From assembly GCF_947494755.1 (NCBI RefSeq), contig NZ_CANLVZ010000011.1, positions 62,001-126,000 of the forward strand: a stretch of DNA of 64,000 nt. The letters are read 5' to 3'. Positions 1 to 64,000 of the stretch are shown here, in pieces; position 1 is the stretch's first letter, and each line of letters starts with the position of its first letter. The translations under genes and the position numbers were made by a program. Under the pieces are notes generated by a model. That model was given only the letters and a program-made list of their open reading frames with translations. It did no database searches and was not told the origin of the DNA. The stretch comes from an uncultured Tateyamaria sp. GTDB lineage: Bacteria > Pseudomonadota > Alphaproteobacteria > Rhodobacterales > Rhodobacteraceae.

Positions 1-24
1 AGCTTGCACAAGCCGCCGAAACGC

Positions 25-43
25 ATCCGACGAAATGTCGGAT
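25..43. promoter_or_regulatory. Inverted repeat upstream of lysine operon
   Basis: A 7-5-7 inverted repeat (ATCCGAC, 5-nt spacer, GTCGGAT) lies about 90 bases before the first gene of the lysine-degradation operon. It could be an operator, or part of an upstream gene cut off by the window edge. The frame of the first gene is open back to the window edge, so an upstream coding end cannot be excluded. Confidence 0.3.
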
Positions 44-131
44 TTCGACAGTTTGCTGGCAATTTACTGGGCCACACCGGGGATGCGGATTGGCAGTGTC
101 TTGGAAAAGCACAGCAATCCCGGAGACCGAC

Positions 132-1634
132 ATGTCGTTTCAATCTATCCTTTCCGCCTGCGGGCTGACCTTTGATCAGGTGACGGGTGGCACGCTCAAA
201 GTGACGACGCCGGTCGACGGATCGGTCATTGCCGAAGTGAAAACACACAGCCTGGCAGAGGCACAGGCCGCCATTTCCAAAGCCAAAGTGGCCTTTCAAG
301 CGTGGCGGCAGGTCCCTGGTCCGCGCCGTGGCGAATTGGTGCGCATTCTGGGCGAAGAGTTGCGGGCCGAGAAAGAAAACCTTGGCAGGCTTGTGACTTT
401 GGAATGTGGCAAGATCTATCAGGAAGGCCTGGGCGAGGTGCAGGAAATGATCGACATCTGCGATTTCGCAGTTGGTCTGTCGCGCCAGCTTTACGGCTTG
501 ACCATCGCCTCCGAACGCCCCGGTCACACGATGCGCGAAACATGGCACCCCGCCGGCACATGCGGCGTGATCACCGCGTTCAATTTTCCCGTGGCACCGT
601 GGTGCTGGAACGCCGCTCTGTCCCTTGTGTGTGGCGATCCCGTGATCGCCAAACCATCCGAGAAAACGCCGCTCACGATGATGGCCGTTCAGGTCATCTG
701 TGAGCGCGCGATGGCACGGTTCGGCACGGATGCCCCTGACGGTCTGGTCCAGTGCCTGATCGGCGCGCGCGAAATCGGCGAGGCGCTGACGGCCTCACCC
801 GATGTCGCGATCATTTCGGCAACCGGGTCGGTGCCGATGGGCAAGGCGGTGGCGGCGGATATGTCCAAGCGTCTTGGCAAGACCATTCTGGAACTGGGCG
901 GAAACAATGCGATGATCGTCGCCCCGTCCGCTGATCTGGAAATGGCGCTTCGGGCCATCGTCTTTTCCGCCGTCGGGACCGCCGGCCAGCGCTGTACGTC
1001 CCTGCGCCGTCTGATCGTGCACGAAGACGTTTATGACCAGTTGGTGCCCCGTCTGATTGCGGCTTACGAAACCCTGCCTATTGGCGATCCGCTTGATGCA
1101 GCAACATTGGTTGGTCCATTGATTGATACCGCTGCGATGATGGCCATGGAGGCTTCCCTGACACAAGCAAAGGCCGAGGGCGGCACGGTCCATGGCGGCG
1201 GTCAGGCCCAGCAAGACACCTATCCGGATGCGGCCTATGTAAAACCGGCGATTGTCGAAATGCCGGGCCAGTCAGCGATCATGCATCACGAAACCTTTGC
1301 GCCCATTCTCTATGCGGTGAAATACACCGACCTGGACGAGGCGATTTCCCTGCAGAACGACGTCCCGCAAGGCCTCTCATCCTGTATCTTCACGACCGAC
1401 ATCCGCGAGGCCGAGACGTTCCTGTCCGCGACAGGGTCGGACTGTGGCATCGCAAACGTCAACATCGGGCCATCGGGTGCCGAAATCGGCGGCGCGTTTG
1501 GTGGCGAAAAGGACACTGGCGGCGGTCGCGAAAGCGGCTCGGACGCGTGGAAGGCCTACATGCGACGCCAGACAAATACCGTGAACTATTCCCGCGAACT
1601 GCCGCTTGCCCAAGGCATCAAGTTCGACATCTGA
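132..1634 (+). CDS. 2-aminoadipate-6-semialdehyde dehydrogenase (ALDH7-type)
   Basis: NAD-dependent aldehyde dehydrogenase of about 500 residues that most resembles the ALDH7 (antiquitin) group, which oxidises 2-aminoadipate semialdehyde to 2-aminoadipate in lysine breakdown. Family marks seen: the general-base segment LELGGNN with Glu254, and GTAGQRCTS with nucleophile Cys288. The Asn-Asn after ELGG and the GQRCT form are typical of ALDH7. The frame is open upstream to a TTG at position 90. The ATG at 132 is preferred because GGAG precedes it by 6 nt and it gives the usual family length. It is first in an operon with a saccharopine/lysine dehydrogenase-like gene 44 nt downstream and an aminotransferase, which fits lysine catabolism. 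Substrate assignment rests on family and context. Confidence 0.9.
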   Translation: MSFQSILSACGLTFDQVTGGTLKVTTPVDGSVIAEVKTHSLAEAQAAISKAKVAFQAWRQVPGPRRGELVRILGEELRAEKENLGRLVTLECGKIYQEGLGEVQEMIDICDFAVGLSRQLYGLTIASERPGHTMRETWHPAGTCGVITAFNFPVAPWCWNAALSLVCGDPVIAKPSEKTPLTMMAVQVICERAMARFGTDAPDGLVQCLIGAREIGEALTASPDVAIISATGSVPMGKAVAADMSKRLGKTILELGGNNAMIVAPSADLEMALRAIVFSAVGTAGQRCTSLRRLIVHEDVYDQLVPRLIAAYETLPIGDPLDAATLVGPLIDTAAMMAMEASLTQAKAEGGTVHGGGQAQQDTYPDAAYVKPAIVEMPGQSAIMHHETFAPILYAVKYTDLDEAISLQNDVPQGLSSCIFTTDIREAETFLSATGSDCGIANVNIGPSGAEIGGAFGGEKDTGGGRESGSDAWKAYMRRQTNTVNYSRELPLAQGIKFDI

Positions 1635-1678
1635 AGGATCGGATGCACGTCAATGCTGTCCACAGGAAATATAAAGTC

Positions 1679-2737
1679 ATGAAGAAAATTGCAGTTTTGG
1701 GTTTGGGAAAAGTCGGCGCGCTTGCCGCCGAGTTGTTGCACGAGTCCGGCTTCGATGTCACCGGAATCGACATGCAGCCATCCGCTGACGCAATGCCATT
1801 TGGCATAAAGGCGCTTAATCTCAACAACACCGGCCAAGTGGCGACGGAATTTGCGGCTCAGGATGCGGTGCTGTCCTGCTTGCCATTCACCCTCAACGCA
1901 GCGCTTGCGCAAATCGCGCATGACGCGGGTATCCACTACTTTGACCTGACCGAAGACGTGCCAACCACCAAGGCGATCATTGCCCTGAGCGAAACGTCGA
2001 AGGGGCTGATGGCCCCGCAATGCGGTCTTGCTCCGGGTTTTGTGGGCATCGTCGGAGCGGACCTGATCGCATCGCTGGATGACTGCCGCAGCTGCAAGAT
2101 GCGCGTCGGAGCATTGCCGCAAAACCCGACCGGGCTGATGGGATATGCGTTCAACTGGTCGCCCGAAGGCGTGGTGAACGAGTATCTGAACGACTGCGAG
2201 GTGATCGAGAATGACGAGGTGAAATGGGTCTCGGCAATGGAATGGCTGGAAGACATCTACATCGACGGCGTTCGGCTTGAGGCGTTTACGACGTCGGGCG
2301 GGCTGGGGACCATGTGCGACACCTATCTGGGACGTGTCGCCAACATCGATTACAAAACGATGCGCTATCCGGGACATGCCGCACAAATGAACTTCTTCTT
2401 CCATGAGCTGCTGATGCGCGACCGTCGCAAAGAGGCTGGCGAAATTCTCGTCAACGCCAAGCCACCGGTTGAAGATGATGTCGTCTATGTTCACGTGGCT
2501 GCCGAAGGTACTGCGAATGGTCGGCTGCAACGGCGCGAATTTGTTCGTGGTTACAAGCCTTTGAACGTCGCAGGCAAGCAACGCACCGCGATTGCCTGGA
2601 CGACGGCTGCATCGGTCGTCGCAACCATCGAAATGGTCCGTGACGGAACACTTCCCAACCAGGGTTTTCTCAAACAGGAAGAGATCCCTTTGCAAGATTT
2701 TCTGAAAACCCGCACCGGGAGCCTGTACGGCCAATGA
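1679..2737 (+). CDS. Saccharopine dehydrogenase / lysine 6-dehydrogenase family protein
   Basis: Single-unit protein of 352 residues with an N-terminal Rossmann fold (KIAVLGLGKVG, residues 3-13) and a C-terminal half typical of the saccharopine dehydrogenase family, including HYFDLTE and APGFVG segments. Such enzymes either cleave saccharopine to glutamate plus 2-aminoadipate semialdehyde or, in LysDH proteins, deaminate L-lysine directly to that semialdehyde. No separate lysine-ketoglutarate reductase is visible in the window. The single-domain length therefore leaves lysine 6-dehydrogenase a real possibility. The ATG at 1679 starts exactly at the nucleotide-binding strand; upstream in-frame codons (e.g. 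ATG 1643) would add an unlikely leader. The stop overlaps the next start (ATGA), so the two genes are translationally coupled. Confidence 0.85.
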   Translation: MKKIAVLGLGKVGALAAELLHESGFDVTGIDMQPSADAMPFGIKALNLNNTGQVATEFAAQDAVLSCLPFTLNAALAQIAHDAGIHYFDLTEDVPTTKAIIALSETSKGLMAPQCGLAPGFVGIVGADLIASLDDCRSCKMRVGALPQNPTGLMGYAFNWSPEGVVNEYLNDCEVIENDEVKWVSAMEWLEDIYIDGVRLEAFTTSGGLGTMCDTYLGRVANIDYKTMRYPGHAAQMNFFFHELLMRDRRKEAGEILVNAKPPVEDDVVYVHVAAEGTANGRLQRREFVRGYKPLNVAGKQRTAIAWTTAASVVATIEMVRDGTLPNQGFLKQEEIPLQDFLKTRTGSLYGQ

Positions 2738-3930
2738 CCGAACAGATGTCCGTACCCAAGTTTACAAAAGCGGACCGCATCTCGGGCATGGCGCTTTCCC
2801 AGATTGTCCAGTTGTCCGAGGCGGCCAACCGCCGGCGCGCTGCGGGCCATGACGTGTTGTCCTTCGCAACGGGGGAGCCGGACTTTCCGACCCCACCGCA
2901 TATCTGCGAGGCCGCTATCATTGCGATGAAAAAGGGCGACACCCGCTATACGCCAACCGCAGGCACGCCCGCATTGCGAGACGCCATTGCGCGCCATGCG
3001 CACGGCGATCACGGCCCTGAAAACGTCATTGTCAGCACCGGGGCAAAACAGGTCATCGCAAATGCCTTTGCCGCGACATTGAACCCGGGCGACGAAGTCA
3101 TCATTCCCGCCCCGTACTGGTCGACCTATGTCGACACAGTCCAGCTGTTTGAGGGTGCCCCCGTCATCGTCAATTGCGATGCGTCTCAAGGGTTCAAGAT
3201 CAGTCCTGCGCAGTTGGAAAATGCGATCACGCCCAGAACCAGATGGGTGATGCTGAATTCGCCATCAAACCCGACCGGTGCGGTTTACAGCTCCGATGAA
3301 CTGGCCGCGCTCGAGACGGTCCTGTTGCGCCACCCGCACGTATGGCTGTTGTCGGACGAGATTTACGAACACATCTGCTATGTGCCCTTTGCCTCCTGCG
3401 CGACCGCAATGCTGGGACTGTCTGACCGCCTTCTGGTTGTGAACGGCGTTTCAAAGGCGCATTCGATGACCGGTTGGCGCATTGGCTGGGGTGTCGGGTC
3501 ACCCGCTTTGATTGAGGCGATGACCACGGTGCAGGGCCAGATCACGTCCGGCGCGTCCTCAATCTCCCAAGCCGCTGCGTTGGCCGCGCTCGAGATGGCA
3601 TCGGACCATGTCGATACGCGGCGCGCCACGTTTCGCGCCCGCCGGGATATCGTTATCGACAGATTGAACGCGGTGGACGGCATCACATGCCCAGAACCCG
3701 ACGGTGCGTTCTATGTCTTTCCGTCCTGCGCCGCCTTGATCTCTGCCAATACGTCTCTCTCCGATGACGCGGATTTCTGCCGCCATGCGCTTGAGACCGA
3801 GGGCCTTGTTTTAGTCCCAGGGCGCGCCTTCGGGATGCCCGGGCATTTTCGGATGTCTTTCGCGTATGGGGAAACGGACTTGCTGAATGGCCTTGATCGG
3901 CTGAACGACGCGGCGCTTGCTGCGAAGTGA
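2734..3930 (+). CDS. Class I/II PLP aminotransferase (probable 2-aminoadipate aminotransferase)
   Basis: Fold-type I aminotransferase of 398 residues. Seen: the aspartate motif LLSDEIYEH that holds the pyridoxal nitrogen, SKAHSMTGWRIGW with Schiff-base Lys241, and the substrate-carboxylate arginine in the FRMSFA segment near the C-terminus. General annotation would be aspartate aminotransferase. Position as the third gene of a lysine-degradation operon, with a 4-nt ATGA overlap, suggests it converts 2-aminoadipate to 2-oxoadipate using 2-oxoglutarate. That specificity is inferred from context only. Confidence 0.85.
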   Translation: MTEQMSVPKFTKADRISGMALSQIVQLSEAANRRRAAGHDVLSFATGEPDFPTPPHICEAAIIAMKKGDTRYTPTAGTPALRDAIARHAHGDHGPENVIVSTGAKQVIANAFAATLNPGDEVIIPAPYWSTYVDTVQLFEGAPVIVNCDASQGFKISPAQLENAITPRTRWVMLNSPSNPTGAVYSSDELAALETVLLRHPHVWLLSDEIYEHICYVPFASCATAMLGLSDRLLVVNGVSKAHSMTGWRIGWGVGSPALIEAMTTVQGQITSGASSISQAAALAALEMASDHVDTRRATFRARRDIVIDRLNAVDGITCPEPDGAFYVFPSCAALISANTSLSDDADFCRHALETEGLVLVPGRAFGMPGHFRMSFAYGETDLLNGLDRLNDAALAAK

Positions 3931-4731
3931 AGTGAGATCGACAATCGGCGCTCCAGTTTGGATAGCGGCGGCACCTGCGCACGTGACGGGGTGTTGCAAA
4001 CCCATGGGCGAAACCGTCCCGAGCCGTGAAAGCCGAACGGGGCTAAGTTTACGCCTACGCTTTGGGCAATACCATCCAAAGAGAAACAGGGAAGGGGGAG
4101 CGATGACATGCCGGCCAGTCGCAACATGTTTTGTATCCCCTCCGAAAACGGCCCCGGATGGGTAGGAAGCGGGGTTAAATGACGCTCTGGCAGGATTGCT
4201 GAACCTGCGGTAAAGGTCAGCAATGGAAAGAAGATCGCAGAGCGTCTCGCCTTGGCACCTGTCCGTTGCGCCGATGATGGATTGCAAGGATTTCGATATG
4301 ATTTCAATAGGTTGCAGGGCGTCGTTTGCAACTAATGTTCATGTTTGGATCGCGTGATTTTGTGTAGCGTCGCAGGAAATTCGGTCGGCAGGCATAGATT
4401 GGTCTCTCTGATGCTCTTGGGTGGTCGCCAGGGACGAGGACTTGAAGATGGCCGGCTTGCAGGGGTCGTATCTCCGGCTGAAGGCAGCCCTACGAAGTTG
4501 GCGGTATGCACATCCGCTTCGCGGACAAAGCATCATATCGGTTCACGGTTTCTAGCGGCTGCTTGTTGAACTTCGCAACTTTCGTAAGAAACGCATTGAG
4601 CGGGGAACGGACGTTGCCAGCGTGTGCGAGCCCATACTGCTCGACACGGGTGAGCGGACTATCAAGGCACCCCGTTAACTCGGGCTTGCCCTGCGCCACC
4701 ACGTGGCGGCCGTGGCGCGGCAAACACTTCC
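3931..4731. other. 800-bp region without a convincing gene
   Basis: This gap lies between the convergent ends of the aminotransferase gene and the M81 peptidase gene. Short open frames exist on both strands, but none has a good ribosome site, a recognisable domain or sensible composition. It may hold decayed coding sequence; I could not assign it to any family. Confidence 0.5.
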
Positions 4732-6207
4732 CTATCGGTCGAGTGGGAAGATCGGACGCGGCACATTGCGGTAGGGCAGTCTGGCGAGGTCCGGTGTGCA
4801 AAGCGCGCCGCTATCGCAAACGATAATACGAGAAGAGATCGGCTCGAAGGCGGCGCGGAAGTGCTGCATCGACTTCAGGGCGACGATAGCCTTTTCGGCG
4901 GGATCGATGCCAAACGTTCGGAATTGCGCTAGGTCAAGCATCTGGGTTGCGTTGGTTACAATCAAGATATCGATTCTTGCCACGCTGAGGACGGCCGTGT
5001 GCCCCCAACTTCGGTGAAGGCCGCCAAGGATCGGGCCTGTCCCAGTAAAGTTGCCATCGCTGAGCATCTTGAGTGTGCCCGTCACCGTGATTGGCCCGCC
5101 GCCACGGTCGGGGTCGGTCTTGCCTCCAATTTCAAGTGTGACGGTCTGACCGACGGTCTGTGTCCTTAACAACTCTACTGCTTCCGGATCGACCAACGGC
5201 CCAAAGCATGCATTGCCGGCGCCTGCAGCCAGCAGCGCGGCAAGCAATGAAGTCGCATCGCCATACGCACCCCCACCGGGATTATCGGCATAATCGGCAA
5301 CGACGATAGGGCCGTTTTCGGCCCCGTAGTCCGCGCAAAGTGCGGCGGCGGCTTCGACGCTGAGATACTCGTTGAGAACCTCGAACCGCCGGTCCCAGAT
5401 GTCGTCGGCGAGCTCATTGGCAAGCCTTTCATGTGGCGCAGGATCGCCCTGATAAGTGACAAGGACCGTTGGCCCGACATCGGCAATATCGGCATTGCCA
5501 AAACCCGCATTGATACTGACGGCGAAGGCATCAGGGAGCCGCTCATGCTCAAAGGCGCGCGCGTTTCGTTCGATCATCGGGCCGGCATCGGTGCGTCCGC
5601 CATTGACTTCTTCAAGCATCGGTCGATGAACCCGCAGCGTCTTCGGGGCAATTTCGCCCGACATGGTCCGATGAAGTATCTCTCCTGCCAATACGGCGCA
5701 GTCGCGCATGTCGACATGGGGATAGGTCCTGTAGGAAACGATGATGTCGGCCAGGTCTGACATCTCCTGGCTGACATTGGCGTGCGGGTCGAGCGTGATA
5801 GCGATGGGAACATCGGGGCCCACCACCTCCCTGAGCCGCGCAAGGAACATCCCTTCACCGTCCTCGGCGCCGTCAATCACCATGGCGCCATGCAGTGAAA
5901 GCAAGATACCGTCGAAGTCCTGGGCAAGAGCAAGCGTCAAGACCGGCGCGGCCAGCGCCATGAATGTGCCCGGTGTGACCAGCCCGCCGGGTGGCGCAGA
6001 TGTGCTGACCGCATGTGTCAGTCGCCATCCCCTGTCGCGTGCGACATCAAGGAACCCGGCAAGATCGGTGTTTGCCTGCCCTCGTTCGCGGATGGCATCC
6101 TCACCCAGAAGGAAGTACCGGCCCTTGAACGCTGCAAGGTCTGTTGGGCGGATCGAGAAGGTATTTGTTTCGTGACTTATCTCTGCACTCAGAACGCGAA
6201 AGCTCAT
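4732..6207 (-). CDS. M81 family metallopeptidase (MlrC-like)
   Basis: Protein of 491 residues of the M81 family, named for MlrC (microcystinase C), a zinc enzyme that cleaves small linear peptides. Zinc-site motifs are present: HETNTFS at residues 12-18, LSLHGAM near 103, and TLDPHANVS near 140. The C-terminal MlrC domain segment GGAYGDATSLLAALL is also seen. No signal peptide is visible, so it likely acts in the cytoplasm. The ATG at 6207 was chosen; a TTG at 6213 lies 1 nt after the upstream stop and is possible. It is the last gene of the minus-strand peptide transporter operon, which suggests it degrades imported peptides. Confidence 0.88.
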   Translation of the reverse strand: MSFRVLSAEISHETNTFSIRPTDLAAFKGRYFLLGEDAIRERGQANTDLAGFLDVARDRGWRLTHAVSTSAPPGGLVTPGTFMALAAPVLTLALAQDFDGILLSLHGAMVIDGAEDGEGMFLARLREVVGPDVPIAITLDPHANVSQEMSDLADIIVSYRTYPHVDMRDCAVLAGEILHRTMSGEIAPKTLRVHRPMLEEVNGGRTDAGPMIERNARAFEHERLPDAFAVSINAGFGNADIADVGPTVLVTYQGDPAPHERLANELADDIWDRRFEVLNEYLSVEAAAALCADYGAENGPIVVADYADNPGGGAYGDATSLLAALLAAGAGNACFGPLVDPEAVELLRTQTVGQTVTLEIGGKTDPDRGGGPITVTGTLKMLSDGNFTGTGPILGGLHRSWGHTAVLSVARIDILIVTNATQMLDLAQFRTFGIDPAEKAIVALKSMQHFRAAFEPISSRIIVCDSGALCTPDLARLPYRNVPRPIFPLDR

Positions 6208-6214
6208 CTGCAAT

Positions 6215-7201
6215 TCAATCCATCGGGTTGTGGCAGGCGATCATGTGACCGTCGCCCAGTCGTGTAAGGGGCGGACGTTCGCGCTTGCATATATCGCTGG
6301 CCGCAGGACAACGCGCTACAAAAGCGCATCCGGGGATCTTCGCAAAGGGGCTTGGTATCTCACCGCCCAGCATCGTGACGATCTTGCGCCGGGTCGGGTC
6401 GGGCTCGAAATTACTGTCGAGAAGCGCATGGGCATAGTGATGTCGCGGCTGCGTCTCAGCGCCCGGCAAAATCTCCATGACGCGTCCCAAGTACATCACC
6501 ACAACACGGTCGCAAAAATATCGAACAAGGCTGAGATCGTGGCTGATGAAAAGATAGGTCAGCCCAAGCTCTTCCTTCAGGCTTTCCAACAGGTCGATGA
6601 TTTGCGCCTGGATCGAGACATCCAAGGACGCGGTCGGCTCGTCGAGCACAAGAAACGATGGGCGCAGCGCCAGTGCGCGTGCGATCCCCACGCGCTGCTT
6701 CTGACCGCCAGACAACTGGTGGGGGAAACTGTCCATCATGCGCGGGCTGAGACCAACCATGGAGATCAACTCATCCACTGTCGCTTTACCCTCTGCCGCC
6801 GTCTTGGCCTCACCCTGCACTTTGAAGGGTTCGAGCAAGGCGCGGCGGATCGTATAGCGCGGGTCGATGGCAGAATACGGATCCTGGAACACCATTTGCA
6901 TCTGACGGCGCAGTTTGCGCATCTCGGACTGCGACTGGGTCGCCAGATCCTTGCCGTCAAAGATCACTTTCCCTTCGGTGGCCTCCAGCAAACGCAGAAC
7001 CAGACGCGCCAAGGTGGACTTGCCGCATCCGCTTTCGCCGACAACACCGGTGACCTTGCCCCGCGGGACATCCAGCGAGACGTCATTGACCGCGCGCATG
7101 GTGCGGCGCGGCTTCATGAAACCGTCTCCGGATGAAAACTCGCGGGTCAGGTCAGTTATCGTCACAAGGCTGTCGTCGCGTGGGACCGAAGCATCCATCA
7201 T
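6215..7201 (-). CDS. Peptide ABC transporter ATP-binding protein (DppF/OppF-like)
   Basis: Second ATPase of a dipeptide/oligopeptide ABC importer, 328 residues. Walker A is GESGCGKS at about residues 55-62, the signature is LSGGQKQR, and Walker B is FLVLDEPTASLD. The C-terminus has the oligopeptide-transporter tail with the cysteine-bearing IPGCAFVARCP segment. The ATG at 7201 shares its A with the upstream TGA stop (TGATG), showing tight coupling; a TTG at 7204 and an ATG at 7198 are alternatives. It is followed directly by the M81 peptidase gene. Confidence 0.92.
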   Translation of the reverse strand: MMDASVPRDDSLVTITDLTREFSSGDGFMKPRRTMRAVNDVSLDVPRGKVTGVVGESGCGKSTLARLVLRLLEATEGKVIFDGKDLATQSQSEMRKLRRQMQMVFQDPYSAIDPRYTIRRALLEPFKVQGEAKTAAEGKATVDELISMVGLSPRMMDSFPHQLSGGQKQRVGIARALALRPSFLVLDEPTASLDVSIQAQIIDLLESLKEELGLTYLFISHDLSLVRYFCDRVVVMYLGRVMEILPGAETQPRHHYAHALLDSNFEPDPTRRKIVTMLGGEIPSPFAKIPGCAFVARCPAASDICKRERPPLTRLGDGHMIACHNPMD

Positions 7202-8151
7202 CAAACCTCGCTGAAATGGCAGGCCGCGAGACCCGATGATTTGGGCTCAAGTGCAGGGGCCTGGTCGCGACAAAGTGCCTGAGCGTTGCTGCAGCGCGGA
7301 TTGAAGCGGCAGCCATCGGGATAATCGACGATGCTTGGCACGGTGCCGGGTATCCCCTTCAGGCTTCCTGGTGCCTGCCCGAACCGCGGAATGCACCGAA
7401 TGAGTTCGCGCGTGTATGGGTGTTTCGGTTCGGCAAAAATCTCGCCAATCCCGTTCATTTCCGCGACCCGACCGGCATAGAGAACAACGACGCGGTCGCA
7501 GGCCTGTGCCACCACGCCCATGTCATGGGTGATCAGCATGAGCGCAAGGCCGCGGTCGCGGACCAGTTCGACCATGATCTGTATGATCTGGGCCTGGATG
7601 GTGACATCGAGAGCCGTTGTAGGCTCATCAGCAACGATCAGGTCAGGGTCTGCGGCAAGCGCCATGGCGATAACGATCCGTTGTTTCATGCCGCCTGAAA
7701 GCTGATGCGGATAGGCGCGATGGATCGCAGCGGGTTCCGGAATGCGCAACTGGGCGATCAACTCAAGGCTGCGGGCCTTCGCCGCCTCGGCGCTTAACCC
7801 CAGATGCAGGTTTGAGACCTGGTCAATCTGCGCACCGATGCGAATGATCGGATCCAGCGATGTCATCGGGTTCTGGCTGATCAGCGCGATGCGCTTGCCG
7901 CGCAATCGGCGCAACTCGATCTCGGGAAGTCCGATCAAATCGCGCCCGTCAAAGACGATGGAGCCTTTGGTGATGGAGCCGCCGATGCGTGGCAGCAATC
8001 CCATGACGCACATGGCCGTCAGCGACTTGCCAGAGCCGGATTCGCCGACCAGTCCCAGGATTTCACCTTTGTCGATGTCAAAGGTGATACCCTCCAAGGG
8101 GTTCAAGGCCCCGATAGAGACCGAGATACCCTGAACCGAAAGAAGCGCCAT
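7201..8151 (-). CDS. Peptide ABC transporter ATP-binding protein (DppD/OppD-like)
   Basis: First ATPase of the importer, 316 residues. Walker A is GESGSGKS at residues 36-43, the signature is LSGGMKQR, and Walker B is LIVADEPTTALD. The C-terminal oligo_HPY segment with CRFNPRCSNA is present. It starts 1 nt after the stop of the DppC-like permease gene and ends in a TGATG junction with the second ATPase gene. Family members act as a DppD-DppF heterodimer. Confidence 0.92.
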   Translation of the reverse strand: MALLSVQGISVSIGALNPLEGITFDIDKGEILGLVGESGSGKSLTAMCVMGLLPRIGGSITKGSIVFDGRDLIGLPEIELRRLRGKRIALISQNPMTSLDPIIRIGAQIDQVSNLHLGLSAEAAKARSLELIAQLRIPEPAAIHRAYPHQLSGGMKQRIVIAMALAADPDLIVADEPTTALDVTIQAQIIQIMVELVRDRGLALMLITHDMGVVAQACDRVVVLYAGRVAEMNGIGEIFAEPKHPYTRELIRCIPRFGQAPGSLKGIPGTVPSIVDYPDGCRFNPRCSNAQALCRDQAPALEPKSSGLAACHFSEV

Positions 8152-8152
8152 A

Positions 8153-8998
8153 TCAAACGCTCCTCAGACGGTTGCGGATGTCCAGCGCCTCTATCAACGC
8201 GTCACCGAACAGGTTTATCGAGATGACCGTTATCGCGATGGCCAGACCCGGAAAGATGATGATCCAGGGCGCAATGAAGATTTGTGCCGTCCCGCTCGAC
8301 ATCATCGCCCCCCAGCTTGGTGTCGGCGGCTGGGCGCCAAGGCCGAAGAAGCCGAGCGTGGCTTCCAGGATGATCGCATCTCCCGTTGCCAGCATGCCGG
8401 CCACGATCACAGGTGTCAGTGCGTTTGGCAAAAGATGGCGAAAGATGATGTGGAAATGCCCGGCGCCGAGGTTTGTCGTTGCCTCCACGTAGGTCTCATT
8501 CTTGAGCGCCATGATCTGCGCCCGCGTCAGCCGCGTGAACTGCGCAAGATAGGCGATCGAGATGGCGACCATCGTGCTTTCCAGACCGGGGCCGATAATG
8601 GCGATCAGGATCAGCGCGATCAGGATCTCGGGAAAAGACCAGGTCAGATCGACGACCGCGGTGACGGCTCGGTCGAACCAGCCGCCGAAATAGCCCGCCA
8701 TCGCGCCCAGCGTCAGCCCGGCAGCTACCGAGATCGAAATCGCGGTGACAGCCACGGACAGCGAGGTCCGCGCGCCAAAGATAATGCGTGACATCAGATC
8801 TCGCCCGAATTCATCGGTGCCCATCCAGTGGGCTGCGCCGGGCTCGGTGTTTGCGCCCGGCAGGTTCTGGATGTCGTAAGCATAAGGCGCGACCAGCGGG
8901 GCAAACAGCGCGCAGGCCACAACAAGAACCAAAACAGCAGCAGAGACGCCGCCGCGTGGCGATCGTATGGCCGTCCTGATGGGGGCGAAAGCCGTCAT
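8153..8998 (-). CDS. Peptide ABC transporter permease (DppC/OppC-like)
   Basis: Inner-membrane permease of 281 residues. It has an N-terminal membrane segment, a periplasmic stretch with GTDEFGRDLMSRI (typical of DppC), then further membrane helices. The cytoplasmic EAA-type loop reads EATTNLGAGHFHII followed by RHLLPN, and contacts the ATPases. The ATG at 8998 overlaps the upstream TAA by one base (TAATG). Confidence 0.92.
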   Translation of the reverse strand: MTAFAPIRTAIRSPRGGVSAAVLVLVVACALFAPLVAPYAYDIQNLPGANTEPGAAHWMGTDEFGRDLMSRIIFGARTSLSVAVTAISISVAAGLTLGAMAGYFGGWFDRAVTAVVDLTWSFPEILIALILIAIIGPGLESTMVAISIAYLAQFTRLTRAQIMALKNETYVEATTNLGAGHFHIIFRHLLPNALTPVIVAGMLATGDAIILEATLGFFGLGAQPPTPSWGAMMSSGTAQIFIAPWIIIFPGLAIAITVISINLFGDALIEALDIRNRLRSV

Positions 8999-9924
8999 TA
9001 TTCTATCCTTTCGCGCACACGTGGATCCATCGCGGCTTGAACGATGTCGCCCAGCAATGTGCCAAGCATCACGGCAACAGCGAGCATCAGAAGAGCGCCC
9101 TGAACGACCGGGTAATCGCGCTGGTTCAACGATGTAATCAGCAGTGAGCCAAGACCGGGGCGAGCAAAGACGAATTCGACGGTAACCGCACCGCCAAGAA
9201 TCCAGCCAATGCGCAGCGACAGGATCGTGACCACGGGCAGCAACGCGTGACGCAGCACATGGCGCAGTTCAATTCGCCACGGCGGCACGCCCTTGGCGTG
9301 CAGCATCATGACAAAGTCCTTGCGCGCCGTTTCCATCATGGCGACGCGCGTCACGCGCGCAACAAGCGCCACGCCGCCCAGTCCAATGGTCAGGACCGGC
9401 AAGACCAGCGCATCCCAGCTTCGCGCGCCCGACACCGGAAACCAGCCAAGCTGCACTGCAAAGAGCATGATGAGAAGCAAGCCAAGCCAGAAACCCGGCA
9501 CAGTTGAGCCGAGCAGGATCAGCGCCATCGTCACCCGGTCGATCCAGCTGTCCTTGTAGATCGCAGCCAGCGCGCCCGCTGCGATGCCGACCACGGTCGA
9601 AAACAGAAGTGCCAGTGCGCCAAGCGTCAGTGAATGCGGCAGGTTCTGCGCAATCAAATCCGAGACCGGGCGCCGCAATATGATCGCGTCACCAAGATCG
9701 CCGGTCAGGGCATTTCCAAGCCAGATCGCGTATTGCTGGTAGAGTGGTTTGTCCAACCCGTACTTGGCCGCCAGCGCCGCCTTTTGCTCGGGCGAGGAAT
9801 TGATCTGGACAAGATTGTCGATCGGATCGCCCGGAACCAGGTGCACGATCATAAAGATAACCAGTGACACGGCAAGGAAGACCGGAATGAGCAGCAAGAG
9901 CCGCTTGATGAAAAAGCTGATCAT
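8998..9924 (-). CDS. Peptide ABC transporter permease (DppB/OppB-like)
   Basis: Permease of 308 residues. The family opening FIKRLLLLIPVFLAVSLVIF is followed by VPGDPID, several further membrane helices, and an EAA-type loop HAKGVPPWRI followed by RHALLPV. It pairs with the downstream DppC-like permease. A 39-nt gap separates it from the binding-protein gene upstream. Confidence 0.92.
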   Translation of the reverse strand: MISFFIKRLLLLIPVFLAVSLVIFMIVHLVPGDPIDNLVQINSSPEQKAALAAKYGLDKPLYQQYAIWLGNALTGDLGDAIILRRPVSDLIAQNLPHSLTLGALALLFSTVVGIAAGALAAIYKDSWIDRVTMALILLGSTVPGFWLGLLLIMLFAVQLGWFPVSGARSWDALVLPVLTIGLGGVALVARVTRVAMMETARKDFVMMLHAKGVPPWRIELRHVLRHALLPVVTILSLRIGWILGGAVTVEFVFARPGLGSLLITSLNQRDYPVVQGALLMLAVAVMLGTLLGDIVQAAMDPRVRERIE

Positions 9925-9963
9925 TCCGGTGCCTCGTTCCTATGCGTTGCAGTGGAGCGCGGT

Positions 9964-11547
9964 TCAGTTGACCGTGATGTCGACCACGGTCTGGCTTTGC
10001 AGACGCGTTCCCCGAATAGCCTCGGGCACGGAAATGGCATCCTTGTCATAGGCGTAGATCTGGACGGGCTGATAGATCGGCGCGAAGACGTACTGGCTCA
10101 GGACATACTCATGGTAGGTCGTGAAGTTTGCGACCCGTTCTTCCCAGGTACGTGACCCGCTCATCGCGGCGATGTTCATTTCCTCTGCCTTGGGGTCGTT
10201 CCACATCGACACGTTCGGATAACCAAGGCGCTGACCGGAAAAGAACCAGTCGATGATGTCCGCGTTGGCCCAGGAATAAGAGCGGACTGCCAGCTGGTGA
10301 TCTGTGCCCTTGCGGTACTGGTCATTGATGGTGGCACTGTCAAAGACCGTGATGTCCGCTCCAATGCCGACGGCCTTCAACTGCGCTTGAACCACCTCGG
10401 TCACACGCTTGAATTCCGTCCCGTTCTGGGTCCAGAGCGCAACCTGAAGTTTGGCCCCGTCCTTTTCCAGAACACCGTCAGAGCCCATGATCCAGCCGGC
10501 GTCTTCCAATATGGAGTTGGAACGCTCCGGATCGTAGGAAATTCTCAACGCCGGGTCGACGTTTGCTGCCAGAAGCGAGTCGATCAGAAAAGTATTGGCG
10601 ACCGAACCGACGCCGCCATAGAGATTGTCCAGAATTTCCTTCTGGTTGATGGCAAAGGCGGTGGCTTCGCGCACCTTTATATCGGTGAACGGCTCAACGG
10701 TGGTGTTGATGGGAATATAGAACAAACCGGTGCCCGGCATTGTGCCGACCTGAACCGACGCTTCGCTTTCAAGGCGCGGCAGGAAGTCGGTTGGCACGCT
10801 ATATAGCAGATCCACACCGCCCGTGCTGAGTTCGAGGAAGGCGGTGGAATCTTCTGAAATTTCTCGGAATGTCAGCGTCTTGATATGGGGCGCGCCCTGG
10901 TTCTCTGACAGGTCGGACGCCCAGGCGTAATCCTCGTTTGCCGATAGCACCGTTTCCTGACCAACAGTAAAGCTTTCCAGTTTAAATGGCCCGGAGCCGA
11001 CTGCAGCGGTCACGCCAAAATCATCGCCCAGGGCATCAAATGCTTTGGGCGAGGGAATGCTCATGAAGCCCGATGACATGTTCGACAAAAGGTTTGGATC
11101 AGGGTTCGCCATCACGAACCGGACGGTCAAATCGTCGATCACCTCGACGCTTTCGATGGCGGCTGTCATGAACGCGTTTTCGGTTTCGGCAAATTGCGGG
11201 ATCCACCAAACGATGGTTTCCGCGTTGAATGGCTCACCGTCGTGAAATGTCACGCCCTCGCGCAGTTTGAACGTCCAGGACATGCCGTCGGCTGTCGATT
11301 CCCACGCGGTGGCAAGCTGGCCGTGAAAGGTCTGATCGGCGTCCTGAATAACCATGCGATCAAAGATCAACGTAATAGCATCGTTCAGCCGGGTGCCGTT
11401 GATCGGGTTATAGCTCGGCGTGCCGACGTTCTGTGCCGAAACGACGAATGTCGCGTCCTGGGCCTCGGCCGCAAGGGCAAGACCGAACACGCTGGCTGAA
11501 ACCAGCATCGAGCTGGCGAGAAGTCGTGTCTTGGAGATGTAGCGCAT
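9964..11547 (-). CDS. Peptide ABC transporter substrate-binding protein (SBP family 5)
   Basis: Periplasmic binding protein of 527 residues, family 5 (DppA/OppA type). The N-terminus MRYISKTRLLASSMLVSASV continues as a hydrophobic signal peptide that probably ends after about residue 30 at an AEAQ site. The mature part shows the family's WTFKLREGVTFHDGEPF segment. The ATG at 11547 is preferred over an upstream in-frame codon at 11577 because AAGGAA precedes it and it puts the signal peptide at the N-terminus. Ligand class is peptide-like by family; which peptide cannot be read from sequence. Confidence 0.9.
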   Translation of the reverse strand: MRYISKTRLLASSMLVSASVFGLALAAEAQDATFVVSAQNVGTPSYNPINGTRLNDAITLIFDRMVIQDADQTFHGQLATAWESTADGMSWTFKLREGVTFHDGEPFNAETIVWWIPQFAETENAFMTAAIESVEVIDDLTVRFVMANPDPNLLSNMSSGFMSIPSPKAFDALGDDFGVTAAVGSGPFKLESFTVGQETVLSANEDYAWASDLSENQGAPHIKTLTFREISEDSTAFLELSTGGVDLLYSVPTDFLPRLESEASVQVGTMPGTGLFYIPINTTVEPFTDIKVREATAFAINQKEILDNLYGGVGSVANTFLIDSLLAANVDPALRISYDPERSNSILEDAGWIMGSDGVLEKDGAKLQVALWTQNGTEFKRVTEVVQAQLKAVGIGADITVFDSATINDQYRKGTDHQLAVRSYSWANADIIDWFFSGQRLGYPNVSMWNDPKAEEMNIAAMSGSRTWEERVANFTTYHEYVLSQYVFAPIYQPVQIYAYDKDAISVPEAIRGTRLQSQTVVDITVN

Positions 11548-11589
11548 TGCAGAATTCCTTATTGTTATCGTTATCAATGGTGGTCTGCG

Positions 11590-12489
11590 TCAAGCCGGTT
11601 TGCCCCCTGACTGAGATGTACGGTTGACTGGTTTGCCGACGTAGCCGGTGAACTGGCTGTAGAGCTGCGTGACGATTTCCATTCTCGCTTCGACTTTTGG
11701 GCCGAGCTCCAGAAAAACGCCGTTGACCAACAGGTTGGCCAGACTTGCCATCTGGGCCGTCGACTCCCAGAATTGGTTAAATTCGGTGGGCACGACGAAC
11801 ATCTCGTCGACAAGATCGCGACCCCAATCGCAGAAAGGATCGGTCACCAGTGTCACTGGAATTCCGACCTTCTTTGCTTCAATCGCAAGGTCACGCGACA
11901 ACCGCGAGTAACGGCGCGCCTCGAAAATGACCAGGCAGGACTGGGCGGGGTCCGATACCAGCACTTCGGCAAAACTGCCGCCGGCAAGGTCCAGCATCCG
12001 CACGCCATCGCGCAGGTATTGCAACTGATTGACCAGTATCTGCGCCATTCCCCGTTCTGTCTGGAACCCGACCGCATAGACATTGGGCGTGGACGCCAAT
12101 CGCTTCACGACACGGGTCCATTCCGGCGTCCGCGCCAGTTCGTAAATCGAAACCAGGGCCGAGATTTCAAGCTCGAGCCCGGCCGCAAGCTGATCCTCGC
12201 CCGCGGCGGCCCGCTCGCGCAGTTCCCGAAGCCTGTCGCTGACCAGCCAGGGTTGCTGGCCAATGTCCTGCTTCAGATGGTCTTTCAGGTCCTTGAAACT
12301 CTTGTAGCCCAAGGTTCTGCAGAACCGACCGACCGTCGGCTCGCTGACGTCGACTTTCGCCGCAAGGCTGGCCGCCGTTTCAAACGGAAGGCTCGACAGT
12401 TCCGAAAGCATGAAGTTTGCCAGAATTCGGTCGGCTTTCGAAGCGGTGGCCAGACTTGTCGTCAATCGTTCGCGAACGGATGCGGTCAT
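11590..12489 (-). CDS. MurR/RpiR family transcriptional regulator
   Basis: Regulator of 299 residues with an N-terminal RpiR helix-turn-helix (segment VDVSEPTVGRFCRTLGYKSF around residues 45-65) and a C-terminal SIS domain (roughly 125-260) that normally binds a phosphorylated sugar or amino-sugar ligand. It lies directly upstream of, and co-directional with, the peptide transporter genes. It is divergent from the D-amino-acid dehydrogenase gene. It probably controls both through the palindrome at 12530-12548; that is inferred. Confidence 0.88.
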   Translation of the reverse strand: MTASVRERLTTSLATASKADRILANFMLSELSSLPFETAASLAAKVDVSEPTVGRFCRTLGYKSFKDLKDHLKQDIGQQPWLVSDRLRELRERAAAGEDQLAAGLELEISALVSIYELARTPEWTRVVKRLASTPNVYAVGFQTERGMAQILVNQLQYLRDGVRMLDLAGGSFAEVLVSDPAQSCLVIFEARRYSRLSRDLAIEAKKVGIPVTLVTDPFCDWGRDLVDEMFVVPTEFNQFWESTAQMASLANLLVNGVFLELGPKVEARMEIVTQLYSQFTGYVGKPVNRTSQSGGKPA

Positions 12490-12529
12490 ACCAAATTACC
12501 CCCCTCGGCAGTATCAATGAAAGTTTTCT

Positions 12530-12548
12530 AACATTTTGTCAAAATGTT
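12530..12548. promoter_or_regulatory. Perfect 19-bp palindrome, probable RpiR operator
   Basis: AACATTTTG-T-CAAAATGTT is an exact 9-1-9 inverted repeat in an AT-rich patch, 41 bases upstream of the RpiR regulator start and about 155 bases upstream of the divergent flavoenzyme. Its position between regulator and target fits an autoregulatory operator serving both directions. No experimental support is available from sequence alone. Confidence 0.6.
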
Positions 12549-12704
12549 TAATTTTAATTGCAGCCTTTGTGATCCCCATCTGTTACCGGTTGCCAATCAG
12601 GCATTTGGTGACGGCACGATGCCGTAACATCCCGTTCCGCTGGTCATGTCTCGAAGGGGCGATGGGCCACTTGACCGGCTGAAATGGAAAGGCGGGTCGA
12701 TACT

Positions 12705-13817
12705 ATGTACGATTATGCTGTCATCGGCGCCGGGATTGCTGGTGCCTCAGTGGCCTTCGAACTGGCTCAAATTGGATCCGTCGCGTTGATCGAGGCGGAG
12801 TCTCGGGCCGGCTATCACAGCACGGGCCGTTCGGCGGCGCTTTTCACCCCCAATTACGGAAGCGCTGTTGTACGTGCGATCAATGCGGGCAGCAGTCCGT
12901 TCCTCCGCGATCCTCCAAGCGGCTTCGCCAATCACCCGCTGCTGACACCACGTGGCTTACTGACGATTGCCGGGCCGGGGCAAGAGGCCTGCCTTGATAC
13001 GATCGTCGCAACCGCTGCGGATGAGGCGCCTGTTCACCATTTTTCGGCAACTAAGGCTCTGGCGCTTGTGCCGCTTCTGCGTCCTGAAGTGGTCGCTGCG
13101 GCGGCCTATGAGCCGGGCGTGATGGACATCGATGTGGACGCGCTCCATCAAGCCTACTTGCGCGGCTTCAAGTCTTTGGGCGGACAGCTCTTTTGCAATG
13201 CGCGCGTCCGAACGATTGTTCGCCATGCTGGGCAGTGGGACATCGACGTTGGCGGCAGTACAATTCAGGGCACCATCGTGATCAACGCCGCGGGCGCCTG
13301 GGCAGATCAAATCGGAGCGATGGCAGGCGCCCGGACGCTCGGGCTGGTCCCGAAGCGTCGAAGCGCAATTGTCGCCGACGCCCCCGTGGATATTAAGATC
13401 AACTCGCTCTCCGCCGTCGACATGGCCGGTTCGGAGGCGTACTTCAAGCCCGAGGCCGGGCGCATCATGGCGTCGTTCGGCGACGAAACACCGACCGACC
13501 CCCAAGACGCGCAACCCGAAGAACTCGACATCGCCCTGGCCGCCGATTGGCTCCAGCGCCACACCATCATCGACGTGCGCCGCATAGAACACAGTTGGGC
13601 CGGACTTCGGACGTTCGTGTCCGACGGTGCCCCGGTCGTGGGATTCGATGGTGCGCTAGACGACTTCTTCTGGCTCGCTGCGCAGGGTGGCTATGGAATC
13701 ATGATGGGACCGGCGCTGGCGAAGGCATCCAGGTCCCTTATCCAACACAACCGCCTGCCGGACGATTTCGAAAAGCGCGGCGTGTCCCAAAGCGCAATCT
13801 CGCCAGCGCGCTTATAG
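12705..13817 (+). CDS. FAD-dependent D-amino-acid dehydrogenase (D-arginine dehydrogenase-like)
   Basis: Flavoenzyme of 370 residues in the DAO family. The dinucleotide motif GAGIAG is at residues 8-13. From the recalled sequence of Pseudomonas D-arginine dehydrogenase (DauA), several segments match closely: YHSTGRSAA, ALHQAYLRG, NAAGAWAD, KRRSA, HSWAGLR and AAQGGYGI. Such enzymes oxidise D-amino acids to 2-oxo acids and pass electrons to the respiratory chain. The ATG at 12705 is preferred over 12684 because the Rossmann strand begins at once and a purine-rich stretch precedes it. Divergent placement from a peptide importer with an M81 peptidase suggests use of D-residue-containing peptides. 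Exact substrate unproven. Confidence 0.82.
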   Translation: MYDYAVIGAGIAGASVAFELAQIGSVALIEAESRAGYHSTGRSAALFTPNYGSAVVRAINAGSSPFLRDPPSGFANHPLLTPRGLLTIAGPGQEACLDTIVATAADEAPVHHFSATKALALVPLLRPEVVAAAAYEPGVMDIDVDALHQAYLRGFKSLGGQLFCNARVRTIVRHAGQWDIDVGGSTIQGTIVINAAGAWADQIGAMAGARTLGLVPKRRSAIVADAPVDIKINSLSAVDMAGSEAYFKPEAGRIMASFGDETPTDPQDAQPEELDIALAADWLQRHTIIDVRRIEHSWAGLRTFVSDGAPVVGFDGALDDFFWLAAQGGYGIMMGPALAKASRSLIQHNRLPDDFEKRGVSQSAISPARL

Positions 13818-14355
13818 GTGGCGCAGTCTGGATCAGTGATCGCGTCGTCTTTCGACTTGCCAACTCGAAGCTACCGCTCCCGGCCCATTCAAGACGCCAT
13901 TGCAGTCTCAAAGGCCGTTGGCTACGCGGCGTTTTCCGACCGCCCACAGCATGGCGAGGCTTCGGCGTCGACCAGCGCGCTTTTTTGGAAGCTGCGGTGC
14001 CACGGTTGCTTTCCTGACAGGAGCCCACGGTGGGCCGCTTCTGGATCTGTCAATGGCAGCTTTCCACGGAATTCAGCTGCCGGCGCGGTTTGAAGCATCG
14101 GTCAGTTTGATCTCTTTTCGGACCTTGGCCGCGTTCTGCAACCATGTCGGCTTCTCAGAGCAACTCGGTGATAATCATCGCTCAGCGTTGAAACTCGACT
14201 TTACGATATCGTGAGACTGGGCAGCTGCCAGGCCCGCCCAAATACCGCCTTCTACCTGCTTTTGCACGGGGCAAGGTGGCAGACCTGGTGAAGTGTGCGT
14301 ATGGTGTGCACAGCGGGTTCGTCGCGAATGCTGGCGGCCCCAAGGAGATCGCTGA
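13818..14355. other. 540-bp region without a recognised gene
   Basis: Region between the flavoenzyme gene and dusA. Short open frames on both strands lack ribosome sites and recognisable domains. The dusA promoter presumably lies in the last 150 bases, but I see no clear consensus boxes. Confidence 0.4.
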
Positions 14356-15366
14356 ATGCCCCTGAACGCAGCCACCGAGTCAGCGCGCCTGTCCGTCGCG
14401 CCCATGATGGACTGGACCGACCGCCACTGCCGCTACCTGCACCGCCAGCTCAGCGGGCGGGCCTTGCTCTATACCGAAATGGTGACGGCCCCGGCGTTGG
14501 TGCGCGGTGGGGCAGTGCATTTGCTGGACCATCACCCGGACGAACACCCGGTGGCGCTGCAACTTGGCGGCTCTGACCCGCGGGAGTTGGCGCAGGCTGC
14601 GCGTCTTGGCGCGGATGCGGGATATGACGAGATCAATCTGAACTGCGGTTGCCCGTCCGACCGCGTGCAATCGGGCACTTTTGGCGCCGTTCTGATGCGT
14701 CAGCCGAGCCTCGTGGCCACCTGTTTGCGGGCGATGCGCGATGTGGTCGACGTGCCCGTCACCGTCAAATGTCGCATTGGTGTGGATGATCAGGACCCCG
14801 AAATCGTGCTGCCCGAATTCCTGTCGCAGATCGTCGCCGCAGGCTGCGAACGCGTCACGATCCATGCGCGCAAAGCGTGGCTCAAGGGGCTGTCCCCGAA
14901 GGAAAATCGCGATATCCCGCCGCTCGATTATGATCTGGTCATGCGGATGAAAGGGCTGTTTCCCAACCTACATATCTCTATCAACGGTGGCGTCGAAACC
15001 ATTGATGAGGCTGAGAAATTGCTTGAGAGCGGCCTTGACGGTGTGATGGTGGGCCGCGCCGCTTATCACCAGCCCACGGATATTCTGGGGCAGGCGGATC
15101 GGCGCATCTTTGGCAATGGCCCGGATCGCACGGGCGAGGACGCGGTGGCGGCCATGCTCCCCTACATCGAGGCGCATCTGAGCGCGGGCGGGCGCCTGCA
15201 TCAGATCACCCGGCATATGCTTGGGCTGTTCGCGGGCCGCCCCGGTGCGCGTGGCTGGCGACGTACCCTCAGCGAAGGCGCAACCCGCCCCGGCGCAGGT
15301 CCCGACCTGGTCGAGCAGGCCGTGACCCATGTAAGTGCTCTGGCCGAGACCGCAAAAGCGGTGTAG
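14356..15366 (+). CDS. dusA: tRNA-dihydrouridine(20/20a) synthase DusA
   Basis: FMN-dependent enzyme of 336 residues that reduces uridine in the tRNA D-loop. The N-terminus has the family motif SVAPMMDWTDRH. The catalytic segment NCGCPSDRVQSG carries Cys99. HARKAWLKGLSPKENR near residue 172 is diagnostic of DusA, as is the NGGVETIDEA segment. Length matches the family. It is followed by a TSUP transporter gene after about 45 bases. Confidence 0.95.
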   Translation: MPLNAATESARLSVAPMMDWTDRHCRYLHRQLSGRALLYTEMVTAPALVRGGAVHLLDHHPDEHPVALQLGGSDPRELAQAARLGADAGYDEINLNCGCPSDRVQSGTFGAVLMRQPSLVATCLRAMRDVVDVPVTVKCRIGVDDQDPEIVLPEFLSQIVAAGCERVTIHARKAWLKGLSPKENRDIPPLDYDLVMRMKGLFPNLHISINGGVETIDEAEKLLESGLDGVMVGRAAYHQPTDILGQADRRIFGNGPDRTGEDAVAAMLPYIEAHLSAGGRLHQITRHMLGLFAGRPGARGWRRTLSEGATRPGAGPDLVEQAVTHVSALAETAKAV

Positions 15367-15411
15367 CAGGTCGCACGCCCCGGTTCGGGGGTGCAATCTG
15401 GGACGCGCACC

Positions 15412-16233
15412 ATGCCTGAGACTGTCTTATTGATTCAAATGCTGGTTGTTCTGGCCGTGATCGGTGCGTTCGCAGGCGTACTTGCGGGCCTTTTGGGTGT
15501 GGGTGGCGGGATCGTCTTGGTTCCTGCCTTTTTCTATGCCTTTCAGACGCTTGGCTATGGCGGGCCTGACCTCATGCAGATGTGTCTGGCGACCTCGCTT
15601 GCGACCATTATCGTGACCTCGGTGCGCTCGGTTCTGGGCCATCACAAAAAGGGCGCGGTGGATTTGGACGTGCTGCGCACATGGGCACCGGGGATCGTGA
15701 TCGGGGCGGTTTTGGGGATGCTGGTCGTTGCGCAACTGCGCTCGACCACGTTGCAGGCGATCTTTGGTGTGCTGGCACTTATTGTTGGGCTTTACATGGG
15801 TTTCGGGCGCGCAAGCTGGCGGTTCGGGCAGGCGATGCCGACCGGGGCAGGGCGCGCAGCTTTGTCGCCGAGTATGGGCTTTCTGTCCGTCTTGATGGGG
15901 ATCGGTGGCGGCAGTTTCGGCGTGCCACTCATGACCCTGTTCAACATGCCGATCCACCGCGCGGTCGCGACAGCGGCAGGGTTCGGCGTGCTGATTGCGG
16001 TGCCCTCGGTCATCGGCTTTTTGTTGGTCGATGTCGCGGGACCGGTGCCGCCCTTCACCATCGGTGCGGTCAACTTACCCGCCTTTGTCGTTGTCATCGC
16101 GATGACGCTGATCACGACGCCATGGGGGGTAAAACTGGCGCATGCGATGGATCCCGGCCCGCTCAAGCGGGTGTTTGCGGTGTTTCTGGTGCTGGTGGCG
16201 CTCAACATGTTGCGCCGCGCGCTGATCGGATGA
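15412..16233 (+). CDS. TSUP family transporter (TauE/SafE)
   Basis: Integral membrane protein of 273 residues with about eight hydrophobic segments. The family signature is seen in two halves: GVLAGLLGVGGGIVLVPAFF near the N-terminus and MGIGGGSFGVPLM in the middle. TSUP proteins move sulfite, sulfoacetate or related anions; the substrate here is unknown. The ATG at 15412 is chosen over a GTG at 15391. Its stop overlaps the start of the oxygenase gene (ATGA). Confidence 0.88.
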   Translation: MPETVLLIQMLVVLAVIGAFAGVLAGLLGVGGGIVLVPAFFYAFQTLGYGGPDLMQMCLATSLATIIVTSVRSVLGHHKKGAVDLDVLRTWAPGIVIGAVLGMLVVAQLRSTTLQAIFGVLALIVGLYMGFGRASWRFGQAMPTGAGRAALSPSMGFLSVLMGIGGGSFGVPLMTLFNMPIHRAVATAAGFGVLIAVPSVIGFLLVDVAGPVPPFTIGAVNLPAFVVVIAMTLITTPWGVKLAHAMDPGPLKRVFAVFLVLVALNMLRRALIG

Positions 16234-16964
16234 TCGGGCGGGACGGGTTCGTTGTCTTCGACGCGGAGCCATCCGTCGCGCGGTGGGCACAGGCCGCGGC
16301 GCGTGTGGCCCGCCAGATCGCCGCCGATCCCGCCAAGCAGGCAGCCAATCTGCGTCATGGTGATACGTGGTTCGTAGGCGTGGACGCCTTGCCGAACGAT
16401 GTAATCGGGGCCATTGAGGGCGTGCCGCTGCGCGGCCCGTGGGAGGATCACGTCCCGCTCCTGCATCACCACGCCGCCCAACTGTCCATCATCTATCCCG
16501 GCTATCCCCAACAGGACCCGGATCAGAGCGACGCAAACCACGCCTACCGGATCAAACGCCATGCCGCGCATGTGGATGGCTTACTGCCCGACGGGCCGGA
16601 GCGTCGTCGGTACGCGCGCGAGTTTCACGCCTACATTCTTGGACTTCCACTGAACCTCGCACCGCAGGCCCCCACGGTGATCTGGCCCGGCAGCCATGTA
16701 ATCATGCAAGCCGCAATCGCGGATACCATTGCGGGGCGCGAGGTGGGCGAGGTGGACCTGACGGACGCCTACCACGCCGCCCGCAAAGAGGTGTTTGCGC
16801 AGATCGAACCGGTGCCCATCACGGCGACGCCCGGACAATCCTTCCTCATCCACCGCTTTGCGCTACACGGCACAGCACCTTGGGACGGGCCGGACGGGCC
16901 GGAACGCACGATCGCGTTTTTCAGACCGGAATTCGATGATCCAGCCGACTGGCTGGCACCCTAG
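16230..16964 (+). CDS. Putative 2OG-Fe(II) oxygenase (PhyH-like)
   Basis: Protein of 244 residues. A metal-binding facial triad can be proposed: HVDG (His-x-Asp) in RIKRHAAHVDGLLPDG and a distal His in IHRFALHG, followed by an Arg in PERTIAFFR that could bind 2-oxoglutarate. This layout matches phytanoyl-CoA-dioxygenase-like double-stranded beta-helix enzymes. Substrate is unknown. The start is set by the ATGA overlap with the TSUP gene; the same frame is open further upstream inside that gene, which is not meaningful. Its stop interlocks with the DUF1289 gene stop through a shared CTAG. Confidence 0.6.
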   Translation: MIGRDGFVVFDAEPSVARWAQAAARVARQIAADPAKQAANLRHGDTWFVGVDALPNDVIGAIEGVPLRGPWEDHVPLLHHHAAQLSIIYPGYPQQDPDQSDANHAYRIKRHAAHVDGLLPDGPERRRYAREFHAYILGLPLNLAPQAPTVIWPGSHVIMQAAIADTIAGREVGEVDLTDAYHAARKEVFAQIEPVPITATPGQSFLIHRFALHGTAPWDGPDGPERTIAFFRPEFDDPADWLAP

Positions 16965-17203
16965 CGTTTCAGGCGCGCGGCACGCCCCCCACGCCGTCCT
17001 GTGGGTGCGGGCGTGCGGGTCGGCAATTCATCCATGATGGCGCGGCGCTCGTCGGCGTTCATCCGGCTCCATGCCCCGATCTCGTCAATCGAGCGTGCGC
17101 AGCCTGTACACAGCCGCGTCTCGGGGTGGATCACGCAGATCTGCACGCAGGGGCTTTCGATCTCGTTGCGCCGCCAGACGAGGTTTTGGGGAATGTCGCT
17201 CAT
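16961..17203 (-). CDS. DUF1289 domain protein
   Basis: Small protein of 80 residues with the DUF1289 cysteine pattern: SPCVQIC, then CTGCARSIDEIGAWSRM. The four cysteines could bind zinc or an Fe-S cluster; function is not established. The Arg/Gly-rich tail may bind nucleic acid. It overlaps ruvX by 4 nt upstream and converges on the putative oxygenase gene. Confidence 0.88.
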   Translation of the reverse strand: MSDIPQNLVWRRNEIESPCVQICVIHPETRLCTGCARSIDEIGAWSRMNADERRAIMDELPTRTPAPTGRRGGRAARLKR

Positions 17204-17676
17204 GCCTGCCTCTTGATCACTGCCAGCCGGTCCAGCAGCCCTTGCAGGATATAGCCTGCAGCGACGTGATCAATCACCTCTGCGCGACGTCTGCGGGTCG
17301 TATCCGCCTCAAGCAGTGCTTTTTCCGCCGCCACGGTGGACAGGCGTTCGTCCCAGAAGGTGATTGGGCCGTCCCAGAGCTTTTCGAAATTGCGGGCAAA
17401 GGCGCGGGTGGACTGACAGCGCGGCCCTTCGGAGCCGTCCATGTTGCGGGGCAGACCAAGAACGAGGCCCCCCACCGACCGTTCGGCGATCAGCGCCTGC
17501 AAGCGGGCGGCATCCAGCCCGAATTTCTTGCGCCGCACCGTTTCCAGAGGAGTCGCGACGGACTGAAACGTGTCCGATACGGCCACCCCGATGGTCTTGT
17601 CGCCCAGATCCAGCCCCATCAGCGCGCGCATGGGGGGCAGGGCGGCCACAAAGGCGTGGGTGTCATCCGTTATCAT
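17200..17676 (-). CDS. ruvX: RuvX/YqgF pre-16S rRNA nuclease / Holliday junction resolvase-like
   Basis: RNase H-fold protein of 158 residues. Conserved acidic and loop motifs are present: ALMGLDLGDKTIG, GLPRNMDGSEGPR, DERLST and a C-terminal Asp in EVIDHVAA. The family trims the 16S rRNA 5' end and was earlier called a putative Holliday junction resolvase. It sits between ccmI and the DUF1289 gene with 4-nt overlaps on both sides. Confidence 0.93.
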   Translation of the reverse strand: MITDDTHAFVAALPPMRALMGLDLGDKTIGVAVSDTFQSVATPLETVRRKKFGLDAARLQALIAERSVGGLVLGLPRNMDGSEGPRCQSTRAFARNFEKLWDGPITFWDERLSTVAAEKALLEADTTRRRRAEVIDHVAAGYILQGLLDRLAVIKRQA

Positions 17677-18890
17677 TGCAGACCTACACGGTCGGCGGCG
17701 CGGTTGAGCGTGTCCATCGCCGTGGGATCATCGCCAAACACCTCTTGGGCATTGGCGAAGATGGCCGCAGCCTGATCCATCTGGCCAACCACGCCGAGGG
17801 CGGAAATCAACTGCGCCCAATCCTCGACCGGGCCCCCTTGGGTGGCCAGCCGGTCGCTGAGGCCGCTCACCATGCCCTGGATCATCTCAAGCCGCTCAGC
17901 CGGGCTCATGTCGCCTGCGGCCTCGATATCCGCAGCGGACGGCCCACGCCCGGTGCCGATGGTAGGGCGTGCGTAGTTCACACCGGCGCGCGCGGCCATC
18001 TCGTCGATCTGGGCACTGATGGGGGCGATCCAGGGGGCATCCGGTGGCCCCTCGCGCAGCAATTGATCCCACACCCGCAGCGCAGTGTCAGGCCGCCCGG
18101 TCTGGGACATCATCACGCCGAAATAATAGCGCGCAGGCCCATCGGCGGGGTCCATCGCCAAGGTGCGCTCGAGTATCTGCTCGGCCTCGGGCGACACATA
18201 GCCCCCGGCGGCCAGGATTAGCAGGTCGGCATATTCCGAAAAATCCTGAGCAGTGGCCTCGTCCCCCTTGGCTGCAATCGCCTGCGCCTTGGCGGCATGG
18301 GCGGCGGCAAAGTTACCGAGGCGGGCCTCGGACTGGCTGAGCAATTCGATGCCTTGGATGTCGTCGGGCCGGGTGGCCACAGCGGTGCGCAGGCGTTCGA
18401 CCAAGGCCACGAAATCAGGTTCGACATCAACCGGGGGCGTGTCGGGCAAACCGGCTTCGGCGGTGGTTTGGTCGGGGCGTTGATTGCGGGCCAATTCGGC
18501 GTTTTCGATCCGGTCAGCGAGCGCAAGATCACCATATCCCGGCGCACCCAATTGCAGATAGATCGCGTAGGCGCTGGCGATCACTCCCGCCGCTAGCACT
18601 CCAATCAGAATGCCTCCGCCCGAACGGCGCGGCGCGTCAGCGTGGGCCTGCATCGCGGCGTCGGCGGCCAGAATACGACGCGACACTTCGGTGCGCGCGC
18701 GTTCGGCATCCTCGGCCGACACAACGCCCCGGCTCAGATCACGCTCGACCTCTTTCAACTGGTCCCGGTAGACATCCAGATCATAGGCCGCTGGCGGGCG
18801 CTCGGCCTCGACTCCGCGCAGGATCGCGCGGGCCAGACTGGCCACGACCAGCACCGTCAAAACAGCCGTAATGATCCAGAAAATCGTCAT
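17673..18890 (-). CDS. ccmI: Cytochrome c biogenesis protein CcmI
   Basis: Protein of 405 residues that holds apocytochrome c for haem attachment. The N-terminus has one membrane helix (FWIITAVLTVLVVASLA), a conserved segment YDLDVYRDQLKEVERDL, a second helix near residue 93, then a TPR-rich periplasmic region. This matches CcmI/CycH of alphaproteobacteria. It lies away from the ccmABCDG block at the other end of the window. An AGGAG stands upstream of the ATG. Confidence 0.93.
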   Translation of the reverse strand: MTIFWIITAVLTVLVVASLARAILRGVEAERPPAAYDLDVYRDQLKEVERDLSRGVVSAEDAERARTEVSRRILAADAAMQAHADAPRRSGGGILIGVLAAGVIASAYAIYLQLGAPGYGDLALADRIENAELARNQRPDQTTAEAGLPDTPPVDVEPDFVALVERLRTAVATRPDDIQGIELLSQSEARLGNFAAAHAAKAQAIAAKGDEATAQDFSEYADLLILAAGGYVSPEAEQILERTLAMDPADGPARYYFGVMMSQTGRPDTALRVWDQLLREGPPDAPWIAPISAQIDEMAARAGVNYARPTIGTGRGPSAADIEAAGDMSPAERLEMIQGMVSGLSDRLATQGGPVEDWAQLISALGVVGQMDQAAAIFANAQEVFGDDPTAMDTLNRAADRVGLQ

Positions 18891-19114
18891 GCCCTGCCTT
18901 TGCTCCTCAGCCCATGTAACGGCTTGATGGGACCAGCAAAAGAGCCAAAGCGGCGCGCCGCGCTTTGGCTCTGGTCAGCTTGTCGTGAGTTGGGTGCCAA
19001 TACGTGTCGCAAAACTGCCAAGAAGTGCCGCCGCCACAATCCTTTTCCTTTGCCTGAGGCGTCATTACAAACGCACCGATTGTCATCGATTCCAGTGCCG
19101 GAGCCTGCCGCGTT

Positions 19115-20359
19115 ATGAAACGTTATTCTGCCTTTGCGATCGCGCGTGAAGCGGTGCGCTACCACACTGGCTGGGAACGCGCATGGCGTGCGCCCGAGCC
19201 GAAAAAGAAATACGATGTGATTATCGTGGGCGCAGGCGGGCATGGGCTGGCCACGGCCTATTACCTGGGTAAGAATTACGGGATCACCAACGTCGCCATC
19301 CTTGAAAAAGGCTGGCTCGGTGGGGGCAATACGGGGCGCAACACGACGATCATCCGCTCGAATTACCTGCAGGACCCGTCGGCGGCGATCTACGAAAAGT
19401 CGCGCTCGCTTTACGAAACCATGTCTCAGGACCTGAACTACAACGTCATGTTCTCTCCGCGCGGCGTGATGATGCTGGCCCAGACCCAGCATGAAATCCG
19501 TGGCTATCAGCGCACGGCGCACGCCAACGCGCTGCAAGGGGTTTCGACCGAATTTATTGGCCCCGAAAAGGTCAAGGAGCTCTGCCCGATCATCGACATC
19601 AACGGGCCGCGCTATCCCGTGCTTGGCGCGCTGTGGCAGCCGCGCGGGGGGACGGCGCGCCATGACGCGGTGGCGTGGGGCTATGCGCGGGCCTGCTCGG
19701 ACATGGGCATGGACGTGATCCAGAAATGCGAAGTGACGGGCGTGCGCCGCGAAGGCGGCAAGGTCGTGGGCGTGGACACCAGCAAGGGTGCGATCGATTG
19801 CGACAAGCTGGGTGTCGTGGTCGCGGGCCATTCAGGGCATCTGGCCGATATGGCGGGCTTCCGTCTGCCCATCGAGTCCGTGGCCCTTCAGGCGCTGGTG
19901 TCCGAACCGATCAAACCCTGCATGGACGTGGTCGTGATGGCCAACACCGTTCATGGCTACATGAGCCAGTCCGACAAGGGCGAGATGGTGATCGGGGGCG
20001 GCACGGACGGGTATAACAACTACACCCAACGCGGCTCCTTCCACCATATCGAGGAAACGGTGCGCGCGCTGATCGAAACCTTCCCGATGTTATCGCGCCT
20101 CAAGATGCTGCGGCAATGGGGTGGGATCGTGGATGTGACGGGGGACCGCTCGCCAATCCTGTCCAAAACCCCGGTCGAGGGGATGTTCATGAACTGTGGC
20201 TGGGGGACCGGCGGGTTCAAGGCGATCCCGGGCTCGGGCTGGGCCATGGCCGAGCTGATCGCCAAGGGGCATTCGCCGCTGACCGAGGAATTCGACATGA
20301 ACCGGTTCCGCGCCGGTAAGTTTATCGACGAGTCCGTCGCGGCAGGGGTGGCGCATTGA
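19115..20359 (+). CDS. soxB: Sarcosine oxidase subunit beta
   Basis: Beta subunit (414 residues) of heterotetrameric sarcosine oxidase, which oxidatively demethylates sarcosine. VIIVGAGGHGLATAYYLG carries the FAD-binding GxGxxG. The GGTARHDAVAWGYA segment carries His183, equivalent to the histidine that binds FMN covalently in characterised enzymes. The N-terminal MKRYSAF opening is typical of the family. In most relatives soxD follows directly; here about 1 kb with small membrane proteins intervenes. Confidence 0.95.
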   Translation: MKRYSAFAIAREAVRYHTGWERAWRAPEPKKKYDVIIVGAGGHGLATAYYLGKNYGITNVAILEKGWLGGGNTGRNTTIIRSNYLQDPSAAIYEKSRSLYETMSQDLNYNVMFSPRGVMMLAQTQHEIRGYQRTAHANALQGVSTEFIGPEKVKELCPIIDINGPRYPVLGALWQPRGGTARHDAVAWGYARACSDMGMDVIQKCEVTGVRREGGKVVGVDTSKGAIDCDKLGVVVAGHSGHLADMAGFRLPIESVALQALVSEPIKPCMDVVVMANTVHGYMSQSDKGEMVIGGGTDGYNNYTQRGSFHHIEETVRALIETFPMLSRLKMLRQWGGIVDVTGDRSPILSKTPVEGMFMNCGWGTGGFKAIPGSGWAMAELIAKGHSPLTEEFDMNRFRAGKFIDESVAAGVAH

Positions 20360-20379
20360 TGTGCGCCGCGCCGATCAGA

Positions 20380-20583
20380 TCAGCGTTTAGGGGTGTTGGG
20401 GGGGGCGGTCCTGGTGCCTTCACCCGCCGCCGAGCCGAAGGCGATCAGGTCGCTGACGTCGATCTCGCGACCCCCTCGGGCCTCCTTGCGGCGGGCTGCG
20501 GCGCGCTGTTCCAGCACGAACATCACGATCGCGCCCACGATGATCGCGCCAAAGACCAGAATGGCACCCATTTCCTTGCTCAT
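20380..20583 (-). CDS. Small single-pass membrane protein, unknown
   Basis: Product of 67 residues beginning MSKEMGAILVFGAIIVGAIV, giving one membrane helix followed by a basic stretch (RAAARRKEARGG) and an acidic/polar tail. AGGAG lies 6 nt before the ATG at 20583; a GTG at 20586 is an alternative. It lies convergent to soxB and inside the sox cluster. No family recognised. Confidence 0.6.
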   Translation of the reverse strand: MSKEMGAILVFGAIIVGAIVMFVLEQRAAARRKEARGGREIDVSDLIAFGSAAGEGTRTAPPNTPKR

Positions 20584-20714
20584 CACCCGCTCCTGTCGAT
20601 CAAAGTTGACTGCAGCCTAACCGAAACGTGGGGCGCAGGCCAAGGCCGGTCGAGGAACCAATCAAGGCCACGCGACGTTATCTGTGTAATCGAAACACAG
20701 AAGGGGACAGTAAA

Positions 20715-20906
20715 ATGGCTGACCACACATCGCAACATAACACATCCAGTGGCAACGGATTTCTGGCTTTCATCGTCGGCGCTTTGGTCGTCGTTGTGGC
20801 GGGGCTTGTCTACATGGTTTACTCCGGCGACACCGGCGGGGACGAGCTTACCATCAGCGTTGAAGGTGCAGGCGCAGCAGTCGAAGAAGCCACCTCAGGC
20901 GACTGA
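20715..20906 (+). CDS. Small membrane protein with acidic tail (first of two)
   Basis: Product of 63 residues. A polar N-terminus (MADHTSQHNTSSGNG) is followed by a single helix FLAFIVGALVVVVAGLVYMV, then a Gly/Asp/Glu-rich tail. AAGGGGACAG is a good ribosome site just upstream. The architecture matches the gene at 21060-21278. Function unknown. Confidence 0.65.
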   Translation: MADHTSQHNTSSGNGFLAFIVGALVVVVAGLVYMVYSGDTGGDELTISVEGAGAAVEEATSGD

Positions 20907-21059
20907 ATACAGGTCATATCGGCGATATCCGGCGGGACGCAGCCGCCTGGATGTCGCGAAATTGGCTGGGCTTGGCCGAAATGCGCGGCCAGGCCCCCCG
21001 CGGGTTGAGACATCGCCCAAATCTGATGTTCTGAGCATCCATTCAATGGAGGCTACAAC

Positions 21060-21278
21060 ATGTCAGACTATCCAAACCCCAACCTACACCGCGGTGATGG
21101 CGTCAGTGGGCGCGGCCTGCTTATCGCCTTTGCACTCATTGTCGGTGTCGTCGCGATCCTGGCTTTGGTCGGATCCATCGGCGGTGGATCGACTGGCGGG
21201 ACTGCTGGCCAGGACGCCATTGCACCCGCGACCGAAGTTGCACCCGCAACAGAAGGTACAGTCGCACCAACAGAATAA
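21060..21278 (+). CDS. Small membrane protein with Ala/Thr/Pro tail (second of two)
   Basis: Product of 72 residues: polar N-terminus, one helix (LLIAFALIVGVVAILALVG), then a Gly-rich stretch and an Ala-Pro-Ala-Thr-Glu tail. GGAGG lies about 8 nt before the ATG. A strong terminator follows about 30 bases after its stop, before soxD. It resembles the preceding small gene in layout but not closely in sequence. Confidence 0.65.
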   Translation: MSDYPNPNLHRGDGVSGRGLLIAFALIVGVVAILALVGSIGGGSTGGTAGQDAIAPATEVAPATEGTVAPTE

Positions 21279-21307
21279 CCTAGCCACCCCTCCCAAGGCT
21301 GCATCAG

Positions 21308-21334
21308 GCGGGCGTCTCACGACGTCCGCTTTTT
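21308..21334 (+). terminator. Rho-independent terminator upstream of soxD
   Basis: GCGGGCGTC, loop TCAC, GACGTCCGC form a 9-bp stem with one G-T wobble, followed by five T residues. It ends only 31 bases before the soxD start. It therefore separates the small membrane protein gene from soxDAG. Confidence 0.75.
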
Positions 21335-21365
21335 GTGTGTCTGGGCCTTTGATCGGAGCCCGCCC

Positions 21366-21695
21366 ATGCTGATCCTGACCTGCCCGTGTTGCGGCCAAAC
21401 AGGCGAAGAAAGCGAATTTCACGCAGGTGGCGAGGCGCATCTGACGCGCTTTGGTCCCGGATCAAGCGATGATGACTTCGAAAACTACATGTTCATGCGC
21501 CAAAACCCCAAGGGGGTGCATTTTGAGCGCTGGCGGCATGTTTACGGCTGCGGCAAGTGGTTTCACGCCGCGCGCTGCACCATGACGCTTGAAATCTTCG
21601 GCACCTATCCCGCCCAAACGCTTGAACCCCCGCCAGACCTGCGCGCCAAAATCTCGGCCAGACGGCCGGGGTGGTCATGGGGGGCCGTGTCTTGA
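21366..21695 (+). CDS. soxD: Sarcosine oxidase subunit delta
   Basis: Delta subunit of 109 residues. The N-terminal CPCCG plus later histidines and cysteines (RHVYGCGKWFHAARC) match the zinc-binding SoxD. The ATG at 21366 is chosen because GGAG precedes it by about 7 nt and the protein begins with the conserved LILTCPCCG. It is followed by soxA after 67 bases that contain a repeat-type hairpin. Confidence 0.92.
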   Translation: MLILTCPCCGQTGEESEFHAGGEAHLTRFGPGSSDDDFENYMFMRQNPKGVHFERWRHVYGCGKWFHAARCTMTLEIFGTYPAQTLEPPPDLRAKISARRPGWSWGAVS

Positions 21696-21700
21696 TCTTT

Positions 21701-21743
21701 CATTGTTCCAAAAATATGCCCGCCGGAGGCGCCGACGCCTCCG
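21701..21743. repeat. Short interspersed repeat with hairpin
   Basis: A block reading CATTGTTCCAAAAATATGCC is followed by CGCCGGAGGC and then an 8-bp hairpin (CGGAGGCG, loop CCGA, CGCCTCCG at 21724-21743), between soxD and soxA. The first 18 bases recur exactly at 63243-63260. From memory, similar elements are frequent between genes in Roseobacter-group genomes. Confidence 0.6.
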
Positions 21744-21762
21744 CCCGGTACGAGGGCACATC

Positions 21763-24700
21763 ATGAGCACACGACTGGCAACGCAAGGCCGCTTGGTGAA
21801 CCGCGACAAGGCGGTCCGCTTCAGCTTTAACAGTGCGCCCATGACCGGGTACGAGGGCGACACGCTCGCCTCCGCCCTTTTGGCAAATGACCAGATGCTG
21901 GTGGGACGCTCGTTCAAGTATCACCGCCCGCGCGGAATCGTGGCTGCTGGCCCCGAAGAGCCGAATGCGCTGGTCAACCTCGGAGTCGAGGGCAAGTTCG
22001 AACCCAACCAGCGCGCCACCACCACCGAGCTGTTCGAGGGGCTGCTTGCCACCAGCCAGAACCACTGGCCCAGCCTCGAATTCGACGTGGGTGCGATCAA
22101 CGCGAAGCTGTCGCGCTTCATGCCTGCGGGCTTTTACTACAAGATGTTCATCCACCCGCGTCCCCTGTGGAAACATGTCTATGAGCCCTTCATCCGGCAG
22201 GCCGCCGGTCTGGGCCAAGCGCCAAAGGGCCGCGATTGGGACACCTACGAGCACCTGTATGCGTTTTGCGATGTGCTGGTTGTGGGTGGCGGCATTGCCG
22301 GGCTGCAAGCGGCCAGGTCCGCCGCGCAATCGGGCGCGCAGGTGCTGGTGCTGGAACAGACGGCCCATTGGGGCGGGCGCGCGCCCGTCGATGGCGGCAC
22401 GGTTGACGGTAAACCTGTGGATAAGTTCGTGGAAGAACTGGTTGCGGACCTCGCTGAGCTGCCAAATGTGACCTTGCGTGCCCGGACGATGGGCGCGGGG
22501 GTTTACGATCACGGCTATGTTCTGGGGTACGAACGACTCACTGATCATACGCCGGACATGGATGGCCCGCGCCACCGCCTCTGGCGGATCAGGGCCGGGC
22601 ACATCATTACCGCCACTGGCGCGATAGAACGGCCTTTGTCCTTTGCGGGCAATGACATCCCCGGCGTGATGCTCGCCGCTTCGGTGCGCGATTACGCGAT
22701 CAATTACGGGGTCAGCGCCGGGGATCGGACCGTTGTTGTCACCAATAATGACGATGCCTACCGAACCGCTTTGGTCCTCAAGAATGTGGGGTTGGAGGTG
22801 CCTGCGATCCTGGATGCGCGCGTTTTGCCCGTGGACAGCCCCCTGATGGCCGAGGCCAAGGCGGCAGGCATCCGGGTGATGATGGGTCACGGGGTGGCCA
22901 AGGTGCAAGGGGCCAAGCGCGTGACCGGCGTTTCCGTCTGTGCGCAAGCGGGCGAGGGGGCCACCGTCGAAGAGATCGCATGCGATGTCGTCGCCATGTC
23001 GGGGGGGTGGTCGCCTGTCGTCCACCTATGGTCGCATTGCGGGGGCAAGCTGTTCTGGGACGCCGATTGGGCAATGTTCCGCCCAGATGTGGATAAAGCG
23101 CCCATCGGCGCGGATGGCAGTCCTTTTGTCAGCCCTGCGGGCTCTGCCAACGGGCATTTCGGCCTTACTGAAATCCTCGGGGATGCCCATGCGATGGGGC
23201 GCGCCGCGGCCCGGGCCACGGGCTTTACCCCCAAAAAGACCAATGCCCCCGACGGTGTCTGCCTTGACGAGGCACCGATGGCCCCGGTCTGGCTAATGCC
23301 CCAAGGCGCGGGCCGTGATCTGCGGGCCAAGGCGTGGCTCGATTATCAGAACGACGTAAAGGTATCCGACGTGCAACTCGCCGCTCAAGAAGGGTTCGAA
23401 AGCGTCGAACACGCCAAGCGCTACACCACTCTGGGCATGGCGACAGATCAGGGGAAGTTGAGCAATATCAATGGCCTCGCGATCCTTTCTGATGCACTAA
23501 ATCAACCCATCCCGCAGACCGGCACAACCACATTCCGCCCGCCCTATACTCCGATCTCGATGGGGGCCATCGGCGGCGAAGCACGTGGCGACGTGTTCCA
23601 GCCGATTCGGCGCACGCCCATGCATGACTGGCATGATGCCAACGGTGCCGATTGGGAACCTGTTGGTCATTGGCGGCGTCCCTACGCCTACGTGCGCAGC
23701 GGCGAATCCGTCCATGACGCGGTGATGCGCGAGACAAAGAATGTGCGCGAAAACCTTGGGCTGCTTGATGCCTCGACCCTTGGAAAACTCATCGTCAAGG
23801 GGCCGGATGCGGGGCGCTTCCTCGATATGCTCTACACCAACATGATGAGCACGCTGAAACCGGGCAAATGCCGCTATGGGCTGATGTGCGGCGAAAACGG
23901 GTTTCTGATCGATGATGGGGTCGTGGCCCGCATCGACGAAGACACGTTCCTTTGCCACACCACCACCGGCGGGGCCGAGCGCATCCATGCGCATATGGAG
24001 GAATGGCTGCAAACCGAATGGTGGGACTGGCAGGTCTATGTCGCCAACGTGACCGAGCAATATGCCCAAGTCGCCGTGGTCGGCCCCAATGCCCGCAAAG
24101 CACTTGAAGCCCTTGGGGGCATGGATGTCTCCAAAGACGCGCTTGGCTTTATGGGGTGGGCGGACGGCACGCTTGGCGGGTTCGCTGTGCGCGCCTATCG
24201 CATCTCGTTTTCTGGTGAGCTCAGCTATGAAATCGCCGTGCGCGCGAGCGAAGGGCAGGCATTCTGGGATGCACTGATGAAGGTCGGCACCGATTTGGGC
24301 GTCATGCCCTACGGCACGGAAGCCCTGCACATTCTGCGCGCCGAAAAGGGCTTTATCATGATCGGGGACGAGACCGACGGCACAGTGATCCCCCAAGACC
24401 TCGGGTTGCACTGGGCGCTGTCCAAGAAAAAGGACGACTATCTGGGCAAGCGCGCCCATTTGCGCAGCCACATGGCCGACCCGGCCCGCTGGAAGCTGGT
24501 GGGGCTGGAAAGCACGGACGGATCGACCCTGCCTGACGGGGCCTATGCGGTGGCCGAGGGCACCAATGCCAATGGCCAGCGCAATATGCAGGGGCGGGTT
24601 ACGTCCAGCTATCACTCGCCCAATCTGAACAAGGGCATTGCGATGGGGCTGGTGCTGCACGGACCCGACCGTATGGGCGAGGTGCTGGAGTTTCCGGGCA

Positions 24701-24777
24701 CCGATGGCACCACCTACAAGGCCAAGATCGTAAGCCCGGTGTTTTACGATCCTGACGGGGAGAAGCAGAATGTCTAA
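21763..24777 (+). CDS. soxA: Sarcosine oxidase subunit alpha
   Basis: Large subunit of 1004 residues. Domains in order: an N-terminal ferredoxin-like part with the segment KYHRPRGIVAAGPEEPNA, an NAD-binding dinucleotide fold (VLVVGGGIAGLQAA from about residue 172), and a C-terminal GcvT-like folate-binding part (about 620-1000). The last part receives the methyl group as methylene-tetrahydrofolate. The ATG at 21763 is chosen because it starts at the conserved STRLATQGRL; the frame is open upstream only through the tail of soxD. It overlaps soxG by 8 nt. Confidence 0.95.
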   Translation: MSTRLATQGRLVNRDKAVRFSFNSAPMTGYEGDTLASALLANDQMLVGRSFKYHRPRGIVAAGPEEPNALVNLGVEGKFEPNQRATTTELFEGLLATSQNHWPSLEFDVGAINAKLSRFMPAGFYYKMFIHPRPLWKHVYEPFIRQAAGLGQAPKGRDWDTYEHLYAFCDVLVVGGGIAGLQAARSAAQSGAQVLVLEQTAHWGGRAPVDGGTVDGKPVDKFVEELVADLAELPNVTLRARTMGAGVYDHGYVLGYERLTDHTPDMDGPRHRLWRIRAGHIITATGAIERPLSFAGNDIPGVMLAASVRDYAINYGVSAGDRTVVVTNNDDAYRTALVLKNVGLEVPAILDARVLPVDSPLMAEAKAAGIRVMMGHGVAKVQGAKRVTGVSVCAQAGEGATVEEIACDVVAMSGGWSPVVHLWSHCGGKLFWDADWAMFRPDVDKAPIGADGSPFVSPAGSANGHFGLTEILGDAHAMGRAAARATGFTPKKTNAPDGVCLDEAPMAPVWLMPQGAGRDLRAKAWLDYQNDVKVSDVQLAAQEGFESVEHAKRYTTLGMATDQGKLSNINGLAILSDALNQPIPQTGTTTFRPPYTPISMGAIGGEARGDVFQPIRRTPMHDWHDANGADWEPVGHWRRPYAYVRSGESVHDAVMRETKNVRENLGLLDASTLGKLIVKGPDAGRFLDMLYTNMMSTLKPGKCRYGLMCGENGFLIDDGVVARIDEDTFLCHTTTGGAERIHAHMEEWLQTEWWDWQVYVANVTEQYAQVAVVGPNARKALEALGGMDVSKDALGFMGWADGTLGGFAVRAYRISFSGELSYEIAVRASEGQAFWDALMKVGTDLGVMPYGTEALHILRAEKGFIMIGDETDGTVIPQDLGLHWALSKKKDDYLGKRAHLRSHMADPARWKLVGLESTDGSTLPDGAYAVAEGTNANGQRNMQGRVTSSYHSPNLNKGIAMGLVLHGPDRMGEVLEFPGTDGTTYKAKIVSPVFYDPDGEKQNV

Positions 24778-25339
24778 GGCTGTCACCGCCCTGAACGGGG
24801 TCCGTTTCACAGACGGGATCGCAGATGTCGCGGAATTGCCGATGCAGGGGATGATCACCCTGCGCGGTGATCTCAGCATGGCCGTGCTGAAAAAAGCGGT
24901 GAAATCAAACACCGGGCTGGCTGTGCCGGATCAGGGGCAGGTTGCGCAGGACGGTGCCTTTGCGGTCGCGTGGATGTCGCCGGACGAGGTGCTGATCCTG
25001 TGCCCCTACGGTGACGTGCAGGGCATCATCGCCAAGCTGGATAAGGCGTTGATCAAGGCACATGTGCTGGCCGTCGATGTCTCTGACGCGCGGGCGCTGT
25101 TTCAGATTGCGGGCGTGCATGCGCGCGCGGTGATGGCCAAACTTGCCCCCGTTGATGTGTCCGAGCGGAGCTTTCAGCCGGGCATGTTCCGGCGGACCCG
25201 TATGGCGCAGACGGCGGCGGCCTTCTGGATTGCGGATACGGACACGTTCCACATCATCTGTTTTCGCAGTCAGGCGCGGTACATGTTCGACCTGCTTTGC
25301 GTTGCGGCGCAGAAAGGCAGTGAGGTCGGGCGGTTCTGA
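24770..25339 (+). CDS. soxG: Sarcosine oxidase subunit gamma
   Basis: Gamma subunit of 189 residues. The DAFAVAW-like segment reads DGAFAVAWMSPDEVLILCP, and there is a conserved C-terminal part with FHIICFRSQARYMFDLL. It overlaps soxA by 8 nt, so the two are coupled. It completes the heterotetramer after soxB, soxD and soxA. Confidence 0.92.
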   Translation: MSKAVTALNGVRFTDGIADVAELPMQGMITLRGDLSMAVLKKAVKSNTGLAVPDQGQVAQDGAFAVAWMSPDEVLILCPYGDVQGIIAKLDKALIKAHVLAVDVSDARALFQIAGVHARAVMAKLAPVDVSERSFQPGMFRRTRMAQTAAAFWIADTDTFHIICFRSQARYMFDLLCVAAQKGSEVGRF

Positions 25340-25375
25340 AAGTCGATGCGGCGCACTGCCTCGACTTTGTGCTTT
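25339..25375 (+). terminator. Weak terminator after soxG
   Basis: AAAGTCGA and TCGACTTT form an 8-bp stem around a 14-nt loop and are followed after two bases by GCTTTTT. Overlap with the soxG stop and the long loop make this a modest candidate. Confidence 0.4.
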
Positions 25376-25458
25376 TTGCTGGCGAATAGTCCTTGATCTT
25401 GCCCACAGGCGGACAATCTGTAAGGCATACACCGGAACTAACACCAAAGGGGGCCCAC

Positions 25459-26058
25459 ATGGCTTTTTCACTTCCCGACCTTCCCTATGCCCACGACGCG
25501 CTTGCGTCCAAAGGCATGTCCGCAGAGACGCTGGAATATCACCACGACCTGCACCACAACGCCTATGTCACCAACGGCAACAAGGCGATCGAAGGAACCG
25601 AGTGGGCTGACAAATCTCTCGAAGAGATTATTCTGGGCACCTACAACAAGGGTGCCGTTGCCCAGAACGGCATTTTCAACAACATCAGCCAGTTGTGGAA
25701 CCACAACCAGTTCTGGGAAATGATGGGCCCCGGCGATGCGGGCATGCCCGGCGAGCTGGAAAAGGCGATCACCGAAAACTTTGGCTCGGTCGACAAGTTC
25801 AAGGACGAGTTCAAAGCCGCAGGCGCGGGCCAGTTTGGGTCTGGTTGGGCATGGCTGGTCAAGGACGCGGACGGCAGCCTCAAGGTCACCAAGACAGAGA
25901 ACGGCGTGAACCCTATCTGTTTCGGCCAGACCGCTCTGCTGGGCTGCGATGTGTGGGAACACTCATACTACATTGACTTCCGCAACAAGCGCCCGGACTA
26001 CCTGTCGAACTTCCTCGACAATCTGGTGAACTGGGAAAACGTCGCATCGAGGATGTGA
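25459..26058 (+). CDS. sodB: Superoxide dismutase, Fe-type
   Basis: Iron/manganese superoxide dismutase of 199 residues. Metal ligands by alignment to SodB: His28 (LEYHHDLHH), His82 (QLWNHNQFW), Asp164 and His168 (DVWEHSYY). The Gln before Leu-Trp-Asn-His matches Fe-type rather than Mn-type enzymes. No signal peptide, so cytoplasmic. The ATG at 25459 gives the canonical MAFSLPDLPY start. Confidence 0.95.
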   Translation: MAFSLPDLPYAHDALASKGMSAETLEYHHDLHHNAYVTNGNKAIEGTEWADKSLEEIILGTYNKGAVAQNGIFNNISQLWNHNQFWEMMGPGDAGMPGELEKAITENFGSVDKFKDEFKAAGAGQFGSGWAWLVKDADGSLKVTKTENGVNPICFGQTALLGCDVWEHSYYIDFRNKRPDYLSNFLDNLVNWENVASRM

Positions 26059-26094
26059 TCTGATTGCCCCTGTTTGGGGCACCTGATGAACAGC

Positions 26095-26137
26095 GCGCGC
26101 CCGGTTGCCCTGTTGGTGACCGGGCGCGCTGCGTTTT
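26095..26137 (+). terminator. Terminator after sodB
   Basis: GCGCGCCCGGT and ACCGGGCGCGC form a perfect 11-bp stem (26095-26105 with 26119-26129) around a 13-nt loop, then TGCGTTTT. It lies about 37 bases after the sodB stop. The rest of the gap to 26368 holds no recognised gene. Confidence 0.65.
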
Positions 26138-26368
26138 GCGTTTGGTCTTGTGGCAAAACCGTCACATCCGGGGATGGGTGATAGGGACCTTAAACGCTGC
26201 GTTCATCATCGATGAGGAAAGCCGGGGAAGTGCCGTCGCGTCTATGTCAGAGATGGTGTGGGTCGCGCCCTCGAGACGCGCTGGCTTAGGCGGTGGTTTT
26301 GTTGGCCAAATGAGGACGACAAGCGCAGATACAGGCGATCCTCGCTCAAGGGGATGCGCGCGGTCGTG

Positions 26369-26929
26369 TCAGTCCGGTTGCGGCACGACCTCGGTCAACA
26401 ACTCCAGCGTCTCGTCCACCGTGCGGGTCACGGTGATGAAATCCAGCAGGCTCGCGTCGGCAAAGTCGCAAAACACCACATGTTCCAGAAGCGCGACCAA
26501 AGGGTCCCAATAGCCCTTTGTATTCACAAGGTAAATTGGCTTGTCATGCAGGCCAAGCTGGCGCCAGGTCAGCACCTCGAACAGCTCGTCCAGCGATCCG
26601 GCCCCACCCGGCAGCACCACCACGGCGTTGCAATTCATGAACATGACTTTCTTGCGCTCATGCATGGTTTCGGTGACGACATAGCGGGTCAGGTCCGTCT
26701 TTCCGACCTCCCAATCGACCAGATGCTGCGGGATCACCCCAAAGGTTTCGCCCCCTGCATCCTGCGCAGCACGCGCCACAGCCCCCATCAGCCCTACGTC
26801 TCCGGCCCCGTAAACCAGCCGCCAGCGGCGTTGTGCCAGACCGGTCCCAAGTGCCGCCGCTTCGGTCATATAGGCCGGGTGACGCCCCCGCCGAGAGCCG
26901 CAATAGACGCAGATGGATGGTTTGGGCAT
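26369..26929 (-). CDS. LOG family protein (TIGR00730)
   Basis: Protein of 186 residues with the LOG (lysine decarboxylase-like Rossmann) motifs: CVYCGSRRG at the N-terminus and LPGGAGSLDELFEVLTW with the PGGxGxxxE signature. Characterised members remove ribose 5-phosphate from cytokinin nucleotides or AMP. The start at 26929 has GGAG 6 nt upstream; ATG 26947 is an alternative. It diverges from the LysM protein gene. Confidence 0.9.
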   Translation of the reverse strand: MPKPSICVYCGSRRGRHPAYMTEAAALGTGLAQRRWRLVYGAGDVGLMGAVARAAQDAGGETFGVIPQHLVDWEVGKTDLTRYVVTETMHERKKVMFMNCNAVVVLPGGAGSLDELFEVLTWRQLGLHDKPIYLVNTKGYWDPLVALLEHVVFCDFADASLLDFITVTRTVDETLELLTEVVPQPD

Positions 26930-27058
26930 GACAGGCTCCGAAGACATGGCGCGGGAAAGTGATCGACCGGGTGCGCGCGTGTTTTGACCGTTGTTAAGCC
27001 GCCTGTTATGCAAGCGCAATCAAACCACGCACAGCAGATGCGTAAATGAGGGTCGAAA

Positions 27059-28480
27059 ATGTCGAAATGGGCGGCCATGGCCGGGTCAAACGGCGCGCTT
27101 TTGGGATCGGTTGCAGTGCTGGCGATTGTGGCCGTCGTCGCAGGCGTTTTCATCAGTCGACAGGACGAGGCATCGGTGCCGGAGGCAGCCCCTGCGGTCG
27201 AGGCCGTCGCGGCCGTGCCCGAGGCCCCCACCCAAGAGCCGCAAACCCCCGAGGTCACGCCAGCCCCCGTTGCAGCACCGTCCATTGACGAGGTGCGGCT
27301 GGAAGCCGACGGGCTGACGATCATCGCGGGCCGCGCCGCACCGGGCAGCACCGTCTCGGTGTTGCTGGACGGGGTCGAAAACATCTCTGTCACCGCCGAT
27401 GAGGGCGGATCGTTCGCGGCCATTACAATCCTGCCCGACAGCGCCAAGGCCCGGGTGCTGACCCTTGTGCAGCGGGTCGGTCTGCAGGAGGTCGCCTCGC
27501 TCGACGAGATCATTCTTGCCCCGCAGGACAAGCTGGTGGCCGGGGCCGAGGCACCCGCGCGCCCGCAAGCGCCCGGCATTACCGCGCCCGAGACGGAGGT
27601 GCCCGTGATCGCGGCGGCCGTGCCGCCCACAGACGCACCCGGCAGCGCGCAGCCCCAGACCACCCCCACGGAGGATGTGGCCGTCGCTGACGGTAGCGCG
27701 CCCGCCGCGACGGATACCGAGACGGCGAGCGCAACGGACCGGACGGCCCGCCCGGCGCCGCAGCCCGACAACACGGCCGAGCCATCGGCCAGCACCACGC
27801 AGCAGGCGGGCAGCCCGACTGAGCAGACGGACGGCACACCGCTCCAGGCACCGGCAATCGCCTCCCTCGCACCCGCCACACCGGCGCAGCCCGCGGCCAC
27901 GCCCGACGACGTTGCGGCCGCGCCGAGCGACGGCAACCGGGACGATGCGACGGCCGTGAACGTGCTCAGATCCACCGAAGACGGGGTCGCGGTGTTGAAC
28001 GTAGCCGCGCCCGAAACCCTCGAGAATATCGAGATCGACACGATCAGCTATGACGATGACGGGGACGTGCAACTGGCAGGCCGCGCGCAGGACGAGGCGG
28101 CGGTCGTGCGCGTCTATGTGGACAATCGCCCCGTGGCCGATCTGGACGTGCAGGGCGACGGCAGTTGGCGGGGCGACCTGCCGCAGATCGACACCGGCGT
28201 CTACACCTTGCGCGTGGATGAATTGAATGATGCGGGTGAGGTGACAAGCCGCGTCGAAACCCCGTTCCGCCGCGAAGATCCCGAAGTGCTGGCCGCGATA
28301 GAAGAGAGCGACGCACCCGTCACCCAAGTGACCGTGCAGACCGGCAATACGCTCTGGGGGATTGCGCGCGATCGATACGGCGACGGGCGGCTTTATGTCG
28401 ATGTGTTCGAGGCCAATCGCGTGAACATTCGCGATGCCGACCTGATCTTTCCGGGTCAGGTGTTTGCCTTGCCCGAATAG
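27059..28480 (+). CDS. LysM domain envelope protein with Ala/Pro/Thr-rich region
   Basis: Protein of 473 residues. It has an N-terminal membrane anchor (GALLGSVAVLAIVAVVAGVF, about 12-32) and an Ala-Pro-Thr-rich low-complexity stretch. Two beta-rich units resemble Ig-like repeats (AAPGSTVSVLLDGV and GRAQDEAAVVRVYVDN). A C-terminal LysM runs from about 423 to 473 (QTGNTLWGIARDRYGDGR ... IFPGQVFALPE). LysM binds peptidoglycan, so the protein probably bridges membrane and wall. GAGGG precedes the ATG. Confidence 0.85.
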   Translation: MSKWAAMAGSNGALLGSVAVLAIVAVVAGVFISRQDEASVPEAAPAVEAVAAVPEAPTQEPQTPEVTPAPVAAPSIDEVRLEADGLTIIAGRAAPGSTVSVLLDGVENISVTADEGGSFAAITILPDSAKARVLTLVQRVGLQEVASLDEIILAPQDKLVAGAEAPARPQAPGITAPETEVPVIAAAVPPTDAPGSAQPQTTPTEDVAVADGSAPAATDTETASATDRTARPAPQPDNTAEPSASTTQQAGSPTEQTDGTPLQAPAIASLAPATPAQPAATPDDVAAAPSDGNRDDATAVNVLRSTEDGVAVLNVAAPETLENIEIDTISYDDDGDVQLAGRAQDEAAVVRVYVDNRPVADLDVQGDGSWRGDLPQIDTGVYTLRVDELNDAGEVTSRVETPFRREDPEVLAAIEESDAPVTQVTVQTGNTLWGIARDRYGDGRLYVDVFEANRVNIRDADLIFPGQVFALPE

Positions 28481-28550
28481 GGTGCGTGCACTGGCAAGTC
28501 TGGCGTGACCGGGCTATGTCTTGGCGTCAATACTCCAAGGACGTCTTTCC

Positions 28551-30404
28551 ATGCCCGCTGACACCACAGCATCGACCGCTCCGAAAGGGGCGGCGCACCC
28601 TCAGCCCGACCCCGACAATTCCGTAGCCGAGGCCGAGCGCCGCTCGGGTTGGCGCACGATCCGCAAGGTCGCGCCCTATCTCTGGCCTGCCGACAAGCCG
28701 TGGGTAAAGCGGCGCGTGGTGCTGGCGATGCTGGCGCTGATCCTGTCCAAGCTGGTGTCGGTCTATACCCCCATCATCTACCGCGACGCGGTGGACGTGC
28801 TGGCGGGCGAGGGGACGTCGGCGCTGGCGCTTGGGGCCATCGGGCTCACGGTTGCCTACGGCGTGGCACGCCTGTTCAATGTCGGCTTTCAACAGTTGCG
28901 TGATGCGATCTTTGCCCGCGTGGCGCAGCGCGCGCTGCGGATGCTGGCGCTTGAGACGTTCCAGCACATTCACCGCCTGTCGATGCGCTATCACATCACA
29001 CGCAAGACCGGCGGCCTCAGCCGCATCATCGAACGCGGGGTCAAGGGCGTCGAATTCCTGCTGCGCTTCCTGCTGTTCTCCATCGGACCGCTGGTGCTGG
29101 AACTGGCGCTGATCGGGATTATCCTCACGATCCTGTTTGATGCGTGGTATCTGCTGATTGTGGCCGTCACCATCGCGATCTATGTCTGGTTCACCTTTGC
29201 CGTGACCGAATGGCGCGTGAAGCTGCGCAAGGTGATGAACGATCAGGACACGGACGCCAACCAAAAGGCCATCGACAGCCTGCTGAACTATGAAACGGTC
29301 AAGTATTTTGGGGCCGAACGTCGCGAGGCGGGCCGCTATGACAGCGCGATGGAGGGCTATGAAGTCGCTGCCCTCAAGACCAGCTATTCGCTGGCCTTCC
29401 TCAACTTCGGTCAGTCCGTCATCATCACCGCGGGCCTTGTCGGGGTCATGGTGCTGGCGGCGGTGGGCGTGCAGAACGGGAGCCTCACAGTGGGCGATTT
29501 CGTCATGGTCAACGCCTACATGATCCAGATCACCATGCCGCTGAACTTTCTGGGCACCGTCTACCGCGAGATCCGGCAGGCGCTGGTGGATATGGGCGAG
29601 ATGTTCGATCTGCTCGAACAGCCCGCCGAGGTGGTGGATGCCCCGGACGCTCCGGCGCTGAAAGTGACCGGCGGGCGGGTCGAACTGGACGATGTACATT
29701 TCGGCTATGACCCGGCGCGCCCGATCCTCAAGGGCGTGTCGCTGGTGGCCGAACCGGGCGAGATGGTGGCGATTGTCGGCTCCACAGGCTCGGGCAAGTC
29801 GACCATCGGGCGGCTCCTGTTCCGGTTTTACGATGTGGGGTCGGGGGCCTTGCGCATCGACGGACAGGATGTGCGCGATGTCACGCAGGAAAGCCTGCAT
29901 GCTGCCATCGGGGTCGTGCCGCAGGACACGGTGCTGTTCAACGACACGATCCGCTACAACATCGCCTATGGGCGTGACAACGCCACCGAGGCCGAGATTG
30001 TCGCCGCCGCGCGCGCCGCTCAGATCCACGATTTCGTGCAGGCGTTGCCCGATGGGTACGAGACGGCTGTGGGTGAGCGGGGGCTGAAGCTGTCAGGCGG
30101 TGAAAAACAGCGCGTGGGCATCGCGCGCACGTTGCTCAAGAACCCGCCGATCCTGCTGCTGGACGAGGCGACAAGCGCGCTTGACACCGAGACCGAACAG
30201 GACATCAAGGAGGCGCTGAATGCCGCCGGGCAGGGGCGCACCGTGCTGACCATCGCGCACCGCCTCAGCACCATCGCCGAAGCGGACCGGATCGTGGTGC
30301 TGGAAAAGGGCGTGATCGTCGAGACCGGCACCCATGACGCCTTGCTGGCTGCTGAGGGGCGCTATGCGCAGCTTTGGCAGCGTCAACAGGCAGAGGACGC
30401 GTGA
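28551..30404 (+). CDS. ABC transporter of ATM1/ABCB7 type
   Basis: Fused permease-ATPase half-transporter of 617 residues. Six membrane helices occupy about residues 55-340. The ATPase has Walker A GSTGSGKST near 410, signature LSGGEKQR near 515 and Walker B ILLLDEATSALD near 537. NYETVKYFGAERRE in the coupling region is diagnostic of the ATM1 group, which exports glutathione-linked sulfur or metal species for Fe-S cluster assembly and heavy-metal tolerance. The ATG at 28551 has AAGGA upstream; a TTG at 28521 is less likely. Confidence 0.92.
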   Translation: MPADTTASTAPKGAAHPQPDPDNSVAEAERRSGWRTIRKVAPYLWPADKPWVKRRVVLAMLALILSKLVSVYTPIIYRDAVDVLAGEGTSALALGAIGLTVAYGVARLFNVGFQQLRDAIFARVAQRALRMLALETFQHIHRLSMRYHITRKTGGLSRIIERGVKGVEFLLRFLLFSIGPLVLELALIGIILTILFDAWYLLIVAVTIAIYVWFTFAVTEWRVKLRKVMNDQDTDANQKAIDSLLNYETVKYFGAERREAGRYDSAMEGYEVAALKTSYSLAFLNFGQSVIITAGLVGVMVLAAVGVQNGSLTVGDFVMVNAYMIQITMPLNFLGTVYREIRQALVDMGEMFDLLEQPAEVVDAPDAPALKVTGGRVELDDVHFGYDPARPILKGVSLVAEPGEMVAIVGSTGSGKSTIGRLLFRFYDVGSGALRIDGQDVRDVTQESLHAAIGVVPQDTVLFNDTIRYNIAYGRDNATEAEIVAAARAAQIHDFVQALPDGYETAVGERGLKLSGGEKQRVGIARTLLKNPPILLLDEATSALDTETEQDIKEALNAAGQGRTVLTIAHRLSTIAEADRIVVLEKGVIVETGTHDALLAAEGRYAQLWQRQQAEDA

Positions 30405-30468
30405 CGGGCCCCGGCGCTGTTTGCTGGCGCAAAGACGCCCCGCCCACCGTCCCGCAGGGCACGGCCTG

Positions 30469-30831
30469 ATGGCGCGCAAGGACTATCCCGAAACCCCAGA
30501 TGGGCGCTATTTCGTGGCGAAATCCCGGCTGTGGCGCAAGACCGATCCGCGCCTTGATGACACGACGCGCCGGGCGGCTGTAAAGGCGTTGATGCAGGCC
30601 CGCCGCGCGGTGCGTTTTGCAAAGGATGAGGTCGAGACGCGTGCCGCGCGTGATGCGGTGGACGCTGCCAAGCACGCTTTGGGCGAACGTGGGCCGGTCT
30701 GGTGGGATGATGGCACCCCCGACGAAGGTGGACGCCACCCCAAGAACTCATCCTATGCCGAGTGGTGGGCCGATCTGCCCGACACCGCGCGTGCAGCTGG
30801 CGCGGGCAAGGACGCTACTCCGCAGCCTTGA
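30469..30831 (+). CDS. Conserved hypothetical protein
   Basis: Basic protein of 120 residues (MARKDYPETPDGRYFVAKSR ...) with no membrane segment. The conserved-looking C-terminal part is WWDDGTPDEGGRHP followed by NSSYAEWW. Similar proteins seem common in Rhodobacteraceae, but no function is known to me. It follows the ATM1-like gene and its end overlaps the convergent RND gene by 17 bases. Confidence 0.65.
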   Translation: MARKDYPETPDGRYFVAKSRLWRKTDPRLDDTTRRAAVKALMQARRAVRFAKDEVETRAARDAVDAAKHALGERGPVWWDDGTPDEGGRHPKNSSYAEWWADLPDTARAAGAGKDATPQP

Positions 30832-33800
30832 GCGGCGCGTCGGGGAAGGGCAGTTCGGACTGCGCGCTGTCGCGCCCCGGCTCCGCATCGAAATCCCAGA
30901 CCAGCTCGCGGTTGTCCATCACCCGGCAATCGCGCGCCAGCGACCAGTCCCGCGCTGCGGTGCTTGCCTGGCCAAAGGACAGTTTTGCCAGCAACTGGCT
31001 GAGCCACATCGCGTAGGTCACGACCCAGACCCGCAGCGCCAGCATCGACGGCGTCACCATCAGCGTCAGCACCGTGGCGATCCCAAGGCCGAAAACGACA
31101 GCGGTGGCCAACTGCTTCCACCAGAGCGCGGTCGGGCTATCGACGGTGTAGCCGCCATCGCCGAAATTGAGGCTGAGCCCGAACATCATGGGCGCAAGGC
31201 CGGCCATCGTGGTGACGGTCGTCAGCAGAACGGGGCGGATACGGTCCTGCGCGGTGCGGATGATCGCCTCGATCCGGGGCATGTAGCGCTCGTATTCCTG
31301 ATAGGTGTCGATCAGTACGATGTTGTTATTCACAACGATCCCGGCAAGAGCGACGATCCCTGTGCCCGTCATGATGATTGAAAACGGCTGGTCCATGACC
31401 AGCATCCCGATCAGCACGCCTGCGGTGGACAGCACCACGGCTCCAAGCACCAGCAACGCATTGTAAACGCTGTTGAACTGGGCCAGCAGGATGATGAACA
31501 TCAGCCCCAAAGCACCCATAAAGGCTTGACCGAGGAAAGCCCCGGATTCGGCCTGATCCTCTTGGTCGCCGGTCCATTCAAACTCGATCCCCTGCTCGAA
31601 TGGGCCGGTGTCAAGCCATTTGGTGATCTCTGCAATCCGCTCGTTGGCATTGACCGGCTCAAGGCGCAGGTCGCCCGCGTCTAACGCGGCCTGCAAGTCT
31701 GTGCCGGGCGCAGCGGTGCCAAGGGCCAGGACGCTGTAACGCACTCCGTCTTCTGAGGTGATCGGACCGTCCGCTGCGGGGCGCAGGGTGGCGGCGATCA
31801 CGGGTGTTTGTACGCCGTCAACCTCCGCCGTAGTGGTCAGTTTTTGCAGGCCATCAAACACGTCCGCCTTGACGTCGAAATAGCGTTTCTGGTCCACCCG
31901 GTTGATCTGGGCCAGTTCGGCCACAGGCGTGCGGGTGATGAAGTTGGCCAGCGGCACCAGACCGTCCGCCGTGCGCACCTTGAGCGTGTCGAGGGTCGAC
32001 AGAACCCGGTCGGCTTGGGGCAGGCGGACGCGAATCTCGATCTCCTCGTCCGAGGTGTCGACACGCATCGTATCAAGCAGCAGACCGCGCGTCACAAGTT
32101 GCACCATCGCGCCCACCGTGGCGACATCCGCGCCGTAGCGACCTGCCTCTTGCACATCCACGTCAATTTGCCAGTCGATGCCGGGCAGGGGGCGCGTGTC
32201 CTCGATCCGCACGAGGCCGGGGGTGGTGTCAAAGGCCTGGCGCGCGGTGGCGGTCGCGTTCAACAAGTCCTGCCAATCATCTCCTTTAATGCGCAGATGC
32301 ACCGGCTTGGCCGAGGCGGGGCCTTGGGCCAGCGGCAGGACTTCGGTGCGGATGCCGGGGATTTGGCCCAGCTCTTCGGTCAGCTCATTCAGCACGGTGT
32401 CGCCGTCAAAGTCGGCCGATTTCACCTCGCGCATGACGGTGTAATTGATCAGGGGCAGGGTGAACCACGCCTCCGTCGCATCGGGGCGTTCTTCCCACGG
32501 GATCGTTTCCAGCTGGACCTGCCCGATGGCGTCCTTTGGTGAGCCTGCGCCGCCCGTGTTGGCGTTCAACCCGCCCGCGCCGGCGAATGCAAAGGCGCTG
32601 CGGATGCCGGGATGGGCGTTGATCACATCCTCGACCTGACCAAGCAACGCGTCCTTTTCCTGAAGCCCTAGGTTGCCGCGTGCCAGCACATAGACGATGG
32701 CCTGTTCGGGCTCAGTCGCGACAAAGAATTCAACGCCGCGGTTGTTGTTGATGAAATAGATCAGCGTAGTGCCCACAAAGACGAAGACAAATCCGATCAT
32801 CGCCAGTGGCATGATCGGATTGCCCACGATGCCCTGGATCAGATAGCCGAAGTTGGACCGTTGATAGCCCGAGCGGACCTTGCGCGTGCGCTGGCCGAAC
32901 ACCTTGCGCCCCGCCCAGATTCCAGCCCAACCCATGCGCAACAGGACAGCCGAGAGGCTGAGCAGAAACAACACCAGCCCCGCCAAGGCAAATCCTGCCA
33001 GCACAACGATACCGAGGGCCATCGCAAACACCTTCAGGAATGTGGGCAGAACGGATTGCCAGATGGATTGCTGATCCATCGCCCCAAGCGTTGCGCCGAT
33101 ATTGCCCTGAAGCAGCGGGATGGCCACCAGACCAACCATCATTACGGCGGCCAACCCGAACAGTGCGATATGGGTCCACAAGGGCAGGGAGGCGATGCGC
33201 ACATTTTGCGTGCTGAGCCAGATGGTCAAACGCCCGAGCACTCCGCCCATCACAGGCAGATAGATCAGTGCCACGATCAGCGAGGCCGACAGGACAAAGA
33301 TCAGCGTGACGGGCAACATACCCATGAATTGCCCCGGCACGCCCGGCCAGAACAGCATCGGCAGAAAGGCGCAAAGCGTGGTGGCCGTCGAGGATACGAC
33401 CGGCCAGAACATGCGTGTTGCCGCCTCGACATAGGATCGCATGGGGCCGGAGCCGGCCTGTTGCCGCTTGTCCGCGTATTCCACGACGACGATGGCCCCG
33501 TCGACGAGCATCCCGACAGACAGGATCAGCCCGAACATCACGATGTTGGAGACAGAGATGCCCATGATCGCGAGCAGCACGAAGCACAACAGGAACGAGG
33601 TCGGGATGGCAAAGCCCACCAGCAACGAGGCGCGGGGCCCCAGAAAGGCGAGCGAGACCATCATCACCAGCGCAATGGCCGTCAGAACCGACCCCTCAAG
33701 CTGGCCAACCATGGAGGCCACTTCGCGGCTCATGTCGTTTGACGTGCCCACCTCGACTGCCGCGATCAGCCCCTCGGGCCATTCGGCGGATTTCGTGGCC

Positions 33801-34705
33801 ACCAGTTCTTTGACCTCGGTGGCGGTGTCGATCAAATTGAAGCCTTTGCGTTTCACCACCTGCAGCGCCACAGTGTCCTGACCGTTAAAGCGGGCGGTTG
33901 AGACGCGATCTTCGAAGGTCAGGTTGATCTCGGCCAGATCACCAAGCGTCACGACACGGTCGCCATTGGTCTTGATGGGCAGGGTGTAGATGTCCTGCAC
34001 TTCGTCAAAAGAGGAGGGGATCTTGACGGCGAAAGAGCCCTGATCGGTTTCGATCTCACCGGCGGCAATCAACTGGTTGTTGTTCTGCACCACAGTGATC
34101 AACTCGCCAGCGGTGACGTTGTAGGCCTCAAGGCGCAACGGGTCGATGATGACCTCGACCATCTCGTCGCGGCTGCCGACAACGGATGCCTCCAGCACGG
34201 CGTCCATCGCCTCAAGATCGTCCTGCAAGTCCTTGGCAACACGGGTGATGGTACGCTCGGGCACGGGGCCTGTCAGGTTCACGATGACTATGGGAAATTC
34301 GGAAAAGTTGAACTCATCCAGTGTGTACTGTTCAAAGCCCGAGGGGAATTCTGCCTCGGCGCTGTCCATGGCGTCGCGCACATCAGCCATGACTTGCGTC
34401 TTGTCCCAGCCAAACTCGAATTCCAGCACCACGTTGGCATAGCCCTCGGCGGCGGTGGAGGTCATCCGGTCAAGCCCGTCCAGATCACCCAACTCGGTTT
34501 CCATCGGTTGGATCAGCAGCGTTTCGGCGTCCGTGGCTGAAATGCCGGGGAAGGGGACGGAAAGGACGAGCGTGGGGATTTCGATGTCGGGCTCGCCCTC
34601 TTTGGGCAGGCTGATATAGGCGACCGTACCGACGGTCAGGGACAGGATAATAAAGGCCAGAACCATCCGGGCGCGCGAGGCGGCCCACTCAACAACACCG
34701 GTCAT
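30815..34705 (-). CDS. RND efflux transporter permease, extended form
   Basis: AcrB-type inner-membrane pump of 1296 residues, about 250 longer than AcrB. Family features: N-terminal helix followed by FPGISATDAETLLIQPME, the TM4 segment SVGMLVDGAIVVVEYADKR near residue 400 with one Asp where AcrB has two, and a C-terminal half with GIVVNNNIVLIDTYQEYER. Between TM6 and TM7 (about residues 500-610) there is extra sequence with two or three hydrophobic stretches. The start overlaps the adaptor gene stop (ATGA). Substrate unknown. Confidence 0.9.
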   Translation of the reverse strand: MTGVVEWAASRARMVLAFIILSLTVGTVAYISLPKEGEPDIEIPTLVLSVPFPGISATDAETLLIQPMETELGDLDGLDRMTSTAAEGYANVVLEFEFGWDKTQVMADVRDAMDSAEAEFPSGFEQYTLDEFNFSEFPIVIVNLTGPVPERTITRVAKDLQDDLEAMDAVLEASVVGSRDEMVEVIIDPLRLEAYNVTAGELITVVQNNNQLIAAGEIETDQGSFAVKIPSSFDEVQDIYTLPIKTNGDRVVTLGDLAEINLTFEDRVSTARFNGQDTVALQVVKRKGFNLIDTATEVKELVATKSAEWPEGLIAAVEVGTSNDMSREVASMVGQLEGSVLTAIALVMMVSLAFLGPRASLLVGFAIPTSFLLCFVLLAIMGISVSNIVMFGLILSVGMLVDGAIVVVEYADKRQQAGSGPMRSYVEAATRMFWPVVSSTATTLCAFLPMLFWPGVPGQFMGMLPVTLIFVLSASLIVALIYLPVMGGVLGRLTIWLSTQNVRIASLPLWTHIALFGLAAVMMVGLVAIPLLQGNIGATLGAMDQQSIWQSVLPTFLKVFAMALGIVVLAGFALAGLVLFLLSLSAVLLRMGWAGIWAGRKVFGQRTRKVRSGYQRSNFGYLIQGIVGNPIMPLAMIGFVFVFVGTTLIYFINNNRGVEFFVATEPEQAIVYVLARGNLGLQEKDALLGQVEDVINAHPGIRSAFAFAGAGGLNANTGGAGSPKDAIGQVQLETIPWEERPDATEAWFTLPLINYTVMREVKSADFDGDTVLNELTEELGQIPGIRTEVLPLAQGPASAKPVHLRIKGDDWQDLLNATATARQAFDTTPGLVRIEDTRPLPGIDWQIDVDVQEAGRYGADVATVGAMVQLVTRGLLLDTMRVDTSDEEIEIRVRLPQADRVLSTLDTLKVRTADGLVPLANFITRTPVAELAQINRVDQKRYFDVKADVFDGLQKLTTTAEVDGVQTPVIAATLRPAADGPITSEDGVRYSVLALGTAAPGTDLQAALDAGDLRLEPVNANERIAEITKWLDTGPFEQGIEFEWTGDQEDQAESGAFLGQAFMGALGLMFIILLAQFNSVYNALLVLGAVVLSTAGVLIGMLVMDQPFSIIMTGTGIVALAGIVVNNNIVLIDTYQEYERYMPRIEAIIRTAQDRIRPVLLTTVTTMAGLAPMMFGLSLNFGDGGYTVDSPTALWWKQLATAVVFGLGIATVLTLMVTPSMLALRVWVVTYAMWLSQLLAKLSFGQASTAARDWSLARDCRVMDNRELVWDFDAEPGRDSAQSELPFPDAPLKAAE

Positions 34706-36015
34706 TGGGTTTGCTCCTGAAAGGTGGGGGCGACCTGCACGCCTGCGGTCACAAATTCCTGTCCCACGACGATGACGTTGATCTGATCGTCAAGTCCGGT
34801 GAGCCAGATACCCTGATCGGTGTCGCGCACGACGTCGACGGGTTGGAACGCGACGATGCCCGCATCATCCACGGTGCGCAGACCAAGGCGTCCGTCCTCG
34901 TTCAGGGTCAGGGCGGACGAGGGCAACAGATGCGCCTTCGCCCCGGCGGCCGAGATGGCGATTTCGGCGGTCTGCCCATCGCGGATGGTCAGATCAGGGT
35001 TGGGCACTTCGATTTCCACGCGGAAGGTGCGGGTGGTGGGATCGGCCGCACGGCTCAGGAATTCGACCTCGCCCGACACCTGTTGGCCTCCGGCGGCAAG
35101 GCGGGCGCGGGCCGTTGCGCCAACATCAACGCGGTTCACCTCGGTTTCGGGCACAAAGGCGACCAGCTTGATCGGATCAAGCTGGATCACCGTCGCACAC
35201 AGCGATCCGGGCTGCAAAAGCGAGCCGAGTTCGGCGGTGTCGCTTTCCAACGTCCCGGCAAAGGGCGCGCGGATATCGAGGCGCTGCATTTCCTTTTCAG
35301 CCGTTGCAATTGCGGCAGAGGCGCTTTCGATCCGCGCTGCTGCCGATTGCAAACCGGATTTGGCGGCACTCACACCGGCGATCGCCGCCTCAAAGGACGC
35401 TTGGGCGGCGGCCACGGCGGCGTCGCTGTTCTTGACGCGGGTTTCAGCGGCAAAGCCCCCTTCGCTCAACCGACGGGAGGCGTTCTGGTTCACCAGCGCC
35501 TCGTCGATGCGGGCCTGGGCCTCGATCACGCGGGCTTCGGCTTCGGGTACGCGGGCTTCGGCTTCGGTCTTGCCGGCGACGGCTTCGGCCAGACCGGCGC
35601 GGGCCTCGGCCAATGCGGAATCGCGGGTGCCAGGGTCAAGCTGGCACAGCAATTCGCCTTCTTCCACAAACGCGCCTTTGCGCAAGGGCGGGGACAGGAC
35701 AGTCGAGGACGTCTCGGCGCGCACATCGACCTGACGGGCGGCCTGGGTCTGGCCCCGCAGAATCACGGCACTGTCAATCTCGCGCGCGGTCGAGCGGCGC
35801 ACGACCACTTTGATCAATCCGGGTCCCGCTTCGGGTGCTGCCGCTTCTTCCTCTTCCTCTTCGGCGTCGGCACTGGCGTCTTCGGTCTGGGCCATTTCGG
35901 GGTCATCTTGCGCCGCGCGGTTCTCAAAGAACGCCAAGGTGCGCTCGCGTTCGATCACCCAGAAGTACAAGCCCGTCGCCACGATGATGGCCAATACAAA
36001 CGACACAAACCGCAT
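34702..36015 (-). CDS. RND efflux periplasmic adaptor subunit (HlyD/MFP)
   Basis: Membrane-fusion protein of 437 residues. It has an N-terminal anchor, a Glu-rich linker (about 50-65), a barrel-sandwich segment, and a long coiled-coil hairpin with Ala/Glu heptads such as AEARVPEAEARVIEAQARID. The lipoyl motif returns at DIRAPFAGTLESD. The ATG at 36015 is chosen because AGGGAAG lies 8 nt upstream; the GTG at 36024 is too close to it. First gene of a two-gene operon with the RND pump. Confidence 0.9.
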   Translation of the reverse strand: MRFVSFVLAIIVATGLYFWVIERERTLAFFENRAAQDDPEMAQTEDASADAEEEEEEAAAPEAGPGLIKVVVRRSTAREIDSAVILRGQTQAARQVDVRAETSSTVLSPPLRKGAFVEEGELLCQLDPGTRDSALAEARAGLAEAVAGKTEAEARVPEAEARVIEAQARIDEALVNQNASRRLSEGGFAAETRVKNSDAAVAAAQASFEAAIAGVSAAKSGLQSAAARIESASAAIATAEKEMQRLDIRAPFAGTLESDTAELGSLLQPGSLCATVIQLDPIKLVAFVPETEVNRVDVGATARARLAAGGQQVSGEVEFLSRAADPTTRTFRVEIEVPNPDLTIRDGQTAEIAISAAGAKAHLLPSSALTLNEDGRLGLRTVDDAGIVAFQPVDVVRDTDQGIWLTGLDDQINVIVVGQEFVTAGVQVAPTFQEQTQ

Positions 36016-36088
36016 TTCGTGCACTTCCCTTATGGTTTTTGAACGCGCGATGGATCGCGCTTAAGGTCCGATATAAGGTGTCATACGA

Positions 36089-36106
36089 CTAAACTAACCA
36101 GTTTAG
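36089..36106. promoter_or_regulatory. Inverted repeat, probable TetR-type operator
   Basis: CTAAACT-AACC-AGTTTAG is a perfect 7-4-7 inverted repeat 74 bases upstream of the efflux adaptor start, in the divergent gap toward the YfgM-like gene. The form resembles operators of TetR-family efflux repressors. No TetR gene lies next to it in this window. Confidence 0.55.
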
Positions 36107-36261
36107 ATTACTTTTTTTGAGCTTGAACTGCAATGTTGCCGGATTGCGGCAAGAGCGCGCGCTGTTTGTGGTACTTGGCTTGGGGGCTGGGGCAGGATAA
36201 GAGAGGCGCAAATATTGGGCATGGCAGGGCAAATCTGTCGCCAGACAAGGGGAATGCGGGC

Positions 36262-36936
36262 GTGAGCAACACCGACAGCTTTATCGAAGAGGTCACGGAC
36301 GAGGTCCGCCGCGACCGTCTTTATGGCTATCTCAAGCGATATGGCTGGATCGCCGCACTTGCGATCGTGCTGATCGTGGGCGGGGCCGGGTACAATGAGT
36401 ATCGTCGCGCACAACAGGACGCGCGCGCGCAGGCGCTTGGCGACGCGATGCTGGCAGCCCTGACCACGGACGAGGATGCGGGCCGGGCTGCGGCCCTGGC
36501 CGATGTGTCCGCTGATACGCCCCAGGGTGCAGCCGTGCTGGCCTTTATGACCGCAGGGGCGCAGTCCGATGCGGGTGAACCCGAGGCGGCGGCGCAGACC
36601 TTGCAATCGGTCACGGATAACGGGGATATCCCCCTGATCTACCGCCAGATTGCCACTTTCAAATCATTGATGTTGCAGGCCGACGTGATAGACCCTGCGA
36701 CCTTGCGCGCCGGGTTCGAGACCCTCGCTGTGCCCGGTGTTCCCTTGCGGATGCTTGCGACTGAGCAACTGGCCCTGATCGACATATCGGAGGGGGATAC
36801 GGACGCTGCCATCGCCCGTTTCCAAAGCATCCTTGAGGACGCCGAAGCGACCCCAGGCTTGCAACGACGCGCCCTACAGGCAATGGTGGCGTTGGGCGGC
36901 GATCCGCAGGCCCCAACAACTGAGAACGAGCAATAA
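36262..36936 (+). CDS. YfgM-like tetratricopeptide membrane protein
   Basis: Protein of 224 residues with a GTG start at 36262 preceded by AAGGGGAA. It has a cytoplasmic N-terminus (DSFIEEVTDEVRRDRLYGYL), one membrane helix (WIAALAIVLIVGGAGY) and a TPR-like periplasmic region. The gene order, followed by a bamB-like gene and der, equals the yfgM-bamB-der order of E. coli, where YfgM assists envelope protein folding near SecYEG. Confidence 0.82.
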   Translation: MSNTDSFIEEVTDEVRRDRLYGYLKRYGWIAALAIVLIVGGAGYNEYRRAQQDARAQALGDAMLAALTTDEDAGRAAALADVSADTPQGAAVLAFMTAGAQSDAGEPEAAAQTLQSVTDNGDIPLIYRQIATFKSLMLQADVIDPATLRAGFETLAVPGVPLRMLATEQLALIDISEGDTDAAIARFQSILEDAEATPGLQRRALQAMVALGGDPQAPTTENEQ

Positions 36937-36946
36937 AGGCTGCACG

Positions 36947-38338
36947 ATGAGGTATTCGCGCATGGGGACCATTGGGGCCAATCGGCTGGGGCTGAGCCCT
37001 GCCAGGACAACACTTGGGCTTTGCCTGATATCGGCGACACTGCTGGCCGCCTGCGCCCAACGAGAGATCATATTGCCCGGCAAGCGCGAACCGGTCACCT
37101 CGGTGCTGTCTTCGAGCACGCCCGTAGACGAAGAGGGGACCGCAGCCGCCGAGGCCGTCACCGATGAGGCCCGCGCCATCAGCCTGCCTGCACAGGTTGC
37201 CAATGCGGATGCGGCCCAAGGGTTTGGCACACCGGATTTTCGCACCGACCACCCGCGGCTCAATGCGACGCTTACCCCTGTGTTCTCTGTCAATATCGGC
37301 GAAGGGGACCGCCGCAAACACCGCATCGTGGCGGATCCTGTTGTGTCAGGTGGACGGGTGTTCACACTGGATTCCGAAACTCAGGTAACAGCCGTGTCCA
37401 CTTCGGGTGCTGTTCTTTGGCAGACCGATGTGCTGCCTGATGGGGCAAAGTCGGGTGACGCAACCGGCGGCGGGCTCGCCGCGGATGGCGATGTGTTATA
37501 TGTCGCGACCGGGTTTGGCGCGTTGACCGCACTGGATGCGGCTACGGGTGCCGAAATCTGGGCGCAAAAGCTAGAGGGCACCGGGTCTGGCCGTCCGACA
37601 GTGTTTGGTGATCTCGTCTATGTGATGGCCGGGGATGACACCGGTTGGGCGCTGGACAAATCCAACGGACGGATTGAATGGCAGGTCACGGGGTCCGAAA
37701 ACCTGACCAACGTGCTGGGCGCACCGGCTCCGATTGTGACCGATGGGTTGGCCGTCTTTTCCTTTGGCTCGGGCGAGATGCGCGCGGTGTTCCGTCAGGG
37801 CGGTCTGCGCCGGTGGGATGCGTCCGTCTTGGGTGAACGCGAAGGGCGCGCGCTGGCCAAATTCGGCGACGTCACGGGCCGGCCCATCGCACGCGACGGG
37901 GTGATTTACGCGGGCAACCAATCGGGCCGCACGGTTGCGGTCGCCGCCGGCAGCGGCAACCGCATCTGGACAGCTGACGAAGGGGCCATCGACACCGTTC
38001 TGCCAGTGGCCGACAGCGTCTTCCTGGTCAGTGACCGCAACGAATTGCTGCGTCTCGACGCGGCGGATGGTAGCCGTATCTGGGGCATGCCGCTGCCCAA
38101 TTTCGTCAAGGACCGCCCTACGCAACAGTCCGAAGTCTTTGCCCATCACGGACCCATCCTTGCGGGTGGACGGCTGCACGTCGCCTCTTCTGACGGGGTG
38201 CTGCGCAGCTATGATCCGGCGTCCGGCGCGCTTGTGGGCACCACCGAAATCCCGAGCGGGGCCACCACGGCACCGGTTGTGGCGGGCCAGACCCTTTATG
38301 TGGTGTCGCGCAAAGGCCAGCTGATCGCTTACCGCTAA
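36947..38338 (+). CDS. bamB: BamB-like outer membrane assembly lipoprotein (PQQ repeats)
   Basis: Protein of 463 residues with a lipoprotein signal peptide ending in LLAAC, and repeated beta-propeller blades such as GAVLWQTDV, GAEIWAQKL, GRIEWQVTG and GNRIWTADE. BamB is a subunit of the outer-membrane barrel assembly machine. It begins 10 nt after the YfgM-like gene and is followed by der after 74 bases. The N-terminus has two candidate ATGs, at 36947 and 36962; both keep the lipobox. Confidence 0.85.
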   Translation: MRYSRMGTIGANRLGLSPARTTLGLCLISATLLAACAQREIILPGKREPVTSVLSSSTPVDEEGTAAAEAVTDEARAISLPAQVANADAAQGFGTPDFRTDHPRLNATLTPVFSVNIGEGDRRKHRIVADPVVSGGRVFTLDSETQVTAVSTSGAVLWQTDVLPDGAKSGDATGGGLAADGDVLYVATGFGALTALDAATGAEIWAQKLEGTGSGRPTVFGDLVYVMAGDDTGWALDKSNGRIEWQVTGSENLTNVLGAPAPIVTDGLAVFSFGSGEMRAVFRQGGLRRWDASVLGEREGRALAKFGDVTGRPIARDGVIYAGNQSGRTVAVAAGSGNRIWTADEGAIDTVLPVADSVFLVSDRNELLRLDAADGSRIWGMPLPNFVKDRPTQQSEVFAHHGPILAGGRLHVASSDGVLRSYDPASGALVGTTEIPSGATTAPVVAGQTLYVVSRKGQLIAYR

Positions 38339-38412
38339 GGCGCGTTTGGTCCTTTTCGAGCGGGCGCAGATGGTCTATGTGCGGCCTCTGATCCTTGGAT
38401 GCGGACCCGGCC

Positions 38413-39864
38413 ATGACCCTGACCCTCGCTATTGTTGGCCGCCCCAATGTGGGCAAGTCGACGCTGTTCAACCGCCTTGTGGGCAAGCGCCTTGCGTTGG
38501 TGGATGACCAGCCGGGGGTGACCCGTGACCTGCGCGAAGGGGCGGGGCGGCTGGCGGATCTGCGCTTTACCGTGATTGATACGGCGGGCCTTGAAGAGGC
38601 GACCGATGACAGCCTGCAGGGCCGGATGCGCCGCCTGACCGAGCGGGCCGTGGATATGGCCGATGTGTGCCTGTTCATGATCGACGCCCGTGCGGGCGTG
38701 ACGCCCACCGACGAAGTCTTTGCCGAAATCTTGCGCAAGCGATCTGCGCATGTTCTGCTCGCCGCGAACAAGGGCGAGGGATCGGCCGCCGATGCAGGCG
38801 TGATTGAGGCGTTCTCGCTTGGTCTGGGCGAGCCGATCCGCCTGTCTGCCGAGCATGGCGAGGGGTTGAACGACCTCTATGCCCAATTGCAACCGCTGGC
38901 GGATCAATATGCCGAAAAGGCCGATAACGATGCCCCCGAGGTGGATGTCGAGGTGGACGAGGATGACCCGGATTACGTCGCTCAACCCACCAATGCCAAA
39001 CCCCTGCAGGTCGCGGTGGTGGGCCGTCCCAACGCCGGCAAATCGACCCTCATTAACCAGATCGTCGGCGAAGACCGCCTGCTGACCGGCCCCGAGGCGG
39101 GCATCACCCGCGACGCCATTTCCCTGCGCACCGATTGGGGCGGCACGCCGATGCGCATTTTCGACACGGCAGGCATGCGCAAGCGCGCCAAGGTGCAGGA
39201 AAAGCTGGAGAAGTTGAGCGTTAGCGACGGGTTGCGCGCTGTGAAATTCGCCGAGGTCGTGGTGGTTTTGCTCGATGCGGCGATCCCGTTCGAGCAGCAG
39301 GATTTGCGCATCGCAGACCTTGCCGAACGCGAGGGGCGCGCGGTCGTGGTCGCCATCAACAAGTGGGATATCGAGGACGACAAGCAGGCCAAGCTGCGCG
39401 ACCTGAAGGAAAGTTTCGAGCGTCTTTTGCCGCAATTGCGCGGCGCGCCTCTGGTGACAGTCTCGGCCAAGACGGGGCGGGGGATCGACCGGCTGCACGG
39501 TGCGATACTGCGCGCCTATGATGTTTGGAACCGCCGCGTGACCACCGCGCAGTTGAACCGCTGGCTGACCGGTATGCTGGAGGCGCATCCGCCCCCCGCG
39601 CCGCAGGGCAAACGGATCAAGCTGCGCTACATGACCCAGGCCAAGACCCGGCCTCCGGGTTTCGTGGTGATGTGCAGCCATCCCGACAAAATGCCTGAAA
39701 GCTATAACCGCTATCTTGTCAACGGCTTACGGCTCGACTTTGATATGCCTGGCACGCCTATCCGGCTTTACATGCGCGGGCAGAATGATGCCAATCCCTA
39801 CAAGGGGCGCAAAAAGGCACCGCCATCAAAACTGCGCAAGCATACCGACGGGCGGCGCAGCTAA
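38413..39864 (+). CDS. der: Ribosome biogenesis GTPase Der (EngA)
   Basis: Protein of 483 residues with two tandem GTPase domains: P-loops [12 protein letters not shown] near residue 9 and [12 protein letters not shown] near 205. Both have switch motifs DTAGLEE and DTAGMRK, and a KH-like C-terminal domain. Der matures the 50S ribosomal subunit. Its stop interlocks with the stop of the convergent TspO-like gene in a shared CTAA. Confidence 0.96.
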
Positions 39865-40556
39865 AGCCGCTGCGTCATCCCGCGTGCGGCCTGCACGGTC
39901 GGCACCGCAACGATCAAACTGGCGACGGCTGCAATCACGGCGATCAATGTGGGCGCGGCCACGATAATCCCGACAAAGGCCCAGATCACGGCCACACCAT
40001 AGGTCGGCGCGCGGTTCAACCGGCTTTGGATGAAGGTCGCAAGGGCCGTGGCCGCGATGATCATGATCACGGCGGTCGGGATTTCGGCCAGCAGGCCATA
40101 CCCGGCCAGCAACAGCCCAATGGCCACACAGCTTGCCGCACTCAACCAGCCGGCATAAAGCCCGATGGGCAGGCTCGCCCACCCCGCGTCATGCACCGGG
40201 CTGCGGATCAGGGCGATCAGGGCTGGCACCAGCATGGCCCAGATCAGCGAGGTCGCCAAAACCGGGCTGAGGACCGCGGCAGGCAACCAGATCGCGCCCA
40301 CCGCCAGCGAAATCGCCAAGGGGCCGCGCATGTCCTGCCAATCGGGCGCATCAGGGCGGCGCAGCACGCCAAACGCAGCGGACACGAGCAGCCACAGGTA
40401 AATTACGCCCCAGATCGCAAAGGCATAACCGGCAGGCTGCACTGCGGGATCGTCCTGTGGCACCGGAAAGTGGTCAGGGTCGAACCCGCCAAAATCAGGC
40501 ACCCAAAGGGTTGAGCCTGCAAAGGCAAGTGTCAGCAGCGCGACGAGGTAAGGCAT
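39861..40556 (-). CDS. TspO/MBR-related membrane protein
   Basis: Membrane protein of 231 residues with about six or seven hydrophobic helices and the motif [16 protein letters not shown], which fits tryptophan-rich sensory (TspO/MBR-like) proteins of the longer type. Ligand is unknown; classical TspO binds porphyrins or cholesterol. Convergent with der, sharing 4 bases at the stops. Confidence 0.65.
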
Positions 40557-40647
40557 GGTTTTCCACCGTTTACGAAAAAAGTATCTGAGCGTAGTCTGAG
40601 ACCATTAGAGTAGAGCTTTTGGCGATATTTCAAGGACTTGATAAGAA

Positions 40648-41724
40648 ATGACCCGCATTGCGATCTTTTGTGACGGCACGTGGAATTCCCCCTCGATCCA
40701 AGAGCCGACAAGCGTGCACAAACTACAACGCGCCCTTGTGTCGGACCCGGCCAAGGGACAGGTGACAGCCTATTTTCCCGGCATAGGCACCGATCAGCGT
40801 TTTGACGGGCGGGTCAAACGGTTCTTTAACAAATGGGGCGGCGGGGCGTTCGGCTGGGGGCTGGATGCAAAGGTGAAACAGGCCTATCAGTTTCTCGCCC
40901 AAGTCTATGAGCCGGGGGACGAGATTTATTTGTTCGGCTTTTCGCGCGGCGCCTTCACGGCGCGGTCGGTGGCAGGGATGATCCGCAAATGCGGTATCAT
41001 CGAAGACACGAGCGCCGAGGCGGTGAACGAAGCCTTCGAGCTTTACCGCAAGCGCGGTGACGCCAACCACCCCGATGCCGATCATATCCGCGAGGCGCGG
41101 CGCCGGATGTCGCCCCGGTTCGCCACGTCGGACACGGACATGGCGTGGCGCAACGACACCTCGCGCCTGGTCGAAATCGCTTATCTCGGCGTGTGGGACA
41201 CGGTGGGCGCGCGGGGCATTCCACCGTCGTTGTTGGGGCCCGTTGCGTCGATGTGGAACCGGCAATACAAGTTCCATGACATGAAGCTGTCGAGCCTCGT
41301 GCAATCGGCGCGCCATGCGCTTGCGCTGGACGAGCGGCGGGTGTTCTACAAGCCCGCAAAATGGGATAATCTTGATGGAAATAAGGGGCTTAACAGGGGT
41401 GTGACAGGCCCGCTGCGCCCCTATCAACAGCTGTGGTTCGTCGGCAATCATTCGATCGTGGGCGGGTCTGGTGCGGCGCAGCCCTTGTCGTCCATTGCGC
41501 TTGACTGGGTGGTGCAGGGGGCCGGGCGGCTCGCCTTGACGCCGGGTGAGACATTCCCGCCGGTGGCCCCGGATCCGCTGTGCGATGCGCCCGAATTGGC
41601 CGACCGCCGGTCGTTCCTGAAAAAGTGGAGGCAAGGCCCCAAGCAAAGCTGGGAGGTTCACCCCTCCGTGCGCACAAGATCGCAGGGGCGGCCCGATTAC
41701 CGCCCCGGCTCACTTGGCATTTAG
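40648..41724 (+). CDS. DUF2235 alpha/beta hydrolase
   Basis: Protein of 358 residues with the DUF2235 opening [13 protein letters not shown] and a nucleophile elbow [18 protein letters not shown] with Ser99, found also in type VI secretion phospholipase effectors (Tle1-like). No secretion marker genes (VgrG, PAAR, immunity protein) are adjacent, so a housekeeping hydrolase is more likely here. Its stop interlocks with the serS stop. Confidence 0.85.
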
Positions 41725-43013
41725 GCGAGCGTACCGTCCGCCGTCAGCGTCGATTTTCCGCCAAGATAGGGCGCGAGCACGGCAGGCAAGGCCACCGACC
41801 CGTCCGCCTGTTGTCCGTTTTCCAGCACCGCGATCAGGCACCGCCCCACGGCCAGACCCGAGCCGTTGAGCGTGTGTACGAATTGCGGCTTGCCCCCATC
41901 GGCAGGCTTGAACCGCGCATTCATGCGCCGTGCCTGAAAGTCGCCCGTGGTCGAGACCGAACTGATCTCGCGGTAGGCATCCTGGCCGGGCAGCCACGCC
42001 TCGATGTCATAGGTGCGCCGCGCGCCGAAGCCCATGTCACCCGTACACAGGATCACTGTGCGGTAGGGGATCTCGAGCGCCTCGAGGATCCCTTCGGCGC
42101 AGCCCAGCATCCGCTTTTGTTCGGCGTCGCTGTCGTCGGGATGGGTGATCGACACCATTTCGACCTTCTCGAACTGGTGCTGGCGCAACATGCCTGCGGT
42201 GTCGCGCCCGGCGCTGCCCGCTTCGGAGCGGAAGCATAGCGTGTGGGCGGTCAGCCGGATCGGCAGCGCGCTTGCCTCCAGCACGTCGCCCGCCACCGAA
42301 TAGGTCAGCGGCACTTCGGAGGTCGGCACAAGCCACATCCCCTCTTCGGTGCGATAGCTTTCCTCGCCGAATTTGGGCAGCTTGTCGGTGCCATACATCG
42401 CTTCTTCGCGCACCAGCACGGGGCTGTTCACCTCGGTTAAGCCGTTTTGATCCACATGGGTGTCGATCATGAATTGGGCCAGCGCGCGGTGGATGCGCGC
42501 GACCGCCCCTTTGAGCATCACAAAGCGGCTGCCGGAGGTCTTGGCTGCGGTCTCGAAATCCATGTGTGGGGCGACAGAGGCCAGATCAAAATGCTCTTTG
42601 GGCGCGAAATTACGGGTTCGAGGCGTCCCCCACGTCTTCACTTCGACATTGTCGTCCTCATCCGCGCCCTCGGGGACATCGTCGGCGGGCAGGTTGGCGA
42701 TACGGGCAAGCGCGTCCGTCAACTGGGCGTCAAGCGCCTTGGCCTCGTCCTGCATCGCCGCGATCTCGGCCTTTTTGTCGGCCACCAGTGCGCGCAAGCG
42801 CTCAAACTCGGCCTCATCGCCGCGGCCTTTGGCGGCACCGACCTCTTTGCTGGCCTTGTTCTGTTCGGCCTGCGCGGTTTCGGCGGCCTGGATCTTGGCC
42901 CGGCGCGCCTCATCAAGGGCCAGCAGGTCAGACGACACACCCGCGTCCCCTCGGCGCGCAAGAGCGGCGTCAAAGGCGGCGGGATTGGCGCGGATGGCGC
43001 GAATGTCGTGCAT
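41721..43013 (-). CDS. serS: Seryl-tRNA synthetase
   Basis: Class II synthetase of 430 residues. An N-terminal coiled-coil arm (about 30-100, rich in Lys/Glu/Ala) grips the tRNA variable arm. Motif 2 reads [13 protein letters not shown], and the motif 3 region [17 protein letters not shown]. It attaches serine to tRNA-Ser and tRNA-Sec. Single gene between the DUF2235 gene and the rhamnose locus. Confidence 0.97.
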
Positions 43014-43189
43014 GGGTCTGGTCCTTGTTGATCATGATTTCAGGTGAGGCGGGTATGCCCGACCTTGAAGCGGGGGGGAAGAGGGGTTTGGGGTGTTGCG
43101 CCGCGGATGAGGCAGATGCGGAACGCCTGGTGTCAGCCGAGCGTTACAGGTTCCGGACGCAGCGCGGTGCGCTCTGGCGAGCGATGGGG

Positions 43190-44575
43190 CTACTGCGTTC
43201 TTTGTCGCACCGTCTGTCGCCAGAGGCCCGCATAATCGACAAGCAAGGGTTTGTTCTCGGCATCCACTGCAATGGGGCGATCCCTGATCGGCTGCGCGCG
43301 TGTCTCTCCGCCCACCAGCAGGGCCGCGCCAGCGCTTGTGCCCGTTGTGCCGGATGAGCGGAACACATCGGCCTCCATCGCGACGCTCAGCATTTCGAGG
43401 TAGAACCGATTGTTGGCGAACGGGCCCTCGACGATGATGTGCCCGTCATGACCGATGCTGCACAGGCATTCGGCTGTCACCAGCGCGAGGTAAAGCGCCA
43501 CTGCGGCCCCACGCTGACCTGTTCCCACGCCCGGTTCGTCCCCGATCCATCCCGACGCCTGCCCTTTGAAGGGCCCGCTCTCCGGGGCGAGGGCGGGCAG
43601 GAGCATGATCCGGTGTGACAGGATGTGATGCAGGTCATCGGGCGTCGGGTCCGGGTAGGGGCCGCCCATCGCCAGATCATGTTCGCGCCCGCCCATGAAG
43701 CGCGCAGAGGGGGCCGGATGGCCAAGCGCGGTCACGTTGATCAGCGTGTCGAGGGCAGGGTCGAGCGGCGTTTTCCGACCCCCAATGGACATAGCAATGA
43801 CCCACGTGCCGGTCGAGATGACGCTGAACGGAGGGTCTTGCGCCAGAATATACGGCAGAAGCGAGGCGTTGGAGTCGTGTATGCCGCAATAGACGGGCGT
43901 GTCCGGTGCCAGCCCGGTGCGCTCGGCGACGGACGGCAGGATCGGGCCAAGACGGTCATGGGGTTTGCGAACGGGGGCAAGTTTGTCCTGCAGATCAAGC
44001 GCCGCCACCAGCGACGAGACCTCACCGGCATGCGGGTTCCACAAATCCGTGTGACAGCCCAGAGAGGTCACATCGCTTGCCGTCACGCCCGTCAGCTTTG
44101 CGCCCCAGAATTGCGGGTAGGTGACGATCTGCTGCGTGCGCGCGTGCAAGCCCGGATCGGTGTGGAACTGCCAGAACAGTTGCGCGCCAATGTTCAGACC
44201 GCCCGCCAATCGGGGCGAACCCGTTTCTTCGAAAGGGGGGCGTATCGCATCATAGGCTTGGGCGGTCTCGGTGGGGCCGGGGTGTTCATAGTCGAGGATT
44301 GGCGCGGCAAGTGCGCCGTCCTGATCCAGAAGCGCCGCACAAGCGCCATGGGTCGTGACCGAGATCGCATCGACACCGTGGCGCGCATGGAGATCGCGCA
44401 ACCCATCCAGCAGAAACGCCCAATGCCCGTCCACATCGAAATGCGGCCAGGGCGGGCCGGGCAGAACCGTGTTGGGGCGGGTGATGACGCTGATTTCTGT
44501 CAGGCTCTGCCGGTCGACCAGAGCAAGTTTCGCATTGGTCTTGCCGATATCTATGACGGCGACGTGACGTGTCAT
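43190..44575 (-). CDS. rhaK: Rhamnulokinase-type FGGY kinase
   Basis: FGGY-family sugar kinase of 461 residues beginning [19 protein letters not shown], with the ATPase-fold segment [12 protein letters not shown]. It phosphorylates L-rhamnulose; the family and the gene order match RhaK of Rhizobium leguminosarum. Overlaps rhaU by 4 nt (ATGA). In rhizobia RhaK is also needed for rhamnose uptake. Last gene of the minus-strand transport operon. Confidence 0.9.
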
Positions 44576-44886
44576 GGCATATGGAACACGGTGTCGAGCG
44601 GGGTGGCCACGGGCTCACTGCTTGGGTGGGTCTGCATGATGTCGGCCATATGCGCCCACCATTTCTGCATGACCGGATGTGCGGGCAGGCTATCCATTTT
44701 GTGCCCGTCCTTGCGCCACAAGACAGCGAAGAGGATATCAGTCTCAGCATCCAGATGGATCGAATAATCCGACACGCCCGCCTCCTTCAAAAGCGTGACC
44801 AGCTCGGGCCAGATCGCGTCATGACGCTTGATGTATTCCTCGCGACAGCCGGGGTTCAACTGCATCCTGAACGCATATTTCTCCAT
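44572..44886 (-). CDS. rhaU: L-rhamnose mutarotase
   Basis: Protein of 104 residues, the same length as E. coli RhaM, beginning [20 protein letters not shown] and containing [10 protein letters not shown] and LFAVLWR. It interconverts alpha and beta anomers of L-rhamnose. The ATG overlaps the rhaQ stop by one base (TGATG), and the stop overlaps rhaK (ATGA). A longer in-frame extension exists upstream but lies inside rhaQ. Confidence 0.94.
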
Positions 44887-45872
44887 CAGCGTGCCCGCCA
44901 CATGGACCACAGGCGCGGCAGAGCGATGACCCCGATCAGGAGCGCGCCGATGACGATGGACATGACGATGCCCGGCACATTCAGCAAGCCCAACCCGAAG
45001 GTGACCAGCCCCATGACGAAGGCCGCAATGACGACTCCGACGATGGTGCCTGAGCCGCCGAGGATGCTGACACCACCGAGGACGACCATGGTGACGACCT
45101 CCAATTCCCATCCTGTCGCGATGGAGGGGCGGGTGGAACCAAGGCGCGCGGTCAGGCAGATCGCCGCCACGCCGGACATCAGGCCGGTCAGAAGGAAGAG
45201 GATGAATTTCACGCGGTTCACACGGATGCCCGAGAACATCGCGCCCGTCGCGTTATTGCCGATGGCATAGACCGCGCGCCCGAAATTGGTCTGGTGCAAA
45301 AGCACCGCGTAGATCACCGCAATGACCGCAAACAGCACGAATTCGAAGGAGATCACCCACCAGACATAACCTTGGCCGAACCACGAAAAGCTCTCTGGAT
45401 AGCCCCGGAACGCCTGATCTCCGAGCACGATGTAGCTGATACCGCGAAACAGGCTCATGGTGCCGATGGTCACCACAATCGAAGGCAGCCCGAGGCGGGT
45501 CACAAGGACTCCATTGAACGCGCCACACAGCAGGCCGACCCCAAGACCGATCAGCACGAGGCCGGGCGTGCCCACACCCATCTGCACGGCGGCCCCCATC
45601 GCGGTGGAGGCCAGTGCGATGATCGAGGCGACGGACAGATCGATCTCGCCCGAGATGATCAAAAGCGCCATGGCAAAGGCGATCATCGCCTTTTCGGTGA
45701 AGTTGAATGTCGCGTCGCTGAGGTTCCAGGCGTTCAGGAAATAGGGCGAGGCAAAACTGTTGGCGGCGAAAATCCCGATGGCGACGAGCAACAGCAGGGT
45801 TTCCCAGCTTTTCAGCCGCTGCTCCATCGCAGAGCGCAGGCGGTCGGGGATGATGCGGTCGGTGGTGGTCAT
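44886..45872 (-). CDS. rhaQ: Rhamnose ABC transporter permease RhaQ
   Basis: Sugar ABC permease (RbsC type) of 328 residues with about eight membrane helices and the family segments [12 protein letters not shown] and [14 protein letters not shown]. Overlaps rhaP by 4 nt. Naming follows the R. leguminosarum order rhaRSTPQUK. Confidence 0.9.
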
Positions 45873-46852
45873 GATATGTGCTCCGCGCGCTTGAGGATGA
45901 TGCGGCCTTTCTTGCGGTTGGCCTGCGCGTTCAGGGCGACGGCGATGATGATCGCACTGCCCGAAATGGCCAATTGCCAGAAGGGGGAGATGTCGACGAC
46001 CGGCAGCGCGTTCTTGATGATGCCAAGGAACAAGGCCCCCAAGAGCGCACCCACGACCGTGCCGATACCCCCCATGATCGACACACCGCCGATGACGCAG
46101 GCAGCCACCACGTCCAGCTCAAACCCCCCTGCAATATCGACATAGGACACCGCAAAGCGCGACACCCAGAGATAGCCCGTCAGCCCCGCCAACGCCCCCG
46201 AGATCGTGAACGCCCAGAACTGCGTCTTGCCTACGTTGATCCCCGCATAGGTCGCGGCATGCGGATTGCCGCCCGCCGCGTAGAACGCGCGCCCAAGCGT
46301 GGTGCGTGTCATGACGACGGTGAACACAATGACGGCAAGGATGGCGATCCAGCTGAGCACCGGCAGGCCAAGAAGTTCCGCGCGGGGGAAGGCCTTGAAT
46401 GCGGGGCTCATCTCGTGACTGTTGACCCATTTGCCGTCGGAAATCAGAAAGATGAAACCGCGAAAGATGGTCATTGTGCCCAAGGTCACCACAATGGGCG
46501 GGATTTGCAGTTTCCACACGAGGATGCCGTTGAACATGCCCAGAACCGTGCCCAGACCGATGGCGATGACAAGGATCACGACAATCGGCAGGCCCGGTGC
46601 CGCCACATTCACCATCGATACGACCATGCCTGTCAGCGCGAGGTTCGCCGCGACGCTGAGGTCGATGCACTTGGTCAGGATGACGATCATCTGACCAATC
46701 GCCAGCAGGATCAGCGGCGACGTGTCATTGAACACATTGGCAAGGTTGAATGGTGCGACAAAGGCGGGAAAACGGGACGAGATCAGCACCAGTAGCAACA
46801 GGATGGCCGCGATCAGCAGCGTTTCCCGCGAGGCGATCAGACGTTTGAGCAT
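45869..46852 (-). CDS. rhaP: Rhamnose ABC transporter permease RhaP
   Basis: Second RbsC-type permease, 327 residues, beginning MLKRLIASRETLLIAAILLL, with LTKCIDLSVAANLALTGM and GGVSIMGGIGTVVG. Probably forms a heterodimer with RhaQ. Starts about 12 nt after the rhaT stop. Confidence 0.9.
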   Translation of the reverse strand: MLKRLIASRETLLIAAILLLLVLISSRFPAFVAPFNLANVFNDTSPLILLAIGQMIVILTKCIDLSVAANLALTGMVVSMVNVAAPGLPIVVILVIAIGLGTVLGMFNGILVWKLQIPPIVVTLGTMTIFRGFIFLISDGKWVNSHEMSPAFKAFPRAELLGLPVLSWIAILAVIVFTVVMTRTTLGRAFYAAGGNPHAATYAGINVGKTQFWAFTISGALAGLTGYLWVSRFAVSYVDIAGGFELDVVAACVIGGVSIMGGIGTVVGALLGALFLGIIKNALPVVDISPFWQLAISGSAIIIAVALNAQANRKKGRIILKRAEHIS

Positions 46853-46864
46853 GGCGCGTTTCCC

Positions 46865-48397
46865 TCAGATTCCAGCGGCGTGGCGCACAAGTGTTTCAGG
46901 TTGCAGATCGTCGCCCGCCAGTTCTGCCACGATGCGTCCCTCGCGCATGACGATCACGCGGTCCGACATGCCCAGCACCTCGGGGATTTCCGAGCTGACC
47001 ATGATCACCGCCAGACCTTGCGCGGCGAGTTCGGCCATGAATTCGTGCACCGCCGCTTTGGAGCCGATATCGACACCTTTGGTGGGTTCATCGAGGATGA
47101 TGACCTTGGGCTGGGTGGCAAGCCATTTGGCGATCACGACCTTTTGCTGGTTGCCGCCCGACAGGTTTCCGACATGGGTGTCGAGCGAGGCTGCGCGCAG
47201 ATCGAGCCGTTCGGTATAGTCGCGGGCCAATCTGAATTCATCGGCAAGGCGCAAGAAGCCCTTTTGGGATATCCGCCCGAGCGAGGGCAGGGTGACGTTC
47301 TGAAAGATCGGCAGGTCTAGGATGGCCCCTTGCTTGCCGCGATCCTCGGGCACGTAAACGATCCCGTTGTCCACGGCGTCCGCAGGGGACTTGATATCGA
47401 CAACCTGACCTTCGATATCGACCGATCCGGCGGAGGGTCGCGTGATCCCGAACAGGGACTGCATGAATTCCGAGCGCCCCGCACCAACCAGACCGTAAAA
47501 GCCAAGAATTTCACCGCGGCGCAACTCGAAACTGATGTCCTCAAATTCGGTCGGATGTGCATAGCGATGGACGGACAGAACGGTATCGCCAGCGTTTGGC
47601 GTGCGGGCCGGGAATATCTGGCTCACATCGCGACCGACCATCATCTTGACCAACTCGGTTTCGGTCACATCGGCGATGGCACCGTCCCCGATCAACTGGC
47701 CGTCGCGGAACACGGTGTAGTTGTCTGCGATACGAAAGATTTCATCGAACTTGTGGCTGATGAACAGGATCGCCTTGCCCTGCGCCTTGAGGCTTTCGAC
47801 CAGCTCGTAAAGCTCTTCGATTTCCTTGTGCGACAGGGCGGCGGTGGGCTCGTCCATGATCACCACGCGCGCCTTGATCGAGAGGGCACGGGCAATCGCC
47901 ACGAGGTGCTTGTTGGCGATGCCAAGATCTTTGAGCTTGATGTCGGGATCAAGGTTCGCGCCGATGCTGGACAAGAGTGCGCGGGCCTGTTCGGTCGTCT
48001 TCTTGCGGTCGATAAGACCGAATGCGCCGCGCGGCGCGTGCCCCAGAAAGATGTTTTCGGCCACGGACAATTCGTCAAACAGGACCGTTTCCTGATGGAT
48101 GGCGGTGACTCCGCTGTCGGCTGCGGCTTGCGGTGTCGGAAATGGGGTAGGGCGGTCACCGACAAGGATGCTGCCGCCGTCGGGCTGATAGATCCCGGTC
48201 AGGATCTTGACCACTGTGGATTTGCCAGCGCCATTTTCCCCGATCAAGGCCGTCACTTTGCCCGGATAAAGCGAGAGCGAGACCTCGGACAAGGCTTTCA
48301 CACCCGGAAAGGTCTTGGTGATGTCTGCCAAGGCTAACACCGCCTGTGACACAGGCCGGTCTTTGGACGGCAAAGGCTTCTCCGCTTGCTGCAGCAT
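46865..48397 (-). CDS. rhaT: Rhamnose ABC transporter ATP-binding protein RhaT
   Basis: Sugar importer ATPase of the RbsA type, 510 residues with two fused nucleotide-binding domains. The first has GENGAGKSTVVKIL and DEPTAALS; the second has LSGGNQQKVVIAKWL and DEPTKGVD with a degenerate Walker A (GLVGAGRSEFM), as usual in RbsA. The ATG at 48397 is preferred; a TTG at 48409 is possible. Neither has a strong ribosome site. Confidence 0.9.
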   Translation of the reverse strand: MLQQAEKPLPSKDRPVSQAVLALADITKTFPGVKALSEVSLSLYPGKVTALIGENGAGKSTVVKILTGIYQPDGGSILVGDRPTPFPTPQAAADSGVTAIHQETVLFDELSVAENIFLGHAPRGAFGLIDRKKTTEQARALLSSIGANLDPDIKLKDLGIANKHLVAIARALSIKARVVIMDEPTAALSHKEIEELYELVESLKAQGKAILFISHKFDEIFRIADNYTVFRDGQLIGDGAIADVTETELVKMMVGRDVSQIFPARTPNAGDTVLSVHRYAHPTEFEDISFELRRGEILGFYGLVGAGRSEFMQSLFGITRPSAGSVDIEGQVVDIKSPADAVDNGIVYVPEDRGKQGAILDLPIFQNVTLPSLGRISQKGFLRLADEFRLARDYTERLDLRAASLDTHVGNLSGGNQQKVVIAKWLATQPKVIILDEPTKGVDIGSKAAVHEFMAELAAQGLAVIMVSSEIPEVLGMSDRVIVMREGRIVAELAGDDLQPETLVRHAAGI

Positions 48398-48428
48398 CAA
48401 CTGTCTCAATGTGAAAGGGGTGTGTCTT

Positions 48429-48454
48429 GGCGCGGACCGGCAAAGGCCCGCGCC
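48429..48454 (-). promoter_or_regulatory. Intercistronic hairpin between rhaS and rhaT
   Basis: GGCGCGG and CCGCGCC pair over 7 bp, with two further G-C pairs after one mismatch and a 6-nt loop. It sits just after the rhaS stop. Such stem-loops after a binding-protein gene often protect its mRNA 3' end and give higher binding-protein levels than the downstream genes. Confidence 0.5.
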
Positions 48455-48471
48455 AGTGATCAGGTGCCGAC

Positions 48472-49473
48472 TTAGAAGATCGACTTGAACTGATCGATGT
48501 TGGAGGCGTCGTAGATGAACGGATCGGCCATCGCCGCCTCGTTGTTGTCGTCCAGCGTGATGGTGCCGACGCGCCCGATGGAAATCTCTGCACCCGGCTC
48601 GGCCGTTGCGGTCTCGGACGCAAGCGCGTGGGCGATCATCGTCGCAGAGTACCCCAGATCAATCGGGTTCCAGATCGCGAAAGACTTGGACGCACCGCTT
48701 TCGATGGCACCTGCCATTTCGGATGGCAGCCCAAGGCCGGTCACGTTGACCTCACCGATCTTGCCTGCATCCGCAACGGCCTGGGCTGCGGCCACGATGC
48801 CAACAGAGGTCGGCGCGATGATCGCATCAAGGTCGGGATAGGACTGCATCAGACCCGTTGCCTCGCGGTAGGATTTGTCGGCCAGATCATCGCCGTAGAC
48901 GGTCGAGACGACGTTGATGCCCGGATAGTTGCCCATCACCTTGGTCATCTCTTCGATCCAGATGTTCTGATTGGTCGAAGTGGTGGTGGCCGACAGCACG
49001 GCGACATCACCGCCATCGGGCAGATGATCGGCCGCCAGCTTAATGATCATGTTGCCGATCAGCGCATTGGATGAGGGGTTCAGGTGGACCTGCCGCCCTT
49101 CGGGAGCGACACCGGAATCCCAAGAGATCACCGTGATGCCCCGCTGCATCGCCTTCTTGAGCGTCGGGACCAGCGCGTCAGTGTCATTGGCCGAAACGGC
49201 AATGGCATCAACACCTTGCGCGATCAGCGAGTTGATCACTTCGATCTGACCTTCGGCGGTGGTGTCGGTGGGACCGGTATAGATGATCTCGACGCCACCC
49301 AGTTCGGCGGCCGCTTCTTCGGCCCCTTGTGCGGCGGCCTCAAAGAACCCGATCCCGAGTGCCTTTACAACAAGTGCGATGCGCATATCGTCCTGCGCCA
49401 TGGCAGTGGTGCCAAAGAGGCTGGCAGCAAGGCTGAGCCCTGCGGTGAGTGCGGTGAATGTGCGACGTTTCAT
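48472..49473 (-). CDS. rhaS: Rhamnose ABC transporter substrate-binding protein
   Basis: Periplasmic sugar-binding protein of 333 residues (family of ribose/rhamnose-type SBPs) with a signal peptide MKRRTFTALTAGLSLAASLF ending at an AMAQ site. The mature part shows AVSANDTDALVPTLKKAMQR and TSVGIVAAAQ. GGAGG precedes the ATG. Followed by a hairpin and then rhaT. Confidence 0.92.
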   Translation of the reverse strand: MKRRTFTALTAGLSLAASLFGTTAMAQDDMRIALVVKALGIGFFEAAAQGAEEAAAELGGVEIIYTGPTDTTAEGQIEVINSLIAQGVDAIAVSANDTDALVPTLKKAMQRGITVISWDSGVAPEGRQVHLNPSSNALIGNMIIKLAADHLPDGGDVAVLSATTTSTNQNIWIEEMTKVMGNYPGINVVSTVYGDDLADKSYREATGLMQSYPDLDAIIAPTSVGIVAAAQAVADAGKIGEVNVTGLGLPSEMAGAIESGASKSFAIWNPIDLGYSATMIAHALASETATAEPGAEISIGRVGTITLDDNNEAAMADPFIYDASNIDQFKSIF

Positions 49474-49511
49474 TGGTTTCCTCCCTAAAGTAAACTCGCT
49501 TGGATGACCGG

Positions 49512-50312
49512 CTAAGAGGCCATGTTCTTCTGAGCGCCCCCTGTCTGGGTGACGATCAGGGTCACTTCTGCGGCGTCGAGCATGGCGGCCGCCTTGTCTG
49601 AAATATGATCATCGGTGATGACCGTCGTGATGCGGTTCAGCGGGCACAGCACAAGGCTCGAGCGCTGTTCGAACTTGCTGCTGTCAGCGAGGACGACCAG
49701 CTCATCGGCCTGACCGATCAGTTTCTGTTCCGCCTGGATCAAAAGGGGGTCCGCCTCCATCAGGCCCAGAGGCCCGAGGCCCTGCGCGCCCATGAACATG
49801 CGCCGCGCACAGAAATTGCGGGTCACGTCATTGTCGAAAGGCGACAGGATGATATTCTGTTCGCGGTAGATGGTGCCGCCCGACAGCATCACGGTGTTCT
49901 TGGAATGCTTGAGCAGATGTTCGGCAATGGGAAACGAGTTCGTAAAGACCTGCATCCGGCGACCAGCCAGCGGATGCACCATCTGAAACGTGGTGGTGCC
50001 GCCATTGATGATGATCGCATCACCATCGTCGCACAGGTCCACCGCCGCTGCGGCGATCGCCTGCTTCTCTTCGATCCGCATGGTTTCGTTGACAGAGAAG
50101 GGGCGCCCGGCAAGGCCGACAAATTGCGGCGGGTTCAATGCTTCTGCCCCACCACGCACGCGACGCAGCTGCTTGTCCTGATCGAGCGTTGCGATGTCAC
50201 GACGGATAGTGGCCTCGGACGCGCCGGTCAGGCTGCACAGGTCTGCGACCGTGACAACGGGGCGTTCTTCCACCGCTGACAGAATGATCGTGTGCCGTTC
50301 TTTCTCATGCAT
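49512..50312 (-). CDS. rhaR: DeoR-family rhamnose regulator
   Basis: DeoR-type regulator of 266 residues. The N-terminal helix-turn-helix (TVADLCSLTGASEATIRRDI) is followed by LRRVRGGAE, then a sugar-phosphate-sensing domain ending in the segment ADSSKFEQRSS. In rhizobia this protein represses the rha operons. It is first in the minus-strand operon, next to the operator array at 50356-50428. Confidence 0.92.
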   Translation of the reverse strand: MHEKERHTIILSAVEERPVVTVADLCSLTGASEATIRRDIATLDQDKQLRRVRGGAEALNPPQFVGLAGRPFSVNETMRIEEKQAIAAAAVDLCDDGDAIIINGGTTTFQMVHPLAGRRMQVFTNSFPIAEHLLKHSKNTVMLSGGTIYREQNIILSPFDNDVTRNFCARRMFMGAQGLGPLGLMEADPLLIQAEQKLIGQADELVVLADSSKFEQRSSLVLCPLNRITTVITDDHISDKAAAMLDAAEVTLIVTQTGGAQKNMAS

Positions 50313-50355
50313 ATTCGTCTCCCGTGGCTTTTACGGTGTGCAGATTCGGAGCATC

Positions 50356-50428
50356 TGTCAATCAGAAACAATCATAAGCAATCATTCTGCGGCGCAGCAT
50401 GATTGAAATTGATTGATTGTGATTGACA
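50356..50428. promoter_or_regulatory. Dyad-symmetric operator array between rhaR and rhaD
   Basis: Three CAATCA copies start at 50359, 50369 and 50379, exactly 10 bp apart. Three TGATTG copies start at 50400, 50410 and 50420, also 10 bp apart. Both sets are symmetric about position 50392, where CTGCG-G-CGCAG forms an inner palindrome. The outer copies extend to TGTCAATCA and TGATTGACA. TTGACA at 50423-50428 (plus strand) and its mirror at 50361-50356 could serve as divergent -35 boxes. A single extra TGATTG overlaps at 50414. Probable RhaR operator. Confidence 0.75.
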
Positions 50429-50497
50429 AAGGCCAGTGCGACGCTCAGCTTCGGAGCAACGCAGATGATAGGCGCATCGCGCTGACCGGGAGGAAAC

Positions 50498-52600
50498 ATG
50501 TTGAAATCATTGGAAACCCAGCTTCTCGAAAGCCGTTGGGACGACGCGGTCACCAAGGGCATGAGCGAATCGGATCTTTTGCTCTATCGCTCGAACATCC
50601 TCGGCTCGGACAAGCGCGTGACGAATTACGGCGGCGGGAACACATCGGCCAAGGTGATGGAAACGGACCCTTTGACCGGACAAGAGGTCGAGGTGCTTTG
50701 GGTCAAAGGGTCGGGCGGCGATATCGGGTCCATGAAAATGGACGGCTTTGCAACGCTTTACATGGACAAGTTGCAGGCGCTGAAGGGGCTCTATCGCGGC
50801 GTCGAGTTCGAAGACGAGATGGTTGGGTACCTGCCGCACTGTACGTTCCGGCTCAACCCCCGTGCGGCGTCAATCGACACGCCGCTGCATGCCTATGTGC
50901 CGCGCAAGCACGTTGATCACGTCCATGCTGATGCAATCATTGCGATTGCCGCGTCCAAGAATTCCAAAGAACTGACCCGGGAGATCTTCGGAAGCCGGAT
51001 CGGCTGGCTGCCGTGGAAGAAGCCCGGTTATGAACTGGGGCTCTGGCTCGAGAAATTCTGCGTTGAGAACCCCGACGCCGACGGTGTGGTCCTCGAAAGC
51101 CATGGCCTGTTCACATGGGGTGACACCGCAAAGGAATGTTATGACCAGACCATTGATGTGATCAATGTCGCCACCAAGTGGCTGGCCGAGCGAAGCGATG
51201 GTGTGCCGGCCTTTGGCGGCGCGGTCCATGACAGTCTGGCCCCCGCTGCGCGGCGCGAAATTGCGGCCCGCCTGATGCCCGCGATCCGTGGTTTTGTGTC
51301 GGGCAATCAGCATATGGTCGGCCATTTCAACGACAGTGACACAGTGCTTCAGTTCGTAAATGCCAAGAACATGGCCCCACTCGCCGCGTTGGGCACGTCT
51401 TGTCCCGATCACTTCCTGCGCACCAAAATTCGCCCGCTCGTCGTGCCTTTCGATCCGGCAACCGGAAACATCGATCAGGTCCTGAACGGTCTGCCAGAGC
51501 AGGTAGAGGCCTATCGCGAGGACTATGCGGCCTATTACGCACGTTGCAAACATGACGACAGCCCCGCGCTGCGCGACCCGAATGCGGTGGTCTATCTGGT
51601 GCCCGGTGTCGGCATGATCACCTTTGCCAAAGACAAGGCGACGGCGCGCATCTCGGGCGAGTTCTATGTCAACGCGATCAACGTGATGCGCGGCGCATCT
51701 GCCGTCAGTGAATATCAGGGCCTGCCCGAGCAAGAGGCGTTTGACATTGAATACTGGCTGCTTGAAGAGGCGAAGCTGCAGCGCATGCCCAAGCCCAAAT
51801 CGCTTGCGGGTCGTGTGGCCCTGGTCACCGGCGGAGCAGGCGGAATCGGCGCGGCAACGGCCGAACGCTATCTCAAGGAAGGCGCATGCGTTGTTCTGGC
51901 CGACATCAACGAAGAGGCGCTGGCCTCCACACAACAGAACCTGTCGGGTCGCTTCAGCGAGGATGTGGTCCGCAGCGTCGTGATGAATGTAACCCGCGAA
52001 GACGCGGTCGCGGCGGCCTTTGCAGACGCGTGTGTCGCATTCGGGGGGATCGACATTCTGGTGTCGAACGCAGGTATCGCATCGTCGGCCCCCATCGAAG
52101 ACACGTCGCTGGCGCTGTGGAACAAGAACATGGACATCCTCTCCACCGGCTATTTTCTGGTCAGCCGCGAAGCGTTCAAGCTGATGCGGGTGCAGAACAC
52201 GGGCGGGGCGGTCGTGTTCGTGGCCTCCAAGAACGGATTGGCAGCCTCGCCGAATGCCGCCGCCTATTGCACCGCCAAGGCGGCCGAAATCCATCTGGCC
52301 CGTTGTCTGGCCCTTGAAGGGGCGGAGGCCGGAATCCGCGTCAATGTAGTGAACCCAGATGCGGTCCTGCGCGGCTCGAAGATCTGGGAAGGCGACTGGC
52401 TGGAACAGCGCGCTGGCACCTACGGCACCGACAAGGACGGGCTGGAGGAGATGTATCGCCAGCGCTCCATGCTCAAGCGGTCTGTGCTGCCGGAGGACAT
52501 CGCCGAGGCGTGTTATTTCTTTGCCGCCGACACCTCGTCGAAATCCACGGGCAACATCATCAACGTGGACGCAGGCAACGTCCAGGCGTTCACACGGTAG
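50498..52600 (+). CDS. rhaD: Bifunctional rhamnulose-1-phosphate aldolase / short-chain dehydrogenase
   Basis: Fusion of 700 residues. The N-terminal class II aldolase part (about 1-430) has YGGGNTSAKV, and HVHADAIIAIA as metal-binding region. The C-terminal SDR part has a glycine-rich loop LVTGGAGGIGAAT near 442, NAGIASSAP, and the catalytic pair in AAYCTAKAAE. The aldolase splits rhamnulose 1-phosphate to DHAP and L-lactaldehyde, and the dehydrogenase part is thought to process lactaldehyde. GGGAGG precedes the ATG. The same fusion occurs in rhizobia. Confidence 0.94.
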   Translation: MLKSLETQLLESRWDDAVTKGMSESDLLLYRSNILGSDKRVTNYGGGNTSAKVMETDPLTGQEVEVLWVKGSGGDIGSMKMDGFATLYMDKLQALKGLYRGVEFEDEMVGYLPHCTFRLNPRAASIDTPLHAYVPRKHVDHVHADAIIAIAASKNSKELTREIFGSRIGWLPWKKPGYELGLWLEKFCVENPDADGVVLESHGLFTWGDTAKECYDQTIDVINVATKWLAERSDGVPAFGGAVHDSLAPAARREIAARLMPAIRGFVSGNQHMVGHFNDSDTVLQFVNAKNMAPLAALGTSCPDHFLRTKIRPLVVPFDPATGNIDQVLNGLPEQVEAYREDYAAYYARCKHDDSPALRDPNAVVYLVPGVGMITFAKDKATARISGEFYVNAINVMRGASAVSEYQGLPEQEAFDIEYWLLEEAKLQRMPKPKSLAGRVALVTGGAGGIGAATAERYLKEGACVVLADINEEALASTQQNLSGRFSEDVVRSVVMNVTREDAVAAAFADACVAFGGIDILVSNAGIASSAPIEDTSLALWNKNMDILSTGYFLVSREAFKLMRVQNTGGAVVFVASKNGLAASPNAAAYCTAKAAEIHLARCLALEGAEAGIRVNVVNPDAVLRGSKIWEGDWLEQRAGTYGTDKDGLEEMYRQRSMLKRSVLPEDIAEACYFFAADTSSKSTGNIINVDAGNVQAFTR

Positions 52601-52609
52601 GGGCTGATC

Positions 52610-53848
52610 ATGAGCTATGAGAGCGCGAAAGCCGCCTTTGCCGAATGGGGCGTGGACACCGAAGCTGCGTTGGCGCGGCTGAGGACCATCCCGATTTCGA
52701 TGCATTGCTGGCAAGGGGACGATGTCGTCGGGTTCGAGCAGACCTCAGGCGCATCCGGCGGCGGCATTCAAGCCACCGGCAACCACCCGGGCCGCGCCCG
52801 CACGCCTGATGAGCTGCGCGCTGATCTCGACTTCGCTTATGCGATGATCCCCGGCACGCATCGCCTGAACCTGCACGCCATGTATCTCGACACGGACGCG
52901 ACCCCGGATCGCGACGAAATCGAGTTCGCCCATTTCGCGCCGTGGGTCGATTGGGCCAAGGGGCGGGGCATCGGGCTCGATTTCAACCCGACCTTCTTTG
53001 CCCATGCCAAGGCGGACGACAATCTGACCCTCAGCCACCCGGACGAAGGCATTCGCGACTTCTGGATCGAACATGGCAAGCGGTCCCGCGATATCGCGGC
53101 ACAGATGGGCGCGGCGCTCGGCTCGGCTTGCGTGAACAACATCTGGGTGCCCGATGGCTACAAGGACACGCCGATTGATCGGATGTCGGCGCGTAAGCGC
53201 CTTGACGCATCGCTCGATGCGATGCTCGCACCGCCGCTGGACAAGGCGCAGATGCTGGATGCCGTGGAAAGCAAACTGTTCGGCATCGGGGTCGAGGCCT
53301 GCACCGTGGGCAGTCACGAATTCTACATGGGTTATGCGATCCGCAAGAGCATCCTGTTGTGTCTCGACATGGGCCATTTTCATCCGACAGAAAACATCGC
53401 GGACAAACTCAGCGCGGTGGCGCTGTCACTCGACGACATCCTGCTGCATGTCTCGCGCCCGATGCGATGGGACAGCGATCACGTGATCCTGCTGAGCGAT
53501 GACATCCTGCAAATGGCGCAAGAGCTCGTCAGCGCGGATTTGCTGGCGCGCACCCGCATCGGGCTCGACTTTTTCGATGCGACGATCAGCAGGACAGCCG
53601 CATGGGTAATTGGCACCCGTAACATGCAAAAAGCACTGCTGCGCGCGCTGTTGCTTCCGCTGGATCAACTGCGTGCTGCGGAGACCGCACTTGATTTCAC
53701 CACACGGTTGGCCGTGACCGAAGAGTTCAGGGATATGCCCTTTGGCGCAGTCTGGGCCGAATTCACGGCCCGCGCGGAGGTTCCAAACGGTCAAGGCTTG
53801 CTGAAAGAGCTGGACCGCTATCAATCGGTGGTTTCAGGCCGCGGATAA
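52610..53848 (+). CDS. rhaI: L-rhamnose isomerase (rhizobial type)
   Basis: Isomerase of 412 residues that converts L-rhamnose to L-rhamnulose. Segments include MHCWQGDDVVGFEQ, HRLNLHAMYLD and CLDMGHFHPTENIADK with metal-binding His and Asp. It belongs to the RhaI type found in rhizobia and Bacillus. It begins 9 nt after the rhaD stop, in the same operon. Confidence 0.92.
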   Translation: MSYESAKAAFAEWGVDTEAALARLRTIPISMHCWQGDDVVGFEQTSGASGGGIQATGNHPGRARTPDELRADLDFAYAMIPGTHRLNLHAMYLDTDATPDRDEIEFAHFAPWVDWAKGRGIGLDFNPTFFAHAKADDNLTLSHPDEGIRDFWIEHGKRSRDIAAQMGAALGSACVNNIWVPDGYKDTPIDRMSARKRLDASLDAMLAPPLDKAQMLDAVESKLFGIGVEACTVGSHEFYMGYAIRKSILLCLDMGHFHPTENIADKLSAVALSLDDILLHVSRPMRWDSDHVILLSDDILQMAQELVSADLLARTRIGLDFFDATISRTAAWVIGTRNMQKALLRALLLPLDQLRAAETALDFTTRLAVTEEFRDMPFGAVWAEFTARAEVPNGQGLLKELDRYQSVVSGRG

Positions 53849-54047
53849 TGTGCGCGAGGGGCCGCGACCAAGGGCGGCGTTGCGACACCCATGGCCCATC
53901 AGGCCGAAAGGCGCACCCACGCCCTATTGGATCAAGCCGAGTTGACGAAGGCCACGCCTGCCATCTCGTCGCGTATCTTTCGGCCCATCAGCGATACCCT
54001 TCTTCGCCGTCTTCGTGCAGTTTGGGGCCGCGTGCCGTGATTGGCTC
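53849..54047. other. Gap after rhaI, no gene
   Basis: About 200 bases between rhaI and the ThuA-like remnant. It may be decayed sequence of the same lost sugar locus, but I could not match it to a family. No clear terminator is visible. Confidence 0.35.
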
Positions 54048-54500
54048 CTACGCATCTGCAACATCTTTGTTCGGTGCCGTATGGACGTCTGCAATTCGAG
54101 CCTCCGGGTTGGCGGCCCAGTTCACGGCATTCACCAGTACGTTTTGGATATTGGGGTCATGGTATGTCGGATGGGCGTCGTGGTCGGGCCGGACGTAGAA
54201 CGCATTGCCGCGCGACGACGATAGGTGAGGCCCGAGCGAAAGACGTCACCGCCCTGAAACCAGCTGATGAACAGGGTCTCCAGAGGTTCGGGCACCGCGA
54301 AAGGTTCACCATACATCTCTTCCCGCTCAAACTCGGAATGGTCGGGCAGTCCGCGTGCAATCGGGCGGTGCCGGGAGGTGCCCCAGATCTGCTTGCGCTC
54401 GCCAGCTTCACGCCATGTCAGGTTGCAGGGGGTGCCCATCAACTTTTTGAAAATCGTGGAGAAATGGGCGAAATGCAGCAGGAACAGGACCGGGTTCAAC
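54048..54500 (-). pseudogene. ThuA-like (trehalose utilisation) pseudogene
   Basis: Recognisable ThuA C-terminal half on the minus strand: [46 protein letters not shown] and [14 protein letters not shown] frameshift near 54208-54220 then moves the match ([27 protein letters not shown]) to another frame that ends at TAG 54048. The N-terminal part expected before residue about 100 is missing. Broken and probably inactive. Confidence 0.75.
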
Positions 54501-54631
54501 CGCTGTGCCAGTCTTGAATTCGGATTGAGCAACATGGCGTCATCTCCACATGAGGCGCGCGCGCGACGCGGCAAGGCTGGCGTGTGGATGCGAGGTGGGT
54601 CGTGTTTTGGCGGTTCCCGAGAGGGGAGGGT

Positions 54632-55471
54632 TCAGGAAGCCGCAGTCAGAAGCAGGAGTGCGGTGTTATTTGTCCGCGATGCCACCCGGCAGCGTGATTT
54701 CTCCGGCTTCTTTGGCTTCGGCCCAGGCGCTTTGCATCTCGGCTGCGAAATCGTCCAGATGGCGTGCGCCAGCGGCGACAGTTCGGCCAGCGCGCGGGCA
54801 GGCTTAAGTGGTTCAACCGGATTAGTCCCCGCATTCAACAGTGCAATACGGCCCTCGGTCTTAATGAACATGCTGTTGAGAAAGGCAATGGCCTGCTCCC
54901 GACCCTCTGAGCCCTCGCGGATGTATAAGCCGCTCCCGATCGAATTTGTCGGGTGGATCTTTTGGCCCTCTTCGAAGGGCGGCAGGGCAATGGCCGCAAT
55001 CGCTGATCCGGTCCCCCGCCGCTTCACTGGCCGCCACCGATGACCCATGGCCCGGTGAACACCATGGGCACGTCGCCCGCCCAAAAGCTGTCCATCAACG
55101 CGCCATAGCCGATGGCCACAGGTGTCGGCCCATCCATGTTCGCGGTAGGCGCCTCTCGGTTCGGCCACGAGGCCACCGGCGATCAATGCGGCCGGCTGGC
55201 CGGGGCCGGTGCGGAATGTGAACAGATCTGGCTCTTCGCCTGCGGACAATGCTGGAATGAGGGCAGGGTTGAAAATGGCGGACGAGTTCTTGACCGTGGT
55301 GATCATCGCCTCCGACCGGGACGCGTTGAATGCCTCGGCCAGTTCGTCATAGATCGTGGTCTACCTGGGCGCTCCCGCGACCCAGACGACGACTTCGCTC
55401 TGTGCCAGAGTGATATTCGGCGTGTAGCAAAGCACCCTGAGGGGCGTGGCCGCGCCAAAAGAGTTTCTCAT
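54632..55471 (-). pseudogene. Sugar ABC transporter substrate-binding protein pseudogene (SBP family 1)
   Basis: Minus-strand remnants of an extracellular sugar-binding protein. VVVWVAGAPR is followed by an in-frame TAG at 55361-55363. In the same frame come TIYDELAEAFNASR and DLFTFRTGPGQPAALIA, as far as EHGWADT. A frameshift and large internal deletion near 55120 shift the match to GDVPMVFTGPWVIG. A further shift leads to FLNSMFIKTEGRIALLNAGT, ending at 54632. Several independent lesions show long-standing decay. Confidence 0.75.
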
Positions 55472-55731
55472 CACATCCCCCAATTGATGTGGTTGTCGTC
55501 ATAATGTATCGGATTACATTTTTGCCCTAACTTTCTAATTTCATGTAATATTTCGGCGCAAGGCGGATCACGGCTGCGCGCCGCACGTGGCAAAGTGCCG
55601 GGACTGACGTCTTTTTGGGTGCCCATCGTTTGACGATTCCTTGCATCTGTGCCGGGCACCTCAGAGCCAATTGCAGTTTTGGCCGTTGCCACGTGCCATA
55701 CCCGCGGTCGGTCCAGCGCGACAAAGCCCAG
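55472..55731. other. AT-rich gap, possible old promoter
   Basis: This stretch includes an AT-rich patch (about 55500-55555) upstream of the SBP pseudogene and may be its former promoter. A short open frame crosses it from inside the DUF1992 gene and shows no recognisable domain. Confidence 0.35.
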
Positions 55732-56070
55732 CTATCGATCCGCCAAAAATCGTCGTCTGGCTTCGACGGCGATGTTGTATCGCTGTTGCAAGTCGGCAAT
55801 CAGCGCCATCGCGACATGCTTTTCTTCGTCGCCACTTGCGGTCCGGTAAGTCTCTTTGGCCGCGTCCAAAAGCTTCTTGATCTTGAACTCTTCCGGCAGG
55901 GTTCCTGCTTCGGCCATTATCCGAACGGCGACCGCCGTCGCCATATCGGAAAAAGCCTCGCCAGAGCGATCAGAGAGCGGCTGTCCTTCACCTTCCAAAT
56001 GCTGAAGCTGGCCCTCGGCCAGGGCCTTTTGGATCTGTCGTTCTGTCAATCGATCAAAGGAGTGGGGCAT
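55732..56070 (-). CDS. DUF1992 (DnaJ C28-like) protein
   Basis: Protein of 112 residues beginning MPHSFDRLTERQIQKALAEG, with EGEGQPLSDRSG and LLDAAKETYRTASGDEEK. This matches the DUF1992 domain, linked by name to DNAJC28. No J-domain HPD is present. Function unknown. The ATG at 56070 has GAAGG about 8 nt upstream; an in-frame codon at 56097 is less likely. Confidence 0.82.
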   Translation of the reverse strand: MPHSFDRLTERQIQKALAEGQLQHLEGEGQPLSDRSGEAFSDMATAVAVRIMAEAGTLPEEFKIKKLLDAAKETYRTASGDEEKHVAMALIADLQQRYNIAVEARRRFLADR

Positions 56071-56355
56071 GCGGGCACCTTCACAAGGAATGGCCATTTC
56101 GACTCTGACATGGTGGCGGCACTTTTATACCAGATTTCGCGGCAGATGACACTTGGCACCCTGTAACGGACGCCCCTGTCATCCTGCGAAGGCAAGCCCG
56201 GCTGACTGCGCGCGAACCTCCCCGACACAGTCTGCCTTTCTCGGCAGCGCAGGCCCCAAATCTATCCTTTCCACCTTGCGCCCAACCGTCCCCGCCCATA
56301 GGTTCTGCCAAACTCTGCGCGGGGCCGGGACGCCCCCTGATACAAGGACACGTCG

Positions 56356-56634
56356 ATGGAAGCTTTTGGCCAGTTTATCCCGCTGATTTTGATCTTTGCG
56401 ATCATGTATTTTCTGCTCATCCGTCCGCAGCAGAAAAAGGTCAAGGAACATGCGGCCATGGTCAGCGCGCTGCGCCGGGGCGATCAGGTCGTGACCCAAG
56501 GCGGGCTGATCGGCAAGGTCTCCAAGGTCAAGGAAGACAATGAGATCGAGGTGGAACTGGCTGAAGGCGTCAAGGTGCGCGTCGTGCAGTCCACCATCGC
56601 CCAAGTCCTCAACAAGACTGAACCGGCCAAGTAA
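56356..56634 (+). CDS. yajC: Preprotein translocase subunit YajC
   Basis: Protein of 92 residues with one N-terminal helix (FIPLILIFAIMYFLLIRP) and a conserved soluble part RRGDQVVTQGGLIGKV. YajC associates with SecDF. The stop overlaps the secD start (TAATG). Confidence 0.95.
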   Translation: MEAFGQFIPLILIFAIMYFLLIRPQQKKVKEHAAMVSALRRGDQVVTQGGLIGKVSKVKEDNEIEVELAEGVKVRVVQSTIAQVLNKTEPAK

Positions 56635-58298
56635 TGCTGCAAATTCCGGGGTGGAAACGGGTTCTGATCTGGGCGGTCTGCGCCTTGGGTCTGATTTTGG
56701 CGCTGCCAAACGGGTTCTATACCCGCGTCGAGGGCCACAATGACGCTGTGCAGGCGATTGAGTTGGGCGAGGACACGCCCGAACAGCAGGCCCTGCGCGC
56801 GCAGTGGCCCGACTGGATGCCGTCAAGCCTTGTGAACCTCGGTCTTGATCTGCGCGGCGGGGCCCACTTGCTCGCCGAAGTGGAGGTCGAACAGGTCTAT
56901 GCCAGCCGGATGGAGGCGACCTGGCCTGCGGTGCGTGACGTCCTGCGCCCCGAGCGGGCCACGGTTGGTACGATCCGTCTGCAACCCAGTGAGCCGGATG
57001 AACTGCGGGTCCGCATCTCGGAACCCGCCGGTTTGCAACGCGCGTTGCAACTTGTGCGCACGCTGGCCAATCCCGTTCAAACCCTGACCGGGGTGGGGGC
57101 CAATGATATCGAGGTGCGCGCCGAAGGCACCGACACCATCGTCGTCACGCTGTCCGAGGCCGAGCGCCTCGCCAGTGACGAGCGCACCGTGCAGCAATCG
57201 CTGGAAATCGTGCGCCGCCGCATCGACGAGGTCGGCACCCGCGAGCCGACAATTCAGCGTCAGGGCGCGCAGCGTATCCTCATCCAAGTGCCGGGCATCG
57301 GGTCCGCCGCCGAGTTGAAAGAGATCATTGGCACGACGGCGCAACTGACCTTCAACCCCGTGGTCAGCCGCACGTCGGACGGCGCGCAGCCTCCGGGTGT
57401 GGGCAACAAACTGGTGCCGTCATTGGACGAACCCGGCCTGTTCTACGTGATCGAAAGCGCACCGGTGGTCACAGGCGAAGACCTTGTGGATGCCCAACCC
57501 AGCTTTGATCAGAACGGCAATCCGGCGGTGTCTTTCCGCTTTAACACCTCCGGCGCGCGCCGCTTTGGCGACTACACAGCGGACAATATCGGATCACCCT
57601 TTGCCATTGTGCTGGACGACGAAGTGGTCAGCGCCCCGGTGATCCAAAGCCACATTCCGGGCGGGTCGGGCATCATCACCGGCAACTTCAATGTCGAGGA
57701 AAGCACGAACCTGTCGGTGCTGCTGCGGGCAGGGGCCTTGCCTGCGGAACTGACCTTCCTCGAGGAACGCACCATCGGCCCCGAACTGGGTCAGGACAGC
57801 ATTGATGCAGGCAAGGTGGCGACGACAGTGGCCTTTGCTGCCGTGCTGGTGTTCATGTTCCTCAGCTACGGTTTGTTTGGCCTCTTTGCCAATATCGCGC
57901 TGATCGTGAATATCGGGCTGATCTTCGGGCTGCTGAGCCTGATCGGGGCCACGCTGACCCTGCCGGGGATCGCGGGGATCGTGCTGACGGTCGGCATGGC
58001 GGTCGACGCCAACGTGCTGATTTTCGAACGGATTCGCGAAGAGTTGAAATCGGCGCGCGGCCCGGCCCGCGCCATTGAACTCGGCTATGAAAAGGCACTC
58101 TCGGCTATTCTGGATGCCAACATCACCACGTTCATCACCGCCGTCATCCTGTTTGCGATGGGCTCGGGGCCGGTGCGCGGCTTTGCAATCACGCTTGGGC
58201 TCGGCATCCTCACATCGGTGTTCACCGCGATCTTTGTCACCAGACTGCTGATCGTGATCTGGTTTGAACGCCGCCGACCCAAAACGATTGAGGTGTAA
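56634..58298 (+). CDS. secD: Protein translocase subunit SecD
   Basis: Protein of 554 residues. It has an N-terminal helix, then NLGLDLRGGAHLL (motif D1), a large periplasmic domain, FRFNTSGARRFGDYT, and five further helices with GMAVDANVLIFERIREEL. SecDF uses the proton gradient to pull secreted proteins through SecYEG. It begins in a TAATG junction with yajC and is followed by secF after 2 nt. Confidence 0.97.
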   Translation: MLQIPGWKRVLIWAVCALGLILALPNGFYTRVEGHNDAVQAIELGEDTPEQQALRAQWPDWMPSSLVNLGLDLRGGAHLLAEVEVEQVYASRMEATWPAVRDVLRPERATVGTIRLQPSEPDELRVRISEPAGLQRALQLVRTLANPVQTLTGVGANDIEVRAEGTDTIVVTLSEAERLASDERTVQQSLEIVRRRIDEVGTREPTIQRQGAQRILIQVPGIGSAAELKEIIGTTAQLTFNPVVSRTSDGAQPPGVGNKLVPSLDEPGLFYVIESAPVVTGEDLVDAQPSFDQNGNPAVSFRFNTSGARRFGDYTADNIGSPFAIVLDDEVVSAPVIQSHIPGGSGIITGNFNVEESTNLSVLLRAGALPAELTFLEERTIGPELGQDSIDAGKVATTVAFAAVLVFMFLSYGLFGLFANIALIVNIGLIFGLLSLIGATLTLPGIAGIVLTVGMAVDANVLIFERIREELKSARGPARAIELGYEKALSAILDANITTFITAVILFAMGSGPVRGFAITLGLGILTSVFTAIFVTRLLIVIWFERRRPKTIEV

Positions 58299-58300
58299 CG

Positions 58301-59269
58301 ATGCGACTGAAACTTGTCCGCCAAGATACCTCGTTTGACTTCTTTTCCCGCTGGAAGCTGTGGCTCGGGATTTCGGCCTTCATGATGATCGTGGGCTTTG
58401 CGTCCTTTGCCATTCAGGGTCTGAACTTCGGGATCGACTTCCGAGGCGGGACCACGGTGCGGACCGAAAGCACGCAACCTGTGGATACAGCGATCTATCG
58501 CGATGCGATTGCGGTGCTGGAACTGGGCGATGTGTCTATCACCGAAGTATTCGACCCCACATTCGAGGCCGATCAGAACGTCGCCATGATCCGCATTCAG
58601 GCGCAGGAGGGGCAGGAGGCCGTCACCCCCGACACCATCCGCGCTGTCCAAGGCGCACTGGCCGAAGCGGTGCCCGACATCAAATTCGTGTCCGTCGAAT
58701 CCGTCGGCCCCAAAGTCTCGGGCGAGTTGATCCAGACAGCGGCCATCGCGGTGGTTTTGGCCATCGGGGCGGTGCTGGTCTATATCTGGCTGCGCTTTGA
58801 GTGGCAGTTCGCGCTTGGGGCCGTGGCGGCGCTTGTGCATGATCTCATCCTGACCATCGGCGTCTTTTCCGAGCTGCAGATCAAGTTCGATCTGGCCATC
58901 ATCGCGGCCCTTCTCACAATCGTGGGCTATTCACTGAACGATACGGTGGTTGTGTTCGACCGGGTGAGGGAGAACCTGCGGAAGTACAAGAAGCGCCCCT
59001 TGGCCGAGGTCCTCAACATCTCGATCAACGAAACGCTGAGCCGGACGGTGATGACCTCCGTGACCACGCTGCTGGCGCTGATTTCGCTCTATGTGCTGGG
59101 CGGGGACGTGATCCGGGGCTTTGTGTTCGCGATGATCTGGGGCGTGATCGTGGGGACGTATTCCTCGGTCTTTGTCGCCTCCACGATCCTGTTGTGGCTG
59201 GGCGTCAAGCGGAACTGGGACAAGCAGGACCCGACCGTGGGCAATCAATACGCCAACATAGATGCCTGA
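58301..59269 (+). CDS. secF: Protein translocase subunit SecF
   Basis: Protein of 322 residues with an N-terminal helix, GLNFGIDFRGGT, and a C-terminal helical part including VGYSLNDTVVVFDRVREN and LSRTVMTSVTTLLAL. Pairs with SecD. Its last 8 bases overlap the next gene, a TSUP transporter. Confidence 0.97.
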   Translation: MRLKLVRQDTSFDFFSRWKLWLGISAFMMIVGFASFAIQGLNFGIDFRGGTTVRTESTQPVDTAIYRDAIAVLELGDVSITEVFDPTFEADQNVAMIRIQAQEGQEAVTPDTIRAVQGALAEAVPDIKFVSVESVGPKVSGELIQTAAIAVVLAIGAVLVYIWLRFEWQFALGAVAALVHDLILTIGVFSELQIKFDLAIIAALLTIVGYSLNDTVVVFDRVRENLRKYKKRPLAEVLNISINETLSRTVMTSVTTLLALISLYVLGGDVIRGFVFAMIWGVIVGTYSSVFVASTILLWLGVKRNWDKQDPTVGNQYANIDA

Positions 59270-60017
59270 TCTGGTCACCGCAGCTCTCGCACTGCCGGGG
59301 CTGTGGTGGTTGGTTCTTGCGATCACGGCGGCGGGGCTGGTGCGCGGGTTCACCGGCTTTGGGTCGGCCATGATCATTATGCCTGCGGCGAGTTCCGTGC
59401 TTGACCCCTTCGCTGCCCTCGCGTTTCTAACAGTCGTGGAATTCTGGGGCCCGCTGCCCAACCTGCGCGCAGCGTGGCGCGAAGGGGTGCCGGCAGAGGC
59501 TGCACGCCTGTTGGCGGGGGCCGCGATCGCGTTGCCTTTGGGGTTGTGGGCCTTGTCGATGCTGGATGCGGCCGTGTTCGGCTGGTCGGTGTCGGTGATC
59601 GTCCTGGTGTTGCTTGTCCTCGTGATGTCGGGCTGGCGCTATAGCGGCACGCTGAGGCGGTCGATGGTGTCCGGCGTTGGCGCGCTTGGCGGGTTTCTGG
59701 GTGGCATTGCGGGCGTGCCGGGTCCGCCTGTCATCATGCTTTACATGGCCAGCGCGCTGCCCATCGCGGTGATCCGGGCCAATTTTCTGCTCTACCTTCT
59801 GGGCATCGACCTGATGATGATCGCGGTCTTTCTGATCTTCGGGCTGCTCGACCCGCTGGCGGTCACGGTCGGTCTGCTGTGCGTGCCGCTTTATATGCTG
59901 GCCAATGTGGTCGGTGCGCGCCTGTTCGATCCGGCGGCGGAGCGACTTTTTCGCGCGGTGGCCTATATCGTGATTGCGGCCTCTGCTGTTCTGGGACTGC
60001 CTGTGTGGGAGGGATGA
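59262..60017 (+). CDS. TSUP family transporter
   Basis: Membrane protein of 251 residues with the TSUP signature GLVRGFTGFGSAMIIMPAAS near the N-terminus and LGGFLGGIAGVPGPPVIMLY in the middle. A second, distinct member of the family in this window (see 15412-16233). Substrate unknown. Start set by the 8-nt overlap with secF. Confidence 0.85.
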   Translation: MPDLVTAALALPGLWWLVLAITAAGLVRGFTGFGSAMIIMPAASSVLDPFAALAFLTVVEFWGPLPNLRAAWREGVPAEAARLLAGAAIALPLGLWALSMLDAAVFGWSVSVIVLVLLVLVMSGWRYSGTLRRSMVSGVGALGGFLGGIAGVPGPPVIMLYMASALPIAVIRANFLLYLLGIDLMMIAVFLIFGLLDPLAVTVGLLCVPLYMLANVVGARLFDPAAERLFRAVAYIVIAASAVLGLPVWEG

Positions 60018-60018
60018 C

Positions 60019-60372
60019 ATGCGCCTGAATGAGATCACCTATACCGATGCCAAACCTGTTGACGGCTACGGCCCCGGCTTTTTCCGCATCGGGGGCGAGG
60101 TGATCGAGGGCGCGGTGATCACCGGCCCCTTGGGCACCTACCTGTGGGCGGGATATGAGGACGCCGAGGCGCTGATCGCCTTGGCCCGCCATATCGACGT
60201 TTTGTTCCTGGGCACCGGGGCCGACATCGCGCATCTACCCGCGGCATTGCGCAGCACGCTGGATGAGGCGGGGCTGGGGGTAGAGGTCATGTCCTCCCCC
60301 TCTGCTGCGCGCACCTACAACGTGTTGCTGAGCGAAGGACGCCGGATCGCACTGGCGATGCTGCCGACCTAG
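60019..60372 (+). CDS. Mth938-like domain protein
   Basis: Protein of 117 residues with the DUF498/Mth938 fold pattern: GPGFFRIGGEVIEGAVI, then VLFLGTGADIAHLP. Relatives include the complex I assembly factor NDUFAF3. GGGAGGG precedes the ATG; it starts 1 nt after the TSUP stop. The secF-to-ccmA setting is common in Rhodobacteraceae. Confidence 0.85.
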   Translation: MRLNEITYTDAKPVDGYGPGFFRIGGEVIEGAVITGPLGTYLWAGYEDAEALIALARHIDVLFLGTGADIAHLPAALRSTLDEAGLGVEVMSSPSAARTYNVLLSEGRRIALAMLPT

Positions 60373-60475
60373 GACTTCGATGCATAACGTCTGAGGTGTA
60401 GGCACCGCGCCTCACTCTGCGGGAACGATGACACCAAGGCTTTTGCGCCTGACCGCAATGGGTTAGGGGTGTCAC

Positions 60476-61090
60476 ATGGATTTGACAGTCACTAATCTGG
60501 CGGTGGGCCGTGGCGGAGTGCCGGTCTTGGCGGGCGTGTCATTTGCGTTGGCCCCGGGTGAGGTGCTTGTGCTGCGCGGTCCAAATGGGGCGGGCAAGAC
60601 GACGTTGCTGCGCAGCATTGCGGGCCTGCAAGAGCCGATGGCGGGACAGGTCGCCGGGGCCGAGGATCGCATCGCCTATGCCGCCCATGCCGATGGGTTG
60701 AAATCGGCACTGACGGTGGCTGAAAACCTCGCCTTCTGGGCTGCGGTCTTTGAGCAGACCGGTATCGATCAGGCCCTGAGCGCGTTTGACCTTCACGATT
60801 TGCAGGACCGTCGCGCGGGTCAATTGTCCGCCGGACAAAAGCGGCGCCTTGGATTGGCCCGGCTGGTGGTCACGGGCCGTCCCGTTTGGGTGCTGGATGA
60901 ACCGACTGTGTCGCTTGATGCGGCCTCTGTCGCGCTGTTTGCGCAGGCGGTGCGTGCCCATTTGGCGGCCGGTGGGTCGGCCTTGATCGCCACCCATATT
61001 GATCTCGGCTTGGACGCGCGCGTGCTGGATGTGACTCCGTACCGCGCGGCCCTGGGGGCGGTTGCCTCGTCAGACGAGGTGTTCCTGTGA
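60476..61090 (+). CDS. ccmA: Haem exporter ATP-binding protein CcmA
   Basis: ABC ATPase of 204 residues: Walker A GPNGAGKT at residues 35-42, signature [14 protein letters not shown], Walker [13 protein letters not shown]. With CcmB and CcmC it releases haem-loaded CcmE during cytochrome c maturation. The stop overlaps the GTG start of ccmB. Confidence 0.95.
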
Positions 61091-61743
61091 GGGCGCTGTT
61101 GATCCGTGATCTGCGCCTTGCTTTGCGGGCAGGGGGCGGCTTTGGCCTTGGATTGGCGTTTTTTTTGATCGTGGTGGTGTTGGTGCCGTTCAGCGTGGGG
61201 CCGGCACCCGAGTTGCTGACCCGGATCGCGCCGGGGGTGTTGTGGCTGGGCGCGCTTTTGGCGTGCCTGTTGTCGCTGGACCGACTGTTGGCGGTGGATT
61301 GGGAGGATGGGGCGCTCGACTTGCTTGCAACTTCACCTTTGCCGCTTGAGGGGGTGGTCGCGATCAAGGCCGTCGCGCATTGGATCACGACCGGCTTGCC
61401 GCTGGTCTTGGCCGCGCCGGTGCTGGGCGTGTTGCTGAACCTCGCGCCTGCGGGCTACGGCGTGCTGGTGCTGAGCCTGCTGCTTGGCACCCCTGCGCTG
61501 TCGATGATCGGGGCCTTCGGGGCGGCGCTGACCGTCGGGATCAAGCGGGGCGGGTTGCTGCTCTCGCTGCTTGTGCTGCCGCTTTACGTGCCCACCTTGA
61601 TCTTCGGGGCTGAAGCGGCGCGGCGCGGGGCCGAAGGGCTTGATCCGGGTACACCGCTGCTGATGCTGGCGGGGATCACGGGCGCGGTTCTGGCGCTGAT
61701 GCCCTTTGCCGCAGGGGCTGTGCTGCGGGTGAACTTGCGATAA
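61087..61743 (+). CDS. ccmB: Haem exporter permease CcmB
   Basis: Membrane protein of 218 residues with about six helices. It starts with GTG at 61087, overlapping the ccmA stop (GTGA). The segment [20 protein letters not shown] is typical of CcmB. Confidence 0.94.
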
Positions 61744-61790
61744 CGTCTATGTTGATTGAGACCGCCGCAGGCGCGGGGTAGGGAGACGCC

Positions 61791-62522
61791 ATGTCACTTT
61801 GGGAATACGCCAATCCGGTCAAGTTTTTGCGCCTGAGCGAGCGGGTCCTGCCGTGGTTCTGGGGGCTGTCGGCGATGTGCCTCGTGGTCGGGCTGGTCTG
61901 GGGGTTCTTCTTTACTCCGGATGATTTCCGCCAGGGCTCGACGGTCAAGATCATCTATCTGCACGTGCCTTCCGCACTTATGGCGATCAATGCGTGGTTC
62001 ATGATGCTCGTCGCCTCGCTGATTTGGATCATCCGGCGCCATCACGTCTCGGCACTGGCCGCGCGGGCGGCGGCCCCAGTGGGCGTGGTGATGACGCTGA
62101 TCGCGCTTTTCACCGGCGCGATCTGGGGGCAGCCGATGTGGGGGACGTGGTGGGCCTGGGATCCGCGGCTGACCTCGTTTTTGATCCTGTTCCTGTTCTA
62201 CCTCGGCTACATCGCCCTGTGGGAAGCCATTGAGGACCCGGACACGGCGGCCGATCTCACCTCGATCCTGTGCCTTGTGGGCACGGTGTTTGCTGTGCTC
62301 AGCCGCTATGCGGTGAATTTCTGGAACCAGGGGCTGCATCAGGGGGCGTCACTGTCCCTCGACAAGGAAGAGAACGTGGCGGACGTGTTCTATCAACCGC
62401 TGCTGGTGTGCATCGCAGGGTTCGTCTGTCTGTTCTTTGCGCTGGTCCTTTATCGGACCGGCACTGAAATCCGGGTGCGCCGCACGCGTGCCCTGATCGC
62501 ACGGGAGGGGAAACTTGCCTGA
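61791..62522 (+). CDS. ccmC: Haem transporter/chaperone CcmC
   Basis: Membrane protein of 243 residues with the tryptophan-rich haem-binding WWD motif WGQPMWGTWWAWDPRLTS, and conserved histidines such as in YLHVPSALM. CcmC loads haem onto CcmE. AGGGAG precedes the ATG. The last 8 bases overlap ccmD. Confidence 0.95.
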   Translation: MSLWEYANPVKFLRLSERVLPWFWGLSAMCLVVGLVWGFFFTPDDFRQGSTVKIIYLHVPSALMAINAWFMMLVASLIWIIRRHHVSALAARAAAPVGVVMTLIALFTGAIWGQPMWGTWWAWDPRLTSFLILFLFYLGYIALWEAIEDPDTAADLTSILCLVGTVFAVLSRYAVNFWNQGLHQGASLSLDKEENVADVFYQPLLVCIAGFVCLFFALVLYRTGTEIRVRRTRALIAREGKLA

Positions 62523-62670
62523 TCTTGGAAAATACGCCGATGCGGTCCTGTCGGCTTACGCGGTGTCCATCGCGCTGCTGGTCGCCATCGTCGGGCTGAC
62601 GCTGTGGCGCGGTGCGAAAGTGCGCGCGGACATGCGCGCGGTCGAGGAACGGACCCGGCGGGATGGCTAA
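62515..62670 (+). CDS. ccmD: Haem exporter protein CcmD (TTG start)
   Basis: Small membrane protein of 51 residues with a TTG start at 62515, preceded by a strong GGAGGGG at 62503-62509. One helix (VLSAYAVSIALLVAIVGLTL) is followed by a basic tail, as in CcmD, which stabilises the CcmABC-CcmE complex. It overlaps ccmC by 8 nt and ccmG by 8 nt. Confidence 0.88.
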   Translation: MPDLGKYADAVLSAYAVSIALLVAIVGLTLWRGAKVRADMRAVEERTRRDG

Positions 62671-63202
62671 GCTCTCGCCCCTCATGCTCGCCCCCATCGC
62701 GATCTTCGCGGGCTTTGTCGTCTTTGCCGGCGTCGGCATGTTCCGCGACAACCCGAACGAGCTGCCCTCGACCCGGATTGGCGGACCCGCACCCGCCCTG
62801 ACCGAAGCGGCATTGGGTGACTTTCCGCCCGTCACCCCCGGCGATCTGGCACGGGGAGAGGTGACGCTGGTGAACTTCTGGGCCTCGTGGTGCCCGCCGT
62901 GTCGGGCCGAACATCCCAAGCTGTTGGAAATGGCCGCCGATGGGCTGCCCATCGTGGGCGTGAACTTTCGCGACACCGAAGGGCCCGCGACCGGTTATCT
63001 GGAAGAGGACGGCAACCCGTTCGTCGCCGTGGCGTTCGATCCGCAAGGGCGCTCGGCCATCGACTGGGGTGTGACCGCGCCGCCCGAAACCTTCATTCTG
63101 GATGGCGACGGCACGGTGCTGTTTCGCTATGTCGGCCCGCTGGTCGGTTCGGATTTCGAAAACCGGTTTATGCCCGCCCTGACCGAAGCGCTCTCGAATT
63201 GA
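62663..63202 (+). CDS. ccmG: Thiol:disulfide interchange protein CcmG (DsbE)
   Basis: Membrane-anchored thioredoxin-like protein of 179 residues. The N-terminal helix is followed by LVNFWASWCPPCRAEHP with redox Cys77 and Cys80, and GVTAPPETFILDGDG near the cis-Pro. It reduces the CxxCH cysteines of apocytochrome c. The ATG at 62663 lies inside the ccmD end. Confidence 0.94.
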   Translation: MAKLSPLMLAPIAIFAGFVVFAGVGMFRDNPNELPSTRIGGPAPALTEAALGDFPPVTPGDLARGEVTLVNFWASWCPPCRAEHPKLLEMAADGLPIVGVNFRDTEGPATGYLEEDGNPFVAVAFDPQGRSAIDWGVTAPPETFILDGDGTVLFRYVGPLVGSDFENRFMPALTEALSN

Positions 63203-63240
63203 GCGCCTGGCGGCGCACTACACTCTGACTGGCCTTGCGG

Positions 63241-63313
63241 TTCATTGTTCCAAAAATATGCAAATCCGACGCAGGATGCATCGGTTGTGTTTGAGTATGT
63301 GTAGAACAATGAA
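63241..63313. repeat. Interspersed repeat copy bounded by inverted repeat
   Basis: TTCATTGTTC (63241-63250) and GAACAATGAA (63304-63313) form a perfect 10-bp inverted repeat. The left part contains the 18-base sequence CATTGTTCCAAAAATATG shared exactly with 21701-21718. It may be a degraded repeat element or two facing copies of one. Confidence 0.55.
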
Positions 63314-63316
63314 ATG

Positions 63317-63353
63317 AAAAGAGGCCCCGCGCGGTGACGGCGGGGCCTCTTTT
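63317..63353. terminator. Bidirectional terminator between ccmG and acnA
   Basis: AAAAGAGGCCCCGC and GCGGGGCCTCTTTT pair perfectly over 14 bp around a 9-nt loop. T-runs lie on the right for the plus strand and A-runs on the left for the minus strand, so both the ccm operon and acnA can end here. Confidence 0.88.
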
Positions 63354-63372
63354 GTCTTTTCGTTGGGGCTGC

Positions 63373-64000
<628 letters not shown>

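Follow-up and report, generated by a model that had tools for sequence, protein, structure and literature searches.

Rhamnose is a sugar of plant and algal polysaccharides, and PhaR is a polyhydroxybutyrate (PHB) sensor, a repressor that is titrated onto PHB granules. RhaR has been reported as a negative regulator in Rhizobium leguminosarum and Sinorhizobium meliloti (PMC9025865). For DeoR-type RhaR proteins, Rodionova et al. described in 2013 operators of two imperfect direct repeats with a period of 10-11 bp in four taxonomic groups (PMC3870299). The Chloroflexus example contains four tandem TCGAAA sites within 38 bp that were bound in an EMSA; L-rhamnulose abolished this binding (PMC3870299), whereas the first-pass annotation of the DNA described here had named rhamnulose 1-phosphate. 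In a passage of another source, SorC repressors (SorC family, CggR/DeoR) are described as tetramers on two half-operators (PMC11229326).

The R. sphaeroides PhaR consensus is quoted as 5'-CTGCNNNGCAG-3' in PMC12542648, where the consensus of S. meliloti PhaR (AniA) is given as WNWD2NYGCRNYGCRNH2WNW. In the passages of the same source, the rhaD/rhaR fragment of S. meliloti was shifted by PhaR in a gel, a binding graded as weak, and rhaD was listed in the proteome as 'not regulated/not assigned to any module' (PMC12542648).

We analysed a 64,000-nucleotide stretch of an uncultured Tateyamaria sp. genome (hereafter the window), in which rhaR and rhaD are divergently oriented and separated by a gap of 185 bp. 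The genes concerned are the following:

48472-49473, minus strand: rhaS, rhamnose ABC transporter binding protein, next after rhaR (TIGR02637 over cut-off)
49512-50312, minus strand: rhaR, DeoR-family regulator (Pfam HTH_DeoR and DeoRC)
50498-52600, plus strand: rhaD, bifunctional rhamnulose-1-phosphate aldolase/dehydrogenase (NCBIfam over cut-off)
52610-53848, plus strand: rhaI (rhaA), L-rhamnose isomerase (NCBIfam over cut-off)

This order, with rhaR divergent from rhaD/rhaI and followed by rhaS, is that of a DeoR-type RhaR operon. A small ORF 3' of rhaI (53848-54198) is a candidate mutarotase by its position; it had no NCBIfam match at E 0.001. RhaR contains both HTH_DeoR and DeoRC, the domain pair of a DeoR-family regulator. 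No other protein of this genome has a DeoRC match over the Pfam cut-off, which leaves the boxes described below without a competing paralogue of this kind. The C-terminal domain of the RhaR structural model (mean pLDDT 86) resembles the E. coli DeoR effector domain PDB 7l6l, with a TM-score of 0.88-0.92 on the target. Sequence searches of the PDB with RhaR returned only the 7l6l effector domain and weak partial matches, with no solved chain over the whole profile.

The rhaR-rhaD gap holds two mirrored triplets of hexamers arranged as follows:

50356-50428, unstranded: whole array, two mirrored box triplets with -35 hexamers at either end (sequence and conservation in relatives)
50359-50364, plus strand: left outer candidate RhaR box CAATCA, overlapping the rhaR -35 (core TCA in 92/93 aligned gaps)
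50369-50374, plus strand: left middle box CAATCA, of which relatives keep mainly TCA (88/93)
50379-50384, plus strand: left inner box CAATCA (TCA in 75/93)
50400-50405, minus strand: right inner box, TGATTG on the plus strand (TGA in 80/93)
50410-50415, minus strand: right middle box, TGATTG on the plus strand (TGA in 91/93)
50420-50425, minus strand: right outer box, TGATTG on the plus strand, overlapping the rhaD -35 (TGA in 78/93)

The first-pass annotation had proposed this layout, and its coordinates were confirmed: CAATCA at 50359, 50369 and 50379 and TGATTG at 50400, 50410 and 50420 are spaced by exactly 10 bp, TTGACA lies on both outer ends (50356-50361 on the minus and 50423-50428 on the plus strand), and 30 of 39 mirrored pairs are complementary about axis 50392, the next best axis in the gap reaching 19. 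The inner boxes lie 21 bp apart from centre to centre, i.e., two helical turns. A seventh TGATTG, at 50414, is out of phase. Direct repeats of a 10-11-bp period upstream of rha genes, as found here, characterize a DeoR-type RhaR operator.

Single CAATCA words are not enriched (42 in the window, against a shuffled mean of 40.5), but only four copies of the exact pair CAATCA-N4-CAATCA exist in the 4.1-Mb genome, and all of them lie in the array. Scored without a preset motif, as three boxes plus their three mirror images, the array reached 36/36; the best place elsewhere in the window with the same geometry scored 27. With other geometries (periods 8-13 and centre gaps 16-30, after a prefilter in which the first two boxes share at least 5 letters), the best place outside the array scored 29 among the listed matches, which comprise 12 of the 15 places scoring at least 28. 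One near-array, G000:C13:125309-125372, has two one-mismatch box pairs inside an ORF that by eye resembles a peptide deformylase gene, and it was attributed to chance.

Based on the sequence and on the family gaps analysed below, we predict one promoter on each side of the array:

50423-50428, plus strand: rhaD promoter -35, TTGACA
50446-50451, plus strand: rhaD promoter -10, CAGCTT, after a 17-bp spacer (A at position 2 in 90/106 gaps, T at position 6 in 95/106)
50356-50361, minus strand: rhaR promoter -35, TTGACA
50333-50338, minus strand: rhaR promoter -10, CACCGT, after a 17-bp spacer (A at position 2 in 76/106 gaps, T at position 6 in 87/106)

Across the 106 family gaps, a CAnnnT-like hexamer lies exactly 17 bp beyond each TTGACA. 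Both -10 elements of the window (50446-50451 and 50333-50338) are CAnnnT without T at the first position, a form that is common in the family. Table 3 of PMC12542648 places the S. meliloti rhaR site 90 from the ATG and 77 from the start, which implies a 13-nt rhaR leader; in S. meliloti Ak57 the predicted -10 ends 7 nt before the start implied by this leader. The geometry of TTGACA, 17-bp spacer and -10, consistent with the S. meliloti leader, would thus place each outer box over a -35 element.

To compare rhaR-rhaD gaps, RhaR was searched in 61 genomes of relatives, of which 18 matched at E<=1e-40, and in 394 family genomes, of which 102 matched at E<=1e-60. The resulting 114 loci were aligned by gene, and rhaD lies beside rhaR in 112 of them. 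We kept 106 gaps, that of the window included, after removing L043, which duplicates L042, the rhaD-less L132 and L133, and five loci with RhaR less than 65% identical; the genomes are related, and the counts below are not independent events. In L042/L043 (G032:C1:347908-348695), the rhaR matches lie in two different frames, covering residues 1-146 and 144-263, which would fit a frameshift; the array is kept. The box array is not conserved in four family loci whose RhaR is about 50% identical.

An exact left anchor, GTCAATCA, is present in 105/106 gaps. The right anchor TGATTGAC was recounted over 30-120 bp, allowing one mismatch (the earlier alignment had sought it at 61-65 bp only): its distance is 63 bp in 92 gaps, 64 bp in eight, 62 bp in four and 53 bp in two. 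An inner box fits the right-anchor word equally well in no fewer than eight of the 63-bp gaps and in one of the 64-bp gaps. Spacing is therefore fixed modulo a helical turn, with 62-64 bp in 104 of the 106. In the two remaining loci, L116 and L127, the exact outer anchors are 53 bp apart, one helical turn short of the rest.

Core counts were taken from 93 gaps aligned at 63 bp, one of which (L127) is misaligned, its exact anchor being at 53. TCA is found at offsets +5, +15 and +25 in 92, 88 and 75 of these, and the mirrored outer, middle and inner TGA in 78, 91 and 80; at no other offset between -20 and 59 does the count exceed 29 of 93 gaps, except at +1, which belongs to the anchor word. All six cores are kept in 48/106 gaps and at least five in 89/106. 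Within the left triplet, conservation is lowest for the inner box; the expected weaker inner box was not found on the right, where the inner core is kept in 80/93 gaps vs 78/93 for the outer one. Among named genome records (the best 80 of 514, overlapping the first set), both anchors are present with at most one mismatch in 79/80, the right one being sought at 61-65 bp, and all six cores in 50/80. In 16/93 gaps the left series has a further TCA, its fourth, one turn beyond the -35 box (offset -5 relative to the left anchor); some of these loci (L089, L099 and L100) have lost the left inner box and have TGCAGGTGCAG at the centre.

Linker symmetry was considered as proof of a joint complex and set aside: within a locus, the letters of linkers and middle boxes show no clear excess of symmetry over comparisons between loci. 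The variable letters of the inner boxes are more symmetric within a locus, a value reached in 12/2000 shuffles, as are the centre arms (0/2000).

A set of 26 DeoR-gene loci was used as a control. Eight of these are RhaR by position, and the best triplet has period 10 in seven of the eight; the wrong start was picked for L258. Among the other 18 DeoR loci the best triplet has period 10 only in L244 (12/18 points), a weak control with the start mis-picked in at least five (L236, L237, L238, L244 and L261). The two rhaR relatives with no rhaD in the stretch, L132 and L133, scored 17/36 for six boxes.

Outside the family, we hand-picked 13 loci from 233 records of a plasmid collection, and rhaD adjoins rhaR in 12. 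Both anchors are present with at most one mismatch at 62-64 bp in 11 of the 12, and the array is found in S. meliloti, R. leguminosarum, R. etli, R. sullae, Shinella and Martelella. On the right side, the inner and outer boxes have inexact TGA cores in the four Rhizobium loci; three cores are missing in Rhodobacter sp. CZR27 and two in Paracoccus sp. MA. In the CZR27 plasmid locus (L347) the left boxes are degenerate and a kinase gene, not rhaS, follows rhaR. The thirteenth locus, where a Sphingobium DeoR gene lies in a different context, lacks the array. The first-pass annotation had named the lack of phased boxes in the homologous gaps of relatives as the contrary outcome; instead, relatives across the family, as well as Rhizobium and Sinorhizobium, retain the phase, the symmetry and the overlap with the -35 elements.

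A class-level search matched 9/385 genomes at 1e-65, the window's own included, leaving eight relatives, in which the boxes fade. In six of the eight loci, outer GTCAA/TTGAC words lie 84-85 bp apart, two helical turns more than in the family, and these loci (L140 and L141; also L139, L142, L143 and L145) contain two or three TGC-RNY-GCA palindromes 21-22 bp apart. Of the remaining two, one has a 71-bp spacing without a palindrome inside and one lacks the right anchor. With anchors that are short words, this spacing pattern is suggestive only.

At the centre of the array lies one further element:

50387-50397, unstranded: central palindrome CTGCGGCGCAG, candidate PhaR site on dyad axis 50392 (PhaR consensus match)

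This segment fits both published PhaR cores, CTGCNNNGCAG and YGCRNYGCR. Within the 106 gaps, TGC-N3-GCA is present in 58 and an N4 form in 17 more; of the 31 gaps with neither, seven are one letter off. All 58 instances read TGC-RNY-GCA, and 57 of them are exactly on the axis, the other (with 64-bp anchors) being within half a base pair. The centre arms co-vary, with 506/828 matches against 452.6 (sd 12.3) in shuffled pairings, and none of 2000 shuffles reached 506. Palindrome and inner boxes can be found apart: both inner cores are kept with no palindrome even one letter off in 10/106 gaps, while the palindrome stands without a left inner core within 1 bp in 14 gaps and without a right one in seven. 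This separability argues for two proteins, with shared ancestry limiting the number of independent cases. In the plasmid-collection loci, TGC-N3-GCA is present at the axis offset in 8/12, the eighth, in Phyllobacterium, having a poor right-anchor fit. Additionally, the PhaR site listed for S. meliloti is the centre of the homologous array, and the published 21-mer matches the array centre of two other S. meliloti records in 20/21 letters (PMC12542648).

The genome has a phaR gene (G000:C5:117265-117579, over cut-off), as do 119 of the 120 genomes searched, the exception being a 71%-complete genome; comparing the presence of PhaR with that of the palindrome was dropped as non-discriminating for this reason. 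Ahead of the genome's own phaR, 46 bp separate the end of CTGCAATGCAG from the start of the HMM match. The last 200 bp before phaR contain TGCN3GCA in 18 of 40 relatives and lack it in 22; all 18 start 49-62 bp ahead of the match, compared with a background density of 0.64 per kb in flanks that are mostly coding. CTGCRNYGCAG occurs at 41 places in the genome, and 38 of the 40 outside the array overlap a mechanical ORF of at least 90 aa; the 11-mer alone is therefore weak evidence, and its genome-wide use as a regulon finder was rejected. The first-pass annotation had placed the array's symmetry on one central palindrome, and its location on axis 50392 stands; as an element, given its consensus match and its separability from the boxes, the palindrome is probably a PhaR site and not a RhaR element.

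Based on these sequence comparisons, we consider it fairly probable that the 73 bp form a double operator for RhaR, with a PhaR site at its centre, shared by the divergent rhaR-rhaS and rhaD-rhaI transcription units. On either side of the axis, three TCA/TGA half-sites spaced by one helical turn would hold RhaR DNA-binding domains, all on the same DNA face; we infer both RhaR binding at each box and cooperativity. With the outermost boxes overlapping the -35 elements, occupied boxes would keep both promoters closed until RhaR is released by a rhamnose intermediate, and the conserved phase, symmetry and -35 overlap fit such phased binding covering both promoters. The central CTGC-RNY-GCAG would be a PhaR site rather than a RhaR box. 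The 21-bp PhaR motif (50382-50402) would overlap the two innermost boxes at their TCA/TGA cores, from which a competition between PhaR and the inner RhaR pair is predicted. PHB status would then modulate rha repression, through a competition and with a sign of the PhaR effect that we likewise infer.

The palindrome could instead belong to RhaR itself, with the nearest mirrored pair nucleating an inverted-repeat dimer, the outer boxes extending it and PhaR having no role. Its position on the dyad axis, arms more conserved than most linker letters, and a PhaR binding in S. meliloti that was weak and without proteome effect (PMC12542648) would all agree with such a core. We nevertheless judge it unlikely: 10/106 gaps keep both inner cores without the palindrome and in 21 the palindrome is there with one inner core missing, the RNY core and the CTGC/GCAG arms fit the PhaR consensus and not the TCA/TGA boxes, and similar palindromes precede phaR in 18/40 relatives. 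Still less probable, to the point of being a marginal explanation, is that the 10-bp rhythm mainly reflects phased A/T linkers that bend the DNA or serve as UP elements, with RhaR on the outer boxes only. The box-adjacent linker positions are indeed mostly A/T and lie upstream of both -35 elements, but the TCA/TGA cores of the middle boxes are far above the linker letters in conservation, and those of the inner boxes above most of them.

A further alternative concerns the unity of the array, which might be two separate three-box operators, mirrored only since the promoters diverge, without a complex that joins them across the axis. In favour of this, each triplet is tied to the -35 of its own promoter, the variable linker and middle-box letters show no clear co-variation between the halves, and spacings of 62 and 64 bp are tolerated in 12/106 gaps. 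Against these points, the outer anchors are at 63 bp in 92/106, and the largest departures, 53 bp in the family (one turn less) and 84-85 bp in 6/8 class-level loci (two turns more), are by whole turns, as if the halves were phase-locked. Two independent operators thus appear rather improbable to us, and we retain the shared double operator as the preferred reading.

An extension of the double operator is offered tentatively, at somewhat under even chances: the 73-bp cassette may be a two-input gate in Rhodobacterales and Rhizobiales, in which PhaR on the axis competes with the innermost RhaR half-sites and the carbon-storage state sets the tightness of rhamnose-catabolism shutdown at both promoters, distant cassettes having grown by two turns and holding two or three PhaR-type palindromes. 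The conserved layout in many marine and soil bacteria suggests one switch that would read both sugar supply and carbon stores. An array so strictly spaced in many genomes is a good substrate for learning how DeoR-family repressors read 10-bp direct repeats, and if PhaR does act at its centre, a directly testable link would connect polyhydroxybutyrate storage with rhamnose use.

Compared with known systems, the array shares with the RhaR operators of PMC3870299 a DeoR-family rhamnose repressor and 10-11-bp direct repeats; those are tandem repeats, whereas here mirrored triplets lie between two promoters. The main-text passages of PMC3870299 do not have Rhodobacterales among the named groups and mention no second-regulator site at the centre. 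The rhaR-rhaD locus of S. meliloti and Rhizobium has the same divergent genes and the same 63-bp array as the window (PMC9025865, PMC12542648), and the passages of these two papers mention neither RhaR boxes nor an overlap with the PhaR site. The candidate PhaR site is inside the array of another regulator and not at a phasin promoter; it lies about 66 bp upstream of both predicted starts, which are expected near 50458 on the plus and 50326 on the minus strand. The likeness of 7l6l to RhaR concerns the effector domain only. The first-pass annotation knew of no DeoR operator with exactly this layout; neither the mirrored 3+3 layout nor a PhaR site in the middle of it came up in the open-licence literature searched, and to that extent the statement holds, but tandem 10-11-bp repeats were already published in 2013 (PMC3870299). 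What is known, then, is the 10-11-bp tandem repeat of DeoR-type RhaR, and what appears new, by the open-licence literature, is the mirrored 3+3 array around a candidate PhaR site.
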